Of a stretch of 64,000 nucleotides of DNA, positions 1-64,000 are shown one piece after another. The stretch spans positions 868,001 to 932,000 of the forward strand of contig NC_005363.1 in assembly GCF_000196175.1 (NCBI RefSeq), read 5' to 3'. Each line of letters begins with the position of its first letter. Position 1 is the stretch's first letter. A program made the translations under genes and the position numbers. The notes beneath the pieces were generated by a model that saw only the letters and a program-made list of their open reading frames with translations, was not told the DNA's origin and did no database searches. This DNA is from Bdellovibrio bacteriovorus HD100 (GTDB taxonomy: Bacteria > Bdellovibrionota > Bdellovibrionia > Bdellovibrionales > Bdellovibrionaceae).

Positions 1-505
1 AATGCAATTTCAGAAAAGTGCGCTTTTTGATTCCATGAGTTCCTTTGAAAATGTGGCCTTTCCTTTGCGTGAACACACAACAATGAATGAGCAGGAAATT
101 GAATCCCGGGTTCGAGAGTGTCTGGCAGAGGTCGGTCTGTCGCAGGCGCAGAATATGATGCCCCATGAGCTGTCGGGGGGCATGAAGCAACGCCTGGGGA
201 TTGCCCGGTCTCTGGCGCTTCATCCCGAAATTATTTTCTATGATGATCCCACCGCGGGGCTGGATCCGATTAACACCGATATTCTTCTCGACTTGATTTT
301 GAATCTTAAAAAAGAACATGCTTCAACCATCATCATGGTCACCCACAGCCTTTTGTGCGCCTATAAGATGGCGGATCGGATTGTACTTGTGGGGAACAAA
401 CAGGTGATAGTGGCCGGGACGGCGGAAGAGGCTCAGCACTCTTCTCATCCCCTGGTGCGTCAGTTTGTCGAGGGGATCATGGAAGGACCCTTGAAATGGG
501 ATTAG
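1..505 (+). CDS. ABC transporter ATP-binding protein, MlaF-like (5' end outside window)
   Basis: This is the C-terminal part of an ABC ATPase; the Walker A region lies left of the window. Visible in order are a Q-loop (QFQKSALFDS near the start), the signature LSGGMKQR, Walker B with IIFYDDPTAGLDP, and the switch histidine in VTHS. The Q-loop sequence and short tail resemble MlaF/Ttg2A, the ATPase of the MlaFEDB system that moves phospholipids between the membranes of Gram-negative cells. That assignment is by family resemblance; MlaE and MlaD partners would have to lie upstream and cannot be seen. The stop is 10 bases before the P-type ATPase start, so the two genes may share a transcript. 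Confidence 0.85.
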   Translation, partial: MQFQKSALFDSMSSFENVAFPLREHTTMNEQEIESRVRECLAEVGLSQAQNMMPHELSGGMKQRLGIARSLALHPEIIFYDDPTAGLDPINTDILLDLILNLKKEHASTIIMVTHSLLCAYKMADRIVLVGNKQVIVAGTAEEAQHSSHPLVRQFVEGIMEGPLKWD

Positions 506-515
506 AGGGGCAGGC

Positions 516-2993
516 ATGAAAACCACTTCTTTTGGAAATCTTAAAGGGCTGGTCTATCGAAGTGGCGGGTTGATAGATTCTGAGCTGGCAGAGCAGCGGT
601 CCCGCTTCCCCGCAAATGACATCGTTGAAGTTACAGGAAATCCCTGGATAGAGATCTTCGCGGACACGATCAAGGATCCAATGATTTGGTTTCTGGTGGG
701 AGTCGGGCTGGCATTCTTTCTGACAGGCGAGGTTGCAGACGGAATCACTTTGTTCGTGGCAGTTCTTCCGCTTCTGTTTATGGATGCATTTTTACACTGG
801 AGAACCCAGGCCTCAACGGCAGCCCTTAGAGGGGACCTGTCTTCGTCCGTTAAGGTTTATCGAAATGCTGTCGAGGTTGAGGTGGATTCCCGGGATCTGG
901 TGCCGGGGGATCTGGTTCTGCTGAGGCAAGGGGATGTGGTTCCGGCCGATGGAGTTTTTGAAAGCTTGCAAGGTCTGCAAGTGGATGAGTCGGTGCTGAC
1001 CGGAGAGTCATTTCCAATAGTCAAAAAGGCGACGCCTCTGGAGCCGTTTTTCCGGTCTTGCGCTGATGAGGTGCGGGTGCCATCAGAGATCCTTGGAGCT
1101 GCGGGCACGAGAGTTCTGACGGGGCATGGAACCCTCAGAGTCATTTTCACGGGTGCCAGCACATCCTACGGGGAAATTGTCCGCTCCGTTTCCCGTGTGC
1201 CGCACGAGCGCACCCCTTTGCAACAAGCGATTGGGCGGCTGGTTCAGATTCTGATATTTCTTTCCGTCGCTTTATGTCTGATTCTGGCGATGGTTCGATT
1301 CAACCAGGGATATGGGTGGCTGGACGCTCTTTTGAGTGCCGCCACTTTGGCGGTGGCAGCCATCCCGGAAGAATTTCCGGTCGTGTTCACATTCTTTCTT
1401 GGAGTTGGCGTTTATCGATTGGCTAAAAAACGGGCGCTTGTCCGGCGCGCTGTCAGCGTGGAAAACATCGGAAGAGTCACACACATTTGCACGGATAAAA
1501 CCGGCACGATCACCGCGGGGCAGTTGAAGCTGGCGCATTTTGAACCGAGCAAAGGTGATGTTCAGACATTGCTGGGAACGGCATTGGCATCCTCGAGTTC
1601 TGAATCGGACCCCCTTGACGCTGCAATCAAAGAGGTTGCGCAAGAACGGGGATTGACAAGCAAAGCCAGCCTCCTGGTGTTTCCATTTACTGAAGACCGG
1701 AAACGCGAAACTGTGATTTCGCAGGAAGTTGGTGGTCCCTTTGTGGCAAACATCAAGGGTTCGCCAGAAACAATTATCGGAATGTCTCGCCTTCTGTCAG
1801 ATGAAAAATCAAGATGGGAGGGACAAGTTTCCCAGTGGGCCCGAACGGGCCATAAGGTCATTGCCGTTGCCAGAAAGAGTTCTTTGGCACCCTTTGAACA
1901 AGAGCCGGGTGCCGAACTGGAGTTCTGTGGCTTACTGGCCTTCGAAGATCCTGCCCGACCCGAAGTGGCCGGAGCGATGGAATACTGTCGCAGGAATGGC
2001 ATTCGGGTTTTAATGATTACCGGAGATCATCCAGAGACCTCTGCGGCAATTGCCAAAGATGCTGGCTTGACGATTGCTGAGCCCGTTGTTGTGAGTGCGG
2101 AGGACGAGCCCCTGAAGTTTCAGGAGGAGTGGCTCCACCGCCACGCTGATTTTTTGAAGAACATTGATGTCGTGGCCCGCTGTACCCCCATGCAGAAGTT
2201 GAGGATCGTTTTGGCGCTGAAGCACTTCGGGGAGCTGGTTGCAGTGACCGGTGATGGTGTCAATGATGTGCCGGCGTTGAAAGCCGCTGACATCGGCATT
2301 GCCATGGGGGAGCGGGGCTCACGAAGCGCGCGGGAAGTTTCTTCAATAATCCTGGCCGACGACAACTTTTCAACAATAATCAATGCGATACGGGAGGGCC
2401 GGCAACTTTTTAAAAATCTAAAAATGAGTTTCGAGTATCTTCTTTTAATCCATATTCCGCTTGTCGCAACGGCCGCTGTCTTACCTCTGGCGGGGTATCC
2501 ATTGGTGTATCTGCCGGTCCATATTGTGTGGCTGGAGCTGGTGATCCATCCCACCGCACTTTTGGCTTTTCAAGCGCCAAGCACGGGCACGCGGGATGAA
2601 GTCAACGCTCCTCGAATTTTTTCTTCATTTCAGGTTCTTTGCATCTGTCTTGCCGGGGTTGCCGTGGCGGTTCTTTTGGGCTGGGGATTTGTCAGAGCAT
2701 TGAGTGAAGGGGCCTCTCCCGAGCGGGCCCGTTCGGGAGTAATGGCCCTGTTAACTTTATGGAGTGCGGGAGTTGCTGTGCAACTCACCCGTTTTAAATC
2801 CGAAGTAGCCATCATCATTTCCACAGTGACGGTGCTGTCTTCGATGGCCCTGATTCAGAGTTCGGAGTCTTTGACCTTTCTTCGCTTGGCACCGCTGTCC
2901 CTGGTGGAATGGAGTGCCGGTGTCGTTGTCGTGGGACTGCTGACCGGCATTCTGGCGTGGTCCCGCAGATTGTTTCAATGCATTCCAGGATGA
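516..2993 (+). CDS. P-type cation-transporting ATPase (P2-like), 825 aa
   Basis: An integral membrane pump that uses ATP to move cations. The sequence shows the actuator motif LTGES (near residue 162), phosphorylation motif DKTGT (Asp near 327), MITGDHPETS, and the hinge motif TGDGVNDVPAL (near 577), with hydrophobic segments before and after the cytoplasmic domains. The M4 segment reads AAIPEEFP, a P2-type variant of the usual PEGLP. In M6 the place where Ca2+ and Na/K pumps carry NLVTD reads ELVIH, so the ion carried cannot be named. There is no N-terminal metal-binding CxxC domain, which argues against a copper or zinc pump. It starts 10 bases after the ABC ATPase gene and is followed 56 bases later by hsp20. 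Confidence 0.9.
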   Translation: MKTTSFGNLKGLVYRSGGLIDSELAEQRSRFPANDIVEVTGNPWIEIFADTIKDPMIWFLVGVGLAFFLTGEVADGITLFVAVLPLLFMDAFLHWRTQASTAALRGDLSSSVKVYRNAVEVEVDSRDLVPGDLVLLRQGDVVPADGVFESLQGLQVDESVLTGESFPIVKKATPLEPFFRSCADEVRVPSEILGAAGTRVLTGHGTLRVIFTGASTSYGEIVRSVSRVPHERTPLQQAIGRLVQILIFLSVALCLILAMVRFNQGYGWLDALLSAATLAVAAIPEEFPVVFTFFLGVGVYRLAKKRALVRRAVSVENIGRVTHICTDKTGTITAGQLKLAHFEPSKGDVQTLLGTALASSSSESDPLDAAIKEVAQERGLTSKASLLVFPFTEDRKRETVISQEVGGPFVANIKGSPETIIGMSRLLSDEKSRWEGQVSQWARTGHKVIAVARKSSLAPFEQEPGAELEFCGLLAFEDPARPEVAGAMEYCRRNGIRVLMITGDHPETSAAIAKDAGLTIAEPVVVSAEDEPLKFQEEWLHRHADFLKNIDVVARCTPMQKLRIVLALKHFGELVAVTGDGVNDVPALKAADIGIAMGERGSRSAREVSSIILADDNFSTIINAIREGRQLFKNLKMSFEYLLLIHIPLVATAAVLPLAGYPLVYLPVHIVWLELVIHPTALLAFQAPSTGTRDEVNAPRIFSSFQVLCICLAGVAVAVLLGWGFVRALSEGASPERARSGVMALLTLWSAGVAVQLTRFKSEVAIIISTVTVLSSMALIQSSESLTFLRLAPLSLVEWSAGVVVVGLLTGILAWSRRLFQCIPG

Positions 2994-3049
2994 ATCATAT
3001 TTCCTTCTGTTTTTGCAGTGCCATACTCTACGTTTAAAAAGGAGTGTTT

Positions 3050-3511
3050 ATGGCGAATCTACCTAATCCATGGCGTGAAAGATCTTTGGCTAATCCCTTC
3101 AGAGAATTTGGCCGACACCAGGAGCGTATTGACCGATTGTTGAATGAGCTGATGGAGCTGAGAAGCGGGACCCTGGGTGAAGACATGAGTCTTATGCCTT
3201 CCAGCGAACTCGTCGAAGAAGAAAAGAATTACCTTCTGAAAGTCGACCTTCCTGGAATCAAAAAAGAAGATGTGAAGGTTGAGGTGGAAGGGGATCGTCT
3301 GACCATACGGGCTGAAAGACGATCCGAGAAAGAGGAAAAGAGTAAAAAGAGATACTTCTCTGAAATCTCTTACGGATCCTGCATGCGAAGCTTTGCTCTG
3401 CCCCAGTCGATCGACGAAAAGAAAGTGGATGCAAAGTTTGAAAATGGGGTGTTGTCAGTGACAATTCCAAAAACCACAGAATCAAAAAGCAAGCAGATCT
3501 CGGTTCATTGA
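3050..3511 (+). CDS. Small heat shock protein, Hsp20 / alpha-crystallin family
   Basis: An ATP-independent chaperone that holds unfolding proteins. The 153-residue protein has a short N-terminal arm (MANLPNPWRERSL), an alpha-crystallin domain that includes the typical VDLPGIKKEDVKVEV and the end motif FENGVLSVTIPK, and a short tail ending KQISVH, which carries an IxV-type C-terminal anchor. I prefer the ATG at 3050 because AAGGAG lies 6 bases upstream; a GTG at 3044 would give two more residues but would sit too close to that site. It lies among a P-type ATPase, a rhodanese and a CBS-DUF2267 gene, a grouping that suggests a stress role. Confidence 0.93.
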   Translation: MANLPNPWRERSLANPFREFGRHQERIDRLLNELMELRSGTLGEDMSLMPSSELVEEEKNYLLKVDLPGIKKEDVKVEVEGDRLTIRAERRSEKEEKSKKRYFSEISYGSCMRSFALPQSIDEKKVDAKFENGVLSVTIPKTTESKSKQISVH

Positions 3512-3568
3512 TTCAAAATGGGCCGGATGTTGCTTGCAATAGCCGGCTCTTCATTTCCGGAGAGTTCT

Positions 3569-3907
3569 ATGAAAAAGAAAATAGGCCTCTTTCTTATTTT
3601 TGTCGGCTCTTTAGTTTCATCAAGCGCTCTTGCCAAAGAGGTTCTGCTCGATGTGCGCACACCTGATGAATATTCCCAAAGTTACTTGCCCGGAGCCATC
3701 AATATCGATGTGTTGGACAAGAACTTTCGGACTCGGGTGTCTGAATTGAACCGTGATGACGGTTATAAAGTTTATTGCAGATCAGGCAAGCGGGCCACCC
3801 AGGCTGTGACGGTCATGCGGGAACTGGGTTTTAAAACTGTCACCAATTTGGGTGGCTATGAGGAAGCCCAGCGCCGCCTCAATCTGAAGCCTGTGCACCC
3901 AAAGTGA
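3569..3907 (+). CDS. Exported rhodanese-like sulfurtransferase (PspE-like)
   Basis: A single-domain rhodanese of 112 residues with an N-terminal signal peptide (MKKKIGLFLIF followed by a hydrophobic stretch and ALAKE), so it should act in the periplasm. The active-site loop is YCRSGKRA, with Cys as the sulfur-accepting residue; LDVRTPDEY and NLGGYEEA are typical flanking rhodanese motifs. Single-domain periplasmic rhodaneses such as PspE transfer sulfur from thiosulfate to cyanide or thiols in vitro; the natural acceptor is unknown. The reading frame extends upstream to 3518, but the ATG at 3569 follows a GGAGAG site and starts the signal peptide, so it is the better start. Confidence 0.88.
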   Translation: MKKKIGLFLIFVGSLVSSSALAKEVLLDVRTPDEYSQSYLPGAINIDVLDKNFRTRVSELNRDDGYKVYCRSGKRATQAVTVMRELGFKTVTNLGGYEEAQRRLNLKPVHPK

Positions 3908-3920
3908 TGATGCGGCTCTT

Positions 3921-4397
3921 TTACCGCAAGCCAGTGCCGGGATAGTCGTACTGTCGCAGGTATTCGTAGAGTTCCTTTTTGTCTTCCCCCGTTCCGACGA
4001 TGGTCTGCATTTCTTCCAAGGCCCGAAACATGAGATTCAGGCGTCGCTGATCGGCATCAATAATTCTGCTGGTGAGTTCATTGATGTCTTTGGATTTGAA
4101 TTTTTTAGTGGCTGCTTCCTTGAACAAGAGGGACTTCATCTGGCCAATTTCTTTTCGGATCTGTCGGGAGTCAGCATAGGTTCTCAGGTACAAGGCATTG
4201 AGTTTGGTTCTTTGTTCCGTCGTCATTCCGGGAGCCGAGGAAAAGACATCTGCGGCCCGTTGGGCTATTTCTTCCGGGGTGTCGGCGGGCCTTTCGGACT
4301 TGATACGTTGATCCAGATCTGTGGCTTCTTTGGATTTGGAGGCACAGCCGGCGATTGTCAGAAAAGTTGCGATTGTAAGGGCACAGGGTTTCAACAT
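3921..4397 (-). CDS. Small predicted lipoprotein, unknown function
   Basis: A 158-residue protein with a lipoprotein signal peptide ending in the lipobox LTIAGC, so it should be lipidated and membrane anchored. The mature part is highly charged and probably all alpha-helical (runs such as RQIRKEIGQMKSLLFKEA and DADQRRLNLMFRALEEM). The helical, Gln/Arg-rich make-up recalls periplasmic Spy/CpxP-type chaperones or metal-resistance proteins, but I see no defining motif, so this is only a suggestion. It lies 19 bases after the start-distal end of the CBS-DUF2267 gene on the same strand direction and likely shares its transcript. Confidence 0.75.
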   Translation of the reverse strand: MLKPCALTIATFLTIAGCASKSKEATDLDQRIKSERPADTPEEIAQRAADVFSSAPGMTTEQRTKLNALYLRTYADSRQIRKEIGQMKSLLFKEAATKKFKSKDINELTSRIIDADQRRLNLMFRALEEMQTIVGTGEDKKELYEYLRQYDYPGTGLR

Positions 4398-4415
4398 ATT
4401 CTTCTCCTGGATTTG

Positions 4416-5306
4416 TCAGGTCAACAAGGACCGGGAATAAAAAATCTGGATGATCTCTTTGGGAAGTTCGCGCTCCAGCTTTCTGATCTCGCTTGACGAG
4501 ACAGCTTTGGACAGGGCTCGCCAGAACCCCTGCAGCAGTTCCTGGGCCTTTTTAGGCGTAACTTTGAAGTTCTTCTGAGTCTGTTCCAGAATAAGTGTGG
4601 CAGTAATGGATCTGTCAGCCGGTGAAACTTCTGAAAGCAATTGCATTTGCAGTTCGTGCGGCAGCTGAGCCAAAAGTTTCGTGCCTGGTTTTTCAGGAAC
4701 TCGTCCCAGGATCATTGTCAAAGACTCCAGGGCCAGCCTTTTGGCGCTCACCCGGCTGAGGCCGGTGTTTTCCGTGATGGACTTTAAGAAAGCGAACATG
4801 GCGTGCTCTTTGTGCTCCTGAGAGCGAAAGATGCTTTTCAGGCGGCCACGGGAGTGCCTTTCATGTGTCGTTTTTAGCTGAGAACGCAGAATTTGCACCT
4901 CATCTTTTTTGTCAATCAGCCCCTCTTTGACAAGGTCATCCAGTGTGATGATACCAAGACATGTCTGTTTTCCGTTCGGTCGGCTGCGCACCACGGGAAC
5001 GCGCCGGATGGCATATTTTTTCATGAGGTCTATGACATTTTCCAATGTGGCGGACTCGTTGACGTAGAGCAGGGAGTGTTGGGTGATTTCCCCCAGGGGA
5101 ACTGAGGTTTCCATGTTTTTAAGAGCCAAAGCCAACGCCAGATCACGGTCAGTAAAAAGACCTCGCAAGACGCCGTGCCCGTCGGAGACGATGACACTCC
5201 CAACGTGGTTGCGATTCATGGCCAGGGCTGCTTGTCGAATGGATTTGTCTTTCTTTAGGATGATGGGTTTGTGCAGTGGAAGAGTTTGCACGCTGGGTGA
5301 TTTCAT
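4416..5306 (-). CDS. CBS-domain pair plus DUF2267 protein
   Basis: A cytoplasmic 296-residue protein. Residues about 1-125 form two CBS repeats (AALAMNRNHVGSVIVSDG, GLFTDRDLALALA, RRVPVVRS, GIITLDDLVKEG), which usually bind adenosine nucleotides and sense energy state. The C-terminal half matches the DUF2267 style (FLKSITENTGLS, ALESLTMILGRVP, LLAQLPHELQ). CBS and DUF2267 genes commonly occur near Hsp20 and P-type ATPases in stress loci. The reading frame runs open to 5609, but the ATG at 5306 has AAGGAG 8 bases upstream and starts at the conserved CBS region, so I chose it. Its upstream neighbour, the DegP-like gene, is divergent, with about 85 to 145 bases between them. Confidence 0.85.
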   Translation of the reverse strand: MKSPSVQTLPLHKPIILKKDKSIRQAALAMNRNHVGSVIVSDGHGVLRGLFTDRDLALALALKNMETSVPLGEITQHSLLYVNESATLENVIDLMKKYAIRRVPVVRSRPNGKQTCLGIITLDDLVKEGLIDKKDEVQILRSQLKTTHERHSRGRLKSIFRSQEHKEHAMFAFLKSITENTGLSRVSAKRLALESLTMILGRVPEKPGTKLLAQLPHELQMQLLSEVSPADRSITATLILEQTQKNFKVTPKKAQELLQGFWRALSKAVSSSEIRKLERELPKEIIQIFYSRSLLT

Positions 5307-5391
5307 GGTGGGGCTCCTTGATTGTCTTGAGGATGTCACTCCAGAGGCGGGCGGGCCAGTTACGTGGTGGACATGAACTGGCCCTTGCTCT

Positions 5392-6903
5392 TTGACACCC
5401 GCATGGCCAGGAGATGGCGTTGCCATCAACCCAAGTCTAAGATTTTGGGCTATGTCCCCAAAGATTTCCAGCATGGCAAAAAAGGCCCACGAGGCCACGC
5501 GAGCTGTCGTTCGTATCCTTGTACAAGGATTTAGCGAAACGGATCCTCGTTCTATTTTGGACCCGCGCTTTGCTGCTCCGGAACAGTGGAGCGCCTCCGG
5601 ATTTTTCATCCAGCTTCACGGGGAGTCCGGATACATTCTGACCAATTCACATGTTGTTCGAAACTCTGTGCGTATTGAAGTGCGATCGACACTGACCAGT
5701 GACGAGACCTTTCGTGCCGAAGTGCTGGGAATGGTGGAGGATCTGGAGCCCGACGTGGCTCTTTTAAGGTTGGGCCGGGAGGACATTAAACGTTTTCTGA
5801 AACTGACAGGTTTAAAAAAGATCCCGGCATTAAAGCTGGGCTTTGACGTGAAGGTGTATCGTGGGGAGGAGGTCAAAACAATCGGATTTCCCTTGGGTGT
5901 GGATGAACCTCATTTCTCTGGCGGGGAGATCTCGAACTTTATTGCCGGCTCGGGCGACACCACTGAGCGCATGGTTACCGATGCGGCCATTAATTTTGGG
6001 AACAGTGGCGGGCCGGCTCTGGTGGAGGGAGGCTGGGTTGTCGGCATTAACACCGCCGTCATTGAGGGCGCAGAAAATTTCAGCTTTATCACCCCGATTC
6101 ATCTCGCGAAGCATGTTCTGGAAACCTTTCTAAAAAAAGACAAGGCCTCACTTTCACGCTTGGGATTGTTGATTCAGAAGAATTCAGATTGGAACAGCCG
6201 GGTGTTGGGGGTTCCAGCGGATGCCGGCGTGATCGTGCGCAAGGTATTTCCAGGGAGTCCTGCGGCGTCCATGGGACTGCAAAGCCGGGATGTGATTTTG
6301 GCGATTGCCGGAGAGGCGCTGGATCGACATGGCAATGTGCTGCCGATGGCAAGTGACCGTAAAAGAAATATTTATGACGCTATTCACGATGTCCCTGAGG
6401 GCGGTGTGTTGGATGTCGCCATCCTTCGGCGGAAAAAACATCTGAATTTACGAGGCAGAATGTTTGCGTGGGAGTCAGGCGAGATTTCGCGCAGGCCTGT
6501 TTTGGTCGACAGGGCTTATTTGTCCTTTGGTGGGATGATCTTACAGGATATCTGTACGGATGTTGTGTCCGCCTTGATTGCATTTGGATACAGCCGGGAT
6601 CAGATTCTTCGTGATTTCTATCTAGGGGGATCCAAGCTGGTGGTCTCTTATGTGGTCCCGGGCAGTCCGGCCGATGAAATGGGCATTTCAGTGGCTGACT
6701 TCGTAACATCGGTGCAGGGGGCGCCGGTGGGGGATGTGCCTTCATTTGCCAAAGAACTCACCTTGGCAAGGGGGCGGAAACCCGCCAGTATTTTGGTTGA
6801 AATGGTCTCTGGGGCCTTTGGAAACTTCATGACCTCCAGGCTGGCAGCGGAGGATCTTGAAATTCAGATGATGCGAATACCGGGATCCGCCACTTTGGGG
6901 TAG
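5392..6903 (+). CDS. Trypsin-like (DegP/HtrA-family) serine protease with PDZ domains, no signal peptide
   Basis: A chymotrypsin-fold protease with the HtrA triad visible: His in TNSHVV, Asp in EPDVALLRLG, and Ser in NFGNSGGPAL. Two PDZ-like regions follow, one around AGVIVRKVFPGSPAASMGLQ and a second around VVSYVVPGSPADEMGIS. Unlike classical DegP, no signal peptide or membrane anchor is seen with any candidate start (5392, 5452 or 5473), so it may act in the cytoplasm. None of these ATGs has a good ribosome-binding site; the true start may be 5452 or 5473. It is divergent from the CBS-DUF2267 gene and near hsp20, consistent with a role in protein quality control. Confidence 0.82.
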   Translation: MTPAWPGDGVAINPSLRFWAMSPKISSMAKKAHEATRAVVRILVQGFSETDPRSILDPRFAAPEQWSASGFFIQLHGESGYILTNSHVVRNSVRIEVRSTLTSDETFRAEVLGMVEDLEPDVALLRLGREDIKRFLKLTGLKKIPALKLGFDVKVYRGEEVKTIGFPLGVDEPHFSGGEISNFIAGSGDTTERMVTDAAINFGNSGGPALVEGGWVVGINTAVIEGAENFSFITPIHLAKHVLETFLKKDKASLSRLGLLIQKNSDWNSRVLGVPADAGVIVRKVFPGSPAASMGLQSRDVILAIAGEALDRHGNVLPMASDRKRNIYDAIHDVPEGGVLDVAILRRKKHLNLRGRMFAWESGEISRRPVLVDRAYLSFGGMILQDICTDVVSALIAFGYSRDQILRDFYLGGSKLVVSYVVPGSPADEMGISVADFVTSVQGAPVGDVPSFAKELTLARGRKPASILVEMVSGAFGNFMTSRLAAEDLEIQMMRIPGSATLG

Positions 6904-6962
6904 GAAAACATTCAATACAAGCCCCTGTAATTAATAAAAATTTCGCATTTTAAGGGGGCGCC

Positions 6963-6985
6963 GGGATTCTGCTTGCGGAAATCCC
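6963..6985. repeat. Short inverted repeat in the leader of the U32 gene
   Basis: GGGATT at 6963-6968 pairs with AATCCC at 6980-6985 just upstream of the chosen ATG. It could form a small leader hairpin; no T-run follows, so it is not a terminator. Confidence 0.35.
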
Positions 6986-7008
6986 TGGGGACTGGCTTAT
7001 TAGCCTGC

Positions 7009-9567
7009 ATGCAAACACAAAGCTTCAAACGTCCTGAATTGTTACTTCCTGTGGGTACCAAAGAGATGGCTATGGCCGCCATCCATAACGGGGCTGATGC
7101 CATTTTCATGGGTGTACCGGGTTTCAATGCCCGCGGGAGAAGCTATGATTTCCAAATCGAGGAAGTCAAAGAGATCATCGACACCTGCCACCTGTACGGC
7201 GTAAAGGTGAATCTGGCCTTCAACATTCTGATCTTCCAAAACGAACTGCACAAGGCTGCCGAGACTCTGGAAAAAATTCTTCCGCTAAAACCCGATGCCT
7301 TCATCGTTCAGGATCTGGGCTTGGTGCGTTTGATCCGTCAGATGGCGCCGAATCAGCGCGTGCACGGTTCCACACAGATGAGCATCAGCAATGCCGAAGC
7401 CATCACCTGGCTTGATGATCTGGGCATACAGCGCTTCGTATTGGCGCGTGAAAACTCGATCAAAGAAATTCACTCGATCAAACAAAACACCGACAAAGAA
7501 ATCGAAGTCTTCGTGCACGGCGCTCTTTGTGTGAGTTATTCCGGTCAGTGTTTCACATCCGAAGGCATCGGTGGCCGTTCCGCCAACCGCGGTCAGTGCG
7601 CTCAAAGCTGCCGCTTCAACTACGAGATGTATGTCGATGAAGAAAAGCGTGACCTGGGTGGGAAGTCCTTCCTGGTGTCCCCGCAGGACCTTTGCGGCAT
7701 CAACGAAGTGCCAAGCCTGCTGGAGGCCGGTGTGGACTGCTTCAAGGTCGAAGGCCGTTTGAAAACGCCTGAATACGTAGCCACCGCGGCTCGCAGTTTT
7801 GATCAGGCGATTGAGTCGGCACAAAATCATCAGGCCTTGATGAATCCGGTGCTTTTGAAAAAACAAATGGCCACCGCGTTTTCCCGGGGCTTCTTCAGCG
7901 GCTGGTTCCATGGCGTCGATCACCAAAGACTTGTGGAAGGCACATTCAGTGCCCACCGTGGTTTTGAGTTCGGTAAAGTTGTTCGCGTCAAGGACAGCTC
8001 TTTGGAAGTCGAACTGACCGAAGAAAACATCCAGCAGGGTCTGAAAGCCGACTTCATCCAGGCCGGTGACGGTGTGTTGTGGGTTTATCAGGACCGCAAC
8101 GGACAAAGCGCTGAAAAAGGCGGATTCGTTTTCGCCGTAAAATCCCTGAATACCCGCCGTTTTGAATTGGAATTTTCTCGCGACATCAACATGAGTGAGC
8201 ACTTCATGGGTGCTCGTGTGTTCTACAATCACGACAAGGACCTGAAGCGTGACGTGGCTTTGAGCGTGGAAGACAAGGAAAGAAAGAAGCGTCTTCCTGT
8301 GTCTATTCATGCAGAGGCGTCTTTGGGACAGCCTTTGAAGGTCACTTACACAGATGGTCGTTACACCGTTTCTGCAACGTCTGCAAACGTCTGTGAGCCT
8401 GCGAAATCCAAGGGTTTGAACTCTTTGGACTTGCGTGAAGAGCTGTTTGCTTTGATGGGAAGCCCGTTCCGCGGGCATGAGTTCACTTGCGAACTGGATG
8501 CTTCGACGCCGTTGTTCCTGCCGGCTCGTCAGGTGAAGGAATTGCGTCAGCAGTTGGTAAAAGAACTGACGGAGCTGCGCATTCAAAATGGCGCAGCACC
8601 AGAACTACTGACCGCCTTGGCGGTTGGTGAATGGATTGAAGGCAACAAGACGGCTGAAAAGGCTGTGCCGGGTGCCAAGTTGAATCTGCTTCTGCGTGAA
8701 AAAGGGCAGGTGGAAGACTTCGTGAACGCCATCAAATCCGGCGATCTGACGACAGCGGGATTGAATCTGGTGATCCTGGATTTCGAATTCGGTTTGGATT
8801 TTGAGCCCAGCTTGAAGCTGCTGAAAGAAAACGGCATCAAGGTGGGTATTGCCACCACCCGTATTTTGAAACCGAATGAACACCGCAATGTGAAGCATCT
8901 GTTCAATTTGAACCCGGATGCGATCCTGGCCAGAAACCTAGGTGCGGTTCAATGGCTGCAGGCCAATAACTATCAGGGCCAGATCCTGGGTGACTTCAGC
9001 TTGAACGTGACGAACCACCTGACGGCGCAATACCTGCTGAACAAGGGCCTTCACAGCCTTTGCCTGGGCTATGACTTAAACAATGTGCAGGTCAGTGAAC
9101 TGATCCAAGCCGGTCAAGCCGCGCAATTTGAAGTGACGGCTTATCAGTACATGCCAAGCTTCCACATGGAGCACTGTGTGTTCGCAGCCTTCCTAAGCAA
9201 AGGTTCCAGTTTCAAAGACTGTGGCAAGCCATGTGAAAAGCACCAGGTGAAACTGAAAGACCAATTCGGCAACTGGCACCAGATCAAACCCGATCAGGAA
9301 TGCCGTAATACCATGTACAACGGAACGTCCCAGTCGGCGGCCCGCTATGTGAAGGAATGGGAATCTTTGGGCTTGGGTTATATCCGCTATGAAGCCTTGA
9401 AAGAGCGTCACTCCGAGCTGATTACAAAAATTCAGGGCCACTTGGATTTCATCAGCGGTAAAAAGGATCTGGAGTCTTTGATCAAGGATCTGGGGAACGT
9501 GGAAAGTTATGGTTTGTCAGAGAGCCACTTCCAAAGAGAAAAAGAATACCAAAGTCGTAAGAAGTAA
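7009..9567 (+). CDS. Peptidase U32 family protein, long RlhA-like form (852 aa)
   Basis: U32 proteins include TrhP and RlhA, which hydroxylate tRNA uridine or 23S rRNA cytidine. The U32 signature is clear in EVFVHGALCVSYSGQC, and four cysteines (ALC, GQC, GQC, SCR) form a likely iron-sulfur site. The N-terminal half opens with PELLLPVGT and ADAIFMGV, typical of the family. A long second half contains another barrel-like region with its own cysteine set (EHC, KDC, KPC), so the protein is longer than TrhP (about 450) and RlhA (about 650). I start at the ATG at 7009, just before the conserved PELLLPVG; a TTG at 6973 is in frame but neither has a strong ribosome-binding site. A bidirectional terminator follows. 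Confidence 0.85.
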   Translation: MQTQSFKRPELLLPVGTKEMAMAAIHNGADAIFMGVPGFNARGRSYDFQIEEVKEIIDTCHLYGVKVNLAFNILIFQNELHKAAETLEKILPLKPDAFIVQDLGLVRLIRQMAPNQRVHGSTQMSISNAEAITWLDDLGIQRFVLARENSIKEIHSIKQNTDKEIEVFVHGALCVSYSGQCFTSEGIGGRSANRGQCAQSCRFNYEMYVDEEKRDLGGKSFLVSPQDLCGINEVPSLLEAGVDCFKVEGRLKTPEYVATAARSFDQAIESAQNHQALMNPVLLKKQMATAFSRGFFSGWFHGVDHQRLVEGTFSAHRGFEFGKVVRVKDSSLEVELTEENIQQGLKADFIQAGDGVLWVYQDRNGQSAEKGGFVFAVKSLNTRRFELEFSRDINMSEHFMGARVFYNHDKDLKRDVALSVEDKERKKRLPVSIHAEASLGQPLKVTYTDGRYTVSATSANVCEPAKSKGLNSLDLREELFALMGSPFRGHEFTCELDASTPLFLPARQVKELRQQLVKELTELRIQNGAAPELLTALAVGEWIEGNKTAEKAVPGAKLNLLLREKGQVEDFVNAIKSGDLTTAGLNLVILDFEFGLDFEPSLKLLKENGIKVGIATTRILKPNEHRNVKHLFNLNPDAILARNLGAVQWLQANNYQGQILGDFSLNVTNHLTAQYLLNKGLHSLCLGYDLNNVQVSELIQAGQAAQFEVTAYQYMPSFHMEHCVFAAFLSKGSSFKDCGKPCEKHQVKLKDQFGNWHQIKPDQECRNTMYNGTSQSAARYVKEWESLGLGYIRYEALKERHSELITKIQGHLDFISGKKDLESLIKDLGNVESYGLSESHFQREKEYQSRKK

Positions 9568-9568
9568 T

Positions 9569-9601
9569 AAAAAAAGGGAGTCCAAAGACTCCCTTTTTTT
9601 A
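9569..9601. terminator. Bidirectional intrinsic terminator
   Basis: GGGAGTC (9576-9582) and GACTCCC (9587-9593) form a stem with loop CAAA, flanked by an A-run on the left and seven T on the right. It sits between the convergent U32 and chorismate-mutase-like genes and can stop transcription from both sides; its right end overlaps the stop codon of the latter. Confidence 0.9.
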
Positions 9602-9880
9602 TTCAAATTTTGAGCGAAGATATTTTTCGTATTCCCGAAGGACCGAGTTCATGACCCCTTTTAGGAGTTCATCCATCGCCGGATCCTGGCCTTGTTTCCC
9701 GTCCATATTGACGAAGTCTTTTAAGATTTGTTCTTCACGTTCGGCATTGAAGAAGGGCTGGCCTTCCTGCTGTTTGATTTTCCACACGGCCATAGTCAAA
9801 TCACGGCGGCGCAAAAGCAGAGCATGCATTTCTTTATGAACCTGATCAATTTCCTGACGAAGACTTTGGATTGTTTCCAT
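9599..9880 (-). CDS. Chorismate-mutase type II-like protein
   Basis: A 93-residue all-helical protein with the AroQ-type pattern: IQSLRQEIDQVHKEMHALLLRRRDL, then VWKIKQQEGQPFF and REEQIL. In AroQ mutases the first-helix Arg, the Lys of the second helix and a later Glu/Gln bind chorismate; comparable residues are present (Arg in RQEID, Lys in WKIKQ). Chorismate mutase makes prephenate for Phe and Tyr. A non-catalytic member is possible. I start at the ATG at 9880; the open frame to 9922 overlaps the upstream methyltransferase gene. It lies 19 bases after that gene and is probably cotranscribed. Confidence 0.72.
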   Translation of the reverse strand: METIQSLRQEIDQVHKEMHALLLRRRDLTMAVWKIKQQEGQPFFNAEREEQILKDFVNMDGKQGQDPAMDELLKGVMNSVLREYEKYLRSKFE

Positions 9881-9899
9881 AGATAAAAGACCTTCTAAA

Positions 9900-11117
9900 T
9901 TAGTCCAAGCGGAACAGGGCAAACTTCAGATAACGAAGCTCTTCCATCGCCAAAGGATAAGGGTGATCCACCGGCTGACCGCCGATGTAAACCAGCGTGG
10001 CTTTCTTGCGTGCGCGGGAAAAGGCTTCCTGGCAGATATCCATGAACTCTTTGGTCGAGATATGGCTGGAGCAGGAACTCGCCGCAAACAGGCCTTCAGG
10101 GTTCACCAGTTTGATGGAGTTGGAGAATACCTTGGTGTAAGCGGCCTTGGCTTGCTCAACCGATTTTTCATTCGGGGCAAAGCTAGGCGGGTCGGTGATG
10201 ACGATATCGTATTTTTTCTTTTCCGTGTTCAACTGCTCAAGATAGGCAAAGGCATCGGTCGCCACATCATGGTGAACTGTCTTAAGGTCGTTGATTTCAA
10301 AGTTGCGGGCCACGGCCTGAATAGCGACTTTGGCGATATCCACGCTGGTGACTTCTTTGGCGCCACCTTTGGCGGCAAAGATGGAAAAGCCGCCAGTATA
10401 GCTGAACAGGTTCAGCACCGTTTTGTCTTTGGCAAAGTGTTGAATCATTTTGCGGTTGTCACGTTGATCCAGGAAGAAACCGGTCTTGGCGGCGTCACGG
10501 ATGTTGGAGGCGAACAAGACTCCGTTTTCAAGGAACTGAACTTCCGGCGCCAGGGTCCCCACGATGTTAACACCTTTTTCTTCAGCGTCGTTACGGCGCT
10601 TCAGGTACACGCATTTCACCTGGGGGAAGGCTTCCTGGATTTTTTCGGCAATGGCCGGGGCATTCCAGGTCTTTTCCATGATCGGGTGATCGTGTTTGAT
10701 CACGGCCGTGTCGTTGTAAACGTCCACGATCAGGCCCGGCAGGCCGTCGCCTTCACCGTTGATCAGACGGAAGGAATTGGTCACAGACAGATCGAAGGTT
10801 TTGCGAATCTCCACAGCCTTGCGCCACTGGTTTTCAAAGTAAAGTTCCAGGGTGCGCTTCATGTTGTTGCGGCGGAAGATGGGCTCTTCGGCCAAAACCA
10901 GAACTCGGAAACGCAATTGAGTGTCGCCCTGCCAGATGCCCAACGCCAGGGCTTCGCCCTTATAATTTAGCATATGAATTCCGGATTTCAGATTGCGGCT
11001 GGGATCAAAACAGTTGGCGAAAAGCCAGCGATGACCTTGCTTTAAGTGTTTGGTCACGTCACGTTTTAGCTCGATGGTTTCAATGGTGTTTTCAAATGTG
11101 ACGGCAGCAGAAGTCAT
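9900..11117 (-). CDS. Class I rRNA methyltransferase, RlmI-like
   Basis: A 405-residue SAM-dependent methyltransferase of the RlmI/RlmKL type, which makes 5-methylcytosine in 23S rRNA. The N-terminal part has a PUA-like region (GHRWLFANCFDP, GIWQGDTQLRFRVL), then the EEHEE-like linker with NGEGDGLPGLIVD. The catalytic part shows FFLDQRDNR, SAM motif I VLNLFSYTGGFS, acidic motif VTSVDIA, motif IV TDPPSF, and the catalytic region AASSCSSH with Cys. It heads a two-gene unit with the chorismate-mutase-like gene. The exact base modified is inferred from E. coli RlmI and may differ. Confidence 0.9.
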   Translation of the reverse strand: MTSAAVTFENTIETIELKRDVTKHLKQGHRWLFANCFDPSRNLKSGIHMLNYKGEALALGIWQGDTQLRFRVLVLAEEPIFRRNNMKRTLELYFENQWRKAVEIRKTFDLSVTNSFRLINGEGDGLPGLIVDVYNDTAVIKHDHPIMEKTWNAPAIAEKIQEAFPQVKCVYLKRRNDAEEKGVNIVGTLAPEVQFLENGVLFASNIRDAAKTGFFLDQRDNRKMIQHFAKDKTVLNLFSYTGGFSIFAAKGGAKEVTSVDIAKVAIQAVARNFEINDLKTVHHDVATDAFAYLEQLNTEKKKYDIVITDPPSFAPNEKSVEQAKAAYTKVFSNSIKLVNPEGLFAASSCSSHISTKEFMDICQEAFSRARKKATLVYIGGQPVDHPYPLAMEELRYLKFALFRLD

Positions 11118-11304
11118 AGTTCGGGGTCTCCAAAGCGAGGGCTCTTTTTATGCTAAATCGTCCGTCTTCGCAAGGTGTTAGCAGGGGCTTAGCCGGGGGT
11201 ACTTAAGGGGGTGGCAAATTTACAGGCCGGACCTTCTATTTGACTCCCAGATCAATCTCAACGACTCTGGCGCCTTCAAATTCGCTCTTAAAACGGAGTA
11301 TTCC

Positions 11305-12564
11305 ATGGCGCAAAAAAAGGGCTCCCCCAAGGCTGCATCCACCGTGCTTGATCAGAAGTTCTGGCAGAACTTCGCCAAGAACCATTGGGAGAAAAAGCCC
11401 CTGGTCGCCCGCAATGTGAAATCCGGCCTGCTGGAGATGACGGATGCCGAGATCTTTGAGCTGTTGGTGGCCTACAGTGACCGTTGCCGTGAAATGAATG
11501 ACCCCGAAGGTTTGAAGTTCTTCATTGATGGCGCGAAAGCCGACCCGGAAGAAGTTTTAGAGTTGCTGCCGGAAAAGTCCGACAAGTCCTTGTTGGGCTA
11601 TCACAAACGCATGAACGCCCAGTTCCCGGATTACTGTCTGGTCTGCGATGAGCTTTTGCAGGTGAATCTGAAAAAGCAGCATCTGTTGCAGGACTTTACC
11701 GACGATCTTTTCCGTCATGTGGGTTTTCCGAATCGTTTTTCTGAAATCGGTCTTTATCTGGGGAACTATCGCAAGACTCCGTTCGGGGTTCATGTGGATT
11801 CCTGTGGGGTGTTCAGCTTTCCGGTCGCCGGGGTGAAAAGATTCCGTCTGTGGCCCGCAGCTTATGGGGATGAACATCCTGAGCTGGATCGCACGTTCAA
11901 CTATGAAAAGCACAAGAAGCATTCCCAGTTGGTCGAAGTCGGTCCGGGGGACATGACCTACTGGCCGTCGTCAGAGTGGCACATCGCCGAGTCTGACGGT
12001 TCTTTCAGTGCGACCTGGAGCTTGGGCGTGTGGGTGGATCAGACTCACGGGGATATGTTTGGATCTGCATTGAAAGATTTGGTTGATACGAAGCTGGGGT
12101 CTGCCCGACTGAAGGTCACAACGCCGTTTAAGGCTTTGCATGACAAGTCGGGTGAAGTCGGGGAGCTGCCAAAGATCTATCAGGATTCGCTTAAAGCGCT
12201 GAAGTCGCTGAGTGCTGCCGAACTTGAAGAGGCGTTCTTGAAATCCTGGATGAAGCACATCTCGCTTCAAGGATTTAAGACCGTGCCTGTGTCCGCGGTG
12301 AAGGTCACAGCAAAATCGCGTTTGCAGCTTCGCAGTGTTCGCTCGCCCGTGTTGTGGCAGCAGAGTACCGGGAACAAAAAAGCTTTCAGTTTGAGTTATG
12401 GTGGGGTTTTGGTTCAGAGCTCTTCTGCGGGACTTTTGAAGATGGTGAAGGACTTGAATGCCGGGAAGGTGTGTGTGCCGGTTCAGTACCTGAAGATTCA
12501 GGGGGCGAAGCGGGACCTTGGCATGTTGCAAGAGCTGGCGGATGCTGGGGCGTTTCATGCCTGA
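11305..12564 (+). CDS. Cupin-4 / JmjC-type ribosomal oxygenase, RoxA (YcfD)-like
   Basis: A 2-oxoglutarate/Fe(II) oxygenase-like protein of 419 residues. The Fe-binding facial triad is visible: HVD in [11 protein letters not shown] and the distal His in SSEWHIAES. The N-terminal [18 protein letters not shown] matches the start of cupin-4 proteins. E. coli YcfD hydroxylates an arginine of ribosomal protein L16; the substrate here is inferred, not shown. CGGAG lies 7 bases before the ATG. The C-terminal third probably forms the dimer/winged-helix region. It stands next to an rRNA methyltransferase and a U32 protein, which may also act on the ribosome. Confidence 0.82.
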
Positions 12565-12704
12565 CGCTGCGGGGGCAGGACACAAAAGTGGTCCTGTTGC
12601 CCATAAAACAGGCATATTTTCCCGATTTTCCCATGACAGAGGCTTTCAGCGGGTTTAAATTCTTCGGGATAGCTAAATCGACAATCTTTGAAAGGAACCA
12701 GCTT

Positions 12705-13712
12705 ATGAAAGCTCCTGTTCGTGTAGCAGTTACCGGCGCTGCCGGCCAAATCGGTTATGCACTTCTTTTCCGTATCGCCAGCGGTGCGATGTTGGGTGCA
12801 GACCAACCAGTGATCCTTCAACTTCTAGAGATCCCAGACGAAAAAGCTCAAAAAGCGCTAAAGGGCGTGATGATGGAGCTTGAGGACTGCGCGTTCCCTC
12901 TATTGCACTCTATGATCGCTACGGGTGATCCTGCAGTTGCATTCAAAGACGCTGATGTGGCCCTTCTAGTTGGTGCACGTCCTCGTGGCCCAGGTATGGA
13001 GCGTAAAGATCTTCTGACTGCAAACGGTCAGATCTTCACTGTACAAGGTGAAGCGATCGGTAAATACGCTAATCCAAATGTAAAAGTTTTGGTTGTTGGT
13101 AACCCAGCAAACACAAACGCCTACATCGCGATGAAATCTGCGATGAAACACGGCCGCGTAAAAGCGAAAAACTTCACAGCAATGCTTCGTTTGGACCACA
13201 ACCGTGCATTGTCTCAGTTGGCGACCAAAACCGGCAAACCAGTTGCTTCTTTCAAAAAAGTGGCAGTATGGGGTAACCACAGCCCAACGATGTACCCGGA
13301 TGTTCGTTTCGCAACAGCTGATGGCGCAAAAGTTCCTGAGTTGTTGAAACTGGGCACGGCTGAAGGTGATGCTTGGAACAAAGACACGTTCATCCCGACA
13401 GTGGGTAAACGTGGTGCTGCGATCATCGAGGCTCGTGGTTTGTCTTCTGCAGCTTCTGCGGCTTCCGCAGCTGTGGATCACATCCGTGACTGGTGGTTGG
13501 GCACAAATGGCGAGTGGGTTACTATGGGTATCCCTTCTGATGGTTCTTATGACATCCCAGAAGGCATCATGTACGGCTTCCCAGTGACTTGCAAAAACGG
13601 CGAATACGAGATCGTAAAAGGTCTTGAGATCGACGCATTCTCTCGCGAGAAAATGAACAACACACTGAAAGAATTGAACGAAGAAAAAGACGCTGTTGCT
13701 TCTATGCTTTAA
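12705..13712 (+). CDS. mdh: Malate dehydrogenase
   Basis: NAD-dependent malate dehydrogenase of the cytosolic/type-2 class, 335 residues, interconverting malate and oxaloacetate in the TCA cycle. The NAD-binding loop is [13 protein letters not shown], followed by [20 protein letters not shown] with the substrate-binding Arg loop, GNPANTNA, the catalytic Asp region [13 protein letters not shown] and the catalytic His region [11 protein letters not shown]. The open frame runs upstream to 12354, inside the roxA-like gene, but the ATG at 12705 has AAAGGA upstream and begins the Rossmann strand. Codon use looks like that of a highly expressed gene. A strong terminator follows. Confidence 0.96.
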
Positions 13713-13735
13713 TTCTTAATTCAAATATTGAATTG

Positions 13736-13765
13736 AAAAAGGCCGGTGAAAACCGGCCTTTTTTT
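13736..13765 (+). terminator. Intrinsic terminator of mdh
   Basis: GGCCGGT and ACCGGCC form a stem with a short AA-rich loop, flanked by an A-run on the left and seven T on the right. It follows mdh by about 25 bases and could also serve the convergent lipoprotein gene. Confidence 0.9.
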
Positions 13766-13797
13766 ATTCTTAATCAGAGTACTGGGGTTCGACTCTT

Positions 13798-14436
13798 TTA
13801 TTTTCCGAAGTTGAACGGTTCAGGCTCGCCGATCTCGGTGGTGGGCCATGGTGAAGACCAGTCCATCTCGGCCAGTTTCTTTTTGCCGGCTTTCAGAACC
13901 ATTTTTACCTTGTTCACCCCTTTAAAGAACTTTTTATCGGTGCACAGGCGAAGCTGAGTTCGGCCGACGAGTGGCCTTTGTTGTCCGGTTTTTAAATCCA
14001 GAATGGGTGTGGCAACGGCGGTAAGTGTGTTGGAGGCCTTCTTGCCATTCACCAGCAGATCGGCACTCCAGACAGTTTTAGAGTATTCTTTTTGCTCTTT
14101 GGATTTGACGTCACCTTGAAGGCAGATATGACCATTGATGGGGTGAATCCCGTCGTCTTTATCGAACTGAGTTCCCGTTTTCCTGGCCAGATTTTCATGG
14201 ACTGGAATTGAGACCTCAGGCAACTGCAAATGCACATTGATGGTCAGTTCGTCACTGCCCAGAAGAACGACCTTTGACTTATTAAGAGCGGCATCGCGTT
14301 GTTTGTCTTGTGGGGTGCTTTTGTAACCAACAAAAAAGCCAGTGGGCGGAGCTGCGGATGGTTTGGCAGCTTTTTGTGCGCAGGCGGCTGTCAGAGATAC
14401 GGTCAAGGTTACAAGAAATCGCGAGATGTTGTTCAT
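13798..14436 (-). CDS. Predicted lipoprotein, unknown function
   Basis: A 212-residue protein beginning MNNISRFLVTL with a lipobox LTAAC, so it is probably lipid-anchored. The mature protein is rich in Lys and beta-strand-like segments (SKVVLLGSDELTINVHLQLPE, TQLRLCTDKKFF, KVKMVLKAGKKKLAEM) and has two further cysteines (HICLQG and RLCTD) that may form a disulfide. I do not recognise the family. The frame is open to 14499, but the ATG at 14436 starts the signal peptide. It lies 66 bases downstream of the DJ-1/PfpI gene on the same strand. Confidence 0.75.
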   Translation of the reverse strand: MNNISRFLVTLTVSLTAACAQKAAKPSAAPPTGFFVGYKSTPQDKQRDAALNKSKVVLLGSDELTINVHLQLPEVSIPVHENLARKTGTQFDKDDGIHPINGHICLQGDVKSKEQKEYSKTVWSADLLVNGKKASNTLTAVATPILDLKTGQQRPLVGRTQLRLCTDKKFFKGVNKVKMVLKAGKKKLAEMDWSSPWPTTEIGEPEPFNFGK

Positions 14437-14502
14437 GGAATTTAGTTTAGTAGAGGTTTCAGCTTTTGCAAGTCCGGCTGGTTTTGTCCCCAAAGGCAAA
14501 TG

Positions 14503-15252
14503 TCATCGGAGCATCTTCATAAAGGCATTCGCGAACACATGAGCATCTCCAGGCCAGCGGGCGGAAAGATAGGTCCCATCTTGGACAACAAACCCATGAC
14601 CGAGGTTCGACGAACTGTCTCTGAACAGAGGTGTCGGGCCTTTTAAAAAATGTTTCGGCGAAGCCAGCGCAGCCGTCACTTCGCTTTCGACTGTTTGGGG
14701 ATAGGTTCGATAGTAGTTCCCCATCCAAGTGCAAGTCAGAACCCAGGCCGCCATTTCCTGAGAGGCCAGAAGGGCGGTGGTTTTTCGACCATAAAGGACA
14801 CTTCGCCCATCTGGGCGTTGGCTTCTGGCGGCCAGGACAACTCCGTGGCAAATGGCGCCGACGGGTTTGTTTATTTCAAAAAAATGGCTGACTGTTTTTT
14901 GCAGCAGCGATGATTCAAGATACTCTTTCATTCCCTGTGCATGGCCACCGGGCAGCAGCAGCCCCTGGAACTGATCTGGAGATATTTCGTCCCATTTTAT
15001 GGGGTGATGAAACTCGTCGGCTTGGGTCAGTTCTTGATATGCTTTCAGGGCATTTTTATCGGCGGCAAGAAGCGGTGCCAGCGGGCCAAGGCGGGAGCCA
15101 GTCAACATGTGTTGATCGCAAACGGCTTCACTTCCGGTGGGGGTTGCAAAGACAACTTTCACTTGGCTGTCATTCAGGACTTTCCAGGGAATGGCCACCT
15201 CGGTCGGGTCGAAGTCTTGGCTGGGCAGAGGGATCAATACTTTCTTTTGCAT
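14503..15252 (-). CDS. DJ-1/PfpI family protein
   Basis: A 249-residue class I glutamine amidotransferase-like protein. The nucleophile elbow is AICHGVVLAA with Cys, preceded by the strand GLLLPGGHAQGMKEY, where the Glu-type partner of DJ-1 proteins normally sits. Members include glyoxalase III, deglycases and stress chaperones such as Hsp31, and some are longer than classic DJ-1 as here. No signal peptide is seen. I start at the ATG at 15252 (MQKKVLIPLP); an in-frame ATG at 15273 adds seven residues. It is divergent from the CarH-like regulator, separated by about 180 bases that contain AGTCAC repeats. Confidence 0.85.
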   Translation of the reverse strand: MQKKVLIPLPSQDFDPTEVAIPWKVLNDSQVKVVFATPTGSEAVCDQHMLTGSRLGPLAPLLAADKNALKAYQELTQADEFHHPIKWDEISPDQFQGLLLPGGHAQGMKEYLESSLLQKTVSHFFEINKPVGAICHGVVLAARSQRPDGRSVLYGRKTTALLASQEMAAWVLTCTWMGNYYRTYPQTVESEVTAALASPKHFLKGPTPLFRDSSSNLGHGFVVQDGTYLSARWPGDAHVFANAFMKMLR

Positions 15253-15280
15253 ATCGTAGCCTAAGGGCTCCATTTGCAGC

Positions 15281-15306
15281 AGTCACGAAGCAAGTGACTC
15301 AGTCAC
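15281..15306. promoter_or_regulatory. AGTCAC repeat cluster, candidate operator
   Basis: AGTCAC (15281-15286), its inverted copy GTGACT (15294-15299) and AGTCAC again (15301-15306) lie between the divergent DJ-1-like and MerR-like genes, next to the likely DJ-1 promoter. Such spaced copies are typical of repressor or MerR sites, but binding is inference. Confidence 0.4.
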
Positions 15307-15431
15307 CCGGTCCTTTGTCTAGTATTGAGAATCTTATGGCAACAAAGCGATTAGATTTCATAATTTTTGATTAAAAAAAATCTATCCGAAGCTATCATGA
15401 ATTAATCAAAACATCCGATAAGGTGATTAAC

Positions 15432-16352
15432 ATGGTAATCTCTGATGCGCTTCTAGACATTGATCAGGTCAACCAACTCACGGGGCTTTCCCAAGCGACT
15501 CTTCGTAATTGGGAAAAACGTTATGGGTTTCCCAAGCCTCAGCGCTCGGAGGGGGGACATCGCCTTTACCATGTGGAAGAGGTCCAAAAGATACGTGAAG
15601 TGGTGAGCCTGTGCAAGAACGGGATCAAGATACTAGAGGCCATCGAGAGGGTTTTAAAAGGAACTTCACCCGTATCAGATACGGCCGTTGCCATATCGCA
15701 GCCGACTTCACCCGTTTTTGTGGAGCCTCTGAATGAGGGGATTAGTCAGGTCTTAAAGGCTCTTTATAAATACGATATGGATCTGGCTGAGCAGTATCTT
15801 TCCCGTCTTGGTATGCGCTTAAGCGAGACGGATCTGTTGGAGATGGTCTATCCAAAACTTCTTATGAAGGTTGGAGAAGATTGGGAAAACTCGCGTATTA
15901 ATATCGCGCAGGAACACTTCAGCTGGAACTTCCTGCGCACTCGTTTGTTGAACTATTTTAAATCCAACAGAGTTGGTGTGAATCAACCCAAAGTACTATT
16001 GACGACTCCGCCGGGCGAGTTGCACGAGGGTGGGTTGATTGTTCTCGCGGCTTACCTAATGCTGAAGGGCTGGCAGGTTTATTACCTCGGGGTGAATTTG
16101 CCTATGGATGACTTGCTTCATGCGTATGAAGGCATTGAGCCTGACATTGTCTGTTTGTCAGCTATTGAGTCGGAAAACATTGAAAAAAACTGGAATGAAC
16201 TTGAAAAAATGAAGTGCGTCGTGGTGGGTGGCCCATGCCTGGCCGAGCTGAGGGTGCAGGAACTTCCTGAATCAAAGCATATTTCTTTGGTTGGTGGCAA
16301 TCTGCATTCGGCGGTCGCGCAAATGGAGCTGTTGTTACATTCAGCCACGTAG
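15432..16352 (+). CDS. MerR-family regulator with B12-binding domain, CarH/LitR-like
   Basis: A 306-residue transcription regulator. The N-terminal MerR winged helix shows LDIDQVNQLTGLSQATLRNWEKRYGFP and the wing GGHRLYHVEEV. A linker of about 30 residues leads to a helical bundle and a cobalamin-binding fold. The bundle contains W-x9-EH (Trp 151, Glu 161, His 162), the hallmark of CarH light sensing by adenosylcobalamin, and the B12 fold carries GELHEGG, where His 198 would be the lower cobalt ligand. CarH tetramers block DNA in the dark and fall apart in light. AAGGTG lies 6 bases before the ATG; a GTG at 15423 is a weaker alternative. The next gene, 48 bases on, is a chemoreceptor. Confidence 0.87.
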   Translation: MVISDALLDIDQVNQLTGLSQATLRNWEKRYGFPKPQRSEGGHRLYHVEEVQKIREVVSLCKNGIKILEAIERVLKGTSPVSDTAVAISQPTSPVFVEPLNEGISQVLKALYKYDMDLAEQYLSRLGMRLSETDLLEMVYPKLLMKVGEDWENSRINIAQEHFSWNFLRTRLLNYFKSNRVGVNQPKVLLTTPPGELHEGGLIVLAAYLMLKGWQVYYLGVNLPMDDLLHAYEGIEPDIVCLSAIESENIEKNWNELEKMKCVVVGGPCLAELRVQELPESKHISLVGGNLHSAVAQMELLLHSAT

Positions 16353-16400
16353 TTTTTAATTCGAATAGTTTTTATTTGTACTTTTCAAAGGAGCGTCAAA

Positions 16401-17936
16401 ATGGGGTCGAATTTTAGTTTAAAAGGCAGACTTTTACTTCTTGGTGCTTTCATGTCCGCTATTCCGGTGCTGGTTGGAGGTTTTGCATTCTACGGGATGC
16501 GAGAAGTCGCAAGCAGTTATGAGAAAGTTACCGACGGAGTGCTTCCCAATATTGAGTCCGCGGATCAGATGTACATGAATTTTCGCGGTGTCAGAATCAG
16601 TTTGCGAAGCTTGGGTTTGCCGGGGCTGACGACAGAACAAGAAGCTGACTTTATCAAAGATGTCGAAGCCAATATTGCCGAGTATGAAGTGCACAAACAG
16701 CAATATCTGCGTGTGAACTTTAAGAAAGGCGAGCGGGAGCTCTATGAAAAGGTCGATGCTGCGTGGTTGGCATTTAAAGATCTTGGTGGGAAAGTCGTTC
16801 AGTATTCCCGCACTGGTAAGCCAGAAGACCGTGCAAAGATGCTGGAAATATTCCTATATGACTGTCCCAAAGCGGCTAAAGTCTATGACGACGCCATGAC
16901 AAAGCTTGTGGCTTTCCAAAGAGCCAGCGGCGTTCAGTACGTGAAAGAGGCCCGATCGACAACGAGAACCACAGATGGAAGCATGGCGATAATTATCGCC
17001 CTGGGAATGATCGCAGGAGTCACTATAAGTGTGATGTTTGCTCTGTCTCTTTCAAAATCAATTTCAGCCGTATCAGGGGATCTTGCTGAGGGGGCAAGTA
17101 ATGTGACGGACGCTGCTGGACATATTGCACATTCCTCTCAATCTTTGTCTCAGGCAGCTTTGCAACAGGCGTCCTCGTTGGAAGAGACCGTGGCGACGAT
17201 GGAGGAGCTGACGGCCATGGTTCGCGTTAATTCGGAAAACGCCAAGCAGGCAGCTTCTCTGGCATCATCAACCCGAGAGACGGCCATTAAAGGCGAAAAA
17301 GAGATCATAACGCTGATTCAGTCCATCCAGAGCATCTCATCGGATTCTAAAAAGATCGCGGAGATCACTTCAGTAATTGACGATATTGCCTTTCAAACGA
17401 ATCTGTTGGCCTTGAATGCGGCTGTGGAGGCCGCTCGGGCTGGCGAACAGGGAAAAGGCTTTGCAGTTGTGGCAGAGGCTGTGCGCAGTCTGGCGCATCG
17501 AAGTGCTGAGTCTGCAAAGAGCATCGCATCCCTGATTGATGACAGTGTTAAGAAGATCGATGCGGGCAGCCGACAAGCCAATCAGGGCGGTGAGGTTCTG
17601 GCGGAAATCGTAAATGCAGTTAAAAAAGTTGCGGATCTTAACACGGAAATTGCGACGGCCAGTGAAGAGCAATCCCATGGCATTGCCCAAATCGGTAAAG
17701 CAATGAATCAGCTGGATCAGATCACCCAGCAGAATGCTGCGGCCTCAGAGGAAGCGGCAGCCGCAGCGGAACAGCTTTCTGCGGAGGCTGAATCTTTGCT
17801 GGGGAATGTGCGTGTTCTTAAAAAGGTTGTATCCGGCAAATCCGATCAGGCAGAGTCCGCGGCCGCGTCAGAGGGAACTGATGAGGTCCTGAAGGCCCAA
17901 GCGCTGCCGAAAAAACGCACTTTGCGTGCCGCCTGA
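16401..17936 (+). CDS. Methyl-accepting chemotaxis protein
   Basis: A 511-residue chemoreceptor. It has an N-terminal membrane segment (LLLLGAFMSAIPVLVGG), a periplasmic helical domain of about 160 residues resembling the 4HB type, a second membrane segment (MAIIIALGMIAGVTISVMF), a short or atypical HAMP region, and the long cytoplasmic coiled coil. The signalling tip IDDIAFQTNLLALNAAVEAARAG is highly conserved and contacts CheA/CheW. Gln/Glu pairs suitable for methylation occur in the flanking helices. There is no C-terminal CheR-binding pentapeptide. AAAGGAG lies 7 bases before the ATG. It follows the CarH-like gene by 48 bases and may share its transcript, which would link the receptor's expression to that regulator. 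Confidence 0.93.
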   Translation: MGSNFSLKGRLLLLGAFMSAIPVLVGGFAFYGMREVASSYEKVTDGVLPNIESADQMYMNFRGVRISLRSLGLPGLTTEQEADFIKDVEANIAEYEVHKQQYLRVNFKKGERELYEKVDAAWLAFKDLGGKVVQYSRTGKPEDRAKMLEIFLYDCPKAAKVYDDAMTKLVAFQRASGVQYVKEARSTTRTTDGSMAIIIALGMIAGVTISVMFALSLSKSISAVSGDLAEGASNVTDAAGHIAHSSQSLSQAALQQASSLEETVATMEELTAMVRVNSENAKQAASLASSTRETAIKGEKEIITLIQSIQSISSDSKKIAEITSVIDDIAFQTNLLALNAAVEAARAGEQGKGFAVVAEAVRSLAHRSAESAKSIASLIDDSVKKIDAGSRQANQGGEVLAEIVNAVKKVADLNTEIATASEEQSHGIAQIGKAMNQLDQITQQNAAASEEAAAAAEQLSAEAESLLGNVRVLKKVVSGKSDQAESAAASEGTDEVLKAQALPKKRTLRAA

Positions 17937-17942
17937 TCCGGC

Positions 17943-18986
17943 TTACCACACCCATGTCAGCTTTTTGTTTTGGTGGGCGATCAGCAGGTTCAGCATATAG
18001 ATGCAATCCCAACCATTGGCGCGCTTCCAAGTTTGTTCGGAAGAGTCCCGCTGCCATTGCCAGTCCGTGTGATCGTTGGGGCCTGTTGGAGCCTGCACCG
18101 GACATCGTTGCAGAACTTTCGCGATAACCTCTGGGGACGATCCTTTATCCAGGAATTCAAACAAAGGATTACCGGGGTCTTTTCTTTCCAGTGCTTTCAC
18201 TGTGTGACGAATACGGGATTTGGCCGTGGCAGAGTGCTGATAGTAACCTAGCAGCCGGTGAAAAAGGACACTTGATGCTTTCAAGTGAAGAGGATAGCCC
18301 TTTTCGGCAAACAGAATTTCCAGTTCGTTGAGAAGGCTTTTGTGATCAGCGCGCGCACCGTAGATCTTTTTCCACAGGCGGGAGTCTTCACCCAGAGTGC
18401 GTTTGGCATCGCTTTCCATGCCCAGTGCGCTGAGCACCAAATAGGTCAGATTCAAAGTTGAGCCACGCATATGGCAGGAGGAAAACATTCCTTTGCCGTC
18501 GTCGCACATATTGTTGCCTTTTTCCTGCTCCAGGTATTTAAGCCAGGACATCATGGCGCGCCGGGCTTTTTCGTTTTTTTCCGGCTCGCGTGTCAGAAGT
18601 CCGTAAGAGATCATATAGGCTACGATTCCTCGGAACTGATCGCGACTGAAGCTGCTGCCTTCAAAGTCCGTGTCCACATGCATGGGGCCGCGCCACCAGC
18701 GGCCATCGTGCCCCTGGGAAAGTTCGATATCGCGGCAGCGGGCCTCGCTGGTGACAGAGTCTCCGGCCAGTGTGGCAGCCATACAGCTGAGCCCGGCAAA
18801 AATCATCAGATCCCCATGGTCACAGTGAGTTTTGGTGGATGAAAACGTTCCCTGCCAAGGATTCTCGCGACAGAGGGACACCCAAGGGCGGATCTGCTCG
18901 CGGCGTTCGGTCAGCTGGTTGATGACTGGATTGGCGACAGCTGTTGAACTTACAAGGATCAATAAGGCAGACAGGACAGACTTCAT
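17943..18986 (-). CDS. Exported protein, unknown function
   Basis: A 347-residue protein with a cleavable signal peptide (MKSVLSALLILVSSTAVANP). The mature part is helical and carries about nine cysteines in patterns such as SLCREN, THCDHGD, LSCMAA and EARCRDIE, and conserved-looking aromatic motifs (GRWWRGPMH, DWQWQRD, LTWVW at the C-terminus). The repeated helical pairs could form an alpha/alpha toroid, but I do not recognise a family. GGAGG lies 5-9 bases before the ATG at 18986. It is convergent with the chemoreceptor gene, the stops being only 6 bases apart, with no terminator visible between them. Confidence 0.75.
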   Translation of the reverse strand: MKSVLSALLILVSSTAVANPVINQLTERREQIRPWVSLCRENPWQGTFSSTKTHCDHGDLMIFAGLSCMAATLAGDSVTSEARCRDIELSQGHDGRWWRGPMHVDTDFEGSSFSRDQFRGIVAYMISYGLLTREPEKNEKARRAMMSWLKYLEQEKGNNMCDDGKGMFSSCHMRGSTLNLTYLVLSALGMESDAKRTLGEDSRLWKKIYGARADHKSLLNELEILFAEKGYPLHLKASSVLFHRLLGYYQHSATAKSRIRHTVKALERKDPGNPLFEFLDKGSSPEVIAKVLQRCPVQAPTGPNDHTDWQWQRDSSEQTWKRANGWDCIYMLNLLIAHQNKKLTWVW

Positions 18987-19135
18987 AGAGGCCTCCGACA
19001 CTTCGATATGAAGCCAGAGTCATGCCATGCTGAAAGTCGATCGTTTGTTGTATGGGGTGTGGCTACTGCATAAGCCCTGCACAGAGGGGCAATATGGGGC
19101 GATCGCGTATTCCGCGATCGCTGGCGAGTCTAGGA

Positions 19136-19879
19136 CTAAAATTTAGAGATTTGATCAACGTATTCTGGGTGATCAATGAATGGATTGCGATTGCCTTGAA
19201 TTCTTTCAATGGCATTGTTGCGCTCCACTTCCGCCTGATCCACGGGATCAAGTTTGTTCCAGCGGCGCAGGGTAGCTTCCTGTACAGCTGGGATTGGGAA
19301 GTCATAGCGAACCGCGAAGTAGAAGATCGCTCTGGCAACATTGCCTTTGTGTTTTACAGGTGGTTCAAACACCAGCTCACGGTCGCTGCCGCTGCCCAGT
19401 TTGGATTCTGTGTCGATGTCATGTCTTTCTTCATCAAAACACTTTGGCATGTTTTTAATTGTGCCCACGTCCCCAAATGCGAAATTGCCGCGCATGGAAT
19501 TGGCTCTGGAATCAGACGGGTAAAGGTGGTGCAGGTCTGCTTTGCCGACATTGAAATAGTGTCGTCCTTTGAACCAGGATTGAGCGACTGTGTGTTCAAC
19601 GTTGATGATCGTGGAAGCAGGTTCTTTTCCTGGGCCGACGCCGTTTCCTAGATGGGTTTTGCCATAAGGTGTGGAGCAATAAACTTCATCGATTGCATAA
19701 GAGCCGTCGGTCATTCGGATCAGAGCGACGTTGCCAAGCAGTTCTACTTGGGCTTTGTCGTAAGAAATTGGATCGTGCTTGGAAGTGACTTCTTTTTTAA
19801 GATCGCCGCGAAGATCGGCTTTGGCTGCGATTGAAGTTAAAAGAAGTACAGATGACAAAAATAATAATGAACGGCCCAC
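19136..19879 (-). CDS. Exported endonuclease I family nuclease
   Basis: A 247-residue secreted nuclease of the EndA/Dns type, which cuts DNA non-specifically in the periplasm or outside. It starts with GTG at 19879, preceded by AAGGGGGG 5 bases upstream, and a signal peptide (GRSLLFLSSVLLLTSIAAKA). The family core is clear: NVEHTVAQSWF, with the catalytic His, followed by ADLHHLYPSDSRANSMRGN and FEPPVKHKGNVARAIFYF. In a predator this enzyme would help degrade prey DNA; that role is inferred. Cysteines in VYCSTPYG and PKCFDEE may form a disulfide. Confidence 0.93.
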   Translation of the reverse strand: MGRSLLFLSSVLLLTSIAAKADLRGDLKKEVTSKHDPISYDKAQVELLGNVALIRMTDGSYAIDEVYCSTPYGKTHLGNGVGPGKEPASTIINVEHTVAQSWFKGRHYFNVGKADLHHLYPSDSRANSMRGNFAFGDVGTIKNMPKCFDEERHDIDTESKLGSGSDRELVFEPPVKHKGNVARAIFYFAVRYDFPIPAVQEATLRRWNKLDPVDQAEVERNNAIERIQGNRNPFIDHPEYVDQISKF

Positions 19880-19989
19880 AGTTCCCCCCTTGTAGACATT
19901 TCACGAGTATCAAAGGGGTTTTAGTGTTTCAATCATGAAAGGTGGGATGTCTAGGTGCGGCTGATTTTAAAAACGAATTCCTGACAAAA

Positions 19990-20181
19990 CTATTTGTTCT
20001 TAAAAATCTCATCAATATTGGCGTGAAGTTTCGCCGTCAGGCTCTCCATCAGAGCGCTGGTGAAATCCTCAAGGGTCTCAGCGGATTCAAAACTTTCCTC
20101 AAGCAGCTCAGCTTCGGCGGTGAGTTGCTCAGAAGTATCGGCCGACAAGGTTTGATCTTTTGGATTGTGAGACTGAGACAT
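19990..20181 (-). CDS. Small acidic protein, unknown function
   Basis: A 63-residue acidic, helical protein (LTAEAELLEESFESAETLEDF). AGGAG lies 5 bases before the ATG at 20181, which makes translation credible. No signal peptide, cysteines or known motif. The ribosome-binding site lies only 7 bases beyond the T-run of a strong terminator that follows tRNA-Pro, so the gene must use a promoter inside the tRNA trailer or depend on read-through. Confidence 0.6.
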   Translation of the reverse strand: MSQSHNPKDQTLSADTSEQLTAEAELLEESFESAETLEDFTSALMESLTAKLHANIDEIFKNK

Positions 20182-20196
20182 AATGACTCCTGAAAC

Positions 20197-20230
20197 AAAA
20201 AAAGCCTTTTGAATCACTTCAAAAGGCTTT
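20197..20230 (-). terminator. Intrinsic terminator after tRNA-Pro
   Basis: Thirteen perfect base pairs (20201-20213 with 20218-20230) around loop TCAC, followed on the minus strand by a T-run from 20203 to 20197. It should end the tRNA transcript just before the small acidic protein gene. Confidence 0.85.
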
Positions 20231-20249
20231 ATAAAAAACTTTAGGAACT

Positions 20250-20268
20250 ACTTCGGCAAAGCCGAAGT
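20250..20268 (-). repeat. Stem-loop in tRNA-Pro trailer
   Basis: ACTTCGGC (20250-20257) and GCCGAAGT (20261-20268) form an 8-bp stem with loop AAA. It lacks a T-run and lies between the tRNA and its terminator. Confidence 0.6.
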
Positions 20269-20275
20269 GTAGACA

Positions 20276-20309
20276 ACCATTTTTCCCAGCCAAAGGCTGG
20301 AGAGAAAAA

Positions 20310-20313
<4 letters not shown>
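20276..20313 (-). repeat. Stem-loop pairing with the tRNA 3' end
   Basis: ACCATTTTT (20276-20284) pairs with AAAAATGGT (20305-20313), enclosing CCAGCC/GGCTGG (20286-20291 and 20295-20300, loop AAA). On the transcript, the tRNA's own terminal ACCA is one strand of the outer stem, so this hairpin could affect 3' end processing. Confidence 0.55.
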
Positions 20314-20386
<73 letters not shown>

Positions 20387-20398
20387 ACAGAGAAAGAA

Positions 20399-20427
20399 AA
20401 CTACATAATCCCTAGGCCTCTTGTCAA
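20399..20427 (-). promoter_or_regulatory. Possible promoter of tRNA-Pro
   Basis: On the minus strand a perfect -35 TTGACA (20427-20422) is followed by TATGTAGTT (20407-20399); no ideal -10 is found at 17 bases, so the -10 is uncertain. It lies 13-40 bases upstream of the tRNA 5' end. Confidence 0.4.
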
Positions 20428-20468
20428 ACTACTAGATTCTAACGCGTAATATTAGTACCCTTTTTTTC

Positions 20469-21131
20469 ATGGAAAACTTTCTGAACTCTTTGCCGAAGCC
20501 TGTTCTTGCCATTTTGGTCCTGGTGGTTGCCATCATTGCCTTCATGATCATGAGCCCGCCTCATTCAGTTTGTGACACCCAGGCTGAAGCTTTCAAGGAG
20601 TTGCAAAAAGGCAACATCTTCCCCACTGACTACAAGAAATCGAAGATTCCGCCGACCATCGTGCGCGCCAAAGAGGCCTGTCAGCTGGGGAACAGTGCGG
20701 GGTCCTGCTATGAGTACTTCACGATCCTGCGCGAGGTGGCCGACGCCGTCGGTAAGTCCTCGGCCGAATGTACCTCCCAGTTGTATGGGATTAATGAAGT
20801 TCGTTCCAACTTGAATGATGGGATTGAATTGATGGCGCGTTTGGCCTGGGGAACCAAGCCTCCGGAAATGGGGCTTGAGCGTTTTGGATGGATGCAAGAT
20901 GCCGAGATCGCGATCTTCTGTCGTTTGAAGAACATCTATACTCGGGCTAACGGGGAAGAGGCGTGGACGAACTTCCGCAAAAAAGTTTATGAAAAATTCC
21001 CGGGCGAAGAACTGCCGCCTTCCGCTGATCCGGCTCTGGTGGCTGTCGAGCCTCGCAAGGCCACGCAAGTTCTTTCAGAGCAGGACATCTGGAATCGCAG
21101 TTTGTTCTCGGTCCGTTGCGAGGTCTATTAA
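20469..21131 (+). CDS. Membrane-anchored protein, unknown function
   Basis: A 220-residue protein with one N-terminal membrane segment (PVLAILVLVVAIIAFMIM) and a soluble part predicted to face the periplasm. Six cysteines (HSVCDTQ, EACQLG, GSCYEYF, AECTSQ, IFCRLK, VRCEVY) suggest disulfides. No known domain recognised. There is no ribosome-binding site before the ATG, only a T-run, so the message may be leaderless or nearly so. Its stop overlaps the stop of the small convergent gene at 21128 by two bases. Confidence 0.72.
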   Translation: MENFLNSLPKPVLAILVLVVAIIAFMIMSPPHSVCDTQAEAFKELQKGNIFPTDYKKSKIPPTIVRAKEACQLGNSAGSCYEYFTILREVADAVGKSSAECTSQLYGINEVRSNLNDGIELMARLAWGTKPPEMGLERFGWMQDAEIAIFCRLKNIYTRANGEEAWTNFRKKVYEKFPGEELPPSADPALVAVEPRKATQVLSEQDIWNRSLFSVRCEVY

Positions 21132-21334
21132 AGCGACACCACCTCCAGGGATTTCCAGCGAGGTTTTTTGTCGCGGTATTCAAGTCGTCCATACATAGCG
21201 AACTTTTCGTCCTGGGTGTTCTGAAGCAGATATCCCAGGACTTGGATCTTTTGCAGGCTCCATTCTGCCGGGTTCAGGCCAAAAGATTTCAGTTCGGTTT
21301 GCAGTTTCAAAAGTCTTAATTCGTTGGTTTCCAT
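21128..21334 (-). CDS. Small protein, unknown function
   Basis: A 68-residue, probably helical cytoplasmic protein (METNELRLLKLQTELKSFGLNP at its start, ending WKSLEVVSL). AAGGGGG lies 5 bases before the ATG at 21334, which supports translation. The frame stays open to 21619, but the upstream part overlaps the divergent membrane protein and lacks a start signal. No family recognised. Confidence 0.65.
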   Translation of the reverse strand: METNELRLLKLQTELKSFGLNPAEWSLQKIQVLGYLLQNTQDEKFAMYGRLEYRDKKPRWKSLEVVSL

Positions 21335-21479
21335 TGAAGCCCCCTTAAAAGGTTTCGTTGTTCGGATAACCCCAATTGCAAGGTGGTTGCCGGACAGTTC
21401 GGCCTTCAAATCAAAATAAAAGGGTGCTGGGCAAGCTTCCCCCTTGAGTTGTCTGCGGGGGTGGACTAGCGTCTTGGAT

Positions 21480-21872
21480 ATGAGACGAAATGCTTTTCTC
21501 GGATATTTAATAGCGGAAGTGATTGTGATCCTGGCTGTGATGGCCTTGTTCCGGGGCATCCCGGATCGCCAGATCGCGGCCACCTTGGCGGGGGTTCTAT
21601 TTGTGGCGCTGCCTGTCATTATGATGGTTTTGGAGTACCGCCGGGCGGAGCTCAGCCAGTTTGTCTGGTTTGTGGTGGTTATGCAGTTCTGGACCCTGTT
21701 CGCCCTACCTATATTAGGTATCAGGTTGATGAACTGGGGCGTGCCGTTTGAGCAGCTGTCTTTTATTGGAATTCCCGGGCCGGTGCTGCATCAGTGGTCG
21801 AGTAAAAGTTACATGCTGATGATGGCGGCGACGGTCTGGAGCTGGTGGAAAGTCAATCGGGAGAAGGCCTAA
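21480..21872 (+). CDS. Small integral membrane protein, unknown function
   Basis: A 130-residue protein with four likely membrane segments (YLIAEVIVILAVMALF, QIAATLAGVLFVALPVIMMV, QFVWFVVVMQFWTLFALPIL, and a C-terminal MLMMAATVWSWW). Positively charged ends (MRRN and VNREKA) place both termini in the cytoplasm. No transport motif recognised. The ribosome-binding site is weak; an earlier in-frame start at 21444 adds 12 residues. A terminator follows. Confidence 0.7.
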   Translation: MRRNAFLGYLIAEVIVILAVMALFRGIPDRQIAATLAGVLFVALPVIMMVLEYRRAELSQFVWFVVVMQFWTLFALPILGIRLMNWGVPFEQLSFIGIPGPVLHQWSSKSYMLMMAATVWSWWKVNREKA

Positions 21873-21877
21873 GACGC

Positions 21878-21909
21878 AAAAAAGCCGGTTTTCACACCGG
21901 CTTTTTTGT
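21878..21909 (+). terminator. Intrinsic terminator
   Basis: AAGCCGGT and ACCGGCTT form a stem with loop TTTCAC, flanked by A-run and T-run. It follows the small membrane protein gene and could also serve rpsR from the other side. Confidence 0.88.
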
Positions 21910-21948
21910 CTTCCCAATCAGGAAATCACTACTCTTGTTCGTTTCGGA

Positions 21949-22218
21949 TTAGATCTCGAAAGGAACTGGAGAAATTGCTTCTGCTCTGTGGAATGTATCG
22001 TAAGAGTCAGAACCAGATGGCAATAGAGCCAAGTTACGGGATTTCTTAACTGCTGCAGCTACTCTTTTTTGTTGAGCAACGGAGAGTTTAGAGATTCTGG
22101 ATGGAGTGATTTTACCACCGTCACCGATGAAACGAGTCAAAGATGCTGGATCTTTGTAATCGAATACGTGGTCACCAGAGAATTCCTGACGGTATTTGCT
22201 ACGAGTTGTCTTTTTCAT
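21949..22218 (-). CDS. rpsR: 30S ribosomal protein S18
   Basis: An 89-residue S18 of the small ribosomal subunit, where it pairs with S6 near the platform. The core is FDYKDPASLTRFIGDGGKITPSRISKLSVAQQKRVAAAVKKSR in family terms (TPSRIS and QQKRVAAAVKKSR are diagnostic), followed by an extended tail ending SPVPFEI. No cysteines. AGAGGA lies upstream of the ATG. Unlike the common rpsF-rpsR-rplI order, it stands alone, divergent from rpmB, which may mean a relocated gene or a second copy. Confidence 0.93.
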   Translation of the reverse strand: MKKTTRSKYRQEFSGDHVFDYKDPASLTRFIGDGGKITPSRISKLSVAQQKRVAAAVKKSRNLALLPSGSDSYDTFHRAEAISPVPFEI

Positions 22219-22365
22219 TACTGTCCTCTTTCGATTTCCTGTTGGTTAGCGAGTTCTTGTGTATACGAGAAAAAACAGTTGCCATCAAGTGTCTTTTTAC
22301 TTTATATGGTTGTTTCTTGTTTTTCGCGCCAATAGGCGCCAACCCAGACTTGTAGCTAGTTTTAA

Positions 22366-22383
22366 GGCATCCGAAGGGGTGCC
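22366..22383 (+). repeat. Stem-loop in the rpmB leader
   Basis: GGCATCC and GGGTGCC with a short GAAG loop can form a 7-bp stem (one G-U pair) about 30 bases before the L28 start. Upstream, GCGCC/GGCGC near 22329-22342 makes another small stem. Ribosomal protein leaders often bind their product; here this is speculation. Confidence 0.35.
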
Positions 22384-22411
22384 CTATGTAAGAGAGCCAG
22401 AGGAGCTTAGA

Positions 22412-22699
22412 ATGAGCAAATGTGAAGTAACCGGAAAAGGCCCAGTTGTTAAAAACTTGGTATCCCACTCCAACATTAAAACAAAATCGACTGCTCTACC
22501 AAATGTTCAGAAAAAACGCATCTTTAGCCGCGTTTTGAACCAAATGGTAAGACTTCAAATCGCAGCTAGTGCTATCCGTGATATGGAGCACGTAGGTGGT
22601 TTTGATAACTACATCCTTAATCAAGACGACTCCAAGCTTTCTAAAAGAGCTTTGACCGTTAAGATGAGAATCAAAAAGAAAATTTCTTCTAAGAACTAA
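22412..22699 (+). CDS. rpmB: 50S ribosomal protein L28
   Basis: A 95-residue L28 with the opening MSKCEVTGKGPVVKN, then SHSNIKTK and LPNVQKKRIFSRVLNQMVRLQIAASAIRDM in the family pattern. It has only one cysteine, so it lacks the zinc-binding CxxC pairs of zinc-type L28. AGGAG lies 7 bases before the ATG. It is followed 15 bases later by the L24 gene and both are probably translated from one message. Confidence 0.93.
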   Translation: MSKCEVTGKGPVVKNLVSHSNIKTKSTALPNVQKKRIFSRVLNQMVRLQIAASAIRDMEHVGGFDNYILNQDDSKLSKRALTVKMRIKKKISSKN

Positions 22700-22714
22700 T
22701 TAAGGTTGGCCACA

Positions 22715-22975
22715 ATGAAATTGAAAATCAAAAAAGGCGCGACAGTACAAGTTATCACAGGCTCTGACAAAGGTAAGAAGGGCACTGTTATCGCTGTAGA
22801 CGCTAACGCTATGAAAATCCAAGTTCAAGGTGTGAAAGTACAAACACACTACGACAAAAAAGACGGTCTTTTGAAAAAAGAAGGCTTCATCGACTACTCC
22901 AACGTGAAGTTGGTTGAAGCTGCTTCTAAAGAGAAGAAGACTTCTAAAAAGGCTACTAAGTCTAAGTCCGCTTAG
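22715..22975 (+). CDS. rplX: 50S ribosomal protein L24
   Basis: An 86-residue protein with the KOW motif of L24 (KLKIKKGATVQVITGSDKGKKGTV) and the later HYDKKDGLLKKEGFIDYSNVKLV, plus a Lys/Ser-rich tail. L24 starts assembly of the large subunit and lies by the exit tunnel. It is shorter than usual (about 104). In most bacteria rplX lies in the spc operon; here it follows rpmB. AAGG lies 9 bases before the ATG at 22715; a TTG at 22706 is less likely. Confidence 0.88.
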   Translation: MKLKIKKGATVQVITGSDKGKKGTVIAVDANAMKIQVQGVKVQTHYDKKDGLLKKEGFIDYSNVKLVEAASKEKKTSKKATKSKSA

Positions 22976-22998
22976 TCTTAAAGTCCGGTTCCGTCCAC

Positions 22999-23017
22999 AC
23001 TCCGGCTTCGCCGGAGT
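22999..23017 (+). repeat. Stem-loop downstream of rplX
   Basis: ACTCCGGC and GCCGGAGT form an 8-bp stem with a TTC loop, enclosed by CCGGTT (22984-22989) and AACCGG (23025-23030). There is no T-run, so it may mark a message end or protect the 3' end rather than terminate alone. Confidence 0.5.
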
Positions 23018-23168
23018 AAAGGTCAACCGGGCAAAGTTTGCCTAAGACAAAGTCTAAATTTGGTCCTTAAGGCGATCTCTTCGTTTTAGTCTCTTACATA
23101 GCTGCGTAAAATCTAAGTTGGGTTTAGAAACATTAATTTCGCCCCACTTGTTAAAAGAGGAGAGCAGC

Positions 23169-23522
23169 TTGAAACAGGACCAAATCTCTAAAGCAAAAAA
23201 CATAAAAGCACTGTTGTCGGCGACGATCACGGTGCTTTTTTTTTCGTCCTTCAGTCACGCGGCTGAGCTAGGGGAGTCTCTTGTTCTGTGCAAGCATAAC
23301 AAGACGGTTCGTACATTGCGTGTTGAAATCGGTACTGATCAAATCTGCCGCGCGATCTACACGAAGCAAGGTGTGGATGAAACCATTGGCTCTGGTCAGA
23401 ATCATCAGTCCTGTCATGACTTCGTAACCAATGTCAGAAAAAATCTGGAAGAAGCCAAATGGAGCTGCCGCGAAGTGAAAGAAGCACGCACTTCCAATGT
23501 TCTGATTAACAGCGAAGATTAA
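23169..23522 (+). CDS. Small exported protein, unknown function
   Basis: A 117-residue protein with a signal-peptide-like segment (IKALLSATITVLFFSSFSHAAELG) and four cysteines in the mature part (LVLCKHN, DQICRA, QSCHDF, WSCREV), which could make two disulfides. No family recognised. I choose the TTG at 23169 because AGAGG lies just upstream; the ATG at 23118 would add 17 residues without a clear ribosome-binding site. It is 10 bases before the amidase gene and likely cotranscribed. Confidence 0.65.
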   Translation: MKQDQISKAKNIKALLSATITVLFFSSFSHAAELGESLVLCKHNKTVRTLRVEIGTDQICRAIYTKQGVDETIGSGQNHQSCHDFVTNVRKNLEEAKWSCREVKEARTSNVLINSED

Positions 23523-23532
23523 GAGGTTCCTG

Positions 23533-24363
23533 ATGAGTTCAGAGTTGGTTGTCGCAGCAGTGCAAATGACTTCGGTCGATGATGTAACTACCAACTTGGC
23601 TCAGATGGAGGAACTCTTAAAAGAGGCCTTCAACGGCGCGCAACCGCGCTTTGTTTCCTTCCCTGAAAACTGTCTGTATTTGCGCTTGAAAGAGGGCGAA
23701 AAGATCGAGGGGCTTACTCTCAGTCACCCGGCCTTTGCGCGTCTTTCCGAGCTGGCCAAACACTACAATACTTATCTGCATCTGGGTTCGATCCCTCTTT
23801 ATCTGGAGGGGCATCTTTACAATTCCTCGGCGCTGATCACTCCGGAAGGGGAGGTACAGCCCACGTATCAGAAAATGCATCTGTTCGACATTCAGCTGGA
23901 TGGTCAGGCCCCTTTGCGTGAATCCGATGTGTTTCGCCACGGGCAAACCCCGAATGTGATCGATATCGACGGCTGGAAGGTGGGCGAGGCGATCTGCTAT
24001 GATGTGCGTTTTGCCGAACTGTTTTCGCAGTACGCCCGTCGTGAAGTGGATGTGATTTTACTTCCGGCGGCGTTCCTGGTGAAGACCGGCGAGGCGCACT
24101 GGGAAATTCTGCTGCGGGCCCGTGCGATTGAGAATCAGTCTTATGTGATTGCCGCCGCTCAAGGGGGCACCCACACGGGTCTTCGTGGTGGCACCCGGGA
24201 AACCTATGGCCACAGCCTGATCATAGACCCTTGGGGGGCCGTTGTAGGCCAAGTTGAAAAGCGCCAGCCTGGGGTTACGATCTCTAAATTCACACGCGAA
24301 CGGATCGATTCTGTTCGACGCCAAATACCGATGAAGTTCCACCGCCGCCTTCCCGTAGGTTAG
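23533..24363 (+). CDS. Carbon-nitrogen hydrolase, Nit-type (deaminated glutathione amidase-like)
   Basis: A 276-residue cytoplasmic amidase of the nitrilase superfamily. The Glu-Lys-Cys triad is visible: Glu in SFPENCLYL, Lys in TYQKMHLFD and Cys in EAICYDVRF. The HLFD and EAICYDVRF motifs match the Nit1/NitFhit branch, whose bacterial members hydrolyse deaminated glutathione, a metabolite-repair reaction. A broader omega-amidase role cannot be ruled out. The start ATG at 23533 follows AGAGG. The gene shares a short operon with the preceding exported protein. Confidence 0.9.
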   Translation: MSSELVVAAVQMTSVDDVTTNLAQMEELLKEAFNGAQPRFVSFPENCLYLRLKEGEKIEGLTLSHPAFARLSELAKHYNTYLHLGSIPLYLEGHLYNSSALITPEGEVQPTYQKMHLFDIQLDGQAPLRESDVFRHGQTPNVIDIDGWKVGEAICYDVRFAELFSQYARREVDVILLPAAFLVKTGEAHWEILLRARAIENQSYVIAAAQGGTHTGLRGGTRETYGHSLIIDPWGAVVGQVEKRQPGVTISKFTRERIDSVRRQIPMKFHRRLPVG

Positions 24364-24397
24364 GTGTTTACCCCCTCGAAAAACATGGGCTGGGCCG

Positions 24398-24424
24398 CGC
24401 CAGAGTTCTGGACTGAAAACCAGA
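24398..24424 (+). repeat. Hairpin after the amidase gene
   Basis: GAGTTCTGG and CCAGAATTC form a 9-bp stem (one G-U pair) with an 8-base A-rich loop. Few T residues follow, so a terminator role is only possible. Confidence 0.4.
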
Positions 24425-24503
24425 ATTCCTGCACTATTTCTAATGACAACTTTCTCAGTTAGCTTTTAATATGCGCGCCAAGCGCGGAAGACAGGAGCGG
24501 GTT

Positions 24504-24761
24504 ATGATCCGAGTTTTCTTATGTTTGTTTCTGCTATCCTCAGTAGGTGTTTCATTTGCGCACGCGCAAGACGCCACGGGAATTCAGACGGAGCCTCAGT
24601 ACGATGAGGCCCGTGAAGCAGAGATTGCGATGAAGGCCAAGAAGCGTCTTTATCCTGGCGGACGGGATGAAGAGGATCTGAAGGTTCAGTCCCAATTGGC
24701 CACTCCGGCGCGCAAGCTGGCTCCGCAGGCGGAAGTCAAAGACGAGCCGATGGAAGAGTAG
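24504..24761 (+). CDS. Small exported protein, unknown function
   Basis: An 85-residue protein with a clear signal peptide (MIRVFLCLFLLSSVGVSFAHAQ). The mature 60 residues are charged, Ala/Glu/Lys-rich and probably disordered (AREAEIAMKAKKRLYPGGRDEED). AGGAG lies 7 bases before the ATG at 24504; an upstream ATG at 24471 is not supported. It precedes the ETF-QO gene by about 50 bases and may share its transcript. No function can be given. Confidence 0.68.
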   Translation: MIRVFLCLFLLSSVGVSFAHAQDATGIQTEPQYDEAREAEIAMKAKKRLYPGGRDEEDLKVQSQLATPARKLAPQAEVKDEPMEE

Positions 24762-24812
24762 GGGCTCCAGCCCCGGGTTTTGAGTTTTTGTATTGAATTG
24801 AATGGAGAGAAT

Positions 24813-26549
24813 ATGTCTGTATACGATCAACTGCCAGAAGGTGTAACACGCGAAACGATGGACGTGGATGTCCTGATCGTCGGTGGTGGTTCCGCGGGCT
24901 TGTCCTGCGCTTTGCATCTGCAAAATCAAATTCAAAAACACAACGAAGACGTTGCTGCCGGTAAAAAACAGGGCGAGCAAATTCCGGAACAGATGATCGT
25001 TGTTCTGGAAAAAGCTTCTGAAGTGGGCGCGCACAGTTTCTCGGGTGCGGTTTTGAACCCGAAAGCATTGACTGAGCTTATTCCTAATTTCAAAGAAGAA
25101 GGCTGCCCGATTGACTCTGAAGTCAAAAAGGATGCGGTTTACTATCTGGGTTCTGACTTCTCTTTCAAACTGCCAATCACTCCTCCGCCGTTCCACAATG
25201 AAGGCAATTACATTGTCTCTTTGAGCAAGTTCAACCGCTGGTTGGGCACCAAGTGTGAAGAAAAAGGCATCAACATCTTCCCGGGCTTTGCTGCGGTGGA
25301 AGCGTTGTATGAAGGCGATAAAATCGTCGGCGTTCGCACCGGTGACAAAGGCCGCGACAAACACGGCAATCCAAAGGCGAACTTCGAGCCGGGTCTGATT
25401 CTGAAATCCAAAGTCGTGATCTTTGCCGAAGGGACTCGTGGTTCCCTGTTCCGTCAGGTTGAAAAGAAATTGGACCTGCGCGCCGGCAAAAACAAAGAAG
25501 TCTTCGAAGAAGGCGTGAAGGAAATCATCCAGATGCCTCCGGGCACGGTGGAAGCTGGCCAGGTTATCCATACCATGGGCTTCCCGCTGTCCAAATCCAT
25601 CGGTGGGACTTTCATTTACACCATCCCAGGGGACAAGATCATCGTGGGTCTGGTGGCTTACTTAGACACCCAGGATCCATTGCTGGATCCACACCGTGAA
25701 CTGCAAAAACTGAAAACTCATCCGTTCCTGCAAAGCATGCTTAAAGGCGGTAAAGTCATCGCTTACGGCGGTAAGACCCTGCCTGCGGGTGGCTGGTATT
25801 CCATGCCGAAGCTGTACGGTAACGGCTTTATGGTCTGCGGTGACTCTGCCAGCATGGTGGACGTGCAGAAGCTAAAGGGTATCCACTTGGCGATGAAATC
25901 CGGCATGCAGGCGGCGGAAGCCGTTGTTGACGGTTTGATCAAAGGTGGTGATTTCTCTGAGGAAGTGACCAAGGGGTATTCCGACCGTATTGAAGCGGGT
26001 TATGTAAAAACCGAGCTTTATCGTGTTCGTAACTTCCACCAGGCGCTCAGCAAAGGGATGGTGGAAAGCATGCCTCTGTTGGCCCTTCAGGAGCTGACCG
26101 GCGGCCGTGGTCTGCAGGATCCAATGCCGATTGACCATATCGACGCTGAAACCACTGAAAAAGTCCTGGATATCTGGGGTCCTTATGGCCTGGATCACGA
26201 GGACAACAAGCTCCCTAAAGCCGACGGGGAGCTGTTCTTTGATAAGCTTTCCAGCGTTTACCTGACCGGGACCATGCACGACGAGGATTCCCCAAACCAC
26301 CTTATTTTGAAGGATGGGGATATCTGCCGTACCGTATGTGAGCCTCAGTACAAATCACCATGTAATCATTTCTGCCCGGCGGCGGTTTATGAGATGGTGC
26401 CGTCTACAAAAGAGGCAGGCAAGAAGGACTTACAAATCAATTATACGAACTGTATTCACTGCAAAACTTGTGATATTAAGTGCCCATTCGAAAATATCGA
26501 GTGGACCGTTCCTGAAGGGGGCGGTGGACCACAATACCGCGAAACATAG
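24813..26549 (+). CDS. Electron transfer flavoprotein-ubiquinone oxidoreductase
   Basis: A 578-residue membrane-associated enzyme (ETF-QO) that passes electrons from ETF, reduced by acyl-CoA and other dehydrogenases, to quinone. The FAD-binding motif is DVLIVGGGSAGLSC near the N-terminus; AGVHSFSGA-like EVGAHSFSGAVL and FAEGTRGSL follow; the ubiquinone region and GDSASMVDV lie in the middle. The C-terminal 4Fe-4S ligands are NCIHCKTCDIKCP, typical for the family, with the end PEGGGGPQY conserved. Start at 24813 is set by GGAGAG. It implies respiratory oxidation of fatty or amino acids, as expected when feeding on prey. Confidence 0.95.
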   Translation: MSVYDQLPEGVTRETMDVDVLIVGGGSAGLSCALHLQNQIQKHNEDVAAGKKQGEQIPEQMIVVLEKASEVGAHSFSGAVLNPKALTELIPNFKEEGCPIDSEVKKDAVYYLGSDFSFKLPITPPPFHNEGNYIVSLSKFNRWLGTKCEEKGINIFPGFAAVEALYEGDKIVGVRTGDKGRDKHGNPKANFEPGLILKSKVVIFAEGTRGSLFRQVEKKLDLRAGKNKEVFEEGVKEIIQMPPGTVEAGQVIHTMGFPLSKSIGGTFIYTIPGDKIIVGLVAYLDTQDPLLDPHRELQKLKTHPFLQSMLKGGKVIAYGGKTLPAGGWYSMPKLYGNGFMVCGDSASMVDVQKLKGIHLAMKSGMQAAEAVVDGLIKGGDFSEEVTKGYSDRIEAGYVKTELYRVRNFHQALSKGMVESMPLLALQELTGGRGLQDPMPIDHIDAETTEKVLDIWGPYGLDHEDNKLPKADGELFFDKLSSVYLTGTMHDEDSPNHLILKDGDICRTVCEPQYKSPCNHFCPAAVYEMVPSTKEAGKKDLQINYTNCIHCKTCDIKCPFENIEWTVPEGGGGPQYRET

Positions 26550-26599
26550 GAAGCCTGGCGTTGGGACTGGGCTTTCTTAACAAAGGAAAGGTCAGTCTC

Positions 26600-27724
26600 A
26601 TGCCTCAGTTTTTTGCCTCCACAGCCCGTGGACTTGTTGAACCCCTGGAACTAGAATTAAAAGAGCTTGGCCTGAAGGTCACAGACCGCTACATCGGTGG
26701 TGTGTTCTTCGAAAGCAACTGGGAAGGCTGCTATAAAGCGAACCTGCATTCCCGTTTGGCCAGCCGTATTTTGAAGCCTGTCCTGGATTTCACGGCTTAT
26801 CAGCCGGAAGAGCTGTACAGTCAGATTCTTCGTCACGATTTCACCAAATACATCAAGCCGACTCAGACGATCTCCATCGACGCCAGCGTCAATGAATCCA
26901 AAATGCGTGATCAGCGTTTTGTAGCGATGAAAGTCAAAGACGCTATCGTGGATCAATTCCGCGAAAAGTTTGGTGTGCGCCCGGATGTGGATAACACCAA
27001 CCCGGACCTGCGTATTCACGTGCGCGCGATCAAAAATCAATTCAATGTGGCCATCGACACGTCCGGTGACAGCTTGTTCAAGCGTGGTTATCGCAAAGAA
27101 GTCGGCGAAGCTCCATTGAAAGAAAACCTGGCAGCGGGTCTGCTGCGTTTGTCCGAGTGGGACCGCCAAAGCCCGCTGGTGGATTTCATGTGCGGTTCTG
27201 GAACTTTCCTGATTGAGGCGGCGATGATGTCCATGAACATCGCTCCGGGTATCAACCGCAAAGGTTTTGGTTTCCAGAACTGGTTGAACTATGAAGAAGA
27301 AACCTGGGAAAAAGTGATCCAGGAAGCCATGGATGCAGAAAAAGAGGAACTTGATTTCAAGTTCTATGGCTTTGATATCGACAAACGCGTTTTGATGAAC
27401 GCGAAAGACAACGCCAAACGTGCCGGTGTTGATGAAGTTATCGAATTCAAAAAAGAATCTGTGGCGACAGTGGAGCCTCCAGTTGAAAAAGGTCTGATCA
27501 TCGTGAATCCGCCGTATGGCGCGCGTATCGGTGATGAAGACAACTTGCGTGACGTGTACCGTGATCTGAGCTTCACCATGAAGCACAGATTCAAAGGCTG
27601 GGATGCGTGGATCCTTTCCGGCAACAAAGAGCTGATTGCGGATTTGAAGTTGAAATCCACACGCAAGCACTTTGTGTTCAATGGAAACATTGAGTGCCGC
27701 TTCCTGAAATATTCTATGTTCTAG
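26600..27724 (+). CDS. THUMP-domain RNA methyltransferase, RlmL-like
   Basis: A 374-residue protein matching the N-terminal half of RlmL/RlmKL, which makes N2-methylguanosine in 23S rRNA. The start MPQFFASTARGLVEPLELEL, the THUMP region (RIHVRAIKNQFNVAIDTSG), and the SAM site (LVDFMCGSGTFLIEAA) are all in the family order, followed by YGFDIDKRV and the catalytic IIVNPPYGARIGD with NPPY. The start at 26600 follows AAAGG; the longer frame from 26561 starts right after the ETF-QO stop without support. Confidence 0.92.
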   Translation: MPQFFASTARGLVEPLELELKELGLKVTDRYIGGVFFESNWEGCYKANLHSRLASRILKPVLDFTAYQPEELYSQILRHDFTKYIKPTQTISIDASVNESKMRDQRFVAMKVKDAIVDQFREKFGVRPDVDNTNPDLRIHVRAIKNQFNVAIDTSGDSLFKRGYRKEVGEAPLKENLAAGLLRLSEWDRQSPLVDFMCGSGTFLIEAAMMSMNIAPGINRKGFGFQNWLNYEEETWEKVIQEAMDAEKEELDFKFYGFDIDKRVLMNAKDNAKRAGVDEVIEFKKESVATVEPPVEKGLIIVNPPYGARIGDEDNLRDVYRDLSFTMKHRFKGWDAWILSGNKELIADLKLKSTRKHFVFNGNIECRFLKYSMF

Positions 27725-27741
27725 TGAAAAACGGGGGATAT

Positions 27742-28140
27742 ATGAAGCTGCTTTTGGCTATGACAATGATGCTTTTGCCGGTTTCGGCGATGGCGGGTTT
27801 GACTTCAAAGGATGTCTTTCAAAAGATCGACTGCCGTCTTATTAATGACGGCGTGGTGCTGAAGGAACATTCCGAATATATGATGAACATTCGCACGGAC
27901 CTGGGATATGCGAAGTTTTCGCAGATCCAGTTCGGGGATGAGGCGATGAAGATTCAGTATCAGCTTTTCATTGAGGATGACATCAATGGGGTGATCCCGG
28001 AATCGCTGATCTTTTTGCAGAACCTGATGATTGGTGAAACGGAATCCTCTGTTGAGATTTCGGGCCAGAAGGTCAGCTGGGTGAAGTCGACATTGAAAGG
28101 TTTTGCCGTTCAGTGTGACTTGGCTGAGCCGGTTCAGTAG
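27742..28140 (+). CDS. Small exported protein, unknown function
   Basis: A 132-residue protein with a signal peptide (MKLLLAMTMMLLPVSAMAG). The mature part has two cysteines (KIDCRLIND and AVQCDLAEP), suggesting one disulfide, and alternating beta-strand-like segments. GGGGG lies upstream of the ATG. It precedes a similar-sized exported protein by about 40 bases; both could be small beta-sandwich periplasmic proteins. No family recognised. Confidence 0.7.
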   Translation: MKLLLAMTMMLLPVSAMAGLTSKDVFQKIDCRLINDGVVLKEHSEYMMNIRTDLGYAKFSQIQFGDEAMKIQYQLFIEDDINGVIPESLIFLQNLMIGETESSVEISGQKVSWVKSTLKGFAVQCDLAEPVQ

Positions 28141-28178
28141 TTGATTTGATTTTTAGAATGTTTTTGATGGAGATGAAG

Positions 28179-28550
28179 ATGAAAAAGTTGATGTTGGCAT
28201 TGGCAGCACCCTTGTTGTTCTCTGTTCCTTCCTTGGCCGCCAAGAAGTTTTCCTGCCAGGGGCTGACCGAGGAGCAGGTTCCGGTATCTATCACTGTGAC
28301 CGTTGATGTGAACGACTATGCCGAAGTGACATTTTCCAGTGCAGACTTTGAAAACACCTGGATTGGTGAAAACACGCGTTTGTACCGCACTATCGGTGGC
28401 ATGACCAAGCTGACAACAGCTTACGGCAGCCGGGCTGAATACTTCGTGAAGCTGGAAGTGGCTGACGATGGGCAGGGCACTCTGGAGTATGAAGAGAACG
28501 ATTCCGGTTGGGAGTACTTCGCTTCCGCCCGCGTTCGGTGCACACGCTAA
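28179..28550 (+). CDS. Small exported protein, unknown function
   Basis: A 123-residue protein with a signal peptide (MKKLMLALAAPLLFSVPSLAAKK) and two cysteines near the ends of the mature chain (FSCQGLT and VRCTR), likely a disulfide closing a beta-sandwich. GGAG lies 6 bases before the ATG at 28179. Size, topology and cysteine spacing recall its upstream neighbour, but sequence similarity is not obvious. A strong terminator follows. Confidence 0.7.
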   Translation: MKKLMLALAAPLLFSVPSLAAKKFSCQGLTEEQVPVSITVTVDVNDYAEVTFSSADFENTWIGENTRLYRTIGGMTKLTTAYGSRAEYFVKLEVADDGQGTLEYEENDSGWEYFASARVRCTR

Positions 28551-28556
28551 GACAAA

Positions 28557-28592
28557 TAAAAAAACCGAGGCTTTGAACCTCGGTTTTTTTGT
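28557..28592 (+). terminator. Intrinsic terminator
   Basis: ACCGAGG and CCTCGGT with loop CTTTGAA, flanked by an A-run and seven T. It ends the 27742-28550 unit and can also act for the convergent membrane protein gene. Confidence 0.9.
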
Positions 28593-28611
28593 TTTTGGTT
28601 ATGTGGTCCGA

Positions 28612-28977
28612 TTAGAACGGCTTGTTGATCGCAAAGATCGATGCCGTGGTTCCCAGAACCAAAAGCAGGATGGCAATCGGCCAGCCGATATAGCCTTTTC
28701 TTTTCACCAAAGAAACAGCCAGACCCAAAAGCATCCAGATGATCAGCTTGCCGTACAACCAGCCCGGCATTGCGGCCATGATGCCGAGTTTCGCCATCAT
28801 TCCAAAACCACCGATCAACAGCAGCATCAAACCCAGCCCGTGAGTCACAAAGGTCATGATGCGAGCCTGTTTGGTTAAAGTCACTTTGGCATAACTTGCC
28901 ACCAGCAGACCGCCCAATCCGAAGAACAGGGTCATCAAACCCAGGAAGTGCATGATTTTATAAAACTGATATGTCAT
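28612..28977 (-). CDS. Small integral membrane protein, unknown function
   Basis: A 121-residue protein with four likely membrane segments (FLGLMTLFFGLGGLLVAS, IMTFVTHGLGLMLLLIGGFGMM, LIIWMLLGLAVSLV and WPIAILLLVLGTTASIFAI). The first helix has a His (IMHFLG) and the second another (VTHG), so heme or metal binding is conceivable but not shown. It lies 15 bases downstream of lpxD in the same direction and is probably cotranscribed. Confidence 0.72.
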   Translation of the reverse strand: MTYQFYKIMHFLGLMTLFFGLGGLLVASYAKVTLTKQARIMTFVTHGLGLMLLLIGGFGMMAKLGIMAAMPGWLYGKLIIWMLLGLAVSLVKRKGYIGWPIAILLLVLGTTASIFAINKPF

Positions 28978-28992
28978 TGAGGGATCTCCTTG

Positions 28993-30039
28993 TTATTCGT
29001 CTTTCAGGCCCAGGTGTTTAATCACGCGGGATACGTCTTTGCGCAGGCGCGTGAGGTGGGTTTTATTGGTCAGGGTTTTCAGGGCGTCACGCAGTGGTTC
29101 CAGCGGATAGCCGCCGTACTGGCCTGGTTCGGTCAGGTTGTATGTGACAGCGCCACGACCAGCGATCACAATGCGGTCGCCGACAGTGATGTGGTCCGAA
29201 ATCGCCACTTCGCCGCCGAACATGCAGTTGTTTCCGATTTTGCTGGATCCGGCGATGCTGAATTTCGCCGCCATCACATTGTTTTCCCCAATGATCACAT
29301 TGTGGGCGATATGACAGAAGTTATCCATTTTGGTGCCATTGCCGATGCGGGTTTCGGTCAAAGCAGCGCGGTCGATGGCGCAGTTTGCCCCCAGCTCCAC
29401 GTTGTTGCCAATAATCACGCGGCCGATTTGCGGGATTTTTTTCTGAGAGCCGTCTTTTTGCATGGCAAAAGCAAACCCGTCAGAACCAATGGTGGTGTGC
29501 GGATGGATTTCGCAATGAGATCCCAGAACGCAGTGGGACCCGACAAAGACATGGGGATGTAAAAGGGTGTGGTCGCCGATTTCAGCGTGGGATTCCACCA
29601 CGGTGTGAGCACCGATGGTTGCCCCGTCGCCAATCTTGGCATGTTCGCCGATAACCACATAAGGACCCAGGCCGACGTTTTTACCCAAGTGGGCGGTTTC
29701 GTGAACGACCGCTGTCGGGTGGATTTTTGTCGCCTGATTGAAGCGGTTCATCTTCCCATCAAACAACGGAAGGATCGCGGCCATGCCCAGCTGGACAGAA
29801 CCCGCGGTGAAGAATGCAGCCTTGCTGTCCGTCGGAACGGTCAGGGATTTGTGAGCCACGATGATCGGGGCCTGGGCGCTGATCGCCAGGGCCAGTTGAT
29901 CCGGCTTGGACACAAAGACCAGGCTTTCTGAATCGCACTGTTCAGGGGGAAGGACCTTCGAAGCCACGGCGGAAAGTGGGCCGGAGACGAAGTTCAGATC
30001 GGATGAATTTAACTCTTTAATGACTTCTGCTGTGATCAT
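28993..30039 (-). CDS. lpxD: UDP-3-O-acylglucosamine N-acyltransferase (LpxD)
   Basis: The third enzyme of lipid A synthesis, adding a second hydroxyacyl chain to UDP-3-O-acyl-glucosamine, in the cytoplasm. The 348-residue protein has an N-terminal uridine-binding part ([12 protein letters not shown]) and a left-handed beta-helix of hexapeptide repeats ([37 protein letters not shown]). Conserved LpxD motifs include [18 protein letters not shown] and [10 protein letters not shown], where the His is catalytic. The start at 30039 is chosen over 30060 for its position at the conserved N-terminus. It sits alone here rather than with bamA, skp and fabZ, so a paralogue could exist. Confidence 0.94.
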
Positions 30040-30165
30040 AGTGATGCCTCGCGCTAACACTTTACTATTATTTTTTTGATGTCAAGACACTGGGTGATAG
30101 TATAAAGCTGCTTATATAGACACTTTTTGATTCTTTCTCACCTTTAATTTTGGAGAGGAAACGCG

Positions 30166-30783
30166 ATGGCAAAAAAGGCAGCGAAAAAGGAAGCACCTGC
30201 GGCAAAGAAAACGGCGAAGCCTGTGGCGAAGAAAGCCCCGGCTAAGGCAGCCCCTGCGAAGGCGGCAAAACCTGCCAAGCCGGCTGCGAAACCTTCTGCG
30301 AAGCCTGCGGCGAAAGCGGCTCCCAAACCAGTTGCAAAACCGGCGAAGGAAGTAAAGGCAGCCAAAGCTCCTGTTAAAAAAGAAGCTCCCGCTCCGGCAA
30401 AACCAGTCAAAGCTGAAAAAGCAGCACCTGCTCCGAAAGCAGCAAAAGCTGAAAAAGCTCCGAAGGCGGAAAAGCCTGAGCGAAAATTGAAGCTGGTTGA
30501 AGAAGCTCCGGCGGTTGAAGCTGAAGCTCCAAAAAAAGAGAAAAAAGTCAAAATCGATAAAACCGGAATGTCTGATGATCAGGTGAAATGGCACGAACTT
30601 CACGAGAAGTACAAAGCCATGAAAGCCCCGAACTACAGCATCTCTGGCCAGTTTGAGGCGAAAACTCCACTGCAGCACAAAATTTTCGGCTGGGGTTTCA
30701 TTCTTTCCAATGAATACGATCGTTTGGAAGTCCTTTTTGAGGACGGAAAACGCATGCTGATCAGCAATAGAAAGCTGTCTTAA
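30166..30783 (+). CDS. Lys/Ala/Pro-rich protein with a small C-terminal domain
   Basis: A 205-residue protein. Residues 1-130 are almost only Ala, Lys and Pro with a few Glu (for example AAKKEAPAAKKTAKPVAKKA), like histone H1 tails, and should be disordered and bind nucleic acid. The last 75 residues form a compact part with TPLQHKIFGWGFILSNEYDRLEVLFEDGKRML, a Tudor/SH3-like pattern similar to the C-terminal module of UvrD-type helicases and DUF3553 (inference). GGAGAGG lies before the ATG. It may be a nucleoid-associated or RNA-binding protein. Confidence 0.78.
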   Translation: MAKKAAKKEAPAAKKTAKPVAKKAPAKAAPAKAAKPAKPAAKPSAKPAAKAAPKPVAKPAKEVKAAKAPVKKEAPAPAKPVKAEKAAPAPKAAKAEKAPKAEKPERKLKLVEEAPAVEAEAPKKEKKVKIDKTGMSDDQVKWHELHEKYKAMKAPNYSISGQFEAKTPLQHKIFGWGFILSNEYDRLEVLFEDGKRMLISNRKLS

Positions 30784-30866
30784 GTAAGTCCAAAACTCAT
30801 GTTTCGGGGGGCGATGGGCAGAAAACTATTGCAAGGCCCCGGAAACTGACCTAGAAATTTATCTGC

Positions 30867-31085
30867 ATGGCAAAAGACGATTTGGTACAAATTGACGGAA
30901 AAGTGATCGACGCCCTGGCGGGTGGTCTATACAAAATTGAACTTGATAATAAAGTTATCATTAACGCAAAGCTTTGCGGAAAAATGAGACGCTTTAATAT
31001 CCGCGTGGTTGTTGGTGACCGTGTGAGCGTAGGGGTTTCTCCTTACGACCCATCTCATGGCTTGATCCAATTCCGTCATAAATAA
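30867..31085 (+). CDS. infA: Translation initiation factor IF-1
   Basis: A 72-residue OB-fold protein that binds the ribosomal A site during initiation. The motifs MAKDDLVQIDGKV, LCGKMRRFNIRVVVGDRV and PYDPSHGLIQFRHK match IF-1 closely, although the Ile-rich core and His near the end differ a little from E. coli (usually ITYR ending). No purine-rich ribosome-binding site is seen before the ATG (ATTTATCTGC), which is odd for a highly expressed translation gene. It precedes tex by 47 bases. Confidence 0.95.
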   Translation: MAKDDLVQIDGKVIDALAGGLYKIELDNKVIINAKLCGKMRRFNIRVVVGDRVSVGVSPYDPSHGLIQFRHK

Positions 31086-31132
31086 TACCGATTTAATTCC
31101 TTCTAACATTTCCAATTAAATCTAGAGGTTCT

Positions 31133-33475
31133 ATGGATCAGGCTCTTCAGAGTTATTTGGCTCGTATTGCTCCCACCGTTTCCGCAAAGTCAGCACAGGC
31201 TGTGATCGAACTTGCGGCTGAAGGGGCAACCGTTCCGTTCATCGCACGTTACCGTAAAGAGAAAACCGGCAATTTGGACGAGGTCCAAATCCGCGCGGTT
31301 ATCGAAGGTCACGAAACTTACAACGAAATCGTCAAACGTAAGGCGTTCCTGATTAAAGAAATCGGCGAACAAAACAACCTGACGGCAGAAATCCAGAAGC
31401 GTATCGAGCTTTCCTGGGATCTGGGCGAGTTGGAAGAAATCTACAAACCATTCAAAAAGAAAAAGAAAACCAAGGCGACCATCGCACGCGAAGCGGGTCT
31501 GGAGCCTTTGGCAAACTGGATCTGGGATATGGGCCATGGCACGATCAAAGACGATCAGACCATGGAGATGAAGGCGAAAAACTTCCTCAATCCAACTGCA
31601 AAAATCGCAACCTACGAAGAAGCGCTTAAAGGCGCTCAGGACATCATCGTCGAGAAAATCGCCAATGATGCGGAACTTCGTGCGATGGTGGCGAAAAACT
31701 ACAACGACAGCGGTCGTGTGGTGGCCAAAGCAGCCAAAGGCTACAAAGCAAACTCCAAGTACGAAATGTACAAGGAATTTGAAGAGCCGGTTAAGAATCT
31801 GATGGATGCGAAAAACAATCACCGCTATCTGGCGATGAGACGTGGCTGGCAGGAAGAAGAGCTGACCGTTGACGTAAAAGGCGACGACGAAGCTATTTTG
31901 AAATCCTATGAAAACTTCGCAACATCCACTCCGGACAATGCGATCGGCGACTACCTGAAACAGTGTGCTCGTCTGGCATTGAACGTTTACGTTCTTCCAT
32001 CTGTTGTGAACGAAGTTCACCGTCAGTTGAAAGAAAAAGCGGATCAGGATGCGATCACGGTCTTTGCTGAAAACGTGCGTAAGCTTTTGCTGGCGTCCCC
32101 GTACGGACCAAAATGTGTATTGGGCGTGGATCCTGGTTTGAGAACAGGCTGTAAAGTGGCTCTGATCGACAAATCCGGCGCATTCATTTCTCACACGGTT
32201 CTTTACACTTTGGGTGACGATGCTGACAGAAAAGCAAAAGTTCTGTTCGGCGACGTGATGAAGCAGATCCAGATCGAGGCGATTGCTGTCGGTAACGGAA
32301 CTGCCGGTCGTGAGACTGAGGCCTTCCTGAAGAAAGTCCTGAAAGATCTGGGTAAAAACATCCCGGTTGTGATGGTTTCTGAGTCCGGAGCTTCCGTGTA
32401 CTCGGCTTCTGAAGTAGCTCGTGAAGAATTCCCGGATCTGGATGTGACTGTAAAAGGGGCGATCTCTATCGCGCGCCGTTTGCAGGATCCGTTGGCAGAG
32501 CTGGTTAAAGTTGATCCTAAATCCATCGGCGTTGGTCAGTACCAGCACGATGTGAATCAGTCCCAGTTGAAGAAATCCCTGGAAGCAGTGGTCGAGTCCT
32601 GCGTGAATAACGTGGGTGTGGACGTGAATACGGCTTCAGCAGCGCTTCTTTCCCATGTGGCGGGTATCGGCCCGGCCTTGGCGAAAGGGATCGTTGAAGC
32701 TCGTAAGAAATCCCTGTTCAACGACCGTACTGAGCTTTTGAAAGTTCCTAAGTTCTCTGCAAAAGTTTTCGAACAGGCAGCAGGTTTCTTGAGAATCCCA
32801 CAAAGCAAACAGGTTCTGGATTCCACAGGTATTCACCCTGAGCGTTACCAGGCGGTGACGGACATGGCGAAGGACCTGGGTGTGTCTTTGACTGACGTTA
32901 TCGGCGAAGGCGCAAAAAAACTGGTTTCCCAAAGATCCAAATGGGCTCAACTGGTGGGTGAGTTCACCTTTGATGACATCGTAAAAGAACTGGAAAAACC
33001 AGGCCGCGATCCGCGTGATCCGTTCAAAGTATTCCAGTTCCGTGATGACATCATGGAAGTGAAGGATCTGACTGAAGGTATGATCTGCCCGGGTATCGTG
33101 ACGAATGTGACCAACTTCGGTGCGTTCGTGGACATTGGTGTTCACCAGGATGGTCTGGTGCATATCTCTGCATTGTCTCACAAGTTCGTGGATGACCCTC
33201 GTAAAGTGGTAAACCCAGGTGACCATGTGACAGTGAAGGTTCTGAAAGTGGATGTGGTTAAAAACCAGATCTCTTTGACGATGAAGATGGACGATGCTCC
33301 GGAGGCTTCTGCACCTCGTGGTGAAAGACGTCCGGAAAACCGTGGTGCTTCCCGCCCAATGGGTCAGGGTCAGCGTCCGCCGGCGGGCAAACCAGCTCAG
33401 GCTCCAATGAAACCTGCAAACCCGTTCAACAACCCGTTTGCAGCTTTGATGAATGTTCCGACAAATAAGAAATAA
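31133..33475 (+). CDS. tex: Tex-family transcription accessory RNA-binding protein
   Basis: A 780-residue Tex protein, the bacterial relative of Spt6. In order: the N-terminal helical region (ATVPFIARYRKEKTGNLDEVQ), the YqgF/RNase H-like fold (VLGVDPGLRTGCKVALID; AIAVGNGTAGRETE), helix-hairpin-helix (SHVAGIGPALAKGIVE), and the S1 RNA-binding domain (GMICPGIVTNVTNFGAFVDIGVHQDGLVH). The C-terminal 55 residues are Pro/Arg/Asn-rich and disordered. Tex binds nucleic acid and influences transcription and rRNA processing. The start has GAGG about 6 bases before. A 31-residue basic peptide gene follows 14 bases later. Confidence 0.96.
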   Translation: MDQALQSYLARIAPTVSAKSAQAVIELAAEGATVPFIARYRKEKTGNLDEVQIRAVIEGHETYNEIVKRKAFLIKEIGEQNNLTAEIQKRIELSWDLGELEEIYKPFKKKKKTKATIAREAGLEPLANWIWDMGHGTIKDDQTMEMKAKNFLNPTAKIATYEEALKGAQDIIVEKIANDAELRAMVAKNYNDSGRVVAKAAKGYKANSKYEMYKEFEEPVKNLMDAKNNHRYLAMRRGWQEEELTVDVKGDDEAILKSYENFATSTPDNAIGDYLKQCARLALNVYVLPSVVNEVHRQLKEKADQDAITVFAENVRKLLLASPYGPKCVLGVDPGLRTGCKVALIDKSGAFISHTVLYTLGDDADRKAKVLFGDVMKQIQIEAIAVGNGTAGRETEAFLKKVLKDLGKNIPVVMVSESGASVYSASEVAREEFPDLDVTVKGAISIARRLQDPLAELVKVDPKSIGVGQYQHDVNQSQLKKSLEAVVESCVNNVGVDVNTASAALLSHVAGIGPALAKGIVEARKKSLFNDRTELLKVPKFSAKVFEQAAGFLRIPQSKQVLDSTGIHPERYQAVTDMAKDLGVSLTDVIGEGAKKLVSQRSKWAQLVGEFTFDDIVKELEKPGRDPRDPFKVFQFRDDIMEVKDLTEGMICPGIVTNVTNFGAFVDIGVHQDGLVHISALSHKFVDDPRKVVNPGDHVTVKVLKVDVVKNQISLTMKMDDAPEASAPRGERRPENRGASRPMGQGQRPPAGKPAQAPMKPANPFNNPFAALMNVPTNKK

Positions 33476-33489
33476 TAAGGAGAACTAAA

Positions 33490-33585
33490 ATGGCAGCAAA
33501 AGGTAAATCCAGAAAAGGTATCCGTCACAGAAAAAAACGCATCTTGACCAAGAAGCGCATGTACAAAGCGAAAATCCGCAAGTAA
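33490..33585 (+). CDS. 31-residue highly basic peptide, possible ribosome-associated protein
   Basis: A short gene downstream of tex, with a perfect AAGGAG 7 bases before its ATG. The peptide has 16 Lys/Arg and one His among 31 residues (starts MAAKGKSRKGIRHRKKR, ends YKAKIRK), with no acidic residue. The composition and length resemble tiny ribosomal proteins such as bTHX or bS22/mS38 types, but no match can be claimed from motif reading. A strong terminator follows directly, so tex and this gene form one transcript unit. An untranslated Lys-codon run is unlikely given the ribosome-binding site. Confidence 0.75.
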   Translation: MAAKGKSRKGIRHRKKRILTKKRMYKAKIRK

Positions 33586-33606
33586 TTCGCTTTCCAGTTT
33601 GAAAAT

Positions 33607-33647
33607 AAAAAACCCACAACTTTAACCGGTTGTGGGTTTTGTTTTTT
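33607..33647 (+). terminator. Intrinsic terminator
   Basis: AACCCACAAC (33611-33620) and GTTGTGGGTT (33629-33638) form a 10-bp stem with an 8-base loop, flanked by A-run and T-run. It ends the tex unit and may also serve the convergent exported protein gene. Confidence 0.9.
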
Positions 33648-33670
33648 AGGGGGCTTTGAGGTCCGGGTTT

Positions 33671-35032
33671 TTAAGGCTTTGTGGTCTGAGCCGCCTTTTG
33701 CAGCAGCAGCAGATCCTTGTATGTGAAGATGCGGTCTTCGCGGGTCGTCTTTAAGTCATGGTCAGTGACGTTCGCATAGGAAGCCGCAAAAATGCTGGCA
33801 CCCAGGTCCTTGCCTTTCATTTCAATCGTGCGGGAGGCAAAGCGGATGCTGCCTTCACGAAGTGCTGTCAGGCTGGTGAAACGGGCCGCCGCCACCGTGG
33901 GAAGGTTCGACAGCGTGGCCACCAGACTTGTTTCAATCGCAAGCAATGTGTTGCCCACGCTCTGTCCAGCAAAGAACAAAGCCAAAGTCGAATACATCAC
34001 GCGGGCCTCGGACGTCTTCAAAGCCGTGTGGCTTTGTGCTCCGGTCAACCACAGGGCAAAGTTGTCACGCATGCGGTGATAGTCATCATACAGCTGTTTG
34101 CCAGTGATGGCGGCGGCGGTGCCTCCGCAGGCCAAGGATACCGGCCACGCCTGCAGGACTGCGGCTACCAAAGAACAAGTGGATAGAGCCGCCAGTTTGA
34201 TGCTTGGCGAGTTTCTTTCAATCCAGGCTTTCAGGCCCACAGCGTGTTTTTGCTGGCGCAGCAGGTTTTCGATGATGGCTTTGTTCTGCGGACTCTCTTC
34301 CACAATACTTTTTACGATCGGCTCATACACCAGGAAGCTTTCCAGAGGGTTTTTCTGGGTGTCGTAAAGCTCGCCCAGGGCCTTGTTCACACGCTCGATG
34401 TATTTACCCAAGGCCACGGCGATCTCTTGATCGGGGGCTTTGTCCGTTTTCATGTAAATCACGAACGGCACCTGGTGAATGATCAGCAGAGCCTGCATGT
34501 TGTAAAACTGTTTTGCGGTGGAAAGCTCATTTTGGATGATATAGCCTTCCATGTTCACATACGGACTTTTGGGTTTGTCCTTGAACATCTCGGCGGCTTT
34601 ATCGGCCATCGCCCGGTAGTCGTCCTGATACAGACGGCGGATCAGTTTCATTTCGGTCTGGTCTTTGTCAAAGCGGGTTTCATACTGCACAAAAGGCAGT
34701 GTCATGCCGATGCGGGCGGCAGAGCCTGAATTCATCAGGCTTTGTGCATTGGCCAGGCCCACCAGCAGTCGGTATTCCTCGGACTTTTGTTTGATGGCGT
34801 TGCGGATCAGCGGCAGCTTTTCTTTCACATCCGGATCGCACAGGGTGATAAAGGCAAAACAGCGGCGCAGTTTTTCGGCCTCCAGCTTTTGTCTTTCCAC
34901 CAGCTCGATGGTTTTGGTTTTAATATCGGTCAAGACGGCTTCTTCCGCCGCCGAGAAGGACGGGGAGGTGGCGGCTTTTGCCGAGGCCGAAGTGACCAGT
35001 AACAGGCTCAATAATAATACAGAAACGTTCAT
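33671..35032 (-). CDS. Exported helical protein, partner of the methyltransferase-like protein
   Basis: A 453-residue protein with a signal peptide (MNVSVLLLSLLLVTSASAKA). The mature N-terminal part is a long helical, coiled-coil-like region (AVLTDIKTKTIELVERQKLEAEKLRR), followed by a central helical domain and a hydrophobic stretch near residues 280-310 (LAALSTCSLVAAVLQAW, ACGGTAAAITG) and another near 350, which could insert into a membrane. The second half is rich in Ala, Ser and Thr. I do not recognise it. GAGGA lies in the end of the upstream gene, and the start is 3 bases after that gene's stop, so the two are translationally coupled. Confidence 0.75.
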   Translation of the reverse strand: MNVSVLLLSLLLVTSASAKAATSPSFSAAEEAVLTDIKTKTIELVERQKLEAEKLRRCFAFITLCDPDVKEKLPLIRNAIKQKSEEYRLLVGLANAQSLMNSGSAARIGMTLPFVQYETRFDKDQTEMKLIRRLYQDDYRAMADKAAEMFKDKPKSPYVNMEGYIIQNELSTAKQFYNMQALLIIHQVPFVIYMKTDKAPDQEIAVALGKYIERVNKALGELYDTQKNPLESFLVYEPIVKSIVEESPQNKAIIENLLRQQKHAVGLKAWIERNSPSIKLAALSTCSLVAAVLQAWPVSLACGGTAAAITGKQLYDDYHRMRDNFALWLTGAQSHTALKTSEARVMYSTLALFFAGQSVGNTLLAIETSLVATLSNLPTVAAARFTSLTALREGSIRFASRTIEMKGKDLGASIFAASYANVTDHDLKTTREDRIFTYKDLLLLQKAAQTTKP

Positions 35033-35035
35033 GGC

Positions 35036-36592
35036 TTATATTTCCTCAAAGAAGGGAAGCGGAAGGCCGTCTTTGCCCTCCGTAGTTCCCATCAGTTTTA
35101 GTTTTGGTATTTTAATTTTATTGCGATCCTTGATGGTGACCTTCAGGAAGGTCCATTCACCACCGCTCCAATGATAGCCGCCGCGGAAAAGACTGGTGTT
35201 GAGGCCCGGAATCTGACGCATCCACTGACGCAAAGGCATTTGCGTTCCGTTTTTGGTCATGACCATGCTGTCAGATCCAAAGCCGCCGTATTCCTGACCC
35301 GTGTAAATATAGATTTCCCCCTTATTCGAGAGGGACTGCACGTAGCGGTTTAAAACAACATCCGGAGCAAAGGCGGACATGAAGTCCCCGTGATAGTCGG
35401 TGATCAGTTTCACGTCCTGGATGTCCTTCAGCAGATTGGAGTCTGACATCGCGGTGTAGTTGATCTTGTCGGTGTTGATGCGTGAAGATCTCCAGCGGAT
35501 GAACTTCTGGGCCAGGCCGACAAAGACTTTGGTGTCGCTGTAGTCATAGTCCTTGTTTTTCATGCCGGCAAAAACCTGGGCACCGACCTCACTGGAGTTC
35601 ACCCAGCGGTCGCTGCGCTTCAGCCCTTTGATGCTGGCGATCAGCGGATGGCGAAGTTCGCCTCCGCGGAAAGCGTCCAGGAACTGGGAGGCGCTGATGG
35701 TTTTGGCGTGCTCCCGGAAGGTGGCCCGGGCTTTTTCCTGCAAAGAAGCGTGTGAGGTCAGGCCATTGTTGGCGACTTCTTTAAAGGTCATCACCGGCGG
35801 CGCCCCTTCTTTGAAGTGCACCATTTCAACTGCGGGAACATTTACTTCAGAATCTTTTTTGGTGATTTTAACAGTCCACATCTCATAGTGGGTGCCGTCG
35901 TCCTCTTTTTTGGTTTTTACCAGTTCGGTGTGAATGCCTGGCAGGGTCTCAAGCCATTGTCCCAGATTCAAAACTTCGCCTTTGGCCGTGATGACTTTAT
36001 TGGCTTGGCCGTAAAGCTCGTGGCGCGCCCCCAGGAAGATATAGATCTCGCCGTCGGGTTTCAGATTGTTCAGGTATTTTTGCATCACCTGGTGAGGCTG
36101 GCCCGAATAGGCCAAGGGTCCAAAGACATCGGTGATCAGATCGCTTTTGGCGATCTCTTTGTCGGCAATGGTTTCAAGGAAACGGCCGGAAATCACATTC
36201 AGGCGTTCGGCGGATTTGGCCGAAGTCTCATAAGCCACGACCGTAGAGCGCAGGTTCTGGCCTTCGGGCAGCTGCAGGGCCTGGCGGACAGCGAAGGCGT
36301 GGCCAGCTCCCGAATCAAACCAGTGGCCATCCTGCTTTTGCAGAACGCGGGAAAGGGATTGGGCAAAGTCCTTGCCCAGAACAATCTTGTAAGTTTCAAG
36401 ACCACGACCTTTGGTGAAAAGCTGCTCGTATTTAGTCAGGTTTTCAAAGGCGCGGGGATCGTTTTTCTCGGCCTTGGCAAAAGTGAATATGCCTTCACAA
36501 CGGGCCGCAACAGACGCCTGTGCCGCAAAAGGCAGCGCCATTGTCAAAAGGCTCGACAAGCTCAAGACGGCTAGCGTTGTTTTAATGCTCAT
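35036..36592 (-). CDS. Exported protein with duplicated methyltransferase-like fold
   Basis: A 518-residue protein with a signal peptide (TTLAVLSLSSLLTMALPFAAQA). Residues about 90-250 look like a Rossmann methyltransferase: WFDSGAGHAFAVRQAL (a DxGxG motif I at 93-97), a strand TVVAYETS, then DLITDVFGPL (151-160) and LKPDGEIYIFLG (177-188). A second, degenerate copy spans about 393-500: KLITDYHG, LSNKGEIYIYTG, then QWMRQIPGLNTSL matching QWLETLPGIHTEL of copy one. Copy two has no clear motif I. SAM is not expected in the periplasm, so it may be inactive or act in prey cytoplasm. AGGAG lies 5-6 bases before the ATG at 36592. Confidence 0.75.
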   Translation of the reverse strand: MSIKTTLAVLSLSSLLTMALPFAAQASVAARCEGIFTFAKAEKNDPRAFENLTKYEQLFTKGRGLETYKIVLGKDFAQSLSRVLQKQDGHWFDSGAGHAFAVRQALQLPEGQNLRSTVVAYETSAKSAERLNVISGRFLETIADKEIAKSDLITDVFGPLAYSGQPHQVMQKYLNNLKPDGEIYIFLGARHELYGQANKVITAKGEVLNLGQWLETLPGIHTELVKTKKEDDGTHYEMWTVKITKKDSEVNVPAVEMVHFKEGAPPVMTFKEVANNGLTSHASLQEKARATFREHAKTISASQFLDAFRGGELRHPLIASIKGLKRSDRWVNSSEVGAQVFAGMKNKDYDYSDTKVFVGLAQKFIRWRSSRINTDKINYTAMSDSNLLKDIQDVKLITDYHGDFMSAFAPDVVLNRYVQSLSNKGEIYIYTGQEYGGFGSDSMVMTKNGTQMPLRQWMRQIPGLNTSLFRGGYHWSGGEWTFLKVTIKDRNKIKIPKLKLMGTTEGKDGLPLPFFEEI

Positions 36593-36766
36593 AATCACTC
36601 CTGCGTCAGAGGTATTTCAAGCATCGTTCCATTTGGCCCCATAATATCGAAGGGATCAAAAGGTGATACCGGATCATTTCTTCGGGGCTCTGACGCGACC
36701 TCCGGGGATTTCCCCTTGGGAGGGGGGAGGACTTGAGCTATCCTTTGAAGATCTTAAGGAGGCCCT

Positions 36767-38155
36767 ATGATTATTCAACCTCACATTCTGTCCAAGGCTC
36801 TGGATGCGGCTCTGAGCACGGGTGCTGATTTTGCCGATATCTTTGTTGAAGATACGTATTCTTCCCAACTGACAGTTCTAAATTCCAAAGCCGACCAGGC
36901 CATCGTCGGCCAGTTGTACGGCGCAGGAATTCGTTTGTTCTTCGGCCATGAGATTGTCTATGTGACGACGAATGATCTTTCGGAAGCAGGCCTGGTGAAG
37001 GCTGCGTTGAACGCGGCTCAAAGCCGTGGCACAGGGGCCGCCTCCAAGTCCATGCCACTGATGCAGGTGCCTTTTGATTCTGTTCACACCTTTGGTGAAA
37101 AACCGTGGGAGATGAATCGCGACCGCAAGTTCAAATGGTTAAACGGCATTGATCAGCATGCCCGTGCCCGCAACTCGGCGGTGACTCAGGTGGAAGCGGG
37201 TTTGAATGAAAAGTTCCAGCGTGTGCAAATCGCCAACTCTCGCGGTTTGATGGCGTATGATGAACGGGCATATTCCCGTATCCGCATGCAGACTTTCGTT
37301 GAAAGCAACGGCGTGAAAGAAAGCTCTGCCGATGACGAAGGTCACATGGGGACTTCGGAAGTTTATGATCAGATTGATTTGAAAGCTTTGGCAGAAGGTG
37401 CAGTGGACCGCGCGATGTTGTTGACCACGGCCGCCTATGCGCCAGCGGGTGACATGCCGGTATTGATCGACAATGCCTTCGGCGGTGTCTTGTTCCACGA
37501 AGCCTGTGGTCACGGTCTGGAAACGACCGGTGTTGCCAAGGATTCTTCCGTGTTCTGCGGCAAGATGAATCAGAAAATCGCGCACGAATGTGTGACGGCG
37601 ATTGATGATGGCACCATCGAAAACGGATGGGGCTCTTTGAACATGGATGACGAAGGCAACAAAACCAAGAAAACAACATTGATCGAAAACGGTGTCCTGA
37701 AATCCTACATCGTGGATGAAATGGGTTCCCGTCAGACCGGTTATGAAATCACCGGCAGCGGTCGCCGTCAGTCTTACAAATATGCTCCGGCTTCCCGCAT
37801 GAGAAACACATTCATCGCGGCTGGTAAAGACAAGTTCGAAGACATGGTTCGTGATGTGGACTACGGCCTTTATGCAAAACGCATGGGTGGTGGTTCCGTG
37901 AATCCGGGCACAGGCGATTACAACTTCCAGGTGGCTGAAGGTTACATTATCCGTAATGGCCGCATCGAAGAAGCGGTGAAGGGTGCCTGCCTGATCGGTC
38001 GTGGGATCGATACACTGGGTAAGATCACCAAAGTTTCTGATGATCTGAAACTGGCGCGTGGTATGTGCGGATCTGTCAGTGGAACAATTCCGGCGGCTGT
38101 GGGTCAGCCTCAAGTTCTGGTTTCCAGCCTGATGGTTGGTGGGAGAGCAAAATAA
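36767..38155 (+). CDS. tldD: TldD metalloprotease subunit
   Basis: A 462-residue member of the PmbA/TldD family. In E. coli TldD-TldE is a heterodimeric zinc protease that processes peptides such as microcin B17 and CcdA. TldD carries the zinc motif, seen here as HEACGHGLE (HExxxH) near residue 245, with the conserved DNAFGGVLF just before it and later SGRRQSYKYAPASRMRNT and CLIGRGIDTLGKI. AAGGAGG lies 7 bases before the ATG. The stop overlaps the start of tldE (TAATG), which supports a complex. Confidence 0.94.
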   Translation: MIIQPHILSKALDAALSTGADFADIFVEDTYSSQLTVLNSKADQAIVGQLYGAGIRLFFGHEIVYVTTNDLSEAGLVKAALNAAQSRGTGAASKSMPLMQVPFDSVHTFGEKPWEMNRDRKFKWLNGIDQHARARNSAVTQVEAGLNEKFQRVQIANSRGLMAYDERAYSRIRMQTFVESNGVKESSADDEGHMGTSEVYDQIDLKALAEGAVDRAMLLTTAAYAPAGDMPVLIDNAFGGVLFHEACGHGLETTGVAKDSSVFCGKMNQKIAHECVTAIDDGTIENGWGSLNMDDEGNKTKKTTLIENGVLKSYIVDEMGSRQTGYEITGSGRRQSYKYAPASRMRNTFIAAGKDKFEDMVRDVDYGLYAKRMGGGSVNPGTGDYNFQVAEGYIIRNGRIEEAVKGACLIGRGIDTLGKITKVSDDLKLARGMCGSVSGTIPAAVGQPQVLVSSLMVGGRAK

Positions 38156-39498
38156 TGGACACTATTAAATCAAACTTCCAAAAGATCGCAGACCAGGCCC
38201 GTAAAGACGGTGCCAAAGTCGAAATGCTGGTGACCGGTGGCGAAGCCCTGAGCATCGGTTATTCCAAACGCAAACTGGAATCCTTCGAGTCCACACAGAC
38301 CCAGATGGCCGGCTTGCGTGTGATTCTTGGTGCGAACCAGGGATATGCTTACACCGAAAATCTTTCTGAAGAATCCCTGCTGCGCACTTACGGTGAGGCT
38401 TTGAATAATGCCAAGACCGTGCAGACGGGTGAAACAAAGCCTGTCGAGCTGGTGAAGCCTCAGGCCGTGAAAGCGATGCCGGAGCTGTTCAAGCCGGAAG
38501 AAATCGCCATGGAAAAAAAGCTGGAAGTGGCAAGACTTCTGGAAGAGCTGTGTCTGGCGAAAGATTCCCGCGTGACGAATGTGCCTTACTCCGGATTCAA
38601 TGAATCTGTGGTGTTTAAGCGCATTTTGAATTCGGAAGGTCTGGATCAGGAATTCAAACAGAATTACTACAGTGGTTACACGTACCCGCTGGCAAAAGAC
38701 GGTGAGAATTCCAAAATGGATGGCGAAGGTTTCTTTGCCCGCAAGTTTGATGACATCAACACCGCAGAAGTGACGGGTGAAGGTGTGCGTAAGGCCCTGG
38801 CTCGTTTGGGTGCGACTCAGCTTCCGACTGGGAACTATGCTGTGGTGATCGACCGTGAGCAGTTCCCGACGGTTTTGCAGATGATCCATGACTATTTCTC
38901 TGCAAAAGAAGTTCACGAAGGAAAGTCCCTGTTCAAAGGCAAGCTGGGTCAGAAGATCGCCAGCGACAAGTTTGAGCTGATTGATGATCCGTTTGAAACC
39001 CGTGGCACAGCGGTTCGTCCGTTTGATGATGAAGGTGCGCCTTCTCAGAAAACCGTGCTGTTTGATAAAGGTGTTTTGAAAAACTATCTGTCCAATCTGG
39101 AATACGCCAACAAGATGAATCTGCCGCACACGGCGCATGCCAGCCGTGGGCCCGCCTCTCAACAGGCGATTGCACCAACTAATATGGTTGTCGCAACCGG
39201 GGATAAGTCTTTGCAGGAACTGCTGGCTGCCTATGACAAGGTCATTCACCTTGCTGGGTTTGAGGGCGGTCTGCACGCGGGCTTTAAACAGTCCACGGGG
39301 GACTTCTCGATGCCGGCTTCTGGCTTCTTGTATGAAAAAGGCCAGAACAAAGGGCCGATTGAACAGTTTGTGATGTCCGGAAACGTGCTGGAACTGCTTC
39401 GTGATATCGAGGCGGTGGGGCGCGACTATAACAAACCAGGCAATTCCTTTATTTGTCCGGATGTATTGATCAAATCTTTGAGTTTTGCAGGAGCATAA
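38155..39498 (+). CDS. pmbA: TldE/PmbA partner subunit
   Basis: A 447-residue PmbA/TldE protein, the non-zinc half of the TldD-TldE protease. It shares the family fold but lacks the HExxxH motif. Recognisable parts are SIGYSKRKLESFESTQTQ near the start, FDDINTAEVTGEGVRKAL in the middle, and HASRGPASQQAIAPTN and GRDYNKPGNSFICPDVLIKSLSFAG at the end. The ATG shares bases with the tldD stop; the longer frame beginning at 38065 is an artefact of that overlap. The next gene, a WHy lipoprotein, starts 2 bases after its stop. Confidence 0.92.
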   Translation: MDTIKSNFQKIADQARKDGAKVEMLVTGGEALSIGYSKRKLESFESTQTQMAGLRVILGANQGYAYTENLSEESLLRTYGEALNNAKTVQTGETKPVELVKPQAVKAMPELFKPEEIAMEKKLEVARLLEELCLAKDSRVTNVPYSGFNESVVFKRILNSEGLDQEFKQNYYSGYTYPLAKDGENSKMDGEGFFARKFDDINTAEVTGEGVRKALARLGATQLPTGNYAVVIDREQFPTVLQMIHDYFSAKEVHEGKSLFKGKLGQKIASDKFELIDDPFETRGTAVRPFDDEGAPSQKTVLFDKGVLKNYLSNLEYANKMNLPHTAHASRGPASQQAIAPTNMVVATGDKSLQELLAAYDKVIHLAGFEGGLHAGFKQSTGDFSMPASGFLYEKGQNKGPIEQFVMSGNVLELLRDIEAVGRDYNKPGNSFICPDVLIKSLSFAGA

Positions 39499-39499
39499 G

Positions 39500-39946
39500 A
39501 TGAAGAAGTTCGCACTTATTACGACGTTGTTGTTTCAGATGGTGATAAGTGCGGGCTGCTCCAGCATGTTTGGTTATGCTGAAGAACCGAAAGTTCAGTT
39601 GAATCAGGTGTATGTGCGTGATGCTGACTTCACCGGGGCGACGTTCATCTTTGTGGTTAATGTGCAGAATCCAAATAAGAGCGATATCAAAGTCAAAGAA
39701 ATCGCTTACAAGGTCTTTATCTCGGGTAAAGAGCTGACTGAAGCCAAAACCGAAAAGCCGATTCTGGTTCCAGCCAATGCCGCCACCGACATTGAAGTTC
39801 CACTGCCGGTTAAATATACTGCGATCCTGGGTAATCTCGGAGACATCCTGACGGCGCGCGAAGTGGCTTATCGAATTGATGGCAGCGCGAAGACGGGTTT
39901 CTTTAGCATTCCATTTTCCAAAGAAGGCAAGGTCGAGCTTCGTTAA
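39500..39946 (+). CDS. LEA14/WHy-domain lipoprotein
   Basis: A 148-residue protein with a lipobox (VISAGC) and a single WHy/LEA_2-type beta domain: PKVQLNQVYVRDADFTGATFIFVVNVQNPNKSDIKVKEIAYKVFI is the typical strand pattern, with NPNK. These domains occur in plant desiccation proteins and in bacterial envelope lipoproteins whose function is poorly known. AGGAG lies 8 bases before the ATG, inside the end of tldE. It is tightly joined to tldD-tldE, so it may be a substrate or assist in envelope handling of their product. Confidence 0.85.
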   Translation: MKKFALITTLLFQMVISAGCSSMFGYAEEPKVQLNQVYVRDADFTGATFIFVVNVQNPNKSDIKVKEIAYKVFISGKELTEAKTEKPILVPANAATDIEVPLPVKYTAILGNLGDILTAREVAYRIDGSAKTGFFSIPFSKEGKVELR

Positions 39947-40004
39947 GATTTCTTGCTGTATATCGTTCTGAGTCCTATGCTTTTTCACAAAGTAAGAGGG
40001 GCTT

Positions 40005-40805
40005 ATGAAGTTCATTTCGGTTCTGATTTTTCTGTTTTCATCCATTTCATTCGCACAAACGGTGTCCCGTATCCAAGGGACCGAGGCCACCATCAATCTT
40101 GAAGGCCATGAAGGTCTGAATGTGGGCGATCGTGTGCATTTCCTGAATTCACAACTGAGCACTGCGGGCGAAGGAGAAGTCTTGCGCCTGTCCGCCGGGG
40201 GTAAAAAAGCCTTGGTGAAAATCGTTTCCGGTAAAGTGAAAGCAGGCATGACTCTAGAGAAAATCTCGTCCTCTGTGAGCGCACCAAAAGAAACTGCGGC
40301 GCAAAGTTCTGCCGGGGCGGCCATGCGTGTGGATGGTATATCGTATGCTTCTTTAAGTGAAAGTGATCGTGCTATTTTGGAACGTGGTGAGATCTCTCAG
40401 ACTCGTTATGTGGTGGGTGGTATCTTGGCGACGTATCCGTTGGGTCTTGGGATCGGTCATGCGGTTCAAGGGCGCTATATGGAAAAAGGCTGGATCTTTA
40501 CGGTGGGTGAGCTCGCGTCCCTGATGGTTCTGATGGCGGGCTTTGGTGATTGCGTGGATGATGCCTGGAGTTCCAATAATAATTGCAACAATAGTGGGGG
40601 GCTGGTCTTTGCGGGGGCGTTTGGTTTTGTCGGCTTCCGTATCTGGGAGGCGATCGATGCATGGGCAACTCCGCCAGAACAAAACCGCCGCTATCGTGAA
40701 TTGAAATCCCGTCTGCCAGCCAGCGAAGACACGATCACCTTTGAGCCAGGGTTCATGCCACTGGCTGACGGTGGTGGAGCTTTGGGGTTACGTCTTACTT
40801 TCTAA
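40005..40805 (+). CDS. Exported/membrane protein, unknown function
   Basis: A 266-residue protein with a signal peptide (MKFISVLIFLFSSISFAQ). Residues about 20-85 resemble a small beta domain (ATINLEGHEGLNVGDRVHF, GEVLRLSAGGKKALVKIVSGKV), as in flagellar/pilus-type SH3 or SAF domains. After a Ser/Ala linker come two or three hydrophobic segments (GGILATYPLGLGIGHAVQ, FTVGELASLMVLMAGFG, GLVFAGAFGFVGFRIW), each a possible glycine-rich membrane hairpin. Its 3' end overlaps the convergent HAD gene by 18 bases. No function can be given. Confidence 0.72.
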   Translation: MKFISVLIFLFSSISFAQTVSRIQGTEATINLEGHEGLNVGDRVHFLNSQLSTAGEGEVLRLSAGGKKALVKIVSGKVKAGMTLEKISSSVSAPKETAAQSSAGAAMRVDGISYASLSESDRAILERGEISQTRYVVGGILATYPLGLGIGHAVQGRYMEKGWIFTVGELASLMVLMAGFGDCVDDAWSSNNNCNNSGGLVFAGAFGFVGFRIWEAIDAWATPPEQNRRYRELKSRLPASEDTITFEPGFMPLADGGGALGLRLTF

Positions 40806-41567
40806 AATCGCTTTTGCAATTTCAGTGAAACCCAACCCACCTCGGTCCTTGGAGACATAGGTGGGTTTGTTTTTTATCTGATCGATAAAGTTCTGGATGT
40901 TGGCCACCGCAAAGCTGTGCGGGAAGTAAGCAAACATCGGTTCATCATTCGGCGAATCGCCGCTGAAGCCGCAGACTTTTTTGGCCTCTTCGGCGCTGAC
41001 GCCGAATTCTTTTTCCAGGAATCTTAAAGACATGGTCAGTTTGTCATAACTGCCGAACCAGCCGTTGACGTGGATGGAGCTGACTTTGGCTTGCGCACCC
41101 ACGGCATGGAACAGATCCACGATTTTTTGCACTTCGGATTTTGGCAGTGGCGGAACGTCCTCGCAAAAATCAATGGCCAGGTCCATCAGGCGGCAGAACT
41201 GGTCGCTGGCCAGGTCGCAGCCGGGAACCTTTTCCAGAATCTCTTTTTCAAGTTGCTGAAGTTTTAGGCGGTTTTCTTTTTGGATCTTCTCATCAAAGAA
41301 GAAATGACGAAGCATTTTTTTTCCGTGATAGCGGAAATAGAAACCGCCGTTTTCACCGACAATCCCACTGACCGGCCAGACGCGGGCGATCATTTCACAC
41401 CACCCGGCAGGGCGGCCCGTGACTGGAATCACATGAATTCCGGCATTGTGCAGATTCCACAAGGCTTGATAAGCCTCCGGACCCAGATGTCCTTCATCAG
41501 TCAAAGTGTCGTCGATATCAGTCAGCAGAAAGCGCAAAGGGCTGGAGAATTCAGAGGCATTTTTCAT
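40788..41567 (-). CDS. HAD-superfamily (IIB) phosphatase
   Basis: A 259-residue Cof-like phosphatase. Motif I is LLTDIDDTLTDEG (DxDDT), the cap follows, motif II is VIPVTGRPAGW, and motif IV is GFSGDSPNDEPMFAYF. The type IIB cap and length resemble mannosyl-3-phosphoglycerate phosphatases and sucrose-phosphatase-like enzymes; the sugar-phosphate substrate is unknown. The open frame starts at 41621, but the ATG at 41567 leads straight into the HAD core. No ribosome-binding site is strong at either. Confidence 0.85.
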   Translation of the reverse strand: MKNASEFSSPLRFLLTDIDDTLTDEGHLGPEAYQALWNLHNAGIHVIPVTGRPAGWCEMIARVWPVSGIVGENGGFYFRYHGKKMLRHFFFDEKIQKENRLKLQQLEKEILEKVPGCDLASDQFCRLMDLAIDFCEDVPPLPKSEVQKIVDLFHAVGAQAKVSSIHVNGWFGSYDKLTMSLRFLEKEFGVSAEEAKKVCGFSGDSPNDEPMFAYFPHSFAVANIQNFIDQIKNKPTYVSKDRGGLGFTEIAKAILESKT

Positions 41568-41725
41568 TTCCGCAGTATATCTGGTGATCTTGCGAAGGTC
41601 TAAGTTGATATGGCTCGTCAAAATTTAGACTTGCACGGGCGGGCATTCGCCTTCATGTTTTGTCTATTATATAGGGGTCGCTACAGATCTTTTCTGGAAG
41701 GTGACACCTAGACGAAGGACTTAGC

Positions 41726-44455
41726 ATGGCCAAAAAAAGTGACGCAACAGATGGTATCAAGCTTGTCATCGTGGAGTCTCCCACGAAGGCAAAGACCATT
41801 CGCAAGTTCCTGGGAAGAGATTATGTGGTGGAGTCCTGCATGGGCCACATCCGTGACCTTCCTCAGTCCGCAAAAGACATCCCGGAAAAGGTGAAAAAAG
41901 AAAAGTGGGCGCAACTCGGCGTGAACGTCGATAAAAACTTCGAGCCCCTTTACTGTGTTCCCAAGGACAAAACCAAGGTCGTCAAAAACCTGAAAGACAA
42001 ACTTGAAGAAGCCTCAGAGCTGTACCTCGCGACGGATGAAGACCGCGAAGGGGAATCCATCAGCTGGCATTTGTTGGAAGTGCTAAAACCAAAAGTTCCA
42101 ACCAAGCGCATGGTGTTCCATGAGATCACCAAAGACGCGATTCAAAAAGCCCTGAAAGACACCCGTGAGATCGACTTCAACCTGGTGCGCGCCCAAGAGG
42201 CCCGCCGTGTTCTGGATCGTTTGGTGGGTTACACGATTTCTCCGCTACTCTGGAAGAAGGTAGCTTACGGCCTTTCTGCGGGCCGCGTTCAGTCCGTGGC
42301 GGTGCGCCTGATCGTGGAAAGAGAACTTGAGCGCGTGCGCTTTAAAAAGTCCTCTTACTGGGGTGTGCTTGCGGAACTGAGCAAAGACGGTGTCAGCTTT
42401 GAATCCCGTCTGCAGCAATACAAAAATCAACGTGTGGCCACCGGTAAGGACTTCGACGGTCTGACCGGTCAACTGACGGCAGGTAAAGACGTTCTGGTTC
42501 TGGATGAAAAGACTGCGGGCAAGTTGTCCATGGATCTGAAATCCGGCAACTGGCAGGTGACGGATGTCGAAGAAAAACCGACCTTCCGTAAACCAGCGCC
42601 TCCGTTCATCACGTCCACTTTGCAGCAGGAATCCAATAGAAAATTGGGTCTAAGCTCGCGTGAAACCATGCAAGTGGCGCAGAAACTGTACGAACAGGGT
42701 TTCATCACCTATATGCGTACGGATTCCACATTCCTTTCCAACGAAGCTATCACGGCTTCCCGTGATTGCATCGAAAGCAAGTACGGAAAAGAGTATCTGA
42801 CTCCGCAGCCGCGCAATTACGCCGCGAAAAAAGTCAAAGGCGCCCAAGAGGCCCACGAAGCGATCCGTCCTGCCGGGAACCAGTTTATGGATCCGGATGA
42901 AACAGGTCTGACCGGGACTCAGTTCCGTCTGTATGACCTGATCTGGAAACGTACGATTGCGTCCCAGATGGTGGATGCCCGTCAGAAACAAGTCAGCGCC
43001 AAAATCACCGTGGGTGATGCGTTGTTTGGGGCTTCCGGTATGACCATTGAATTCCCGGGCTTCTTGCGAGCGTACGTGGAAGGCAGTGATGATCCAGAAG
43101 CAGATCTGGCTGAACGTGAAGTGCGTCTGCCGGCTTTGAAAGTCAAAGACGGTGTGAAGTGCGCGAAACTGGATCCCACATCCCACGAAACCAAACCACC
43201 GGCTCGTTATACAGAGGCAAGCCTTGTTCAAACGATGGAAAAAGAGGGCATCGGCCGTCCGTCCACGTACGCTTCTGTTATCGGAACTATCATTGACCGT
43301 GGTTATGTTCGTAAGAACGGAACGGCATTGGTGCCGACGTTCACGGCGATGATCGTTTCTAAATTATTAAGTCAGTATTTGTCCCAGTATGTGGATTTGG
43401 GCTTCACTTCCGAAATGGAACAGAGCCTGGATAATATCGCCGACGGGGAACTGGATTGGGAAAGTTACCTTGCGTCCGTGTACAAAGGCCCTAAGGGCTT
43501 GCGTGCCATGGTCGACAATCAAGGTGACAAGATTGATCCAAACGAGGCCCGTACAATGACTTTGGAAGGCATGGATAAATATAAATTCCACGTCGGCCGT
43601 TACGGTGCTTATGTGACCACTCAGCGTGACGGTGAAGACGTCAGCGCGTCCTTGCCGGACAATGAATCTCCGGCGGATATCACGCCCGAGATCGCAGAAA
43701 AACTGATCGACCAAAAAATCAACGGGGCGGATTCTTTGGGGAACGACCCGGAAACAGATCTGCCGGTGTATGTTCTGAATGGCCGCTATGGTCCTTATGT
43801 TCAGTTGGGGGACGTGACTCCGGAAGACGACAAGCCGAAACGTGCGTCGTTGCCGCCGGGCACTCAGCCAGAACAGGTGGATCTGGCAATGGCGCTCAGC
43901 CTGTTGCAATTGCCAAAGACCTTGGGGACTCACCCGGGCACGGGCAAAGACATCAAAGCGGGCTTGGGTCGTTTTGGTCCGTTCGTGGTTCACGACGGCG
44001 ACTATCGTTCGATTCCAAAAGGTGAAAGCATCTTTAATATCACCTTTGAAAAAGCCATGGAGATGCTGGCTCAGCCTAAAAAGGGACGTGGTCGTGCAGC
44101 TCCATTGAAAGAGCTGGGCGCGCATCCGGATTCAGGCGATGCGATTCAGGTCTTCAATGGTCCTTACGGTCCGTACATCAAGTGCGGCAAGGTCAATGCG
44201 TCTTTGCCAGAGGGTGCGACGCCAGACACGGTGACCCTGGAGCAAGCTGTTGCTTTGATCAATGAAAAGGGCCCGGCAAAAGGCAAAGGTAAAGCTAAAG
44301 GAAAGGCGAAAGCTGCTCCGAAAGCCAAAGCCGCTAAAGCTGATGGCGAAAAGCCTGCTGCAAAAAAGCCCGCTTTGAAGAAAGCTGCTAACGCCAAAGA
44401 AAAAGCCGAAGCTTTGGGTGTCAAAAAAGTAGTCACTCGCAAGTCCAAGAAGTAA
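41726..44455 (+). CDS. topA: DNA topoisomerase I
   Basis: A 909-residue type IA topoisomerase that relaxes negative supercoils. The Toprim domain has IVESPTKAKTIRKFLG and ATDEDREGESISWHL; the active-site Tyr lies in GFITYMRTDSTFLS. The C-terminal third has repeats of the Toprim_Crpt/C-terminal type (FHVGRYGAYVT, VLNGRYGPYVQLGD, RFGPFVVHDGDY, FNGPYGPYIKCGK) instead of the zinc fingers of E. coli TopA. It ends in a Lys/Ala-rich tail of about 60 residues, which in other bacteria adds processivity. Length and domain set fit the actinobacterial-like class. Confidence 0.96.
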   Translation: MAKKSDATDGIKLVIVESPTKAKTIRKFLGRDYVVESCMGHIRDLPQSAKDIPEKVKKEKWAQLGVNVDKNFEPLYCVPKDKTKVVKNLKDKLEEASELYLATDEDREGESISWHLLEVLKPKVPTKRMVFHEITKDAIQKALKDTREIDFNLVRAQEARRVLDRLVGYTISPLLWKKVAYGLSAGRVQSVAVRLIVERELERVRFKKSSYWGVLAELSKDGVSFESRLQQYKNQRVATGKDFDGLTGQLTAGKDVLVLDEKTAGKLSMDLKSGNWQVTDVEEKPTFRKPAPPFITSTLQQESNRKLGLSSRETMQVAQKLYEQGFITYMRTDSTFLSNEAITASRDCIESKYGKEYLTPQPRNYAAKKVKGAQEAHEAIRPAGNQFMDPDETGLTGTQFRLYDLIWKRTIASQMVDARQKQVSAKITVGDALFGASGMTIEFPGFLRAYVEGSDDPEADLAEREVRLPALKVKDGVKCAKLDPTSHETKPPARYTEASLVQTMEKEGIGRPSTYASVIGTIIDRGYVRKNGTALVPTFTAMIVSKLLSQYLSQYVDLGFTSEMEQSLDNIADGELDWESYLASVYKGPKGLRAMVDNQGDKIDPNEARTMTLEGMDKYKFHVGRYGAYVTTQRDGEDVSASLPDNESPADITPEIAEKLIDQKINGADSLGNDPETDLPVYVLNGRYGPYVQLGDVTPEDDKPKRASLPPGTQPEQVDLAMALSLLQLPKTLGTHPGTGKDIKAGLGRFGPFVVHDGDYRSIPKGESIFNITFEKAMEMLAQPKKGRGRAAPLKELGAHPDSGDAIQVFNGPYGPYIKCGKVNASLPEGATPDTVTLEQAVALINEKGPAKGKGKAKGKAKAAPKAKAAKADGEKPAAKKPALKKAANAKEKAEALGVKKVVTRKSKK

Positions 44456-44463
44456 TTTGTTCA

Positions 44464-44483
44464 CCCCCCTTTTCCGAGGGGGG
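44464..44483 (+). terminator. Possible terminator of topA
   Basis: CCCCCC (44464-44469) pairs with GGGGGG (44478-44483) just after the topA stop. It lacks a T-run, so it may act as a weak or factor-assisted terminator. Confidence 0.45.
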
Positions 44484-44546
44484 AATCTCTGATAAATTCG
44501 TTCCGCATAGTTACAGATCCCATCACTGGGCATCGAAAGGTGTGTT

Positions 44547-45446
44547 ATGAGCGACAGTCCCCTGAAGGGACAATTGGAGTTAGGAATCAACCGTTCCAAG
44601 GAGAAGGATAGAAACTTCCACCTTGGCGGTCGCAGTTTCTATTTCTTCGATTTCGACGACAACATCGCCTTTTTGACGACGCCGCTGATTCTTTTCCATA
44701 AAAACGACAAATCTGAAGTGCAGATCTCCAGCGGGGACTTTGCCCAGCACCATCAAACTATTGGCAGCAGTGGTCCCTTTGCGGACTATAATATCGACTA
44801 TTGCGATGTGACCGGCACCTTCCGTAATTTCCGTGACCACCATGTGGATGAACTGGAAAAACTGGAAGGCAAAAAGCAAATTTTCGTGCAAGACGTGGCC
44901 GCGGCTTTGGGTTATCCCGACTTCCAATGGAAGGGGCCTTCCTGGGAGTGTTTCTATCACGCGGCCTTTAATCAGCGCCCGCTGTCTGTGATCACGGCCC
45001 GTGGTCACCATCCGGAAACAATGAAAGACGGTATTCGGGTCTTTGTTCAGAAAAAAGTTCTGCCATTGGAGCCCAACTATCTTAGTGTGTATCCGGTGAG
45101 TCATAAAGAGACACGTCAGCTTCTGGGTGATTCGGACTTCAAAGAAGGCACTGCAGAATTAAAACAAAGAGCCATCCGCGCCAGCGTGGAGCAGGCCATT
45201 GATCTTTATGGTTACAATCCGCATCACCGCTTCGGGATGTCGGATGATGATCCAAAGAATATCCAGCTGATTGTTGAGGAAATGACTCGACTAAAGGCGA
45301 GATTCCCCGAGATGTCGTTCTTTATGATCGAGACTCAGCATGGCAGTTTCATCAAGCATGAGGTCAAATTGAACGGCCTTCGTGGCGACAAAGTGGAAAA
45401 CCTTTCCCAGCTATCCTTCTTCGAAGAAGATCGACGAAAGTCTTAA
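44547..45446 (+). CDS. HAD-like hydrolase, unusual motif I
   Basis: A 299-residue protein with a HAD-like core: FYFFDFDDNIAFLTTP in place of DxDxT (Asp, Asp and Asp/Asn present), SVITARGHHPETM as motif II, and FGMSDDDPKNIQL as motif IV. Motif III is less clear. It may be a phosphatase with an unusual cap, or a polynucleotide-kinase-type phosphatase. AAAGG lies upstream of the ATG. It stands alone between topA and the Prc-like protease. Confidence 0.75.
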   Translation: MSDSPLKGQLELGINRSKEKDRNFHLGGRSFYFFDFDDNIAFLTTPLILFHKNDKSEVQISSGDFAQHHQTIGSSGPFADYNIDYCDVTGTFRNFRDHHVDELEKLEGKKQIFVQDVAAALGYPDFQWKGPSWECFYHAAFNQRPLSVITARGHHPETMKDGIRVFVQKKVLPLEPNYLSVYPVSHKETRQLLGDSDFKEGTAELKQRAIRASVEQAIDLYGYNPHHRFGMSDDDPKNIQLIVEEMTRLKARFPEMSFFMIETQHGSFIKHEVKLNGLRGDKVENLSQLSFFEEDRRKS

Positions 45447-45565
45447 GAATCCTTTCTACGTCCTAATTTATGACGTGCTTCATAAATTGAATGCTCTCAG
45501 CTAATTATTTGATAATCTAATGCAATTAGGACTGCTCCCGTTCGGGGAGCCATGGAAGGATCAGC

Positions 45566-47587
45566 ATGAGTTCATTCTCAAAAGGCGTTAGAGGTTTCAT
45601 CATTGCCGGATCATTGGCAGTTTCATCTTTGGCATCGGCCCAACTGAAAGAAGGCCTGGAGTGCCGTTACCTGACAGTGATTGAACAGGGCTTCCTTGCC
45701 AACCACGTGAAGTATTCCAACCGCGACACCGATCTGCAAAACCGTGTGATCGAACAGTATCTGAAACGCCTGGATCCTTCCAAAATCTATCTGACTCAAG
45801 GTGATGTCGATGCGATTCGCAAATCTGCGGGCAACGTTTTTGATAAAACCAAAAACCGTGACTGCTCGTTCCTGGATGCAGCTCAGAAAATCGTTCTGGA
45901 GCGCGTGAAAGACCGTTCTGAATTTGCTAAAAAATATCTGGGCAAAGACTTCAAGTTTGAGTCTTCCACAGAATTCACTTTTGATCCGGAAAAGAAAACC
46001 TGGCCGAAGGATTCTGCTGACGCCAATGAATATCTGAAAAAGTATATCCAGTTCCAGATCGGGAACTACATGGCGACAGACATGAAAATGGATGAAGCCA
46101 AAAAGAACGTGATCAAAAACTATGAGCGTGCAGTGAAAAGAACCGCTGACACCACCCAGGATGATCTGTTCTCTGGTTACCTGGATTCCTTTGCTCGCGC
46201 GTTGGATCCACACTCCAGCTTCTTCTCTCGCGATGTGCTAGAGGACTTCGAAATTCAGATGCGTTTGTCCTTGGAAGGTATCGGCGCGACACTTTCTTCC
46301 CAGGATGGTTTCACAGTTGTGGAACAACTGGTTCCGGGCGGGGCGGCAGCGAAATCCGGCCTGATTGAGCCACAGGATAAAATCGTGGCTGTCGGTCAGG
46401 AAAAAGGCGCGATGGAAAATGTGATCGACATGGATTTGAAAGACGTTGTCAAAAAAATCCGTGGTAACAAGGGCACGAAAGTGCGCCTGACTATTTTGAG
46501 AAAATCCGGTGAAGGCAAAAAACGTTTTGATGTCACTTTGACCCGTGAAAAGGTGAACCTGGAGGACGAAGCAGCGTCCATCATCTATCAGGATCGTGAA
46601 ATCAACGGTCAGAAAAAGAAAATCGGTGTTATCAACTTCCCATCCTTCTATGCGGATTCCCGTCGTGGCGGCAGATCTTCTGCGGCTGACATGAAAAAGC
46701 TGATCAAGGAAGCCAACGAAAAGAAAGTCGACGGCCTGGTACTGGATCTTTCCAACAACGGTGGCGGTTCTCTTGAAGATGCGGTGAAAATCGCGGGTCT
46801 GTTCTTCCAGACCGGGAACGTGGTGAAGCAGTCCTCCAAAAATGAAGGCCGTGCGGAATCCGCACTTCGCGACACAGATCCAATGGTGGACTGGTCAGGT
46901 CCGCTGGTGGTATTGACCAGCCGTATCTCTGCTTCCGCTTCCGAGATTGTGTCTGGTACTTTGCAGGATTATAAACGTGCCGTTGTCGTGGGTGGTGATC
47001 ACACTTACGGTAAAGGTTCTGTTCAGTCCGTACTTCCAATTCCGAACAACCTGGGCGCGATCAAAGTGACTGTGGGTATGTTCTTCGTGCCGGGTGGTAA
47101 ATCCACTCAGCACCGTGGTGTGGATGCGGATATCGTTTTGCCAGGCCCGTTCAGTGCGGATGACATCGGCGAAAAATACATGGATTACTCTTTGCCGCCA
47201 AAAACGATTGAGTCCTTCCTGTCTCCGGATGCTTACGTGAAAGAAGGCCCGGGCGCTTGGAAAGAGATCAAACCAGAGTGGCTGAAGTCCCTGCGTGAAA
47301 GATCCGGTGAGCGTGTTGCTAAGAATGATGAATTCAAAAAAATCGTTGAAGAGCTGAACAAAGCCAAAGCCCGCGGTAAAGTGATCCGCGTGAGCGAAGT
47401 TCTTAAAGACAAGAACGAAAAAGAAAAGAAAGACAAAGCTAAAAAGACCGCTAGCAAGGCCAAGAAAAACGAAGAGTATTTGAAGCGTCCTGACATCATG
47501 GAAGCGGAAAATGTTCTTCTGGATCTGATTCAGCTTGAGGACGGGAAATCCTTGGTGCCTCAGCAGAAACAGGCCAACGCCAAGTAG
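45566..47587 (+). CDS. C-terminal processing (tail-specific) protease, Prc-like
   Basis: A 673-residue S41 protease. A signal peptide (VRGFIIAGSLAVSSLASAQ) sends it to the periplasm. Then come a helical N-terminal domain with LDPSKIYLTQGDVD, a PDZ domain (LSLEGIGATLSSQDGFTVVEQLVPGGAAAKSG), and the catalytic core with Ser in SRISASASEIVSG (near 457) and Lys in YGKGSVQSV (near 482), which form the Ser-Lys dyad. A C-terminal Lys-rich helical domain (WLKSLRERSGERVAKNDEF) matches Prc/DUF3340. Prc trims penicillin-binding protein 3 and cell-wall enzymes; in Bdellovibrio relatives such proteases may also act on prey. A terminator follows. Confidence 0.94.
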   Translation: MSSFSKGVRGFIIAGSLAVSSLASAQLKEGLECRYLTVIEQGFLANHVKYSNRDTDLQNRVIEQYLKRLDPSKIYLTQGDVDAIRKSAGNVFDKTKNRDCSFLDAAQKIVLERVKDRSEFAKKYLGKDFKFESSTEFTFDPEKKTWPKDSADANEYLKKYIQFQIGNYMATDMKMDEAKKNVIKNYERAVKRTADTTQDDLFSGYLDSFARALDPHSSFFSRDVLEDFEIQMRLSLEGIGATLSSQDGFTVVEQLVPGGAAAKSGLIEPQDKIVAVGQEKGAMENVIDMDLKDVVKKIRGNKGTKVRLTILRKSGEGKKRFDVTLTREKVNLEDEAASIIYQDREINGQKKKIGVINFPSFYADSRRGGRSSAADMKKLIKEANEKKVDGLVLDLSNNGGGSLEDAVKIAGLFFQTGNVVKQSSKNEGRAESALRDTDPMVDWSGPLVVLTSRISASASEIVSGTLQDYKRAVVVGGDHTYGKGSVQSVLPIPNNLGAIKVTVGMFFVPGGKSTQHRGVDADIVLPGPFSADDIGEKYMDYSLPPKTIESFLSPDAYVKEGPGAWKEIKPEWLKSLRERSGERVAKNDEFKKIVEELNKAKARGKVIRVSEVLKDKNEKEKKDKAKKTASKAKKNEEYLKRPDIMEAENVLLDLIQLEDGKSLVPQQKQANAK

Positions 47588-47617
47588 TGTGATTTGAGGA
47601 AACGTTTGTTGTTGTTG

Positions 47618-47652
47618 AAGCCCGGAGCCACAGTCTCCGGGCTTTTTTTATT
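47618..47652 (+). terminator. Intrinsic terminator after prc-like gene
   Basis: AAGCCCGGAG (47618-47627) and CTCCGGGCTT form a 10-bp stem with loop CCACAGT, followed by a run of T. Confidence 0.92.
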
Positions 47653-47732
47653 TGTCTTCGCGAACAGAAGTTCGGTCCAGAAATGTATTAAGGGGTCCAG
47701 AGTGGATGACTTGTAATTGTTAAAAAAAATTG

Positions 47733-47774
47733 ACGTACGACACACTGAAACAGTGGAGGGTTTATGTCGTACGT
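47733..47774 (+). promoter_or_regulatory. Hairpin over the ribosome-binding site and start codon of the TPR/barrel gene
   Basis: ACGTACGACA (47733-47742) pairs perfectly with TGTCGTACGT (47765-47774). Inside, CACTG-AAA-CAGTG (47743-47755) makes a second stem stacked on it, leaving GAGGGTTTA (47756-47764) as a one-sided bulge that holds the ribosome-binding site and the A of ATG. The T and G of the start codon are in the stem. Such a fold could control translation or, as DNA, be a protein site. Confidence 0.6.
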
Positions 47775-49353
47775 TTTAGGTCTTCTGCTTTTGTGCGTTG
47801 TTGTGCAGGTCTCTGCAGCATCCGCCCCATCGTCTGGCTCTGTCGAGCAATTGCGAATTTTTCTGAACCAGAACCCTTATGACAACAATGTCCGTCGCCA
47901 CCTGATTGAAAAACATCTGGAGCTTCATCAAAGCGCTGAAGCTCATGCGGAGTTTGCCTCTTACAAGAAGTTGGATCCCCATCTGAACGTCGATGGTGGA
48001 AATGCCCTGCAGATGCGGCTGGATATGCTTGATGGAAAGTTTGGTGCTGCCAAACACCTAGCCTTGAAACTATTGACTGTGCCCCAGCTGGGGGCGGAAG
48101 ACCGCTACCGAGCACATTTAACTTTGGGCGATCTGGCCTATGTTCACTTTACCTCGGGGGATGCGGTTTCCCGCTATAAAAAAGCTCTTTCCGTCAAGCC
48201 GGTCCCGGAGGCGAAACATCGACTGGCGCGTGCTTACCTTCAGAACAAAAAGTACGGCCGTGCTCAGGGTATACTGAGCGACCTGATCGGAGTGGGCTAC
48301 GCCTCGGATCCGGTTCGTTACGATTATCTGCAAAGTTTGCTGGAGGCCGGACAGAACCAGGCCGCAGCCCTGCGTTTGAGTCAATGGTACAGCGAAGAAC
48401 CGGGCAATCCATGGATTGTGACAGCCCATGCGCGTTTTTTACTAAGTCTGGGACAGGACGAATCGGCGCGTATGATACTTCAGCAGTATGCTGAGATCTA
48501 TCAACCAACTACGGAAATCGATGAGCTGTTGCGAAGCACTCAGCCGCAGCGTACTCCAACGGCGGAGACCGTCATGGTGCTTGGGCTGCGCCCGGAGATG
48601 CCGGTCAATGCAGGAGTGGTGCGGGGAGCTGCCTCTGCCGGAGAGGCCGCGGGGAAGCAGGCAATGGAATCGTCTTTGAGCCCGCGACACTGGCAGATGC
48701 AGGCCGTGGCTGGATATCAGATGATTAATAACCGGGTGGAAGGGCAGGGATTTAATTCCCTGCTAAGTCCCGAGGCGGGTTACGTTGCAGGTGTTGCCGC
48801 CGAAACTGACAATGAAGGTTCCGCCTATTCCTTTGTGGGCAGGGCCCGCACGTCTTGGCAAACCTATAAAATTCCTTCTGGGCTTCAGCAGAATGGAGAC
48901 CGGTCTCAGGCATTTGATATTGCCGGAGGACTGCAGACCCTGTTGGCAGCCGACTGGCAGTTGCAAATGCAGCTTAACTATCGTTCACGCAGTGGCATTG
49001 AGTCGGCGACCAACACTTATGTGTCAGGTTATCAGATGCTGGGTGTGCAGGCGGGAGTTTCTAAAACCTGGCAGCTTCGTTTTCCGTGGAGCTTTGAAGT
49101 CCACGCTGATCTGACTTTGCCCGTGTACTTTACCGAGTCCACGGCCGAATCAGGTCAGTTGCGGTTTGGCTATTTTTCAAGCCTGCAGGCACTGGCGCAG
49201 TATCCGCTGCGTGAAGGACTGGCCTTTCGCGCAGGTTTGGGTCTTGTGCGCAACGAGATTCAGTTCAATGGCAATGGGTCCCGCGGTGTGACCGATGCCA
49301 CAGATTCCGAAGAAGGTTTGATGATTCCAGTCAGTCTTACGTGGGTTTATTAG
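47764..49353 (+). CDS. Outer-membrane protein with TPR domain and C-terminal beta-barrel
   Basis: A 529-residue exported protein with a signal peptide (MSYVLGLLLLCVVVQVSAASA). Residues about 25-260 form TPR-like helix pairs (AHAEFASYKKLDP, RYRAHLTLGDLAYVHF, AKHRLARAYLQNKKYGRAQGIL). Residues about 300-529 are alternating beta-strand segments with aromatic ends (QMQLNYRSRSG, SFEVHADLTLPVYF, LRFGYFSSLQ, PVSLTWVY), and the C-terminal Tyr fits the outer-membrane insertion signal. TPR-barrel fusions include transport and assembly factors; this one is unknown. It starts in the hairpin described above and is followed 9 bases later by the lipoprotein gene. Confidence 0.78.
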   Translation: MSYVLGLLLLCVVVQVSAASAPSSGSVEQLRIFLNQNPYDNNVRRHLIEKHLELHQSAEAHAEFASYKKLDPHLNVDGGNALQMRLDMLDGKFGAAKHLALKLLTVPQLGAEDRYRAHLTLGDLAYVHFTSGDAVSRYKKALSVKPVPEAKHRLARAYLQNKKYGRAQGILSDLIGVGYASDPVRYDYLQSLLEAGQNQAAALRLSQWYSEEPGNPWIVTAHARFLLSLGQDESARMILQQYAEIYQPTTEIDELLRSTQPQRTPTAETVMVLGLRPEMPVNAGVVRGAASAGEAAGKQAMESSLSPRHWQMQAVAGYQMINNRVEGQGFNSLLSPEAGYVAGVAAETDNEGSAYSFVGRARTSWQTYKIPSGLQQNGDRSQAFDIAGGLQTLLAADWQLQMQLNYRSRSGIESATNTYVSGYQMLGVQAGVSKTWQLRFPWSFEVHADLTLPVYFTESTAESGQLRFGYFSSLQALAQYPLREGLAFRAGLGLVRNEIQFNGNGSRGVTDATDSEEGLMIPVSLTWVY

Positions 49354-49362
49354 GGGGACGTT

Positions 49363-52092
49363 GTGTTGAAATATGTTTTGATGGCCTGTCTTTTTCTGAG
49401 TGCCTGCAATTTTTCTGAAGAGTCTAAAGTCACAGGAAACACTCCGCAAAGCACTCCGGAGACTGATCCTGCGCCAGGAAGTTCCGCGCCGTCTTGGGTG
49501 GATGTGCGTGCGTTGGTATCAACAGGTGAAAACCTCAGCTTCAACAATCAAACCGGCGGGCCCCACGATCTGGCTTTGAACCCGTTAACGGGGCAACCGG
49601 GTGTGGCATACTATGATAAGTCCGCGACGGCGGGGGGCAGTGGTGCAACCCCGACGATAGGCGCACTGAAGTACGCCTGGATGGATGAGTTTGGCACCTG
49701 GAATGTGGAAGTCGTCGATCTCAACTATGGAACAGCCCTCTGCGGAAATTTGAATTCAGTTTGCGTTGGTGCGCCGAACTCGGCTACCGCCGGGCAGTTG
49801 AATCAGGGAAAAATTCTGCGGGTGGCATTTAAGTCCGACGGCAACCCCGTCATCGCCTATGTATATGGATCAAGCCAGAACACCACTTTGCTTGCCGGAA
49901 GCGGGACCAAGGACATTCGATTTGCCGAGCGCAGTTCCAGTGGTGTTTGGTCGGTGACAACAGCTTTTCAAGCCCCGGTCAGTGCGGCACCCACAAATGT
50001 GGCTGTGGCCACCATTGATCCGATGAAGGCACTTCGCCTGGTGCTGGACAGCGAGGACCGGCCTCACATCACTTTTTCATTCTTCACTCAGACCTCCACA
50101 AACAGCCAGGTGAAATATCTTTTCCGTTCCAGCACGGGTGTGTGGTCTTCAATGAACGTGGCGCCACTGGTGTCGCTGGCGGGGACTATCACGGCGGCCA
50201 ATCAGGCCGGCATCAGTTCAGGGCTGGCGTTGTGCCCGGTGAACGGAGCGCCGATCCTGGGTTTCACCACGACAACGGGGGCGGCGGGGACTTTGAACAA
50301 CCCTTCAGTGGCAAGATGCACGGGATTGGATGCGGATGGAAAATGTCAGGCCTTTGAAGTTGTGAATCTTTTGCGGGGGTGTGCGGGCAGCACTACTTGT
50401 ATTTCCGGTTTGGTGAATACGAATCATAACGGTGGAACACATCTGGATTTGAAAGTCGAGCCCACCACCCATCGTGCGGTGTTGGCATTTTATTCTGTGG
50501 GCAATCCGAACACCACAGGCCTGCATATTCGCAGCCCCGTGGCCTGTGATGTGGCTCAGGATGGGGCCACCAACTCTTGGGGGCCAGCGACCACCATTGC
50601 GGCGGCTTCCACAGGGGCTTCCGGAATCTCTTTGGCTATTAAAGGTGTGACAGACTATCTGGTTTCTGCCGGAGTGGCGACCACGTCGGTAGCCATGAGC
50701 AAATTCAACGGCACAGCCTGGTTTGCGGCGAATCACGGGATTGAAACAACGACGGTCGCGCAAGAAGGGGTGTCACTTGCTTATGATGCTGCCAGCGACA
50801 CAGCTTTCACCAGCTATGCCCAGCTTCCCGCCGCGGCAGGTGGCGCTGTCGGCAATGACCTGAAGGTCGCGCAGATTGATCCGGATGACCTGGTGACAGG
50901 GGGAGCCGCAGGAAGCTTCGTAATTTCTGTGGTCGACAACCGTGGCAATGTGTTTCCGAACACGGCCTCTTTCCCGGTGATCAGTGCCGCCAAGGCACCG
51001 GATGGCAGAGTCGGCTATGCATACTATTTTTATGACAACAACAACACTCACGCCAGTTCCAAACTTTATTTCGGAACACGCGGGGGCACATTTGTAGAGC
51101 CGTATTTCTCTGAAAAATTTGTGACCAGCCATCAACAAAGCACTTCGGCCACGGCGGCGGTGGGAAATATGCCGTCATTGGCCTTCGACAGTAACAGCAA
51201 TCCGATGATTGCCGCCTACAATGGTGTGGCGACTGAGCAGAATCTGATTCTGGCCAGATCCAGTGATCGAGGTGTGAGTTTTACAATCACGGTCGTGGAT
51301 GATTCCGTAGCCAACGTCGGTCAGTACGCAAGTGTCGCCCTGAGTGGTGATGCCATCGGAATCGCGTATTATGATGTCACCAACACGGCCTTGCGTTTTG
51401 CCAGATGGACAAAACAAAAAGGCTGGAAAAGATTTGTCGTGGACGGCGCCGCGGGAGCGGGCTCTTGCGGTAATGCCACTGCGGATGCGGGGAAATTTGC
51501 GAAGCTCCAGTTTACGAGTTCTGGACAGCCTGCGATTGCCTATCAGTACGACACAGGGGTGCGAGTGGCTTTCGCCAGTGAATCGCTAAGTTCCGCCAGC
51601 TATGTGTGGAATTGTGTGGCGATTGAAAATTCCGGATCCACTTTGGGTGCGGGAATTGATTTCAAACTGGATGCTTTGAACAGGCCTTTTGCGGTTTATG
51701 TGGATATAACGGCGGGTTCAGTTCGCTATGCAAGTTGTGCTTCGGCCGTTGCAACATGTTTGACCACCGGGACTAGTGCGTTCACGGCCGGTGTCGTGGA
51801 GGTGACTGGGGTGACCTCTTTGTTGGGTGAGTCTGCGCCGACGTTGGGGGTAGGCAGTGATGGAGCCAAATACGTGGCCTTCCATAGCTCAGTCAGTAAG
51901 GCCTTGCGTCTGGGGACCCTGGCTGCGGCAGGCGGCAGTTTTGTCTTTGAAAGCATTGAACAATCAGTCCTGCCGGTGCCCTCATTTGTGGGGCAGTACG
52001 GGGCGCTTTTGATTAATTCCTACGACCGCCCGACGGTCTTTTATCGCAGCTCAGAAAACTGGCTGCGCTACTATTCCCGCGAGCAGGAATAG
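49363..52092 (+). CDS. Large lipoprotein with repeat/beta-propeller-like structure
   Basis: A 909-residue protein starting with GTG (GGGGG 5 bases upstream), with a lipobox (LFLSAC). The mature part is Gly/Ser/Thr/Ala-rich and repeats the pattern 'value, period, IAYYD', for example GVAYYDKSA, PVIAYVYG, IGIAYYDVTN and PAIAYQYDT, spaced about 60-100 residues. Such DGxPxIAYY repeats resemble BNR/sialidase-type beta-propeller blades. Cysteine pairs in ALCGNLNSVC and RGCAGSTTC may be disulfides. It could be a surface lipoprotein that binds glycans or prey; the binding role is inference. It is probably cotranscribed with the TPR/barrel gene, suggesting export or display by it. Confidence 0.75.
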   Translation: MLKYVLMACLFLSACNFSEESKVTGNTPQSTPETDPAPGSSAPSWVDVRALVSTGENLSFNNQTGGPHDLALNPLTGQPGVAYYDKSATAGGSGATPTIGALKYAWMDEFGTWNVEVVDLNYGTALCGNLNSVCVGAPNSATAGQLNQGKILRVAFKSDGNPVIAYVYGSSQNTTLLAGSGTKDIRFAERSSSGVWSVTTAFQAPVSAAPTNVAVATIDPMKALRLVLDSEDRPHITFSFFTQTSTNSQVKYLFRSSTGVWSSMNVAPLVSLAGTITAANQAGISSGLALCPVNGAPILGFTTTTGAAGTLNNPSVARCTGLDADGKCQAFEVVNLLRGCAGSTTCISGLVNTNHNGGTHLDLKVEPTTHRAVLAFYSVGNPNTTGLHIRSPVACDVAQDGATNSWGPATTIAAASTGASGISLAIKGVTDYLVSAGVATTSVAMSKFNGTAWFAANHGIETTTVAQEGVSLAYDAASDTAFTSYAQLPAAAGGAVGNDLKVAQIDPDDLVTGGAAGSFVISVVDNRGNVFPNTASFPVISAAKAPDGRVGYAYYFYDNNNTHASSKLYFGTRGGTFVEPYFSEKFVTSHQQSTSATAAVGNMPSLAFDSNSNPMIAAYNGVATEQNLILARSSDRGVSFTITVVDDSVANVGQYASVALSGDAIGIAYYDVTNTALRFARWTKQKGWKRFVVDGAAGAGSCGNATADAGKFAKLQFTSSGQPAIAYQYDTGVRVAFASESLSSASYVWNCVAIENSGSTLGAGIDFKLDALNRPFAVYVDITAGSVRYASCASAVATCLTTGTSAFTAGVVEVTGVTSLLGESAPTLGVGSDGAKYVAFHSSVSKALRLGTLAAAGGSFVFESIEQSVLPVPSFVGQYGALLINSYDRPTVFYRSSENWLRYYSREQE

Positions 52093-52108
52093 CCAACTGC
52101 CTAAAGAG

Positions 52109-52127
52109 GGGGCATATTGTGTGCCCC
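52109..52127 (+). terminator. Possible terminator after the lipoprotein gene
   Basis: GGGGCA (52109-52114) and TGCCCC (52122-52127) form a 6-bp stem. No T-run follows directly, so strength is doubtful. Confidence 0.4.
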
Positions 52128-52240
52128 TGAGGTCTTAAACCCCTTTAAAATTGATTTGAAGAGACTTCTCACCGTGGCAAATGGGCGTGACAAAAGCCTC
52201 TCTTTTCGCTTAGATAGACGCGAATATGGAGGCCCTGAAA

Positions 52241-53371
52241 ATGGCTAAAAAGACCACTGTGAAAGCAGGGGGTAAGGCGGCTGCTGGTAAGACTACCAAG
52301 AAGGCTGCAAAACCTGCTGCAAAGTCCACTGTGAAAGCTTCTAAAAAAGCGACTGCTCCTGCAAAAAAGAAGCAGAGCTTTGGTGGATTGTCTGAAGAAA
52401 TTTTGCTTCGCATGCATAACCTGATGGTTAAATCCCGCGTGCTTGAAGAACGTCTGATCAAAATTTATAAAGCCGGCGAGGCTTACTTCTGGATCGGTGG
52501 ACCTGGTGAGGAAGCCTGGGGTGTTGCCTTGGGTATGCTGGCGCGCAAAGGCTCTGGCCCAGAGAACGACTGGTTGCACCTGCACTATCGCTGTACTCCG
52601 ACGATGGTGGCTTTGGGCATGGACATGATTGATTCCATCCGCTTGATGATGAACCGTGCGACGGATCCATCCACAGGTGGTCGTAACTTCTCCAGTCACT
52701 ATTGCTTCCCGCAATGGAACGTGGCTCCGGTGACGTCTCCTTTGGAAGTTCAATATCCGATCGCGTGCGGTACGGCTCACGTGCAAAAGCGGGCGGGTAA
52801 AGGTGCGATCTCCATCGTGACTGGTGGTGACGCTGGGACTGCTGAAGGTGATTTTGCATCCTGCTTGATTCTTGCCTCCCGTAAGGGCCAGGAACTTCCG
52901 ATGCTGATCACTGTACAGAACAACGGCTACGGTATTTCGACTCCGTACGAAGGTCAGCACGGTGAAACGAACATCGCGGATCGCGCTGCTGCGTTCAACA
53001 TCCGTTCCCGTGTGATCAACGGCAATGACCCGATTGAAACATATCTGGCTCTGAAAGAAGAAATGGAATACATCCGTAAAACCGGCAAACCATCCTTCAT
53101 CGAAGCGAAGGTGACTCGTTTGTACGGTCACTCTTCCGCGGACGGCGCCAATAAAAAACCACACTTGTTTGACCCGGTTCTGACTTTCGAAAAAAACCTG
53201 ATCGACGCTGGCATTCTGGATCCGAAGGTGGCGAAGAAGATCTGGGAAGATTATGAAGCCGAAGGCGTCAGCGCTCAGGAACAAGCCCGCCAGGAACCGG
53301 TACCGACTCCGGAATCTGTTTGGGATCATGTTTACGTTAACAGCGAAAATGCAGATTGGAGAAAATTCTAA
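52241..53371 (+). CDS. 2-oxoacid dehydrogenase E1 alpha subunit with Lys/Ala-rich N-terminal tail
   Basis: A 376-residue thiamine-diphosphate enzyme subunit of the branched-chain/pyruvate type, decarboxylating 2-oxo acids. The first 45 residues are a Lys/Ala/Thr tail (MAKKTTVKAGGKAAAGKTTK...), unlike normal E1 alpha, then LSEEILLRMHNLMVKSRVLEERL starts the fold. The diphosphate-binding motif is GGDAGTAEGDF...QNNGYGIS; the usual GDG reads GDA here. SSHYCFPQWNVAPVTSPLE is close to E1 alpha of branched-chain type. GGAGG lies 8 bases before the ATG. The stop overlaps the E1 beta start. No E2 or E3 gene is nearby. Confidence 0.88.
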   Translation: MAKKTTVKAGGKAAAGKTTKKAAKPAAKSTVKASKKATAPAKKKQSFGGLSEEILLRMHNLMVKSRVLEERLIKIYKAGEAYFWIGGPGEEAWGVALGMLARKGSGPENDWLHLHYRCTPTMVALGMDMIDSIRLMMNRATDPSTGGRNFSSHYCFPQWNVAPVTSPLEVQYPIACGTAHVQKRAGKGAISIVTGGDAGTAEGDFASCLILASRKGQELPMLITVQNNGYGISTPYEGQHGETNIADRAAAFNIRSRVINGNDPIETYLALKEEMEYIRKTGKPSFIEAKVTRLYGHSSADGANKKPHLFDPVLTFEKNLIDAGILDPKVAKKIWEDYEAEGVSAQEQARQEPVPTPESVWDHVYVNSENADWRKF

Positions 53372-54426
53372 TGGCAAGTATTGCTCAGGCCATCAGAATG
53401 GCCCTTCACTATGGTGAAGCCAACATGGGAGTTAAAGACATCTTCGGTCAGGACGTGGGCGCACCACTGGGGGGCGTTTTCACAGCGACTCAAGGTTTGG
53501 AAACGGCGTGGAACTCCACTCTGGATGAACGTGGGATCATCAGCATGGCGATGGGTATCGCGATGGGTGGTGACCGCTGCGTGGCTGAAATCCAGTTTGC
53601 CGATTATATCTTTAACACCATCGATCTTTTGAAAATTGCCGGTAACACTTTGTGGTGCACGAACGGTCAGATTCAACTGCCGATGGTGGTGATGACTCCG
53701 GTGGGTGCGGGGATCTTTGGTTCCGTTTACCATTCTCACTCTTTCGATGCATGGGCCTCCCGCCTGCAAGGCTGGAAGATCGTGATGCCGTCCAATCCGT
53801 TGGATGCTTACGGTTTGATGCTTTCTGCGATCGAAGATCCAAATCCGGTTCTTTATTTGAAATCCAAGGCGCTGATGCGCCATAAAGGTGATGAGCTGAT
53901 CCCAGGTGAACCTGCGGATGAAAAAGAGCTTAAAGCCATGATCGATAAACCAGTTCAGAATTCTGAAGGCTGGAAACCTCGCTGGCCGGAACTTGAAAAG
54001 TACATGGTTCCAATCGGCAAGGGCAAGATCACTCACGCGGGTGAACACATCACGGTTGTTACCTACAGCCGCATGGTGCACCTGTGTGACGAAGTGGCGG
54101 TGAAACTGGCGGAAGAAGGCATCTCTGTTGAGGTGATCGATCTGCGCTCGATTTATCCATACGACTGGCCGATGATCAAAGCATCCATCGAAAAAACCGG
54201 CCGTGTATTGTTCGTGAACGAGGACACGGAAGTGACCAACTTCGGCGAACATTTGGCTTACCGTGCGACTCAAGAGTGCTTCTATCAACTGATGGCGCGT
54301 CCGCGTGTTCTGGCCGGTAAAAACCTGCCGGGCATCGGTCTGCACCCGAACCTTGAAAAGAACTCTGTGCCACAGATCCATGACATTGAACTTGCGATTC
54401 GTGAAGTCGTAGCGGAAGTGCCGTAA
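53371..54426 (+). CDS. 2-oxoacid dehydrogenase E1 beta subunit
   Basis: The 351-residue partner of E1 alpha. It carries transketolase pyrimidine-binding and C-terminal domains: FGQDVGAPLGGVFTATQGL, MGIAMGGDRCVAEIQFADYIFNT, PVGAGIFGSVYHSHSFDAW, and the later DLRSIYPYDWPMIKASIEKTGR and VNEDTEVTNFGEHLAYRA. The Glu that activates thiamine diphosphate is expected in the IQFADY region or nearby. ATG shares bases with the E1 alpha stop, so expression is coupled. A methyltransferase gene starts right after its stop. Confidence 0.93.
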   Translation: MASIAQAIRMALHYGEANMGVKDIFGQDVGAPLGGVFTATQGLETAWNSTLDERGIISMAMGIAMGGDRCVAEIQFADYIFNTIDLLKIAGNTLWCTNGQIQLPMVVMTPVGAGIFGSVYHSHSFDAWASRLQGWKIVMPSNPLDAYGLMLSAIEDPNPVLYLKSKALMRHKGDELIPGEPADEKELKAMIDKPVQNSEGWKPRWPELEKYMVPIGKGKITHAGEHITVVTYSRMVHLCDEVAVKLAEEGISVEVIDLRSIYPYDWPMIKASIEKTGRVLFVNEDTEVTNFGEHLAYRATQECFYQLMARPRVLAGKNLPGIGLHPNLEKNSVPQIHDIELAIREVVAEVP

Positions 54427-55266
54427 ATGAAAAAAGAAATGTCCCACAGAAAAAAGGTCCGCCGTCGTGTGAATAAAAAAAGCACGGCTTTGGTATTCGA
54501 TAAATACGAACTGTACCGCAAAGCGGTTCAGTCGGCGGAAAATGATGTGGTCTTTATCTGGAACACGTTCCGCGAGCTGAAAGGCAAGCAGCCCCGTGTA
54601 TTCCGTGAAGACTTCTGCGGGACCTTTGCTCTTTCCACCGAATGGATCAAACTGCACCCTCGTCATGAGGCGGTGGGTGTGGATCTGGATCCGGAACCAA
54701 TGGCCTACGGCAAAGCCAACTATCTGACGAAGCTGAAGCCGGAACAGCAAAAGCGCATGAAGCTGGTGGAAGGCAACGTGCTGGATCCGAATCTGGCCAA
54801 AGCTGACATTGTGGCGGCGATGAATTTCTCTTATTTCTGTTTTAAAAAACGCGACGTTTTGAAGAAGTATTTCGCCAATGTGCTGAAGACTTTGAACAAA
54901 GACGGCATGTTCCTGGTGGATATCTTCGGCGGCAGTCAGTGCTACGAAGCCATCGAGGACGCGATCAAACACGAAGGCTTCACTTACTACTGGGATCAAA
55001 CGAACTTTGACCCTGTGACCAATGAGGCTCTATTCCACATCCACTTCAAAGTGGGTGGGAAAAAGATCGAACAGGTCTTCACCTATGACTGGCGCATGTG
55101 GTCCATCTCTGAGATCCGCGACATCATGGAAGAAGTGGGCTTTAAAAAGTCCCACGTGTACTGGGAAGGTACGGCTCCGGATGGTTCCGGAGACGGCAAC
55201 TTCACCCGTGTGGATCACGGCGAAGCTTGTCAGTCCTGGATCGCTTATGTGGTCGGAGAAAAATAG
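54427..55266 (+). CDS. Class I SAM-dependent methyltransferase
   Basis: A 279-residue methyltransferase starting with a very basic N-terminus (KKEMSHRKKVRRRVNKK). SAM motif I is REDFCGTFALSTEW (weak, FCG rather than GxG), the acidic loop is GVDLDPEPMAYG, then ADIVAAMNFSYFCF and the post-motif DGMFLVDIFGGSQ. The substrate is unknown. It starts directly after the E1 beta stop (TAA-ATG), so it belongs to that operon, which suggests a link to 2-oxoacid metabolism or simple coexpression. A possible terminator follows. Confidence 0.8.
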   Translation: MKKEMSHRKKVRRRVNKKSTALVFDKYELYRKAVQSAENDVVFIWNTFRELKGKQPRVFREDFCGTFALSTEWIKLHPRHEAVGVDLDPEPMAYGKANYLTKLKPEQQKRMKLVEGNVLDPNLAKADIVAAMNFSYFCFKKRDVLKKYFANVLKTLNKDGMFLVDIFGGSQCYEAIEDAIKHEGFTYYWDQTNFDPVTNEALFHIHFKVGGKKIEQVFTYDWRMWSISEIRDIMEEVGFKKSHVYWEGTAPDGSGDGNFTRVDHGEACQSWIAYVVGEK

Positions 55267-55270
55267 CGCC

Positions 55271-55415
55271 GGTTGGTGAAAAAGGCCCATCTCCTTCGTT
55301 GTCGGGCCTTTTGCTTCTCTTCGACGTGCTTGGAGCACGCCTCCGTTTCGCAAAAAACCCTCCGCCTCGGATCTGAACCTTTTTGACCAACCTTGATTGG
55401 GTGGGGCGCGGAGGG
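55271..55415. repeat. Interleaved long-range inverted repeats in the gap before the PLA2-like gene
   Basis: The 15 bases at 55271-55285 are complementary to 55378-55392 with one mismatch, while CCCTCCGC (55358-55365) pairs with GCGGAGGG (55408-55415). A small hairpin GTGCT/AGCAC near 55326-55338 lies between. The two long pairings cross each other. Confidence 0.5.
55280..55312 (+). terminator. Intrinsic terminator of the E1 operon
   Basis: AAAAGGCCC (55280-55288) and GGGCCTTTT (55304-55312) form a 9-bp stem with a 15-base loop, ending in TTTT. The left arm overlaps a larger inverted repeat (55271-55285). Confidence 0.75.
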
Positions 55416-55474
55416 GATTTTCTGGTTTTCTAAATTTTTTTTCTTTGGTCTGCCTCTTGCTCCTTTAGGGGTTG

Positions 55475-55972
55475 ATGATATTCAAATCAAAATTAGCCTT
55501 ATTCAAGCCCCGTAAGGGACACTGGGTGTCGCTTGCTGTCTATTTGTTGGTCACTATGGTGGCTCGGCAGGGGTTTGCTAAAAATACGCTGAAAGACTTT
55601 ACCAGCGATGGCTGCAGCATGAGTCCTGACGGGTTTGCCTGGTCGGTGAATGCCTATTTGGACTGCTGTGTGGCTCATGATGTGGCTTACTGGGCCGGTG
55701 GTGCCCGTGAAGACCGTTTGCGGGCCGACGAAGAATTAAAACAATGCATCACCGTCAAAGCCAACAAGTACACTGCGGACGCTTACTTCCGTGGTGTGCG
55801 TGTGGGTGGATCCGCGAAGCTTCAGACACCCTTTCGCTGGGGCTATGGCTGGGTTGAAGACCGCGGTTACAAGCCGCTGGATATGGAAGAGCGTTCCGAG
55901 GTCGCAGACAAGATTCTGTCGGTCGACTGGGAGCAGATTTACGATTCAATCTTTTTAGGAAACAAAAAATAA
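55475..55972 (+). CDS. Exported phospholipase A2-like protein
   Basis: A 165-residue protein with an N-terminal membrane-like signal segment (WVSLAVYLLVTMVARQGFAK). The core reads DGCSMSPDG (45-53), then DCCVAHDVAYWAGG with Cys 64, Cys 65, His 68 and Asp 69, the CCxxHD active site of phospholipase A2, followed by KQCI and a helical end. In PLA2 the Ca2+ loop, His and Asp release a fatty acid from glycerophospholipids. A TTG start at 55472 would overlap. AGGGG is only 3 bases from the ATG. The App1-like gene follows 12 bases later. It may be a secreted enzyme for prey lipids. Confidence 0.72.
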   Translation: MIFKSKLALFKPRKGHWVSLAVYLLVTMVARQGFAKNTLKDFTSDGCSMSPDGFAWSVNAYLDCCVAHDVAYWAGGAREDRLRADEELKQCITVKANKYTADAYFRGVRVGGSAKLQTPFRWGYGWVEDRGYKPLDMEERSEVADKILSVDWEQIYDSIFLGNKK

Positions 55973-55984
55973 CAGGAGACGTCC

Positions 55985-56773
55985 ATGAGAAAATACATCG
56001 CTTTACTTGCCGGATTGATGTTGTCAGCCTTTGCCGAAGCCAAGGTGCTTGTGGTGTCTGATATTGATGACACGTTGAAGGTGTCCCACGTGTTGTCCAA
56101 GAAGGGGGCTGCAACCTCATTTGCTGACGATGACAGCCGCTTTGTGGGTATGTCGGAAATCTTCCAGATGTTAAATCTGCAGCATGAAGACATTGAATTC
56201 CATTATGTGTCTTTGGCTCCAAAGCTTTTGATGAACGAGCAGCACACGGATTTCCTGGAGGAAAACGGCTTCCCGATCACGAAGCTGCACATGAACTCGG
56301 GTATCAAGCAGGATCCTGAGTTGAAACAAAAAGTCATCCGCAAGGTGCTTGCTGAAACCAATCCGGAAGTCGTGATCTATTTCGGCGACAACGGTCAGTT
56401 CGATGCGGTTGTTTATGACCAGATGGTCAAAGAGTTTCCGCACATCCCGGCGGTCAGCTATATCCGTGAGGCTTATTCCAGACTGGATCGTTCCAAGTTC
56501 CCAACAATGGAAGGCCAGATTGGCTTCGTGACGAGTGTTGAGGTCGCGATTGACCTGATTTCAAAAGGTCTTTTGATGAAGAAGGCCTATGGCCCGATTG
56601 AGCAGATCGTTTACAAGCGCATGAAGAAAGACGACAAAGACGAAAAGTTCGGTCCCATGGTCTTCCCATGGTGGCAGGACTGCCGCGACTTCAAATGGCA
56701 GTGGGATGTAATGAATCCTTCTGTGAAACTTCAGAAGATCCAGTCTGTGATTGCTGAAAGATGTGCGCAGTAA
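55985..56773 (+). CDS. Exported App1/DUF2183-like phosphatidate phosphatase
   Basis: A 262-residue exported protein (signal peptide KYIALLAGLMLSAFAEAK). The HAD-type motif I is VSDIDDTLKV (residues 26-30), and a later acidic motif is YFGDNGQFD (134-136 GDN), in the pattern of App1/DUF2183 phosphatases, which dephosphorylate phosphatidic acid. Phosphatidate would be a product of lipid breakdown. It lies 12 bases after the PLA2-like gene. CAGGAGA precedes the ATG. Other substrates such as lysophosphatidate are possible. A terminator follows. Confidence 0.82.
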   Translation: MRKYIALLAGLMLSAFAEAKVLVVSDIDDTLKVSHVLSKKGAATSFADDDSRFVGMSEIFQMLNLQHEDIEFHYVSLAPKLLMNEQHTDFLEENGFPITKLHMNSGIKQDPELKQKVIRKVLAETNPEVVIYFGDNGQFDAVVYDQMVKEFPHIPAVSYIREAYSRLDRSKFPTMEGQIGFVTSVEVAIDLISKGLLMKKAYGPIEQIVYKRMKKDDKDEKFGPMVFPWWQDCRDFKWQWDVMNPSVKLQKIQSVIAERCAQ

Positions 56774-56795
56774 TTTTGATAGAACAGTGAAAAAG

Positions 56796-56823
56796 AAAAA
56801 GGGGCTTCAAAGCCCCTTTTTTA
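56796..56823. terminator. Bidirectional intrinsic terminator
   Basis: AAAAAGGGGCT and AGCCCCTTTTT with loop TCAA lie between the convergent App1-like and Pro-rich exported protein genes. Confidence 0.92.
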
Positions 56824-57774
56824 TTTCTGTCCGCTGCCTGATCTTGATGGCATTGGAGGAGGTGGAGGTTGTGGTCTGTAGCCGCCGCCACCATCGCCGC
56901 TGAATACTGGCGGCTGACTGATCGGGGAGGATGCTGGTTTCAGCGCCATACCTTTCAAAATACAAAAGTCTTTTTGAGAGTCCAAGTTCACTCGAGTGAT
57001 ATCGCAGGAGTTTGCCATCACGCCACAGAAGGCATGGGTCTCTTTGTCGCCCATTGGCTTCTTCATAAACTTGGCATTTATGTCGGCCAGACAACGAGTC
57101 AGGCCTTGGTCTTTGTCACCTTTGGCAATGAACTCTTTGGACTTTTCCTTCTTTTCACCTGAGACAGTATAGTCTGACTCAAGTGCCTGTCTTAGTTTTT
57201 CTTTAAACAGAGCACGTTTCTCGTCTAGGCTGCGATTTTCAAACATACCTTCAAACAAGTAGTTCATGTTTTCAAGTGCTGGCGTGCTGGAAGTCCAACC
57301 AGTTTTAAAGCCCAGCTTTTCAGCTGCGTCGGCCATTTGCTTTTCTGATGGTCTTGCATCGCGATTCAGAAGTTGATTGAAATAAGTCCAGTCCGCGTGG
57401 CTCATGTCTTTGTATTCTCTTGAGCGACCCACTTTTTTGGTATCTTTGCCCAGGTACTCTGCGCAGAAACCATAGGTTTGAATGCGGCGGATGACTTCTT
57501 TTTGGAAGTTTTCTTTATCAATGTCAGAACGAACCGTGTTGTATCCGTATTCCTTTTGGATATTTAGCGCAATCATTGCCAACCATTTATCAGAAACATC
57601 AACAGGCGTGCCTTTATCGGCATAGTACTTCTGAATACCGCAAGTGATGCACTCCAAACCAGCATTCTTCATCTGGTTATTTGTGCGGCAATCAAACTCA
57701 TCGTAGCCCGCGAAGGACGGGCTGGCGGTGAAAACAATAGCTGTGGCTAATAGAGCCTTTGAGAACTGCTTCAT
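56821..57774 (-). CDS. Exported protein with Pro-rich tail, unknown function
   Basis: A 317-residue protein with a signal peptide (MKQFSKALLATAIVFTASPSFAG). The mature part has about nine cysteines (FDCRTN, LECITCG, GFCAEY, TRCLAD, AFCGVM, NSCDI, DFCILK), mostly in the first and last thirds, and a helical middle. The last 35 residues are Gly/Pro-rich (GGGGYRPQPPPPPMPS), likely disordered. The CITCG motif could bind metal or heme but is unproven. AGAGGA lies before the ATG. It is the last gene before pyrE, which is on the same strand but 42 bases upstream. Confidence 0.75.
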   Translation of the reverse strand: MKQFSKALLATAIVFTASPSFAGYDEFDCRTNNQMKNAGLECITCGIQKYYADKGTPVDVSDKWLAMIALNIQKEYGYNTVRSDIDKENFQKEVIRRIQTYGFCAEYLGKDTKKVGRSREYKDMSHADWTYFNQLLNRDARPSEKQMADAAEKLGFKTGWTSSTPALENMNYLFEGMFENRSLDEKRALFKEKLRQALESDYTVSGEKKEKSKEFIAKGDKDQGLTRCLADINAKFMKKPMGDKETHAFCGVMANSCDITRVNLDSQKDFCILKGMALKPASSPISQPPVFSGDGGGGYRPQPPPPPMPSRSGSGQK

Positions 57775-57816
57775 CCTGTCTTCCTCTCGATAAGATAAAC
57801 CAGTTCTCTTTATCGG

Positions 57817-58332
57817 CTAGAAATCGGATTTCTTGAACAATGGACGAAGGTCCAGACCGATCTCGGTCAGCTTGGGTTCCGGGAAGTGTGGCCCGCGGTG
57901 GATCACACACAGAACTGTGGAAATCTCGGCTCCGATAGAGCGCAAATCCGCAGTGGAAAGCACCACCTGGCCGCCAGTGGTGACGACGTCCTCGATCACA
58001 CAGACCTTCTTGCCTTTGATTTCAAGGCCTTCGGCAAACTTGCAGGTGCCGTATTCTTTGGCCTCTTTACGAACGAACACACAAGGGATCCCGGTTTCCA
58101 GGGACAAGGCGGTGGCGATAGGGATGCCGCCCATTTCAAGGCCGGCCAGAACTTCGGTGCCTGCAGGAATCAAGGGAACCATTTGTTTGGCGATTTCACG
58201 CAGCAAAGTCGGCTGTGCCTCAAAACGATACTTGTCGAAGTATTCGTTCGAGATCTGGCCCGAGCGAAGTTTAAACTCCCCAGTCAGGTGAGCAATGTCG
58301 TAAATGTTCTTGGCAAGTTCTTGTCTGGTCAT
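57817..58332 (-). CDS. pyrE: Orotate phosphoribosyltransferase
   Basis: A 171-residue enzyme of pyrimidine synthesis that joins orotate with PRPP to give OMP. The PRPP-binding loop is VCVIEDVVTTGGQVV and the flexible-loop region is FVRKEAKEYGTCKFAEG; GLEMGGIPIATAL is the family dimer/substrate region. The start at 58332 has AAGGAG 8 bases upstream, while the frame extends to 58356. It lies 32 bases downstream of cutA in the same unit. Confidence 0.95.
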   Translation of the reverse strand: MTRQELAKNIYDIAHLTGEFKLRSGQISNEYFDKYRFEAQPTLLREIAKQMVPLIPAGTEVLAGLEMGGIPIATALSLETGIPCVFVRKEAKEYGTCKFAEGLEIKGKKVCVIEDVVTTGGQVVLSTADLRSIGAEISTVLCVIHRGPHFPEPKLTEIGLDLRPLFKKSDF

Positions 58333-58364
58333 GGCGATAGCTCCTTCGCTTTTCAAAGCTAGGG

Positions 58365-58679
58365 CTATCTTTGACTTTCTTCAAGCCAGTTCTTGAAAGC
58401 GGGATTGATTCCCAGGACGGGGAGAGTCATGACACACGGGACGTCATAGGGGTGAAGCTCTTCGACCCTTTTTGTGATTCTGCTCTGTGCATCAGGGGTG
58501 TTCAAAGCCTTCAGGATCAGGATATGCTCGGAGCTTGTCTCTAATTTTCCCTCCCACCAGTACATCGATTCCATGCCTGGAATGATGTTGGCGCAACCGA
58601 CAAGTTTTTCCTCCAGCAGAGTTCTTGCGATACTCTGCGCGGAAGTTTTGTCAGGGCAGGGGATATAAAACAAAATCAC
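58365..58679 (-). CDS. cutA: CutA1-family protein
   Basis: A 104-residue trimeric protein of the CutA family, once linked to copper tolerance but of unclear role. The motifs LLEEKLVGCANIIPGMESMYWWEGKLE and HPYDVPCVMTLPV are diagnostic. It starts with GTG (58679) with GGAG 7 bases upstream, and overlaps the end of the CNNM gene by a few bases of leader. The pairing with pyrE and a CNNM protein gives no clear pathway. Confidence 0.94.
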   Translation of the reverse strand: MILFYIPCPDKTSAQSIARTLLEEKLVGCANIIPGMESMYWWEGKLETSSEHILILKALNTPDAQSRITKRVEELHPYDVPCVMTLPVLGINPAFKNWLEESQR

Positions 58680-58682
58680 AAC

Positions 58683-59723
58683 CTAGCTCCGGCGCAGTTT
58701 CTGTTTGCGCATCTGCCACTGTTCCAGGGCGAACTTGCGCATGTCTTCCACGCTGTCCAGTTCATCGACGATTTCTACCCCTAGAAGGGTTTCAACGGCG
58801 TCTTCCAAACTGACCAGACCAGCCACGATGCCGTACTCGTCCACCGCCAAGGCCATGTGTTCTTTTTCTTTGATAAAGAAATCCAGAACCTGGGACACAG
58901 TCATGCGCTCTGGGATGCTGGAGATCGGAGTCACGATCTCACCCACCTTCTTGTCGTGCAAGTCGTTGGAAAGGGTTTCGTGAATTTTATAGCGATAGGT
59001 CATGCCGATGATGTTGTCCAGGCTGCCATCGTAAACCGGGATGCGCGAGAAGCGCAGAGGACGGTATTTGTTAAAGACCTCTTCCACGGTTAATTCTTTG
59101 TCCAATGCAAAGAACACGGATCGTGGGGTCATGATGTCAGACACATAGATCTTGTCCAGCATCAGCAGGTTTTTGATGATGTTGGATTCTTTGCCTTTCA
59201 AAGTTCCTTCTTCCACGCCGATTTCGGCAGTCATCAGGATCTCTTCACGGGTCACTTCCGGATCTTCAGAGGTTTTTGCAAAAAAACGGCCCAGCCACTC
59301 GGACATGATCACCAATGGATACAAAAGCAAGATCATGAACTGGATGGTGTAGGCGGCAAAGGGAACTAGGGCTTTCCAGTGCGCGGCACCGACAGACTTG
59401 GGAATGATCTCAGACAGAATCAGGATCATGAAAGTCAGGGCAAAAGAGGCCACGGTGACGGCTTCTTGTCCGTATTGAATCTGAATTTGGTAGGCGATGG
59501 CGGCGGAGCCCAAGGTGTGGGACAGGGTGTTCAGTGTCAGGATGGCAGAAATAGGGCGGTCGATGTTTTCTTTTAGATGTTCAAGAAGCTTTCCGCTTCT
59601 TTTATTCTCTTTGACCAGAACCCCGATGTAAGCGGAGGTCGAAGTCAGAAGAACAGCTTCCAGCATGGAACATAAAAAAGAGATACCGATGGTACTGATA
59701 AACAGAACAATAATAATCGTCAT
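58683..59723 (-). CDS. CNNM/CorC-family membrane protein with CBS pair
   Basis: A 346-residue integral membrane protein. Three to four hydrophobic segments of the DUF21/CNNM domain (TIIIVLFISTIGISFLCSMLEAVLL, TFMILILSEIIPKSVGAAHW, IQFMILLLYPLVIMSEW) are followed by a CBS pair (IMTPRSVFFALDKEL, FSRIPVYDG, MALAVDEYGIVAGLVSLED). CNNM proteins transport or regulate Mg2+. The C-terminal CorC_HlyC domain of longer forms is absent here. It is the first gene of the CNNM-cutA-pyrE unit. Confidence 0.92.
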   Translation of the reverse strand: MTIIIVLFISTIGISFLCSMLEAVLLTSTSAYIGVLVKENKRSGKLLEHLKENIDRPISAILTLNTLSHTLGSAAIAYQIQIQYGQEAVTVASFALTFMILILSEIIPKSVGAAHWKALVPFAAYTIQFMILLLYPLVIMSEWLGRFFAKTSEDPEVTREEILMTAEIGVEEGTLKGKESNIIKNLLMLDKIYVSDIMTPRSVFFALDKELTVEEVFNKYRPLRFSRIPVYDGSLDNIIGMTYRYKIHETLSNDLHDKKVGEIVTPISSIPERMTVSQVLDFFIKEKEHMALAVDEYGIVAGLVSLEDAVETLLGVEIVDELDSVEDMRKFALEQWQMRKQKLRRS

Positions 59724-59842
59724 AGAGTGATGCTTAAATCTGAGAAGTTAAATGTGACGGGCAGACGCCTGTGATATTCCATAGAGACTAGAGTGTACCA
59801 CATTCGGGAAGGGACCTGTCTATAACGCGACTTGCAAGAAGT

Positions 59843-59904
59843 CCTGATATAATCGAGATAAATCAGGAATTTGTGAGTCATCAGGACCCTGATGAGGGTT
59901 TTTT
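59843..59904 (+). promoter_or_regulatory. Attenuator-like leader upstream of the dienelactone hydrolase gene
   Basis: A TATAAT lies at 59848-59853. Downstream, ATCAGG (59862-59867 and 59880-59885) can pair with CCTGAT (59888-59893), and this competes with ACCCT-GATG-AGGGT (59886-59899) followed by six T (59899-59904), a terminator-like hairpin. The two folds exclude each other, which is the design of an attenuator. Confidence 0.45.
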
Positions 59905-59959
59905 GACCTTTCGCCGGGCCCTTCATAGACTTTGGTAAAGCTTAAAAGGAGTACTAAAG

Positions 59960-60748
59960 ATGATGAAGAATTTAGCAGCAGCCCTTTTGGTGTGGGGGGC
60001 ATTCATGCAAGCTCATGCTGAAGTAAAAACTGAAATGGTCGAGTACAAAGAAGGCAAGACGGTTTTGGAAGGTTTTCTGGCTCAGGATGATTCCTTAAAA
60101 GGTCCGCGTCCGGCGATCATCATTGTTCACCAGTGGATGGGGTTGGGTGAACATGAAAAAGCCAGCGCCCAGCGTTTGGCGGAAAAAGGTTACGTGGTAC
60201 TGGCTGCCGACATCTATGGCAAAGGGGTCCGTCCCGGATCCCCGGCAGAGGCCGGCAAACTTGCCGGCACATACAAAGAGGACGTGAAGCTTTACCGGGC
60301 GCGTGAAAAAGCGGCCTTTGATTATCTGAAGAAAAATAAAAATGTCGATGCCAAGCAGATAGTGATCATGGGGTATTGCTTTGGCGGTACCGGAGCCCTG
60401 GAGGCGGCTCGTGCAGGTTTGCCTGTGGTGGGGGCGGTCAGCATCCATGGTGGTCTGGCCAGCAAGAATCCCAAGGATGTGAAGAACATCAAATCCAAGG
60501 TGCTGGTCTTGCATGGAGCTATTGATCCCTACGTGCCACCAGCGGAAGTCGATGGCTTCATGAAAGAAATGAACGAAGCCAAAGTGGACTATCAGTTTGT
60601 GGCGTATTCCGGAGCGGTTCATGCCTTCACTCAGAAAGATGCGGGCAATGATCCATCCAAGGGGCACGCCTACAACCCCGTCGCGGAGAAACGTTCCTGG
60701 GCGGCTCTGGAGGCCTTTCTGAATGAAGTGGCACCAGTTGCAAGGTAA
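59960..60748 (+). CDS. Exported dienelactone hydrolase-family protein
   Basis: A 262-residue alpha/beta-hydrolase with a signal peptide (MMKNLAAALLVWGAFMQAHAE). The family triad is Cys in MGYCFGGTGA, Asp in HGAIDPYVP and His in GAVHAFT; HQWMGLGEHEK and AADIYGKG are typical. True dienelactone hydrolases work on aromatic breakdown products in the cytoplasm; an exported form more likely acts on prey-derived esters or lipids (inference). AAAAGGAG lies 8 bases before the ATG. Confidence 0.9.
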   Translation: MMKNLAAALLVWGAFMQAHAEVKTEMVEYKEGKTVLEGFLAQDDSLKGPRPAIIIVHQWMGLGEHEKASAQRLAEKGYVVLAADIYGKGVRPGSPAEAGKLAGTYKEDVKLYRAREKAAFDYLKKNKNVDAKQIVIMGYCFGGTGALEAARAGLPVVGAVSIHGGLASKNPKDVKNIKSKVLVLHGAIDPYVPPAEVDGFMKEMNEAKVDYQFVAYSGAVHAFTQKDAGNDPSKGHAYNPVAEKRSWAALEAFLNEVAPVAR

Positions 60749-60870
60749 TGCGAATTGAGCTGTCTAGAGTCTGAACAATCGTGAAAATATGGCAAGGGTG
60801 GTGACGGGGAATGGTCCTGTCGCCGCCCTTGTGTTAAAGACTTCGCTTTGAATACAAAAGGAGTCTTCAT

Positions 60871-61380
60871 ATGAAAACAATCTTGCTGGCGGCCCTGCTT
60901 TCTCTTTCTTTTGCGGCGCCAACCTTTGCCAATATCTCTGACAATTCCCAGGACGTGGTTTCTGCTAAAAAAGGAAAAGGCAAATCCGAGCCGGCTCCGA
61001 AAGAAGACGACGGTGGTCGTGGTGAAGAAAAAGACCCTCGTGAAGAAACCTATGAAGGCAATGACCGTGACAGTGGTGGTTCTTTTGATGGCGGCGGTTA
61101 CGGCAGCGGCGGATTCGATGGCGGCGGCTATGGCGGTGGTGACGGCGGCGGCATGATCGGTGAGATCTTCTCTGTTCCGGGCAAAGGCAAAACCTATCCA
61201 GTGACTTCCAACACCACAGTGGAAGATCGTGGCGATGTTCTGGTTTACACAACCCGCACTCAGGAAGACATCAGCTATGATGAAACCTGCACAACGATTT
61301 CTGTTTTGGTTGTGGCGAAATCCACAGGCAAAGTGATCTCTTCTGACAGCAACGAATATTGCAATCGCTGGCCGATGTAG
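60871..61380 (+). CDS. Exported Gly-rich protein, unknown function
   Basis: A 169-residue protein with a signal peptide (MKTILLAALLSLSFAAPTFAN). A charged Lys/Glu/Asp region follows, then a Gly/Tyr/Phe-Gly run of about 40 residues, and a small C-terminal domain with two cysteines (DETCTTIS and EYCNRWPM) that may be joined. Gly-rich runs may mediate self-assembly at the surface. AAAAGGAG lies before the ATG. A terminator follows. Confidence 0.72.
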   Translation: MKTILLAALLSLSFAAPTFANISDNSQDVVSAKKGKGKSEPAPKEDDGGRGEEKDPREETYEGNDRDSGGSFDGGGYGSGGFDGGGYGGGDGGGMIGEIFSVPGKGKTYPVTSNTTVEDRGDVLVYTTRTQEDISYDETCTTISVLVVAKSTGKVISSDSNEYCNRWPM

Positions 61381-61407
61381 TTTCGACTTTCACATTGTTT
61401 AAAAAGC

Positions 61408-61440
61408 AAAAGAGCTGACCCTAAAAAGTCAGCTCTTTCT
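61408..61440. terminator. Bidirectional intrinsic terminator
   Basis: AAAGAGCTGAC and GTCAGCTCTTT with an 8-9 base loop lie between the Gly-rich protein and the convergent YqjE-like gene. Confidence 0.85.
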
Positions 61441-61461
61441 ATTTGCAGTGGCCAGTCCCGC

Positions 61462-61902
61462 CTAGCTGGCTTCAGAGGTTTTCGCGCGCTTGCTTTGGCG
61501 TTCCTCCACATAATCCATCACCAGCAAAGCCACGGCATTTTCCAGGGCGCCGGACTGTTTGGGGGTGACAGGCTTTTCTACAAACCCCAACGCTTTCAAC
61601 CACGTCTTTTTATTCAGGCTGTAGATCAAGACACCCGCAGAAATCACAGTCATCACAAGGTACACAATCATGCCGCCTGTGATCTGAAATTCCTCGCCCT
61701 TGTCCAGCTGGCCGGCCAGGCTTGCGATGAACAGTGAGACCCCCACGCAGCTTAAAGCCAGCGATCCGATGGTGGACACCAGCACGAATGTCAGCGCGCG
61801 CAGATGCAACACCAGTTGCTGGGTGAAGGCGATGCCGGGTTCTTTGAACAGGCTTTTGGCGTTACCGATAAAGAAAGAAATGAGGGGCAGAAGGAAGTTC
61901 AT
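61462..61902 (-). CDS. YqjE-like small membrane protein
   Basis: A 146-residue protein with two central hydrophobic segments (ALTFVLVSTIGSLALSCVGVSLFIASL and GGMIVYLVMTVISAGVLIYSL), an amphipathic N-terminus and a charged C-terminal tail ending KRAKTSEAS. In arrangement it matches the YqjE/phage-holin-like superfamily that follows yqjD. Its start lies immediately after the stop of the YqjD-like gene, so they are one unit. Function is not known; YqjE is a membrane partner of ribosome-tethering YqjD in E. coli. Confidence 0.75.
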   Translation of the reverse strand: MNFLLPLISFFIGNAKSLFKEPGIAFTQQLVLHLRALTFVLVSTIGSLALSCVGVSLFIASLAGQLDKGEEFQITGGMIVYLVMTVISAGVLIYSLNKKTWLKALGFVEKPVTPKQSGALENAVALLVMDYVEERQSKRAKTSEAS

Positions 61903-62133
61903 CTAGTCATCCTTTCTTTTGTACAGCATGCGCGCGATCACAAAGCCTGCCAGGGCGGCGATGCCAACCGAAGCCCATGGGTTTTCCTTCATGGTTTGGG
62001 TCAGGCTGTCTTTCATGTCTTTGATTTGCTCACGCTGTTCGCCGGGAATTTTGTTTTTGATGGTGTCAGTCTGAGCTTTCAGTTCTTCCTGAAGCTGCTT
62101 TTTGATTTCGGCAATAAGCTGGTCGCGATCCAT
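61903..62133 (-). CDS. YqjD/ElaB-like (DUF883) membrane-anchored protein
   Basis: A 76-residue protein: an N-terminal helical coiled coil (LIAEIKKQLQEELKAQTDTIKNK), a middle KENPWASVGIAALAGFVIARM with the DUF883 NPW/G-rich C-terminal membrane segment, and a basic tail KRKDD. E. coli YqjD, ElaB and YgaM anchor 70S ribosomes to the membrane in stationary phase. This role is inferred from the family. It directly precedes the YqjE-like gene on the same strand. Confidence 0.85.
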   Translation of the reverse strand: MDRDQLIAEIKKQLQEELKAQTDTIKNKIPGEQREQIKDMKDSLTQTMKENPWASVGIAALAGFVIARMLYKRKDD

Positions 62134-62235
62134 GGCTGTCGTCCTCGGGGCTGAAAGATGAATTTACGAATCTCTTTTCGGCACAACAGACTGCGATGTT
62201 TAGTTTTTCTGGATATAAGTCGAGGCAGGGAAATA

Positions 62236-62266
62236 AAAAAAGCCCGGTGTTTCCACCGGGCTTTGA
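62236..62266 (-). terminator. Intrinsic terminator of fusA
   Basis: On the minus strand AAAGCCCGGTG and CACCGGGCTTT with loop GAAA, followed by a T-run (about 62241 to 62234). It lies about 70 bases after the EF-G stop. Confidence 0.88.
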
Positions 62267-62332
62267 AGTTTGAAGATCAAACTTAGCGGGACGCAGTCCA
62301 GTGCTTCGCACCTCCTGCGCATCCGCGCGAAA

Positions 62333-64000
62333 TTACTTCTGCTCAGCTGCGCGCTTAGCTTGGTATTTCTTCGCAAGTTCTTCCTGGATGTTACGAGGTA
62401 CTGGAGCGTACTTCGCGAATTCCATGGAGAACTCACCTTTACCTTTGGTCGCAGAACGAAGGTCTGTAGAGTAACCGAACATTTCTGTCAGTGGTACTTC
62501 AGCTTCGATCACGCAGTTACCTTCGAATGCAGTAGTTGCAACGATGGAACCACGGCGTTGGTTGATTTGACCAACAGCGGAACCTTGGTATTCGTCTGGA
62601 ACTGTCGTCTCAAGCTTCATGATCGGCTCAAGAACAGTTGGTTTCGCGGAAGCGTAAACTTCACGAAGAGCCGCCATACCAGCGATTTTGAACGCCATGT
62701 ATGAGGAGTCGACATCGTGGTACGCGCCGTCTTCCAGAACAACTTCAACGCCAACGATCGGGAAGCCAATCAGAGGACCTTTAACAGTCTGCTCTTTGAA
62801 GCCTTCTTCAACCGCAGGGATGAATTCCTTAGGAATACGACCACCGACAACTTTGTTTTCAAATTTGAATACAGCGCCGTCTTCTTGTGGAGGAAGAGGT
62901 TGGATTTTACCAACGATCTTCGCGTATTGACCGGAACCACCAGTTTGTTTTTTGTGAGTGTAGTCGTACGGAGCTTCAACGGAGATAGTCTCACGGTAAG
63001 CAACCTGAGGCTGACCCACGATAACTTCACAGTTGAATTCACGTTTCATACGCTCAACGTAGATTTCCAAGTGCAATTCACCCATACCGGAGATGATAGT
63101 CTCGTTGGATTCCTCGTCACGGTGTACGCGGAATGTAGGGTCTTCCTTACGGAATTTCTGAAGAGCTTTGGAGAAATTGTTCGCCGCAGTTTTATCTTTA
63201 GGCGCAATTGCCAAGCTGATAACGGAATCAGGTACGTGCATGGATTGCATGGACGCCTGGATGTTCTCGTCACAGAAAGTGTCACCGGAAGCACAGTCGA
63301 TACCGAACAATGCCACGATGTCACCAGCGTAGGATACGTCGATATCTTCCATTTTATCAGAGTGCATACGAACCAAGCGAGGAATCTTAACAGATTTCTT
63401 GTTCACTTGATTGACGATGAAATCGCCTTTGCCCATTTTACCTTGGTAAACGCGCATGTAAGTCAACTGACCGAATGGAGTCTCTTGAAGTTTGAACGCA
63501 AGAGCAACCAATGGTTTGGTTGGATCTGGATGCAGGTCGAACTTCTCTTCGTTCTTGGTGATATCAAGAGCTTGCTCTTTTTTCTCAGCAGGGGACGGAA
63601 GATAGTAAGTAACCGCGTCCATCAGACGCTGAACGCCTTTATTTTTGAATGCAGAACCGCAAAGAACTGGAACCAATTTCAAACCGATAGTGCCCTTACG
63701 GATAGCCGCACGGATCTCTTCAGTTGTTGGCTCTTCTTCCATCAAGAATTTCTCTTCGATAGCAGAGTCAACGTCAGCCAGTTTACCGATCATGATTTGA
63801 CGGTATTTTTTTGCAGTTTCAACTAGGTCCGCTGGGATTTCTTCTACAAGAACGTTCTCACCGGATTCACCTTGGTTGATGTAAGCTTTCATGTCAGTCA
63901 GGTCAACGTGACCTCTGTGCTGATCTTCCAGACCGATTGGGATCTGGATCATAACTGCGTTCAAACGCAATTTTTCGATCAAAGCATCAGTAACACGGTA
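62333..64000 (-). CDS. fusA: Elongation factor G (5' end outside window)
   Basis: The C-terminal 550 or so residues of EF-G, the GTPase that moves tRNA and mRNA through the ribosome. The reading frame is open to the window edge, so the start and the GTP-binding P-loop are beyond it. Visible are the end of domain I (GTIGLKLVPVLCGSAFKNKGVQ), domain II (DPTKPLVALAFKLQETPFGQ), domain III (ESNETIISGMGELHLEIYVER), and domains IV-V (QTGGSGQYAKIVG, GSAVGQINQRRGSI, and the end FGYSTDLRSATKGKGEFSMEFAKY). A terminator follows. The window cannot tell whether it lies in the str operon or is a second copy. Confidence 0.96.
   Translation of the reverse strand, partial: YRVTDALIEKLRLNAVMIQIPIGLEDQHRGHVDLTDMKAYINQGESGENVLVEEIPADLVETAKKYRQIMIGKLADVDSAIEEKFLMEEEPTTEEIRAAIRKGTIGLKLVPVLCGSAFKNKGVQRLMDAVTYYLPSPAEKKEQALDITKNEEKFDLHPDPTKPLVALAFKLQETPFGQLTYMRVYQGKMGKGDFIVNQVNKKSVKIPRLVRMHSDKMEDIDVSYAGDIVALFGIDCASGDTFCDENIQASMQSMHVPDSVISLAIAPKDKTAANNFSKALQKFRKEDPTFRVHRDEESNETIISGMGELHLEIYVERMKREFNCEVIVGQPQVAYRETISVEAPYDYTHKKQTGGSGQYAKIVGKIQPLPPQEDGAVFKFENKVVGGRIPKEFIPAVEEGFKEQTVKGPLIGFPIVGVEVVLEDGAYHDVDSSYMAFKIAGMAALREVYASAKPTVLEPIMKLETTVPDEYQGSAVGQINQRRGSIVATTAFEGNCVIEAEVPLTEMFGYSTDLRSATKGKGEFSMEFAKYAPVPRNIQEELAKKYQAKRAAEQK

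Follow-up and report, generated by a model that had tools for sequence, protein, structure and literature searches.

CarH is a B12-dependent photoreceptor and repressor of the MerR type, known for pigment control. Tandem 11-bp TnnACA repeats form its canonical operator, and a histidine directly following the tryptophan of the motif W-x9-EH is common, albeit not universal, among CarH-type photoreceptors. The CarH proteins of Thermus thermophilus and Myxococcus xanthus combine a MerR DNA-binding domain, a four-helix bundle which contains W-x9-EH, and a Rossmann domain with a histidine ligand, an architecture also found in the protein described below. For CtMerR of Chloracidobacterium thermophilum (8JBS/8JBT), we know of no link to chemotaxis. 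CtMerR carries the light-response signature, defined as GxxW, EH, GxxH and GxxxP, and responds to green light with arginine at the place of the bis-His histidine; proteins with Arg, Gln or Tyr at this position are light-responsive (PMC11796333). The Trp and EH of CarH contact the photolabile adenosyl group, and the B12 motif reads D/ExHx2G/P-x41-SxT/V-x22-27-GG (PMC9304148). CarA of M. xanthus and a group of paralogs from Bdellovibrionota, here termed W-less, likewise consist of a MerR and a B12-binding domain and have EH and usually the His ligand, but have lost the Trp.

The regulator Bd0931

The window analyzed is a stretch of 64,000 nucleotides of Bdellovibrio bacteriovorus HD100 (NC_005363.1, positions 868,001 to 932,000), to which the coordinates refer unless stated otherwise. 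It contains a regulator which sits with a chemotaxis receptor, not beside pigment genes as is usual for such sensors:

15432–16352, + strand: CarH-type MerR/B12-domain regulator of 306 aa, presumably Bd0931 (Pfam, AlphaFold2, CarH structure matches)
15882–15884, + strand: Trp151 of W-x9-EH, followed by Glu152 (His132 in Thermus CarH; sequence, alignment)
15912–15917, + strand: Glu161-His162 of W-x9-EH (sequence, alignment)
16023–16025, + strand: His198, predicted lower cobalt ligand, in GELHEGG (sequence, alignment)

The gene order in the window is MerR regulator, methyl-accepting chemotaxis protein (MCP), one open reading frame, and endonuclease I (19136–19879). Since published names fit this order, with Bd0931 described as a MerR regulator (PMC5941755), bd0932 as an MCP gene missing from strain Tiberius (PMC3539863), and endA as bd0934 (PMC3593177), regulator and chemoreceptor are by inference Bd0931 and Bd0932. 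For the open reading frame past the chemoreceptor gene (17943–19001, – strand, presumably Bd0933), neither a Pfam match nor, in 23 other genomes of the genus, a homolog was found.

The reading frame of the regulator starts at ATG, and its product matches the Pfam families MerR_1 (7.7e-12), B12-binding (1e-10) and B12-binding_2 (9.3e-5), the last with a score exactly on the 23-bit cut-off. The original prediction of a CarH-type signature was borne out by the protein sequence: it reads G148-E-D-W151 and E161-H162, giving an exact W-x9-EH from Trp 151 to His 162, and GELHEGG occupies residues 195–201 with His198 inside. Alignment with Thermus CarH places W151, E161, H162 and H198 on W131, E141, H142 and H177 (numbering of the Thermus protein from PMC11796333). 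With GVNLP at residues 220–224, all four elements of the light-response signature are present (G148-W151, E161-H162, G195-H198, G220-P224). The B12 motif of PMC9304148 is matched by E196-L-H198-E-G-G201, the x41 spacing and S243; departures are S-A-I for SxT/V and a spacing of x20, not x22-27, ahead of GG. The recognition helix of the MerR domain, RNWEKRY, is of the RxWERRY type (genome G017 has R for K) and resembles RQWERRY of Thermus CarH.

Unlike the Thermus and Myxococcus proteins, Bd0931 has Glu152, not His, after Trp151, and Glu is found in 5/5 Bdellovibrio orthologs. Due to this replacement, Bd0931 is unable to form the bis-His light state of the Thermus protein. On the NCBIfam CarH equivalog model NF052513 it scores 158.5 bits, under the curated cut-off of 400; for comparison, a 227-residue fragment of Thermus CarH scores 431.8. 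Retention of Trp151 sets Bd0931 apart from CarA, which keeps EH without Trp.

The AlphaFold2 model of Bd0931 (pLDDT 89.8) found the Thermus CarH structures 5c8f, 5c8e and 5c8d as top Foldseek matches. Its cobalamin domain gave Z-scores of about 21 to CarH and photocobilins, versus 17.4 to methionine synthase. The domain is also similar to that of CtMerR (Z 18.9), which differs in having Arg after Trp and is 22% identical over the aligned domain. The tree likewise places Bd0931 in a common clade with Thermus CarH (support 100/99), so that it shares both clade and fold with CarH, and the W-less paralogs form a separate clade. Judged from sequence and model, Bd0931 is a variant CarH-type protein; it was not filed as CarH proper because it falls below the equivalog cut-off and lacks both the bis-His residue and a canonical operator. 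A CarH-like mode of action is predicted for it.

The promoter and a putative operator

Two elements precede the regulator gene:

15366–15410, strand not assigned: inverted repeat TTTGATTAA-N27-TTAATCAAA, putative operator of the CarH-type protein (conservation)
15415–15420, + strand: CCGATA, -10 element of the FliA (sigma28) type, conserved in 5/5 carH-mcp promoters

The conserved stretch upstream of carH comprises only about 75 bases in five genomes. The inverted repeat occurs exactly in G000, G017, G019 and G020 and nowhere else in 24 genomes of the genus, at an expectation of about 5e-5 per genome; in the fifth carH promoter (G025) it is present in degraded form only. Its arms are invariant at 18/18 positions, as compared with 12/27 in the spacer. 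A copy with two mismatches at genome position 2,913,276 falls within a long ORF and was dismissed as a chance match.

In contrast to the CarH operators of Thermus and Myxococcus, tandem TnnACA repeats were not found in the carH-mcp promoters, which have TTAATCA half-sites instead. The half-site recurs upstream of a more distant homolog: the crp-carH promoter of G028 contains three tandem 11-bp TWAATCA repeats (TTAATCAGTAT, TTAATCAGTAT, TAAATCATGGT), and no other such array was present in the loci searched, about 0.7 Mb counting duplicates. The intergenic stretches between carH and a divergent kinase gene in G048 and G244 contain CTTAATCAAAA. We infer from these recurrences that the W-bearing branch may bind TWAATCA half-sites and that the repeat at 15366–15410 is a candidate binding site of Bd0931, although it could serve another regulator.

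For bd0931, published work reports a FliA site in the promoter and attack-phase-specific expression (PMC3627812), and down-regulation once predation has lasted 30 minutes (PMC2797640). The passages of these two studies on bd0931 make no link to light or B12, and among the papers found on CarH, phototaxis or photoreceptors in Bdellovibrio, none had a title or abstract about the protein. CCGATA sits just downstream of the inverted repeat. The FliA promoter reading has weak points: there is only a poor -35 match at the expected spacing, the element TTAAG is absent at the reported spacing, and the implied transcript begins only a few bases upstream of the ATG.

Conservation of the chemoreceptor partner

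The gene downstream of carH, and the translation signal ahead of it, are:

16387–16393, + strand: AAAGGAG, ribosome-binding site of the chemoreceptor gene (read in the sequence)
16401–17936, + strand: chemoreceptor of 511 aa, presumably Bd0932, with 4HB_MCP_1 sensor and MCPsignal domains

As originally noted, 48 bases separate the stop codon of carH from the chemoreceptor gene (16353–16400). No terminator-like site was called in this gap, and the two genes apparently form one operon. A survey of 66 genomes of the taxonomic family identified orthologs of Bd0931 (60–78% identical) in four other Bdellovibrio genomes, each of which has a chemoreceptor ortholog (70–75% identical) directly downstream, giving a pairing in 5/5 genomes with HD100. 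The flanks mostly differ; the two closest genomes (loci L001 and L002) have common flanks. Among the sensor-domain matches in these 66 genomes, the five linked to carH rank highest, with 60–100% identity, versus 53% for the next. In two of the five genomes (G017 and G025), the carH-linked chemoreceptor is followed by another one, which has a Cache_3-Cache_2 sensor (L034, 5672–7525; L035, 11697–13481). At none of the five loci were crt genes found beside carH.

The original prediction had considered light and B12 control of either motility or oxidative damage repair plausible, the latter on account of a divergent DJ-1/PfpI gene. This gene is indeed present in HD100 (14503–15273), but no DJ-1/PfpI match was found near the four other orthologs, which puts oxidative damage repair outside the conserved unit. 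The chemoreceptor link, however, holds up: it is kept in five genomes with mostly differing flanks, making light or B12 control of chemotaxis a serious hypothesis. Since the pairing with a chemotaxis receptor is kept in 5/5 of the relatives found to have the regulator, light or vitamin B12 may tune the steering of the predator. Carotenoid genes elsewhere, the anatomy of the promoter, the FliA and attack-phase data on Bd0931, and Glu in place of the bis-His histidine are points beyond the original prediction.

W-bearing and W-less members of the family in Bdellovibrionota

When 368 genomes of the phylum were searched with a profile of the W-bearing clade, 11 proteins scored 373–436 bits and one degenerate protein 252, with all others at 169 or less. 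The four close orthologs have an intact W motif, as do four homologs that are more distant; a fifth distant homolog, from G333, reads EY for EH. The motif is missing from 18 W-less paralogs, most of which have Val at the place of Trp. By this distribution, the W motif in Bd0931 is more than chance. A degenerate member from G027 (L003, 5995–6954) has ET for EH and has lost the His ligand; it is probably a B12-independent derivative.

Outside the carH-mcp pairs of Bdellovibrio, chemosensory neighbors also occur in two more W-bearing lineages. The carH gene of G335 is divergent from genes for an Hpt/CheW protein, CheW, an MCP and CheR-CheB, and that of G048 from genes for an Hpt-HATPase kinase, a PAS protein, a CheY-like receiver and CheX; in G244, the same kinase and PAS proteins are encoded divergently from carH. 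The divergent kinase and PAS set is thus conserved in two distant genera (L040, 10211–14946; L070, 11040–14813), with CheY and CheX in L040. The kinase of both loci has no match to the usual CheA domain set. No chemosensory genes were found by carH in G028, where a Crp-like gene lies ahead of carH, or in G038 and G333. Near the W-less paralogs, no MCP match was found in the stretches covered, which for many loci extend only about 1.5 kb. Counted by row, chemosensory neighbors accompany 8/12 Trp-bearing versus 0/18 W-less members (Fisher test, p 8e-5, a value inflated by kinship); counted by lineage, they occur in about three of six W-bearing lineages versus none of the W-less, many W-less loci being seen within about 1.5 kb.

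Unlike Bd0931, the W-less paralogs adjoin crt genes in several Bdellovibrio genomes, in part with canonical 11-bp T[AT][GT]ACA repeats. Such repeats, 11 bp apart and about 36–62 bases upstream of the start, were seen in 5/7 promoters of crt-linked W-less regulators (L037, L044, L046, L023 and L021). These regulators have the appearance of CarA-type proteins that control carotenoid genes in Bdellovibrio.

Proposed mechanism and alternatives

We give about an even chance to a model in which Bd0931 is an adenosylcobalamin- and light-responsive, attack-phase autorepressor of its own carH-mcp operon. Bd0931 would take adenosylcobalamin as chromophore, and carH-mcp would be transcribed in attack-phase cells, which swim freely, from the FliA-type promoter. 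When it is dark and adenosylcobalamin is available, the protein would oligomerize and occupy the TTAATCA half-sites over the -35 region and the spacer, keeping chemoreceptor synthesis low; light or lack of adenosylcobalamin would release it, Bd0932 would increase, and the altered receptor mix would change the steering of the predator. Predicted steps of this model are cobalamin binding, photolysis, operator binding, co-transcription, the sign of regulation and the effect on taxis. As for the cofactor, the genome contains a cobalamin adenosyltransferase gene, but its matches to the CobB/CobQ family, which is used in de novo cobalamin synthesis, are all weak; cobalamin is therefore probably imported.

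The main alternatives are a B12 sensor devoid of a light role and control of the HD100 carotenoid genes in trans. Bd0931 might report the supply of adenosylcobalamin, for instance from prey, to carH-mcp, with light being of minor physiological importance. The consistent Glu at the bis-His position and the probable import of cobalamin speak for such a sensor; we nevertheless regard it as unlikely, since the residues that contact the adenosyl group in CarH, Trp151 and EH (PMC9304148), are retained and proteins with other replacements of the same histidine still respond to light (PMC11796333). That Bd0931 acts on the crt genes, with the chemoreceptor as passenger or minor target, appears quite unlikely. 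No further full-length homolog was found in the HD100 genome, whose crt cluster at about 1.66 Mb has no MerR gene beside it in 19.9 kb, and a TnnACA pair 11 bp apart precedes crtE (L053, 6565–6690; genome positions 1,658,564–1,658,689), where about 0.03 pairs are expected per 300 bp. This pair is a weak hint of crt control in trans; the crtE upstream stretch of G005, a genome without a match to Bd0931, lacks it. However, no phytoene synthase match was found in 4/5 carH-mcp genomes, one of these assemblies being only 88% complete; moreover, the conserved inverted repeat was not found at crt with two mismatches allowed, and the crt-linked regulators of the genus are the W-less paralogs.

A third reading takes Bd0931 for a B12-independent, CarA-like relic of a photoreceptor with a functionless motif, paired with the chemoreceptor by attack-phase co-expression only. 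Degenerate members do exist in the same clade (loss of EH and His ligand in G027, EY in G333), and cobalamin binding by Bd0931 is itself a prediction. But 5/5 orthologs, with overall identities down to 60%, share Trp, Glu, His and the His ligand, which points to selection, and we consider the relic very unlikely.

Implications

If the autorepressor model of Bd0931 is true, a CarH-type sensor with a conserved chemoreceptor partner would be the first B12-based light input to chemotaxis, as far as the literature searched shows, and would provide a function for an attack-phase regulator that transcriptome studies have flagged but left unexplained. The idea is testable in a tractable laboratory predator, using green light and B12. 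Beyond the single locus, we tentatively suggest, as a possibility rated below even, that the W-bearing CarH branch of Bdellovibrionota may have been rewired from pigment to behavior: with its half-site re-specified to TWAATCA, it would act as a dedicated light/B12 switch of chemosensory genes and, in Bdellovibrio, would determine which chemoreceptors the hunting cell carries, with the W-less paralogs serving the carotenoid genes.

Follow-up and report, generated by a model that had tools for sequence, protein, structure and literature searches.

What would a 518-residue protein that carries both an export signal and a methyltransferase-like motif do in the predatory bacterium Bdellovibrio bacteriovorus HD100? 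The gene resides in the window analysed here, a stretch of 64,000 nucleotides corresponding to bases 868001-932000 of the HD100 genome, which is one contig of 3,782,950 bases. Three nucleotides separate its stop codon from the start of the next gene, which encodes a 453-residue protein; the coordinates of all features are collected in Table 1. In comparisons with genomes G006 and G009, the 518-aa protein evolves faster (89-90% identity) than the products of the 462-aa gene at 36767 and of the Tex-like gene (98.7-99.6%). The latter gene is intact in the window at 31133-33475, and in G010 (L074:7705-10210) a frameshift or a sequencing error breaks it up into ORFs of 439 and 394 residues. Just 3' of it, at 33490-33585, a small and very basic ORF (MAAKGKSRKGIRHRKKRILTKKRMYKAKIRK) resembles a small ribosomal-type protein, and at 28993-30060 there is a gene of acyltransferase type, the kind of product that a published study ascribes to bd0950.

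Table 1. Features of the locus, in positions of the window
Feature	Position	Strand	Basis or remark
Gene of the predicted exported, tandem methyltransferase-fold protein of 518 aa (P0001)	35036..36592	-	ORF 35039-36592, stop codon 35036-35038 included; orthologues; dN/dS 0.09
Sec-type signal peptide, residues 1-26	36515..36592	-	predicted cleavage between AQA and S, by eye
Cys32, sole cysteine of the 518-aa protein, just after the signal peptide	36497..36499	-	Cys there in 54/60 relatives
Domain 1, residues ~60-273, predicted class I methyltransferase-type fold, motif I kept	35774..36415	-	AlphaFold2, Foldseek, conservation
Motif I of domain 1, residues 91-99 (WFDSGAGHA)	36296..36322	-	conservation; WFDSGAG is 91-97
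TD..G...Y loop after strand 4, residues 154-162 (TDVFGPLAY)	36107..36133	-	conservation
Domain 2, residues ~300-518, same predicted fold, degenerate	35039..35695	-	half-to-half homology, AlphaFold2, profile, purifying selection
Degenerate motif I of domain 2, residues 330-338 (WVNSSEVGA)	35579..35605	-	D to N, both glycines gone
Gene of the predicted exported, helical protein of 453 aa, 3' of the 518-aa gene	33671..35032	-	ORF 33674-35032, stop codon 33671-33673; adjacent, not obligate
Terminator-like hairpin, bidirectional, after the 453-aa gene	33609..33640	.	sequence

The N-terminus of the 518-aa protein, MSIKTTLAVLSLSSLLTMALPFAAQA followed by SVAARC, reads as a normal Sec signal peptide, and the protein is predicted to be Sec-exported. 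The signal peptide had been recognized in the first-pass annotation, and the assignment is reinforced by the relatives of the protein, since a hydrophobic N-terminal stretch was found in 70 of the 74 having a recognizable motif, a figure that is approximate as, for some ORFs, the hydrophobicity scan includes sequence ahead of the real start codon. In family members this stretch nearly always precedes one conserved cysteine. The pattern C-E-x-h-F after the signal peptide was considered as a general export motif and discarded: among the 30 of 99 genome pattern sites checked, only that of the 518-aa protein follows a signal peptide. In two other exported proteins, which have no methyltransferase-type motifs, the signal peptide is closely followed by C-x-x-[VIL]-F. 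One (L075:8821-9822) is encoded close to an orthologue of the 453-aa protein, the other (L082:8422-8880) beside a member of the exported methyltransferase-fold family.

Structure prediction and fold search returned a Rossmann-like, class I methyltransferase-type fold, in line with the first-pass annotation. The AlphaFold2 model, built from 24 sequences, has a mean pLDDT of 82.6 and a pTM of 0.76; both domains are modelled confidently, and confidence is low only in the signal peptide and a few loops. With this model Foldseek retrieved 212 PDB matches at E <= 0.001, and the best 50 are nearly all class I methyltransferases, the remainder being spermidine synthases. The top matches are the two-domain enzymes PMT-2 and RsmC, and the alignment covers both halves of the 518-aa protein. 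TM-scores are low for the whole chain, probably reflecting a different orientation of the domains, and reach 0.5-0.6, normalized to the target, for single-domain structures. Sequence searches of the PDB gave no significant match. Neither the 518-aa nor the 453-aa protein hit anything over threshold in Pfam, NCBIfam and PHROGs, and P0001 in particular has no methyltransferase match in Pfam or NCBIfam; several single-domain relatives match the Pfam families Methyltransf_31/12/23 (best E 8.6e-5).

The two halves of the protein align to each other by BLASTP (31% identity over 135 aa, E = 2e-18), and a profile built from domain 1 and single-domain relatives only detects domain 2 in 7/7 two-domain proteins, at 60-68 bits. 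By these measures the homology of the two halves is far beyond chance, and the view that the same fold end occurs twice in the chain is strengthened. In a domain tree, quickly built and weak in its deep branches, the domain 1s of the two-domain proteins group together (SH-aLRT 99), and so do the domain 2s (100), on a long stem. Because each set of domains forms a group of its own, a single old duplication would account for all seven two-domain proteins. In comparisons with G006 and G009, dN/dS is about 0.06 for domain 1 and about 0.09 for domain 2. The latter value denotes purifying selection, hence domain 2 is not decaying.

The pocket is best described motif by motif. Among domain-1 or single-domain sequences the D-x-G-x-G of motif I is nearly invariant (D93 in 70/75, G95 in 75/75, G97 in 73/74), as is the TD..G...Y loop (T154 in 62/75, D155 in 72/75, G158 in 73/75, Y162 in 73/75), and E140 is kept in 67/75. 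The end of strand 2 is normally occupied by D or E, which binds the ribose of SAM. When this site is placed from DSSP alone, with strand 2 at residues 115-120, the usual acid is missing family-wide: position 120 is A in 24, T in 18, S in 15 and G in 6 of 73 sequences, and not D or E. Position 121 is mostly Y or F, and at position 122, among 74 sequences, 29 have K and 16 have E; HD100 has E122, two residues past the strand, which could possibly provide a shifted ribose contact. Loss of the strand-2 acid is tolerated by some genuine methyltransferases. In domain 2 the motif I positions are taken by N, S/T and V/M/A in six aligned two-domain proteins, and in the seventh (L006), which reads WVNVSPYGA, the glycine loop is also lost; the second loop still has its TD and G. 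Of the two halves, only domain 1 thus keeps the loop that had been called methyltransferase-like (DSGAG), and the acid that usually goes with it is lacking throughout the family. In contrast, a methyltransferase ORF in L133 (G000:C1:960000-979999) reads LEVGCGVG...LTGIDRST, has the acid, and lacks a signal peptide. The L133 ORF encodes an ordinary cytoplasmic class I methyltransferase, and may be Bd1029, named in PMC11656739 as specific to intraperiplasmic predators. Bd1029 is not a detectable relative of the 518-aa protein, since no second family member was found by searching the HD100 genome.

The protein belongs to an unnamed, putatively exported family spread over the phylum. Within the order, protein search identified relatives in 36 of 141 genomes; profile search identified them in 77 of 369 Bdellovibrionota genomes, predators and non-predators being counted together. 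Most family members are single-domain proteins of ~250-350 residues, and the two-domain form was found in seven genomes (G000, G006, G009, G008, G012, G081 and G327). Within the genus itself, at least 8 genomes yielded no member in the profile search. No relative was found by tblastn among plasmids (query P0001) or phages (query a single-domain relative), nor in a scan of viral contigs; two scans of genome contigs, with a sensitivity far below that of the profile search, gave three relatives only, all from Bdellovibrio. In L124 (G126:C23:15500-21600) at least three adjoining relatives of 465-479 residues lie on one strand, one of which was also read as L028. Each has ~230 residues ahead of motif I, and the array looks like a subfamily with long N-termini that has expanded in tandem.

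The fold, the duplication, the retention and loss of motifs, the hydrophobic N-termini found across the family and the purifying selection were all computed, and the reading that we favour, with moderate confidence, is that the 518-aa protein is an extracytoplasmic, ligand-binding protein of methyltransferase fold, or a non-canonical enzyme, with a degenerate second domain. According to this scheme, Sec would export a chain with two class I methyltransferase-type domains that go back to a single old duplication. In domain 1 a pocket of the nucleotide/SAM type is kept, and a small molecule, perhaps a nucleoside or a SAM-related compound, would most likely bind there; a bound ligand is argued for by the retained glycine and TD loops. 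We infer that binding takes place outside the cytoplasm of the predator, either in its own periplasm or in the bdelloplast, and that the role of domain 2, which has lost the loop, is most likely structural, dimer-like or target-binding. With the usual ribose-binding acid gone, and SAM normally absent from periplasm and bdelloplast, the protein is probably not a canonical SAM methyltransferase.

The best-surviving alternative, which we judge unlikely, is that the protein is a true SAM-dependent methyltransferase effector. Delivered by Sec to the bdelloplast, it would reach the prey cytoplasm, or prey-derived SAM, and methylate a prey target, domain 2 acting as a target-binding pseudo-domain. 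The full motif I and the invariant TD loop of domain 1, as the fold itself, are what such an enzyme would display; pathogens do secrete methyltransferases (Rv2067c, PMC10739865), and Sec has been credited with exporting degradative enzymes into prey (PMC2797640). However, the strand-2 acid is absent family-wide, and no route over the prey inner membrane has been identified. In addition, at least 8 congeneric genomes lack the family, which is therefore not needed for the common lifestyle. The papers searched, main texts of largely open articles, make no mention of delivery into prey, of a prey target or of a laboratory test. Somewhat less likely still is the notion of a phylum-wide exported family, shared by predators and related bacteria, that works outside the predator cytoplasm, either by modifying prey molecules or by capturing nucleosides or SAM derived from prey, with domain 2 of the duplicated form turned into a target-recognition pseudo-domain.

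An improbable alternative is that the fold has been reused in a non-catalytic structural or adhesive envelope protein which binds no small ligand. The pocket loop of domain 2 is clearly lost, the periplasm is not expected to contain the cofactor, and the protein could be tethered through the conserved cysteine that follows the signal peptide. Yet, the glycine and TD loops of domain 1 are kept across very diverged sequences, and a scaffold would not need them.

A further alternative is that the two genes form an obligate pair, in which the helical protein carries the methyltransferase-like one across a membrane; the first-pass annotation had described a coupled partner with hydrophobic stretches that could help in membrane crossing. 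The genes lie 3 nt apart, and three close genomes share the strand order; both facts are consistent with this idea, which we regard nonetheless as very doubtful. The 453-aa protein has its own signal peptide. Its four cysteines (58, 65, 286 and 302) are invariant in a 7-sequence alignment. The hydrophobicity beyond the signal peptide amounts to one marginal segment near 280. Its structure model (pLDDT 55.4) is too poor to interpret. Clear orthologues occur in seven genomes, and the pair is adjacent in only three of them (G000, G006 and G009). Each gene occurs without the other in four genomes: the partner is found with no detected family member in G004, G010, G017 and G108, and is lacking in G008, G012, G081 and G327, being present with 3/7 two-domain genes. 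In G010 the partner sits at the same site, and the stretch preceding it bears remnants of the start of the missing gene (0/1000 shuffles as good) and a remnant of its end (6/1000 shuffles as good), which suggests that the two-domain gene has been deleted and the partner retained. The 453-aa neighbour is thus probably not an obligate partner.

That the signal peptide is unused, and the 518-aa protein an ordinary cytoplasmic methyltransferase, is scarcely credible, given that a hydrophobic N-terminus followed by a cysteine is conserved in nearly all relatives.

The favoured reading, that of an extracytoplasmic protein of methyltransferase fold, can be set against known systems. The 518-aa protein resembles class I (Rossmann-like) SAM-dependent methyltransferases in its fold, as modelled by AlphaFold2 and matched by Foldseek, and in the D-x-G-x-G of domain 1, and differs from them in its predicted export, in lacking the strand-2 acid and any match to a curated family, and in having a domain 2 devoid of motif I. 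RsmC, a 16S rRNA methyltransferase, and PMT-2, a phosphoethanolamine methyltransferase of nematodes, likewise have two methyltransferase-type domains per chain, and RsmC also has a degenerate half. Yet both are cytoplasmic, their identity to the 518-aa protein is only 8-11%, and the duplication described here would have its own single origin within the family. Rv2067c and Rv1988 of Mycobacterium tuberculosis, methyltransferases that leave the cell, provide a precedent for action in another cell, a likeness that implies no homology; they act on host histones, whereas the 518-aa protein has a predicted Sec signal peptide.

Methyltransferase-type folds depend on a cytoplasmic cofactor, and an exported family that keeps the pocket loop without the ribose contact raises the question of which extracellular ligand is bound. 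The single-domain relatives are small, tractable proteins for testing. Should the ligand be SAM from the prey, the family would provide a case of inter-bacterial methylation in predation; should it be another compound, the family would represent an extracytoplasmic reuse of the methyltransferase-type fold.
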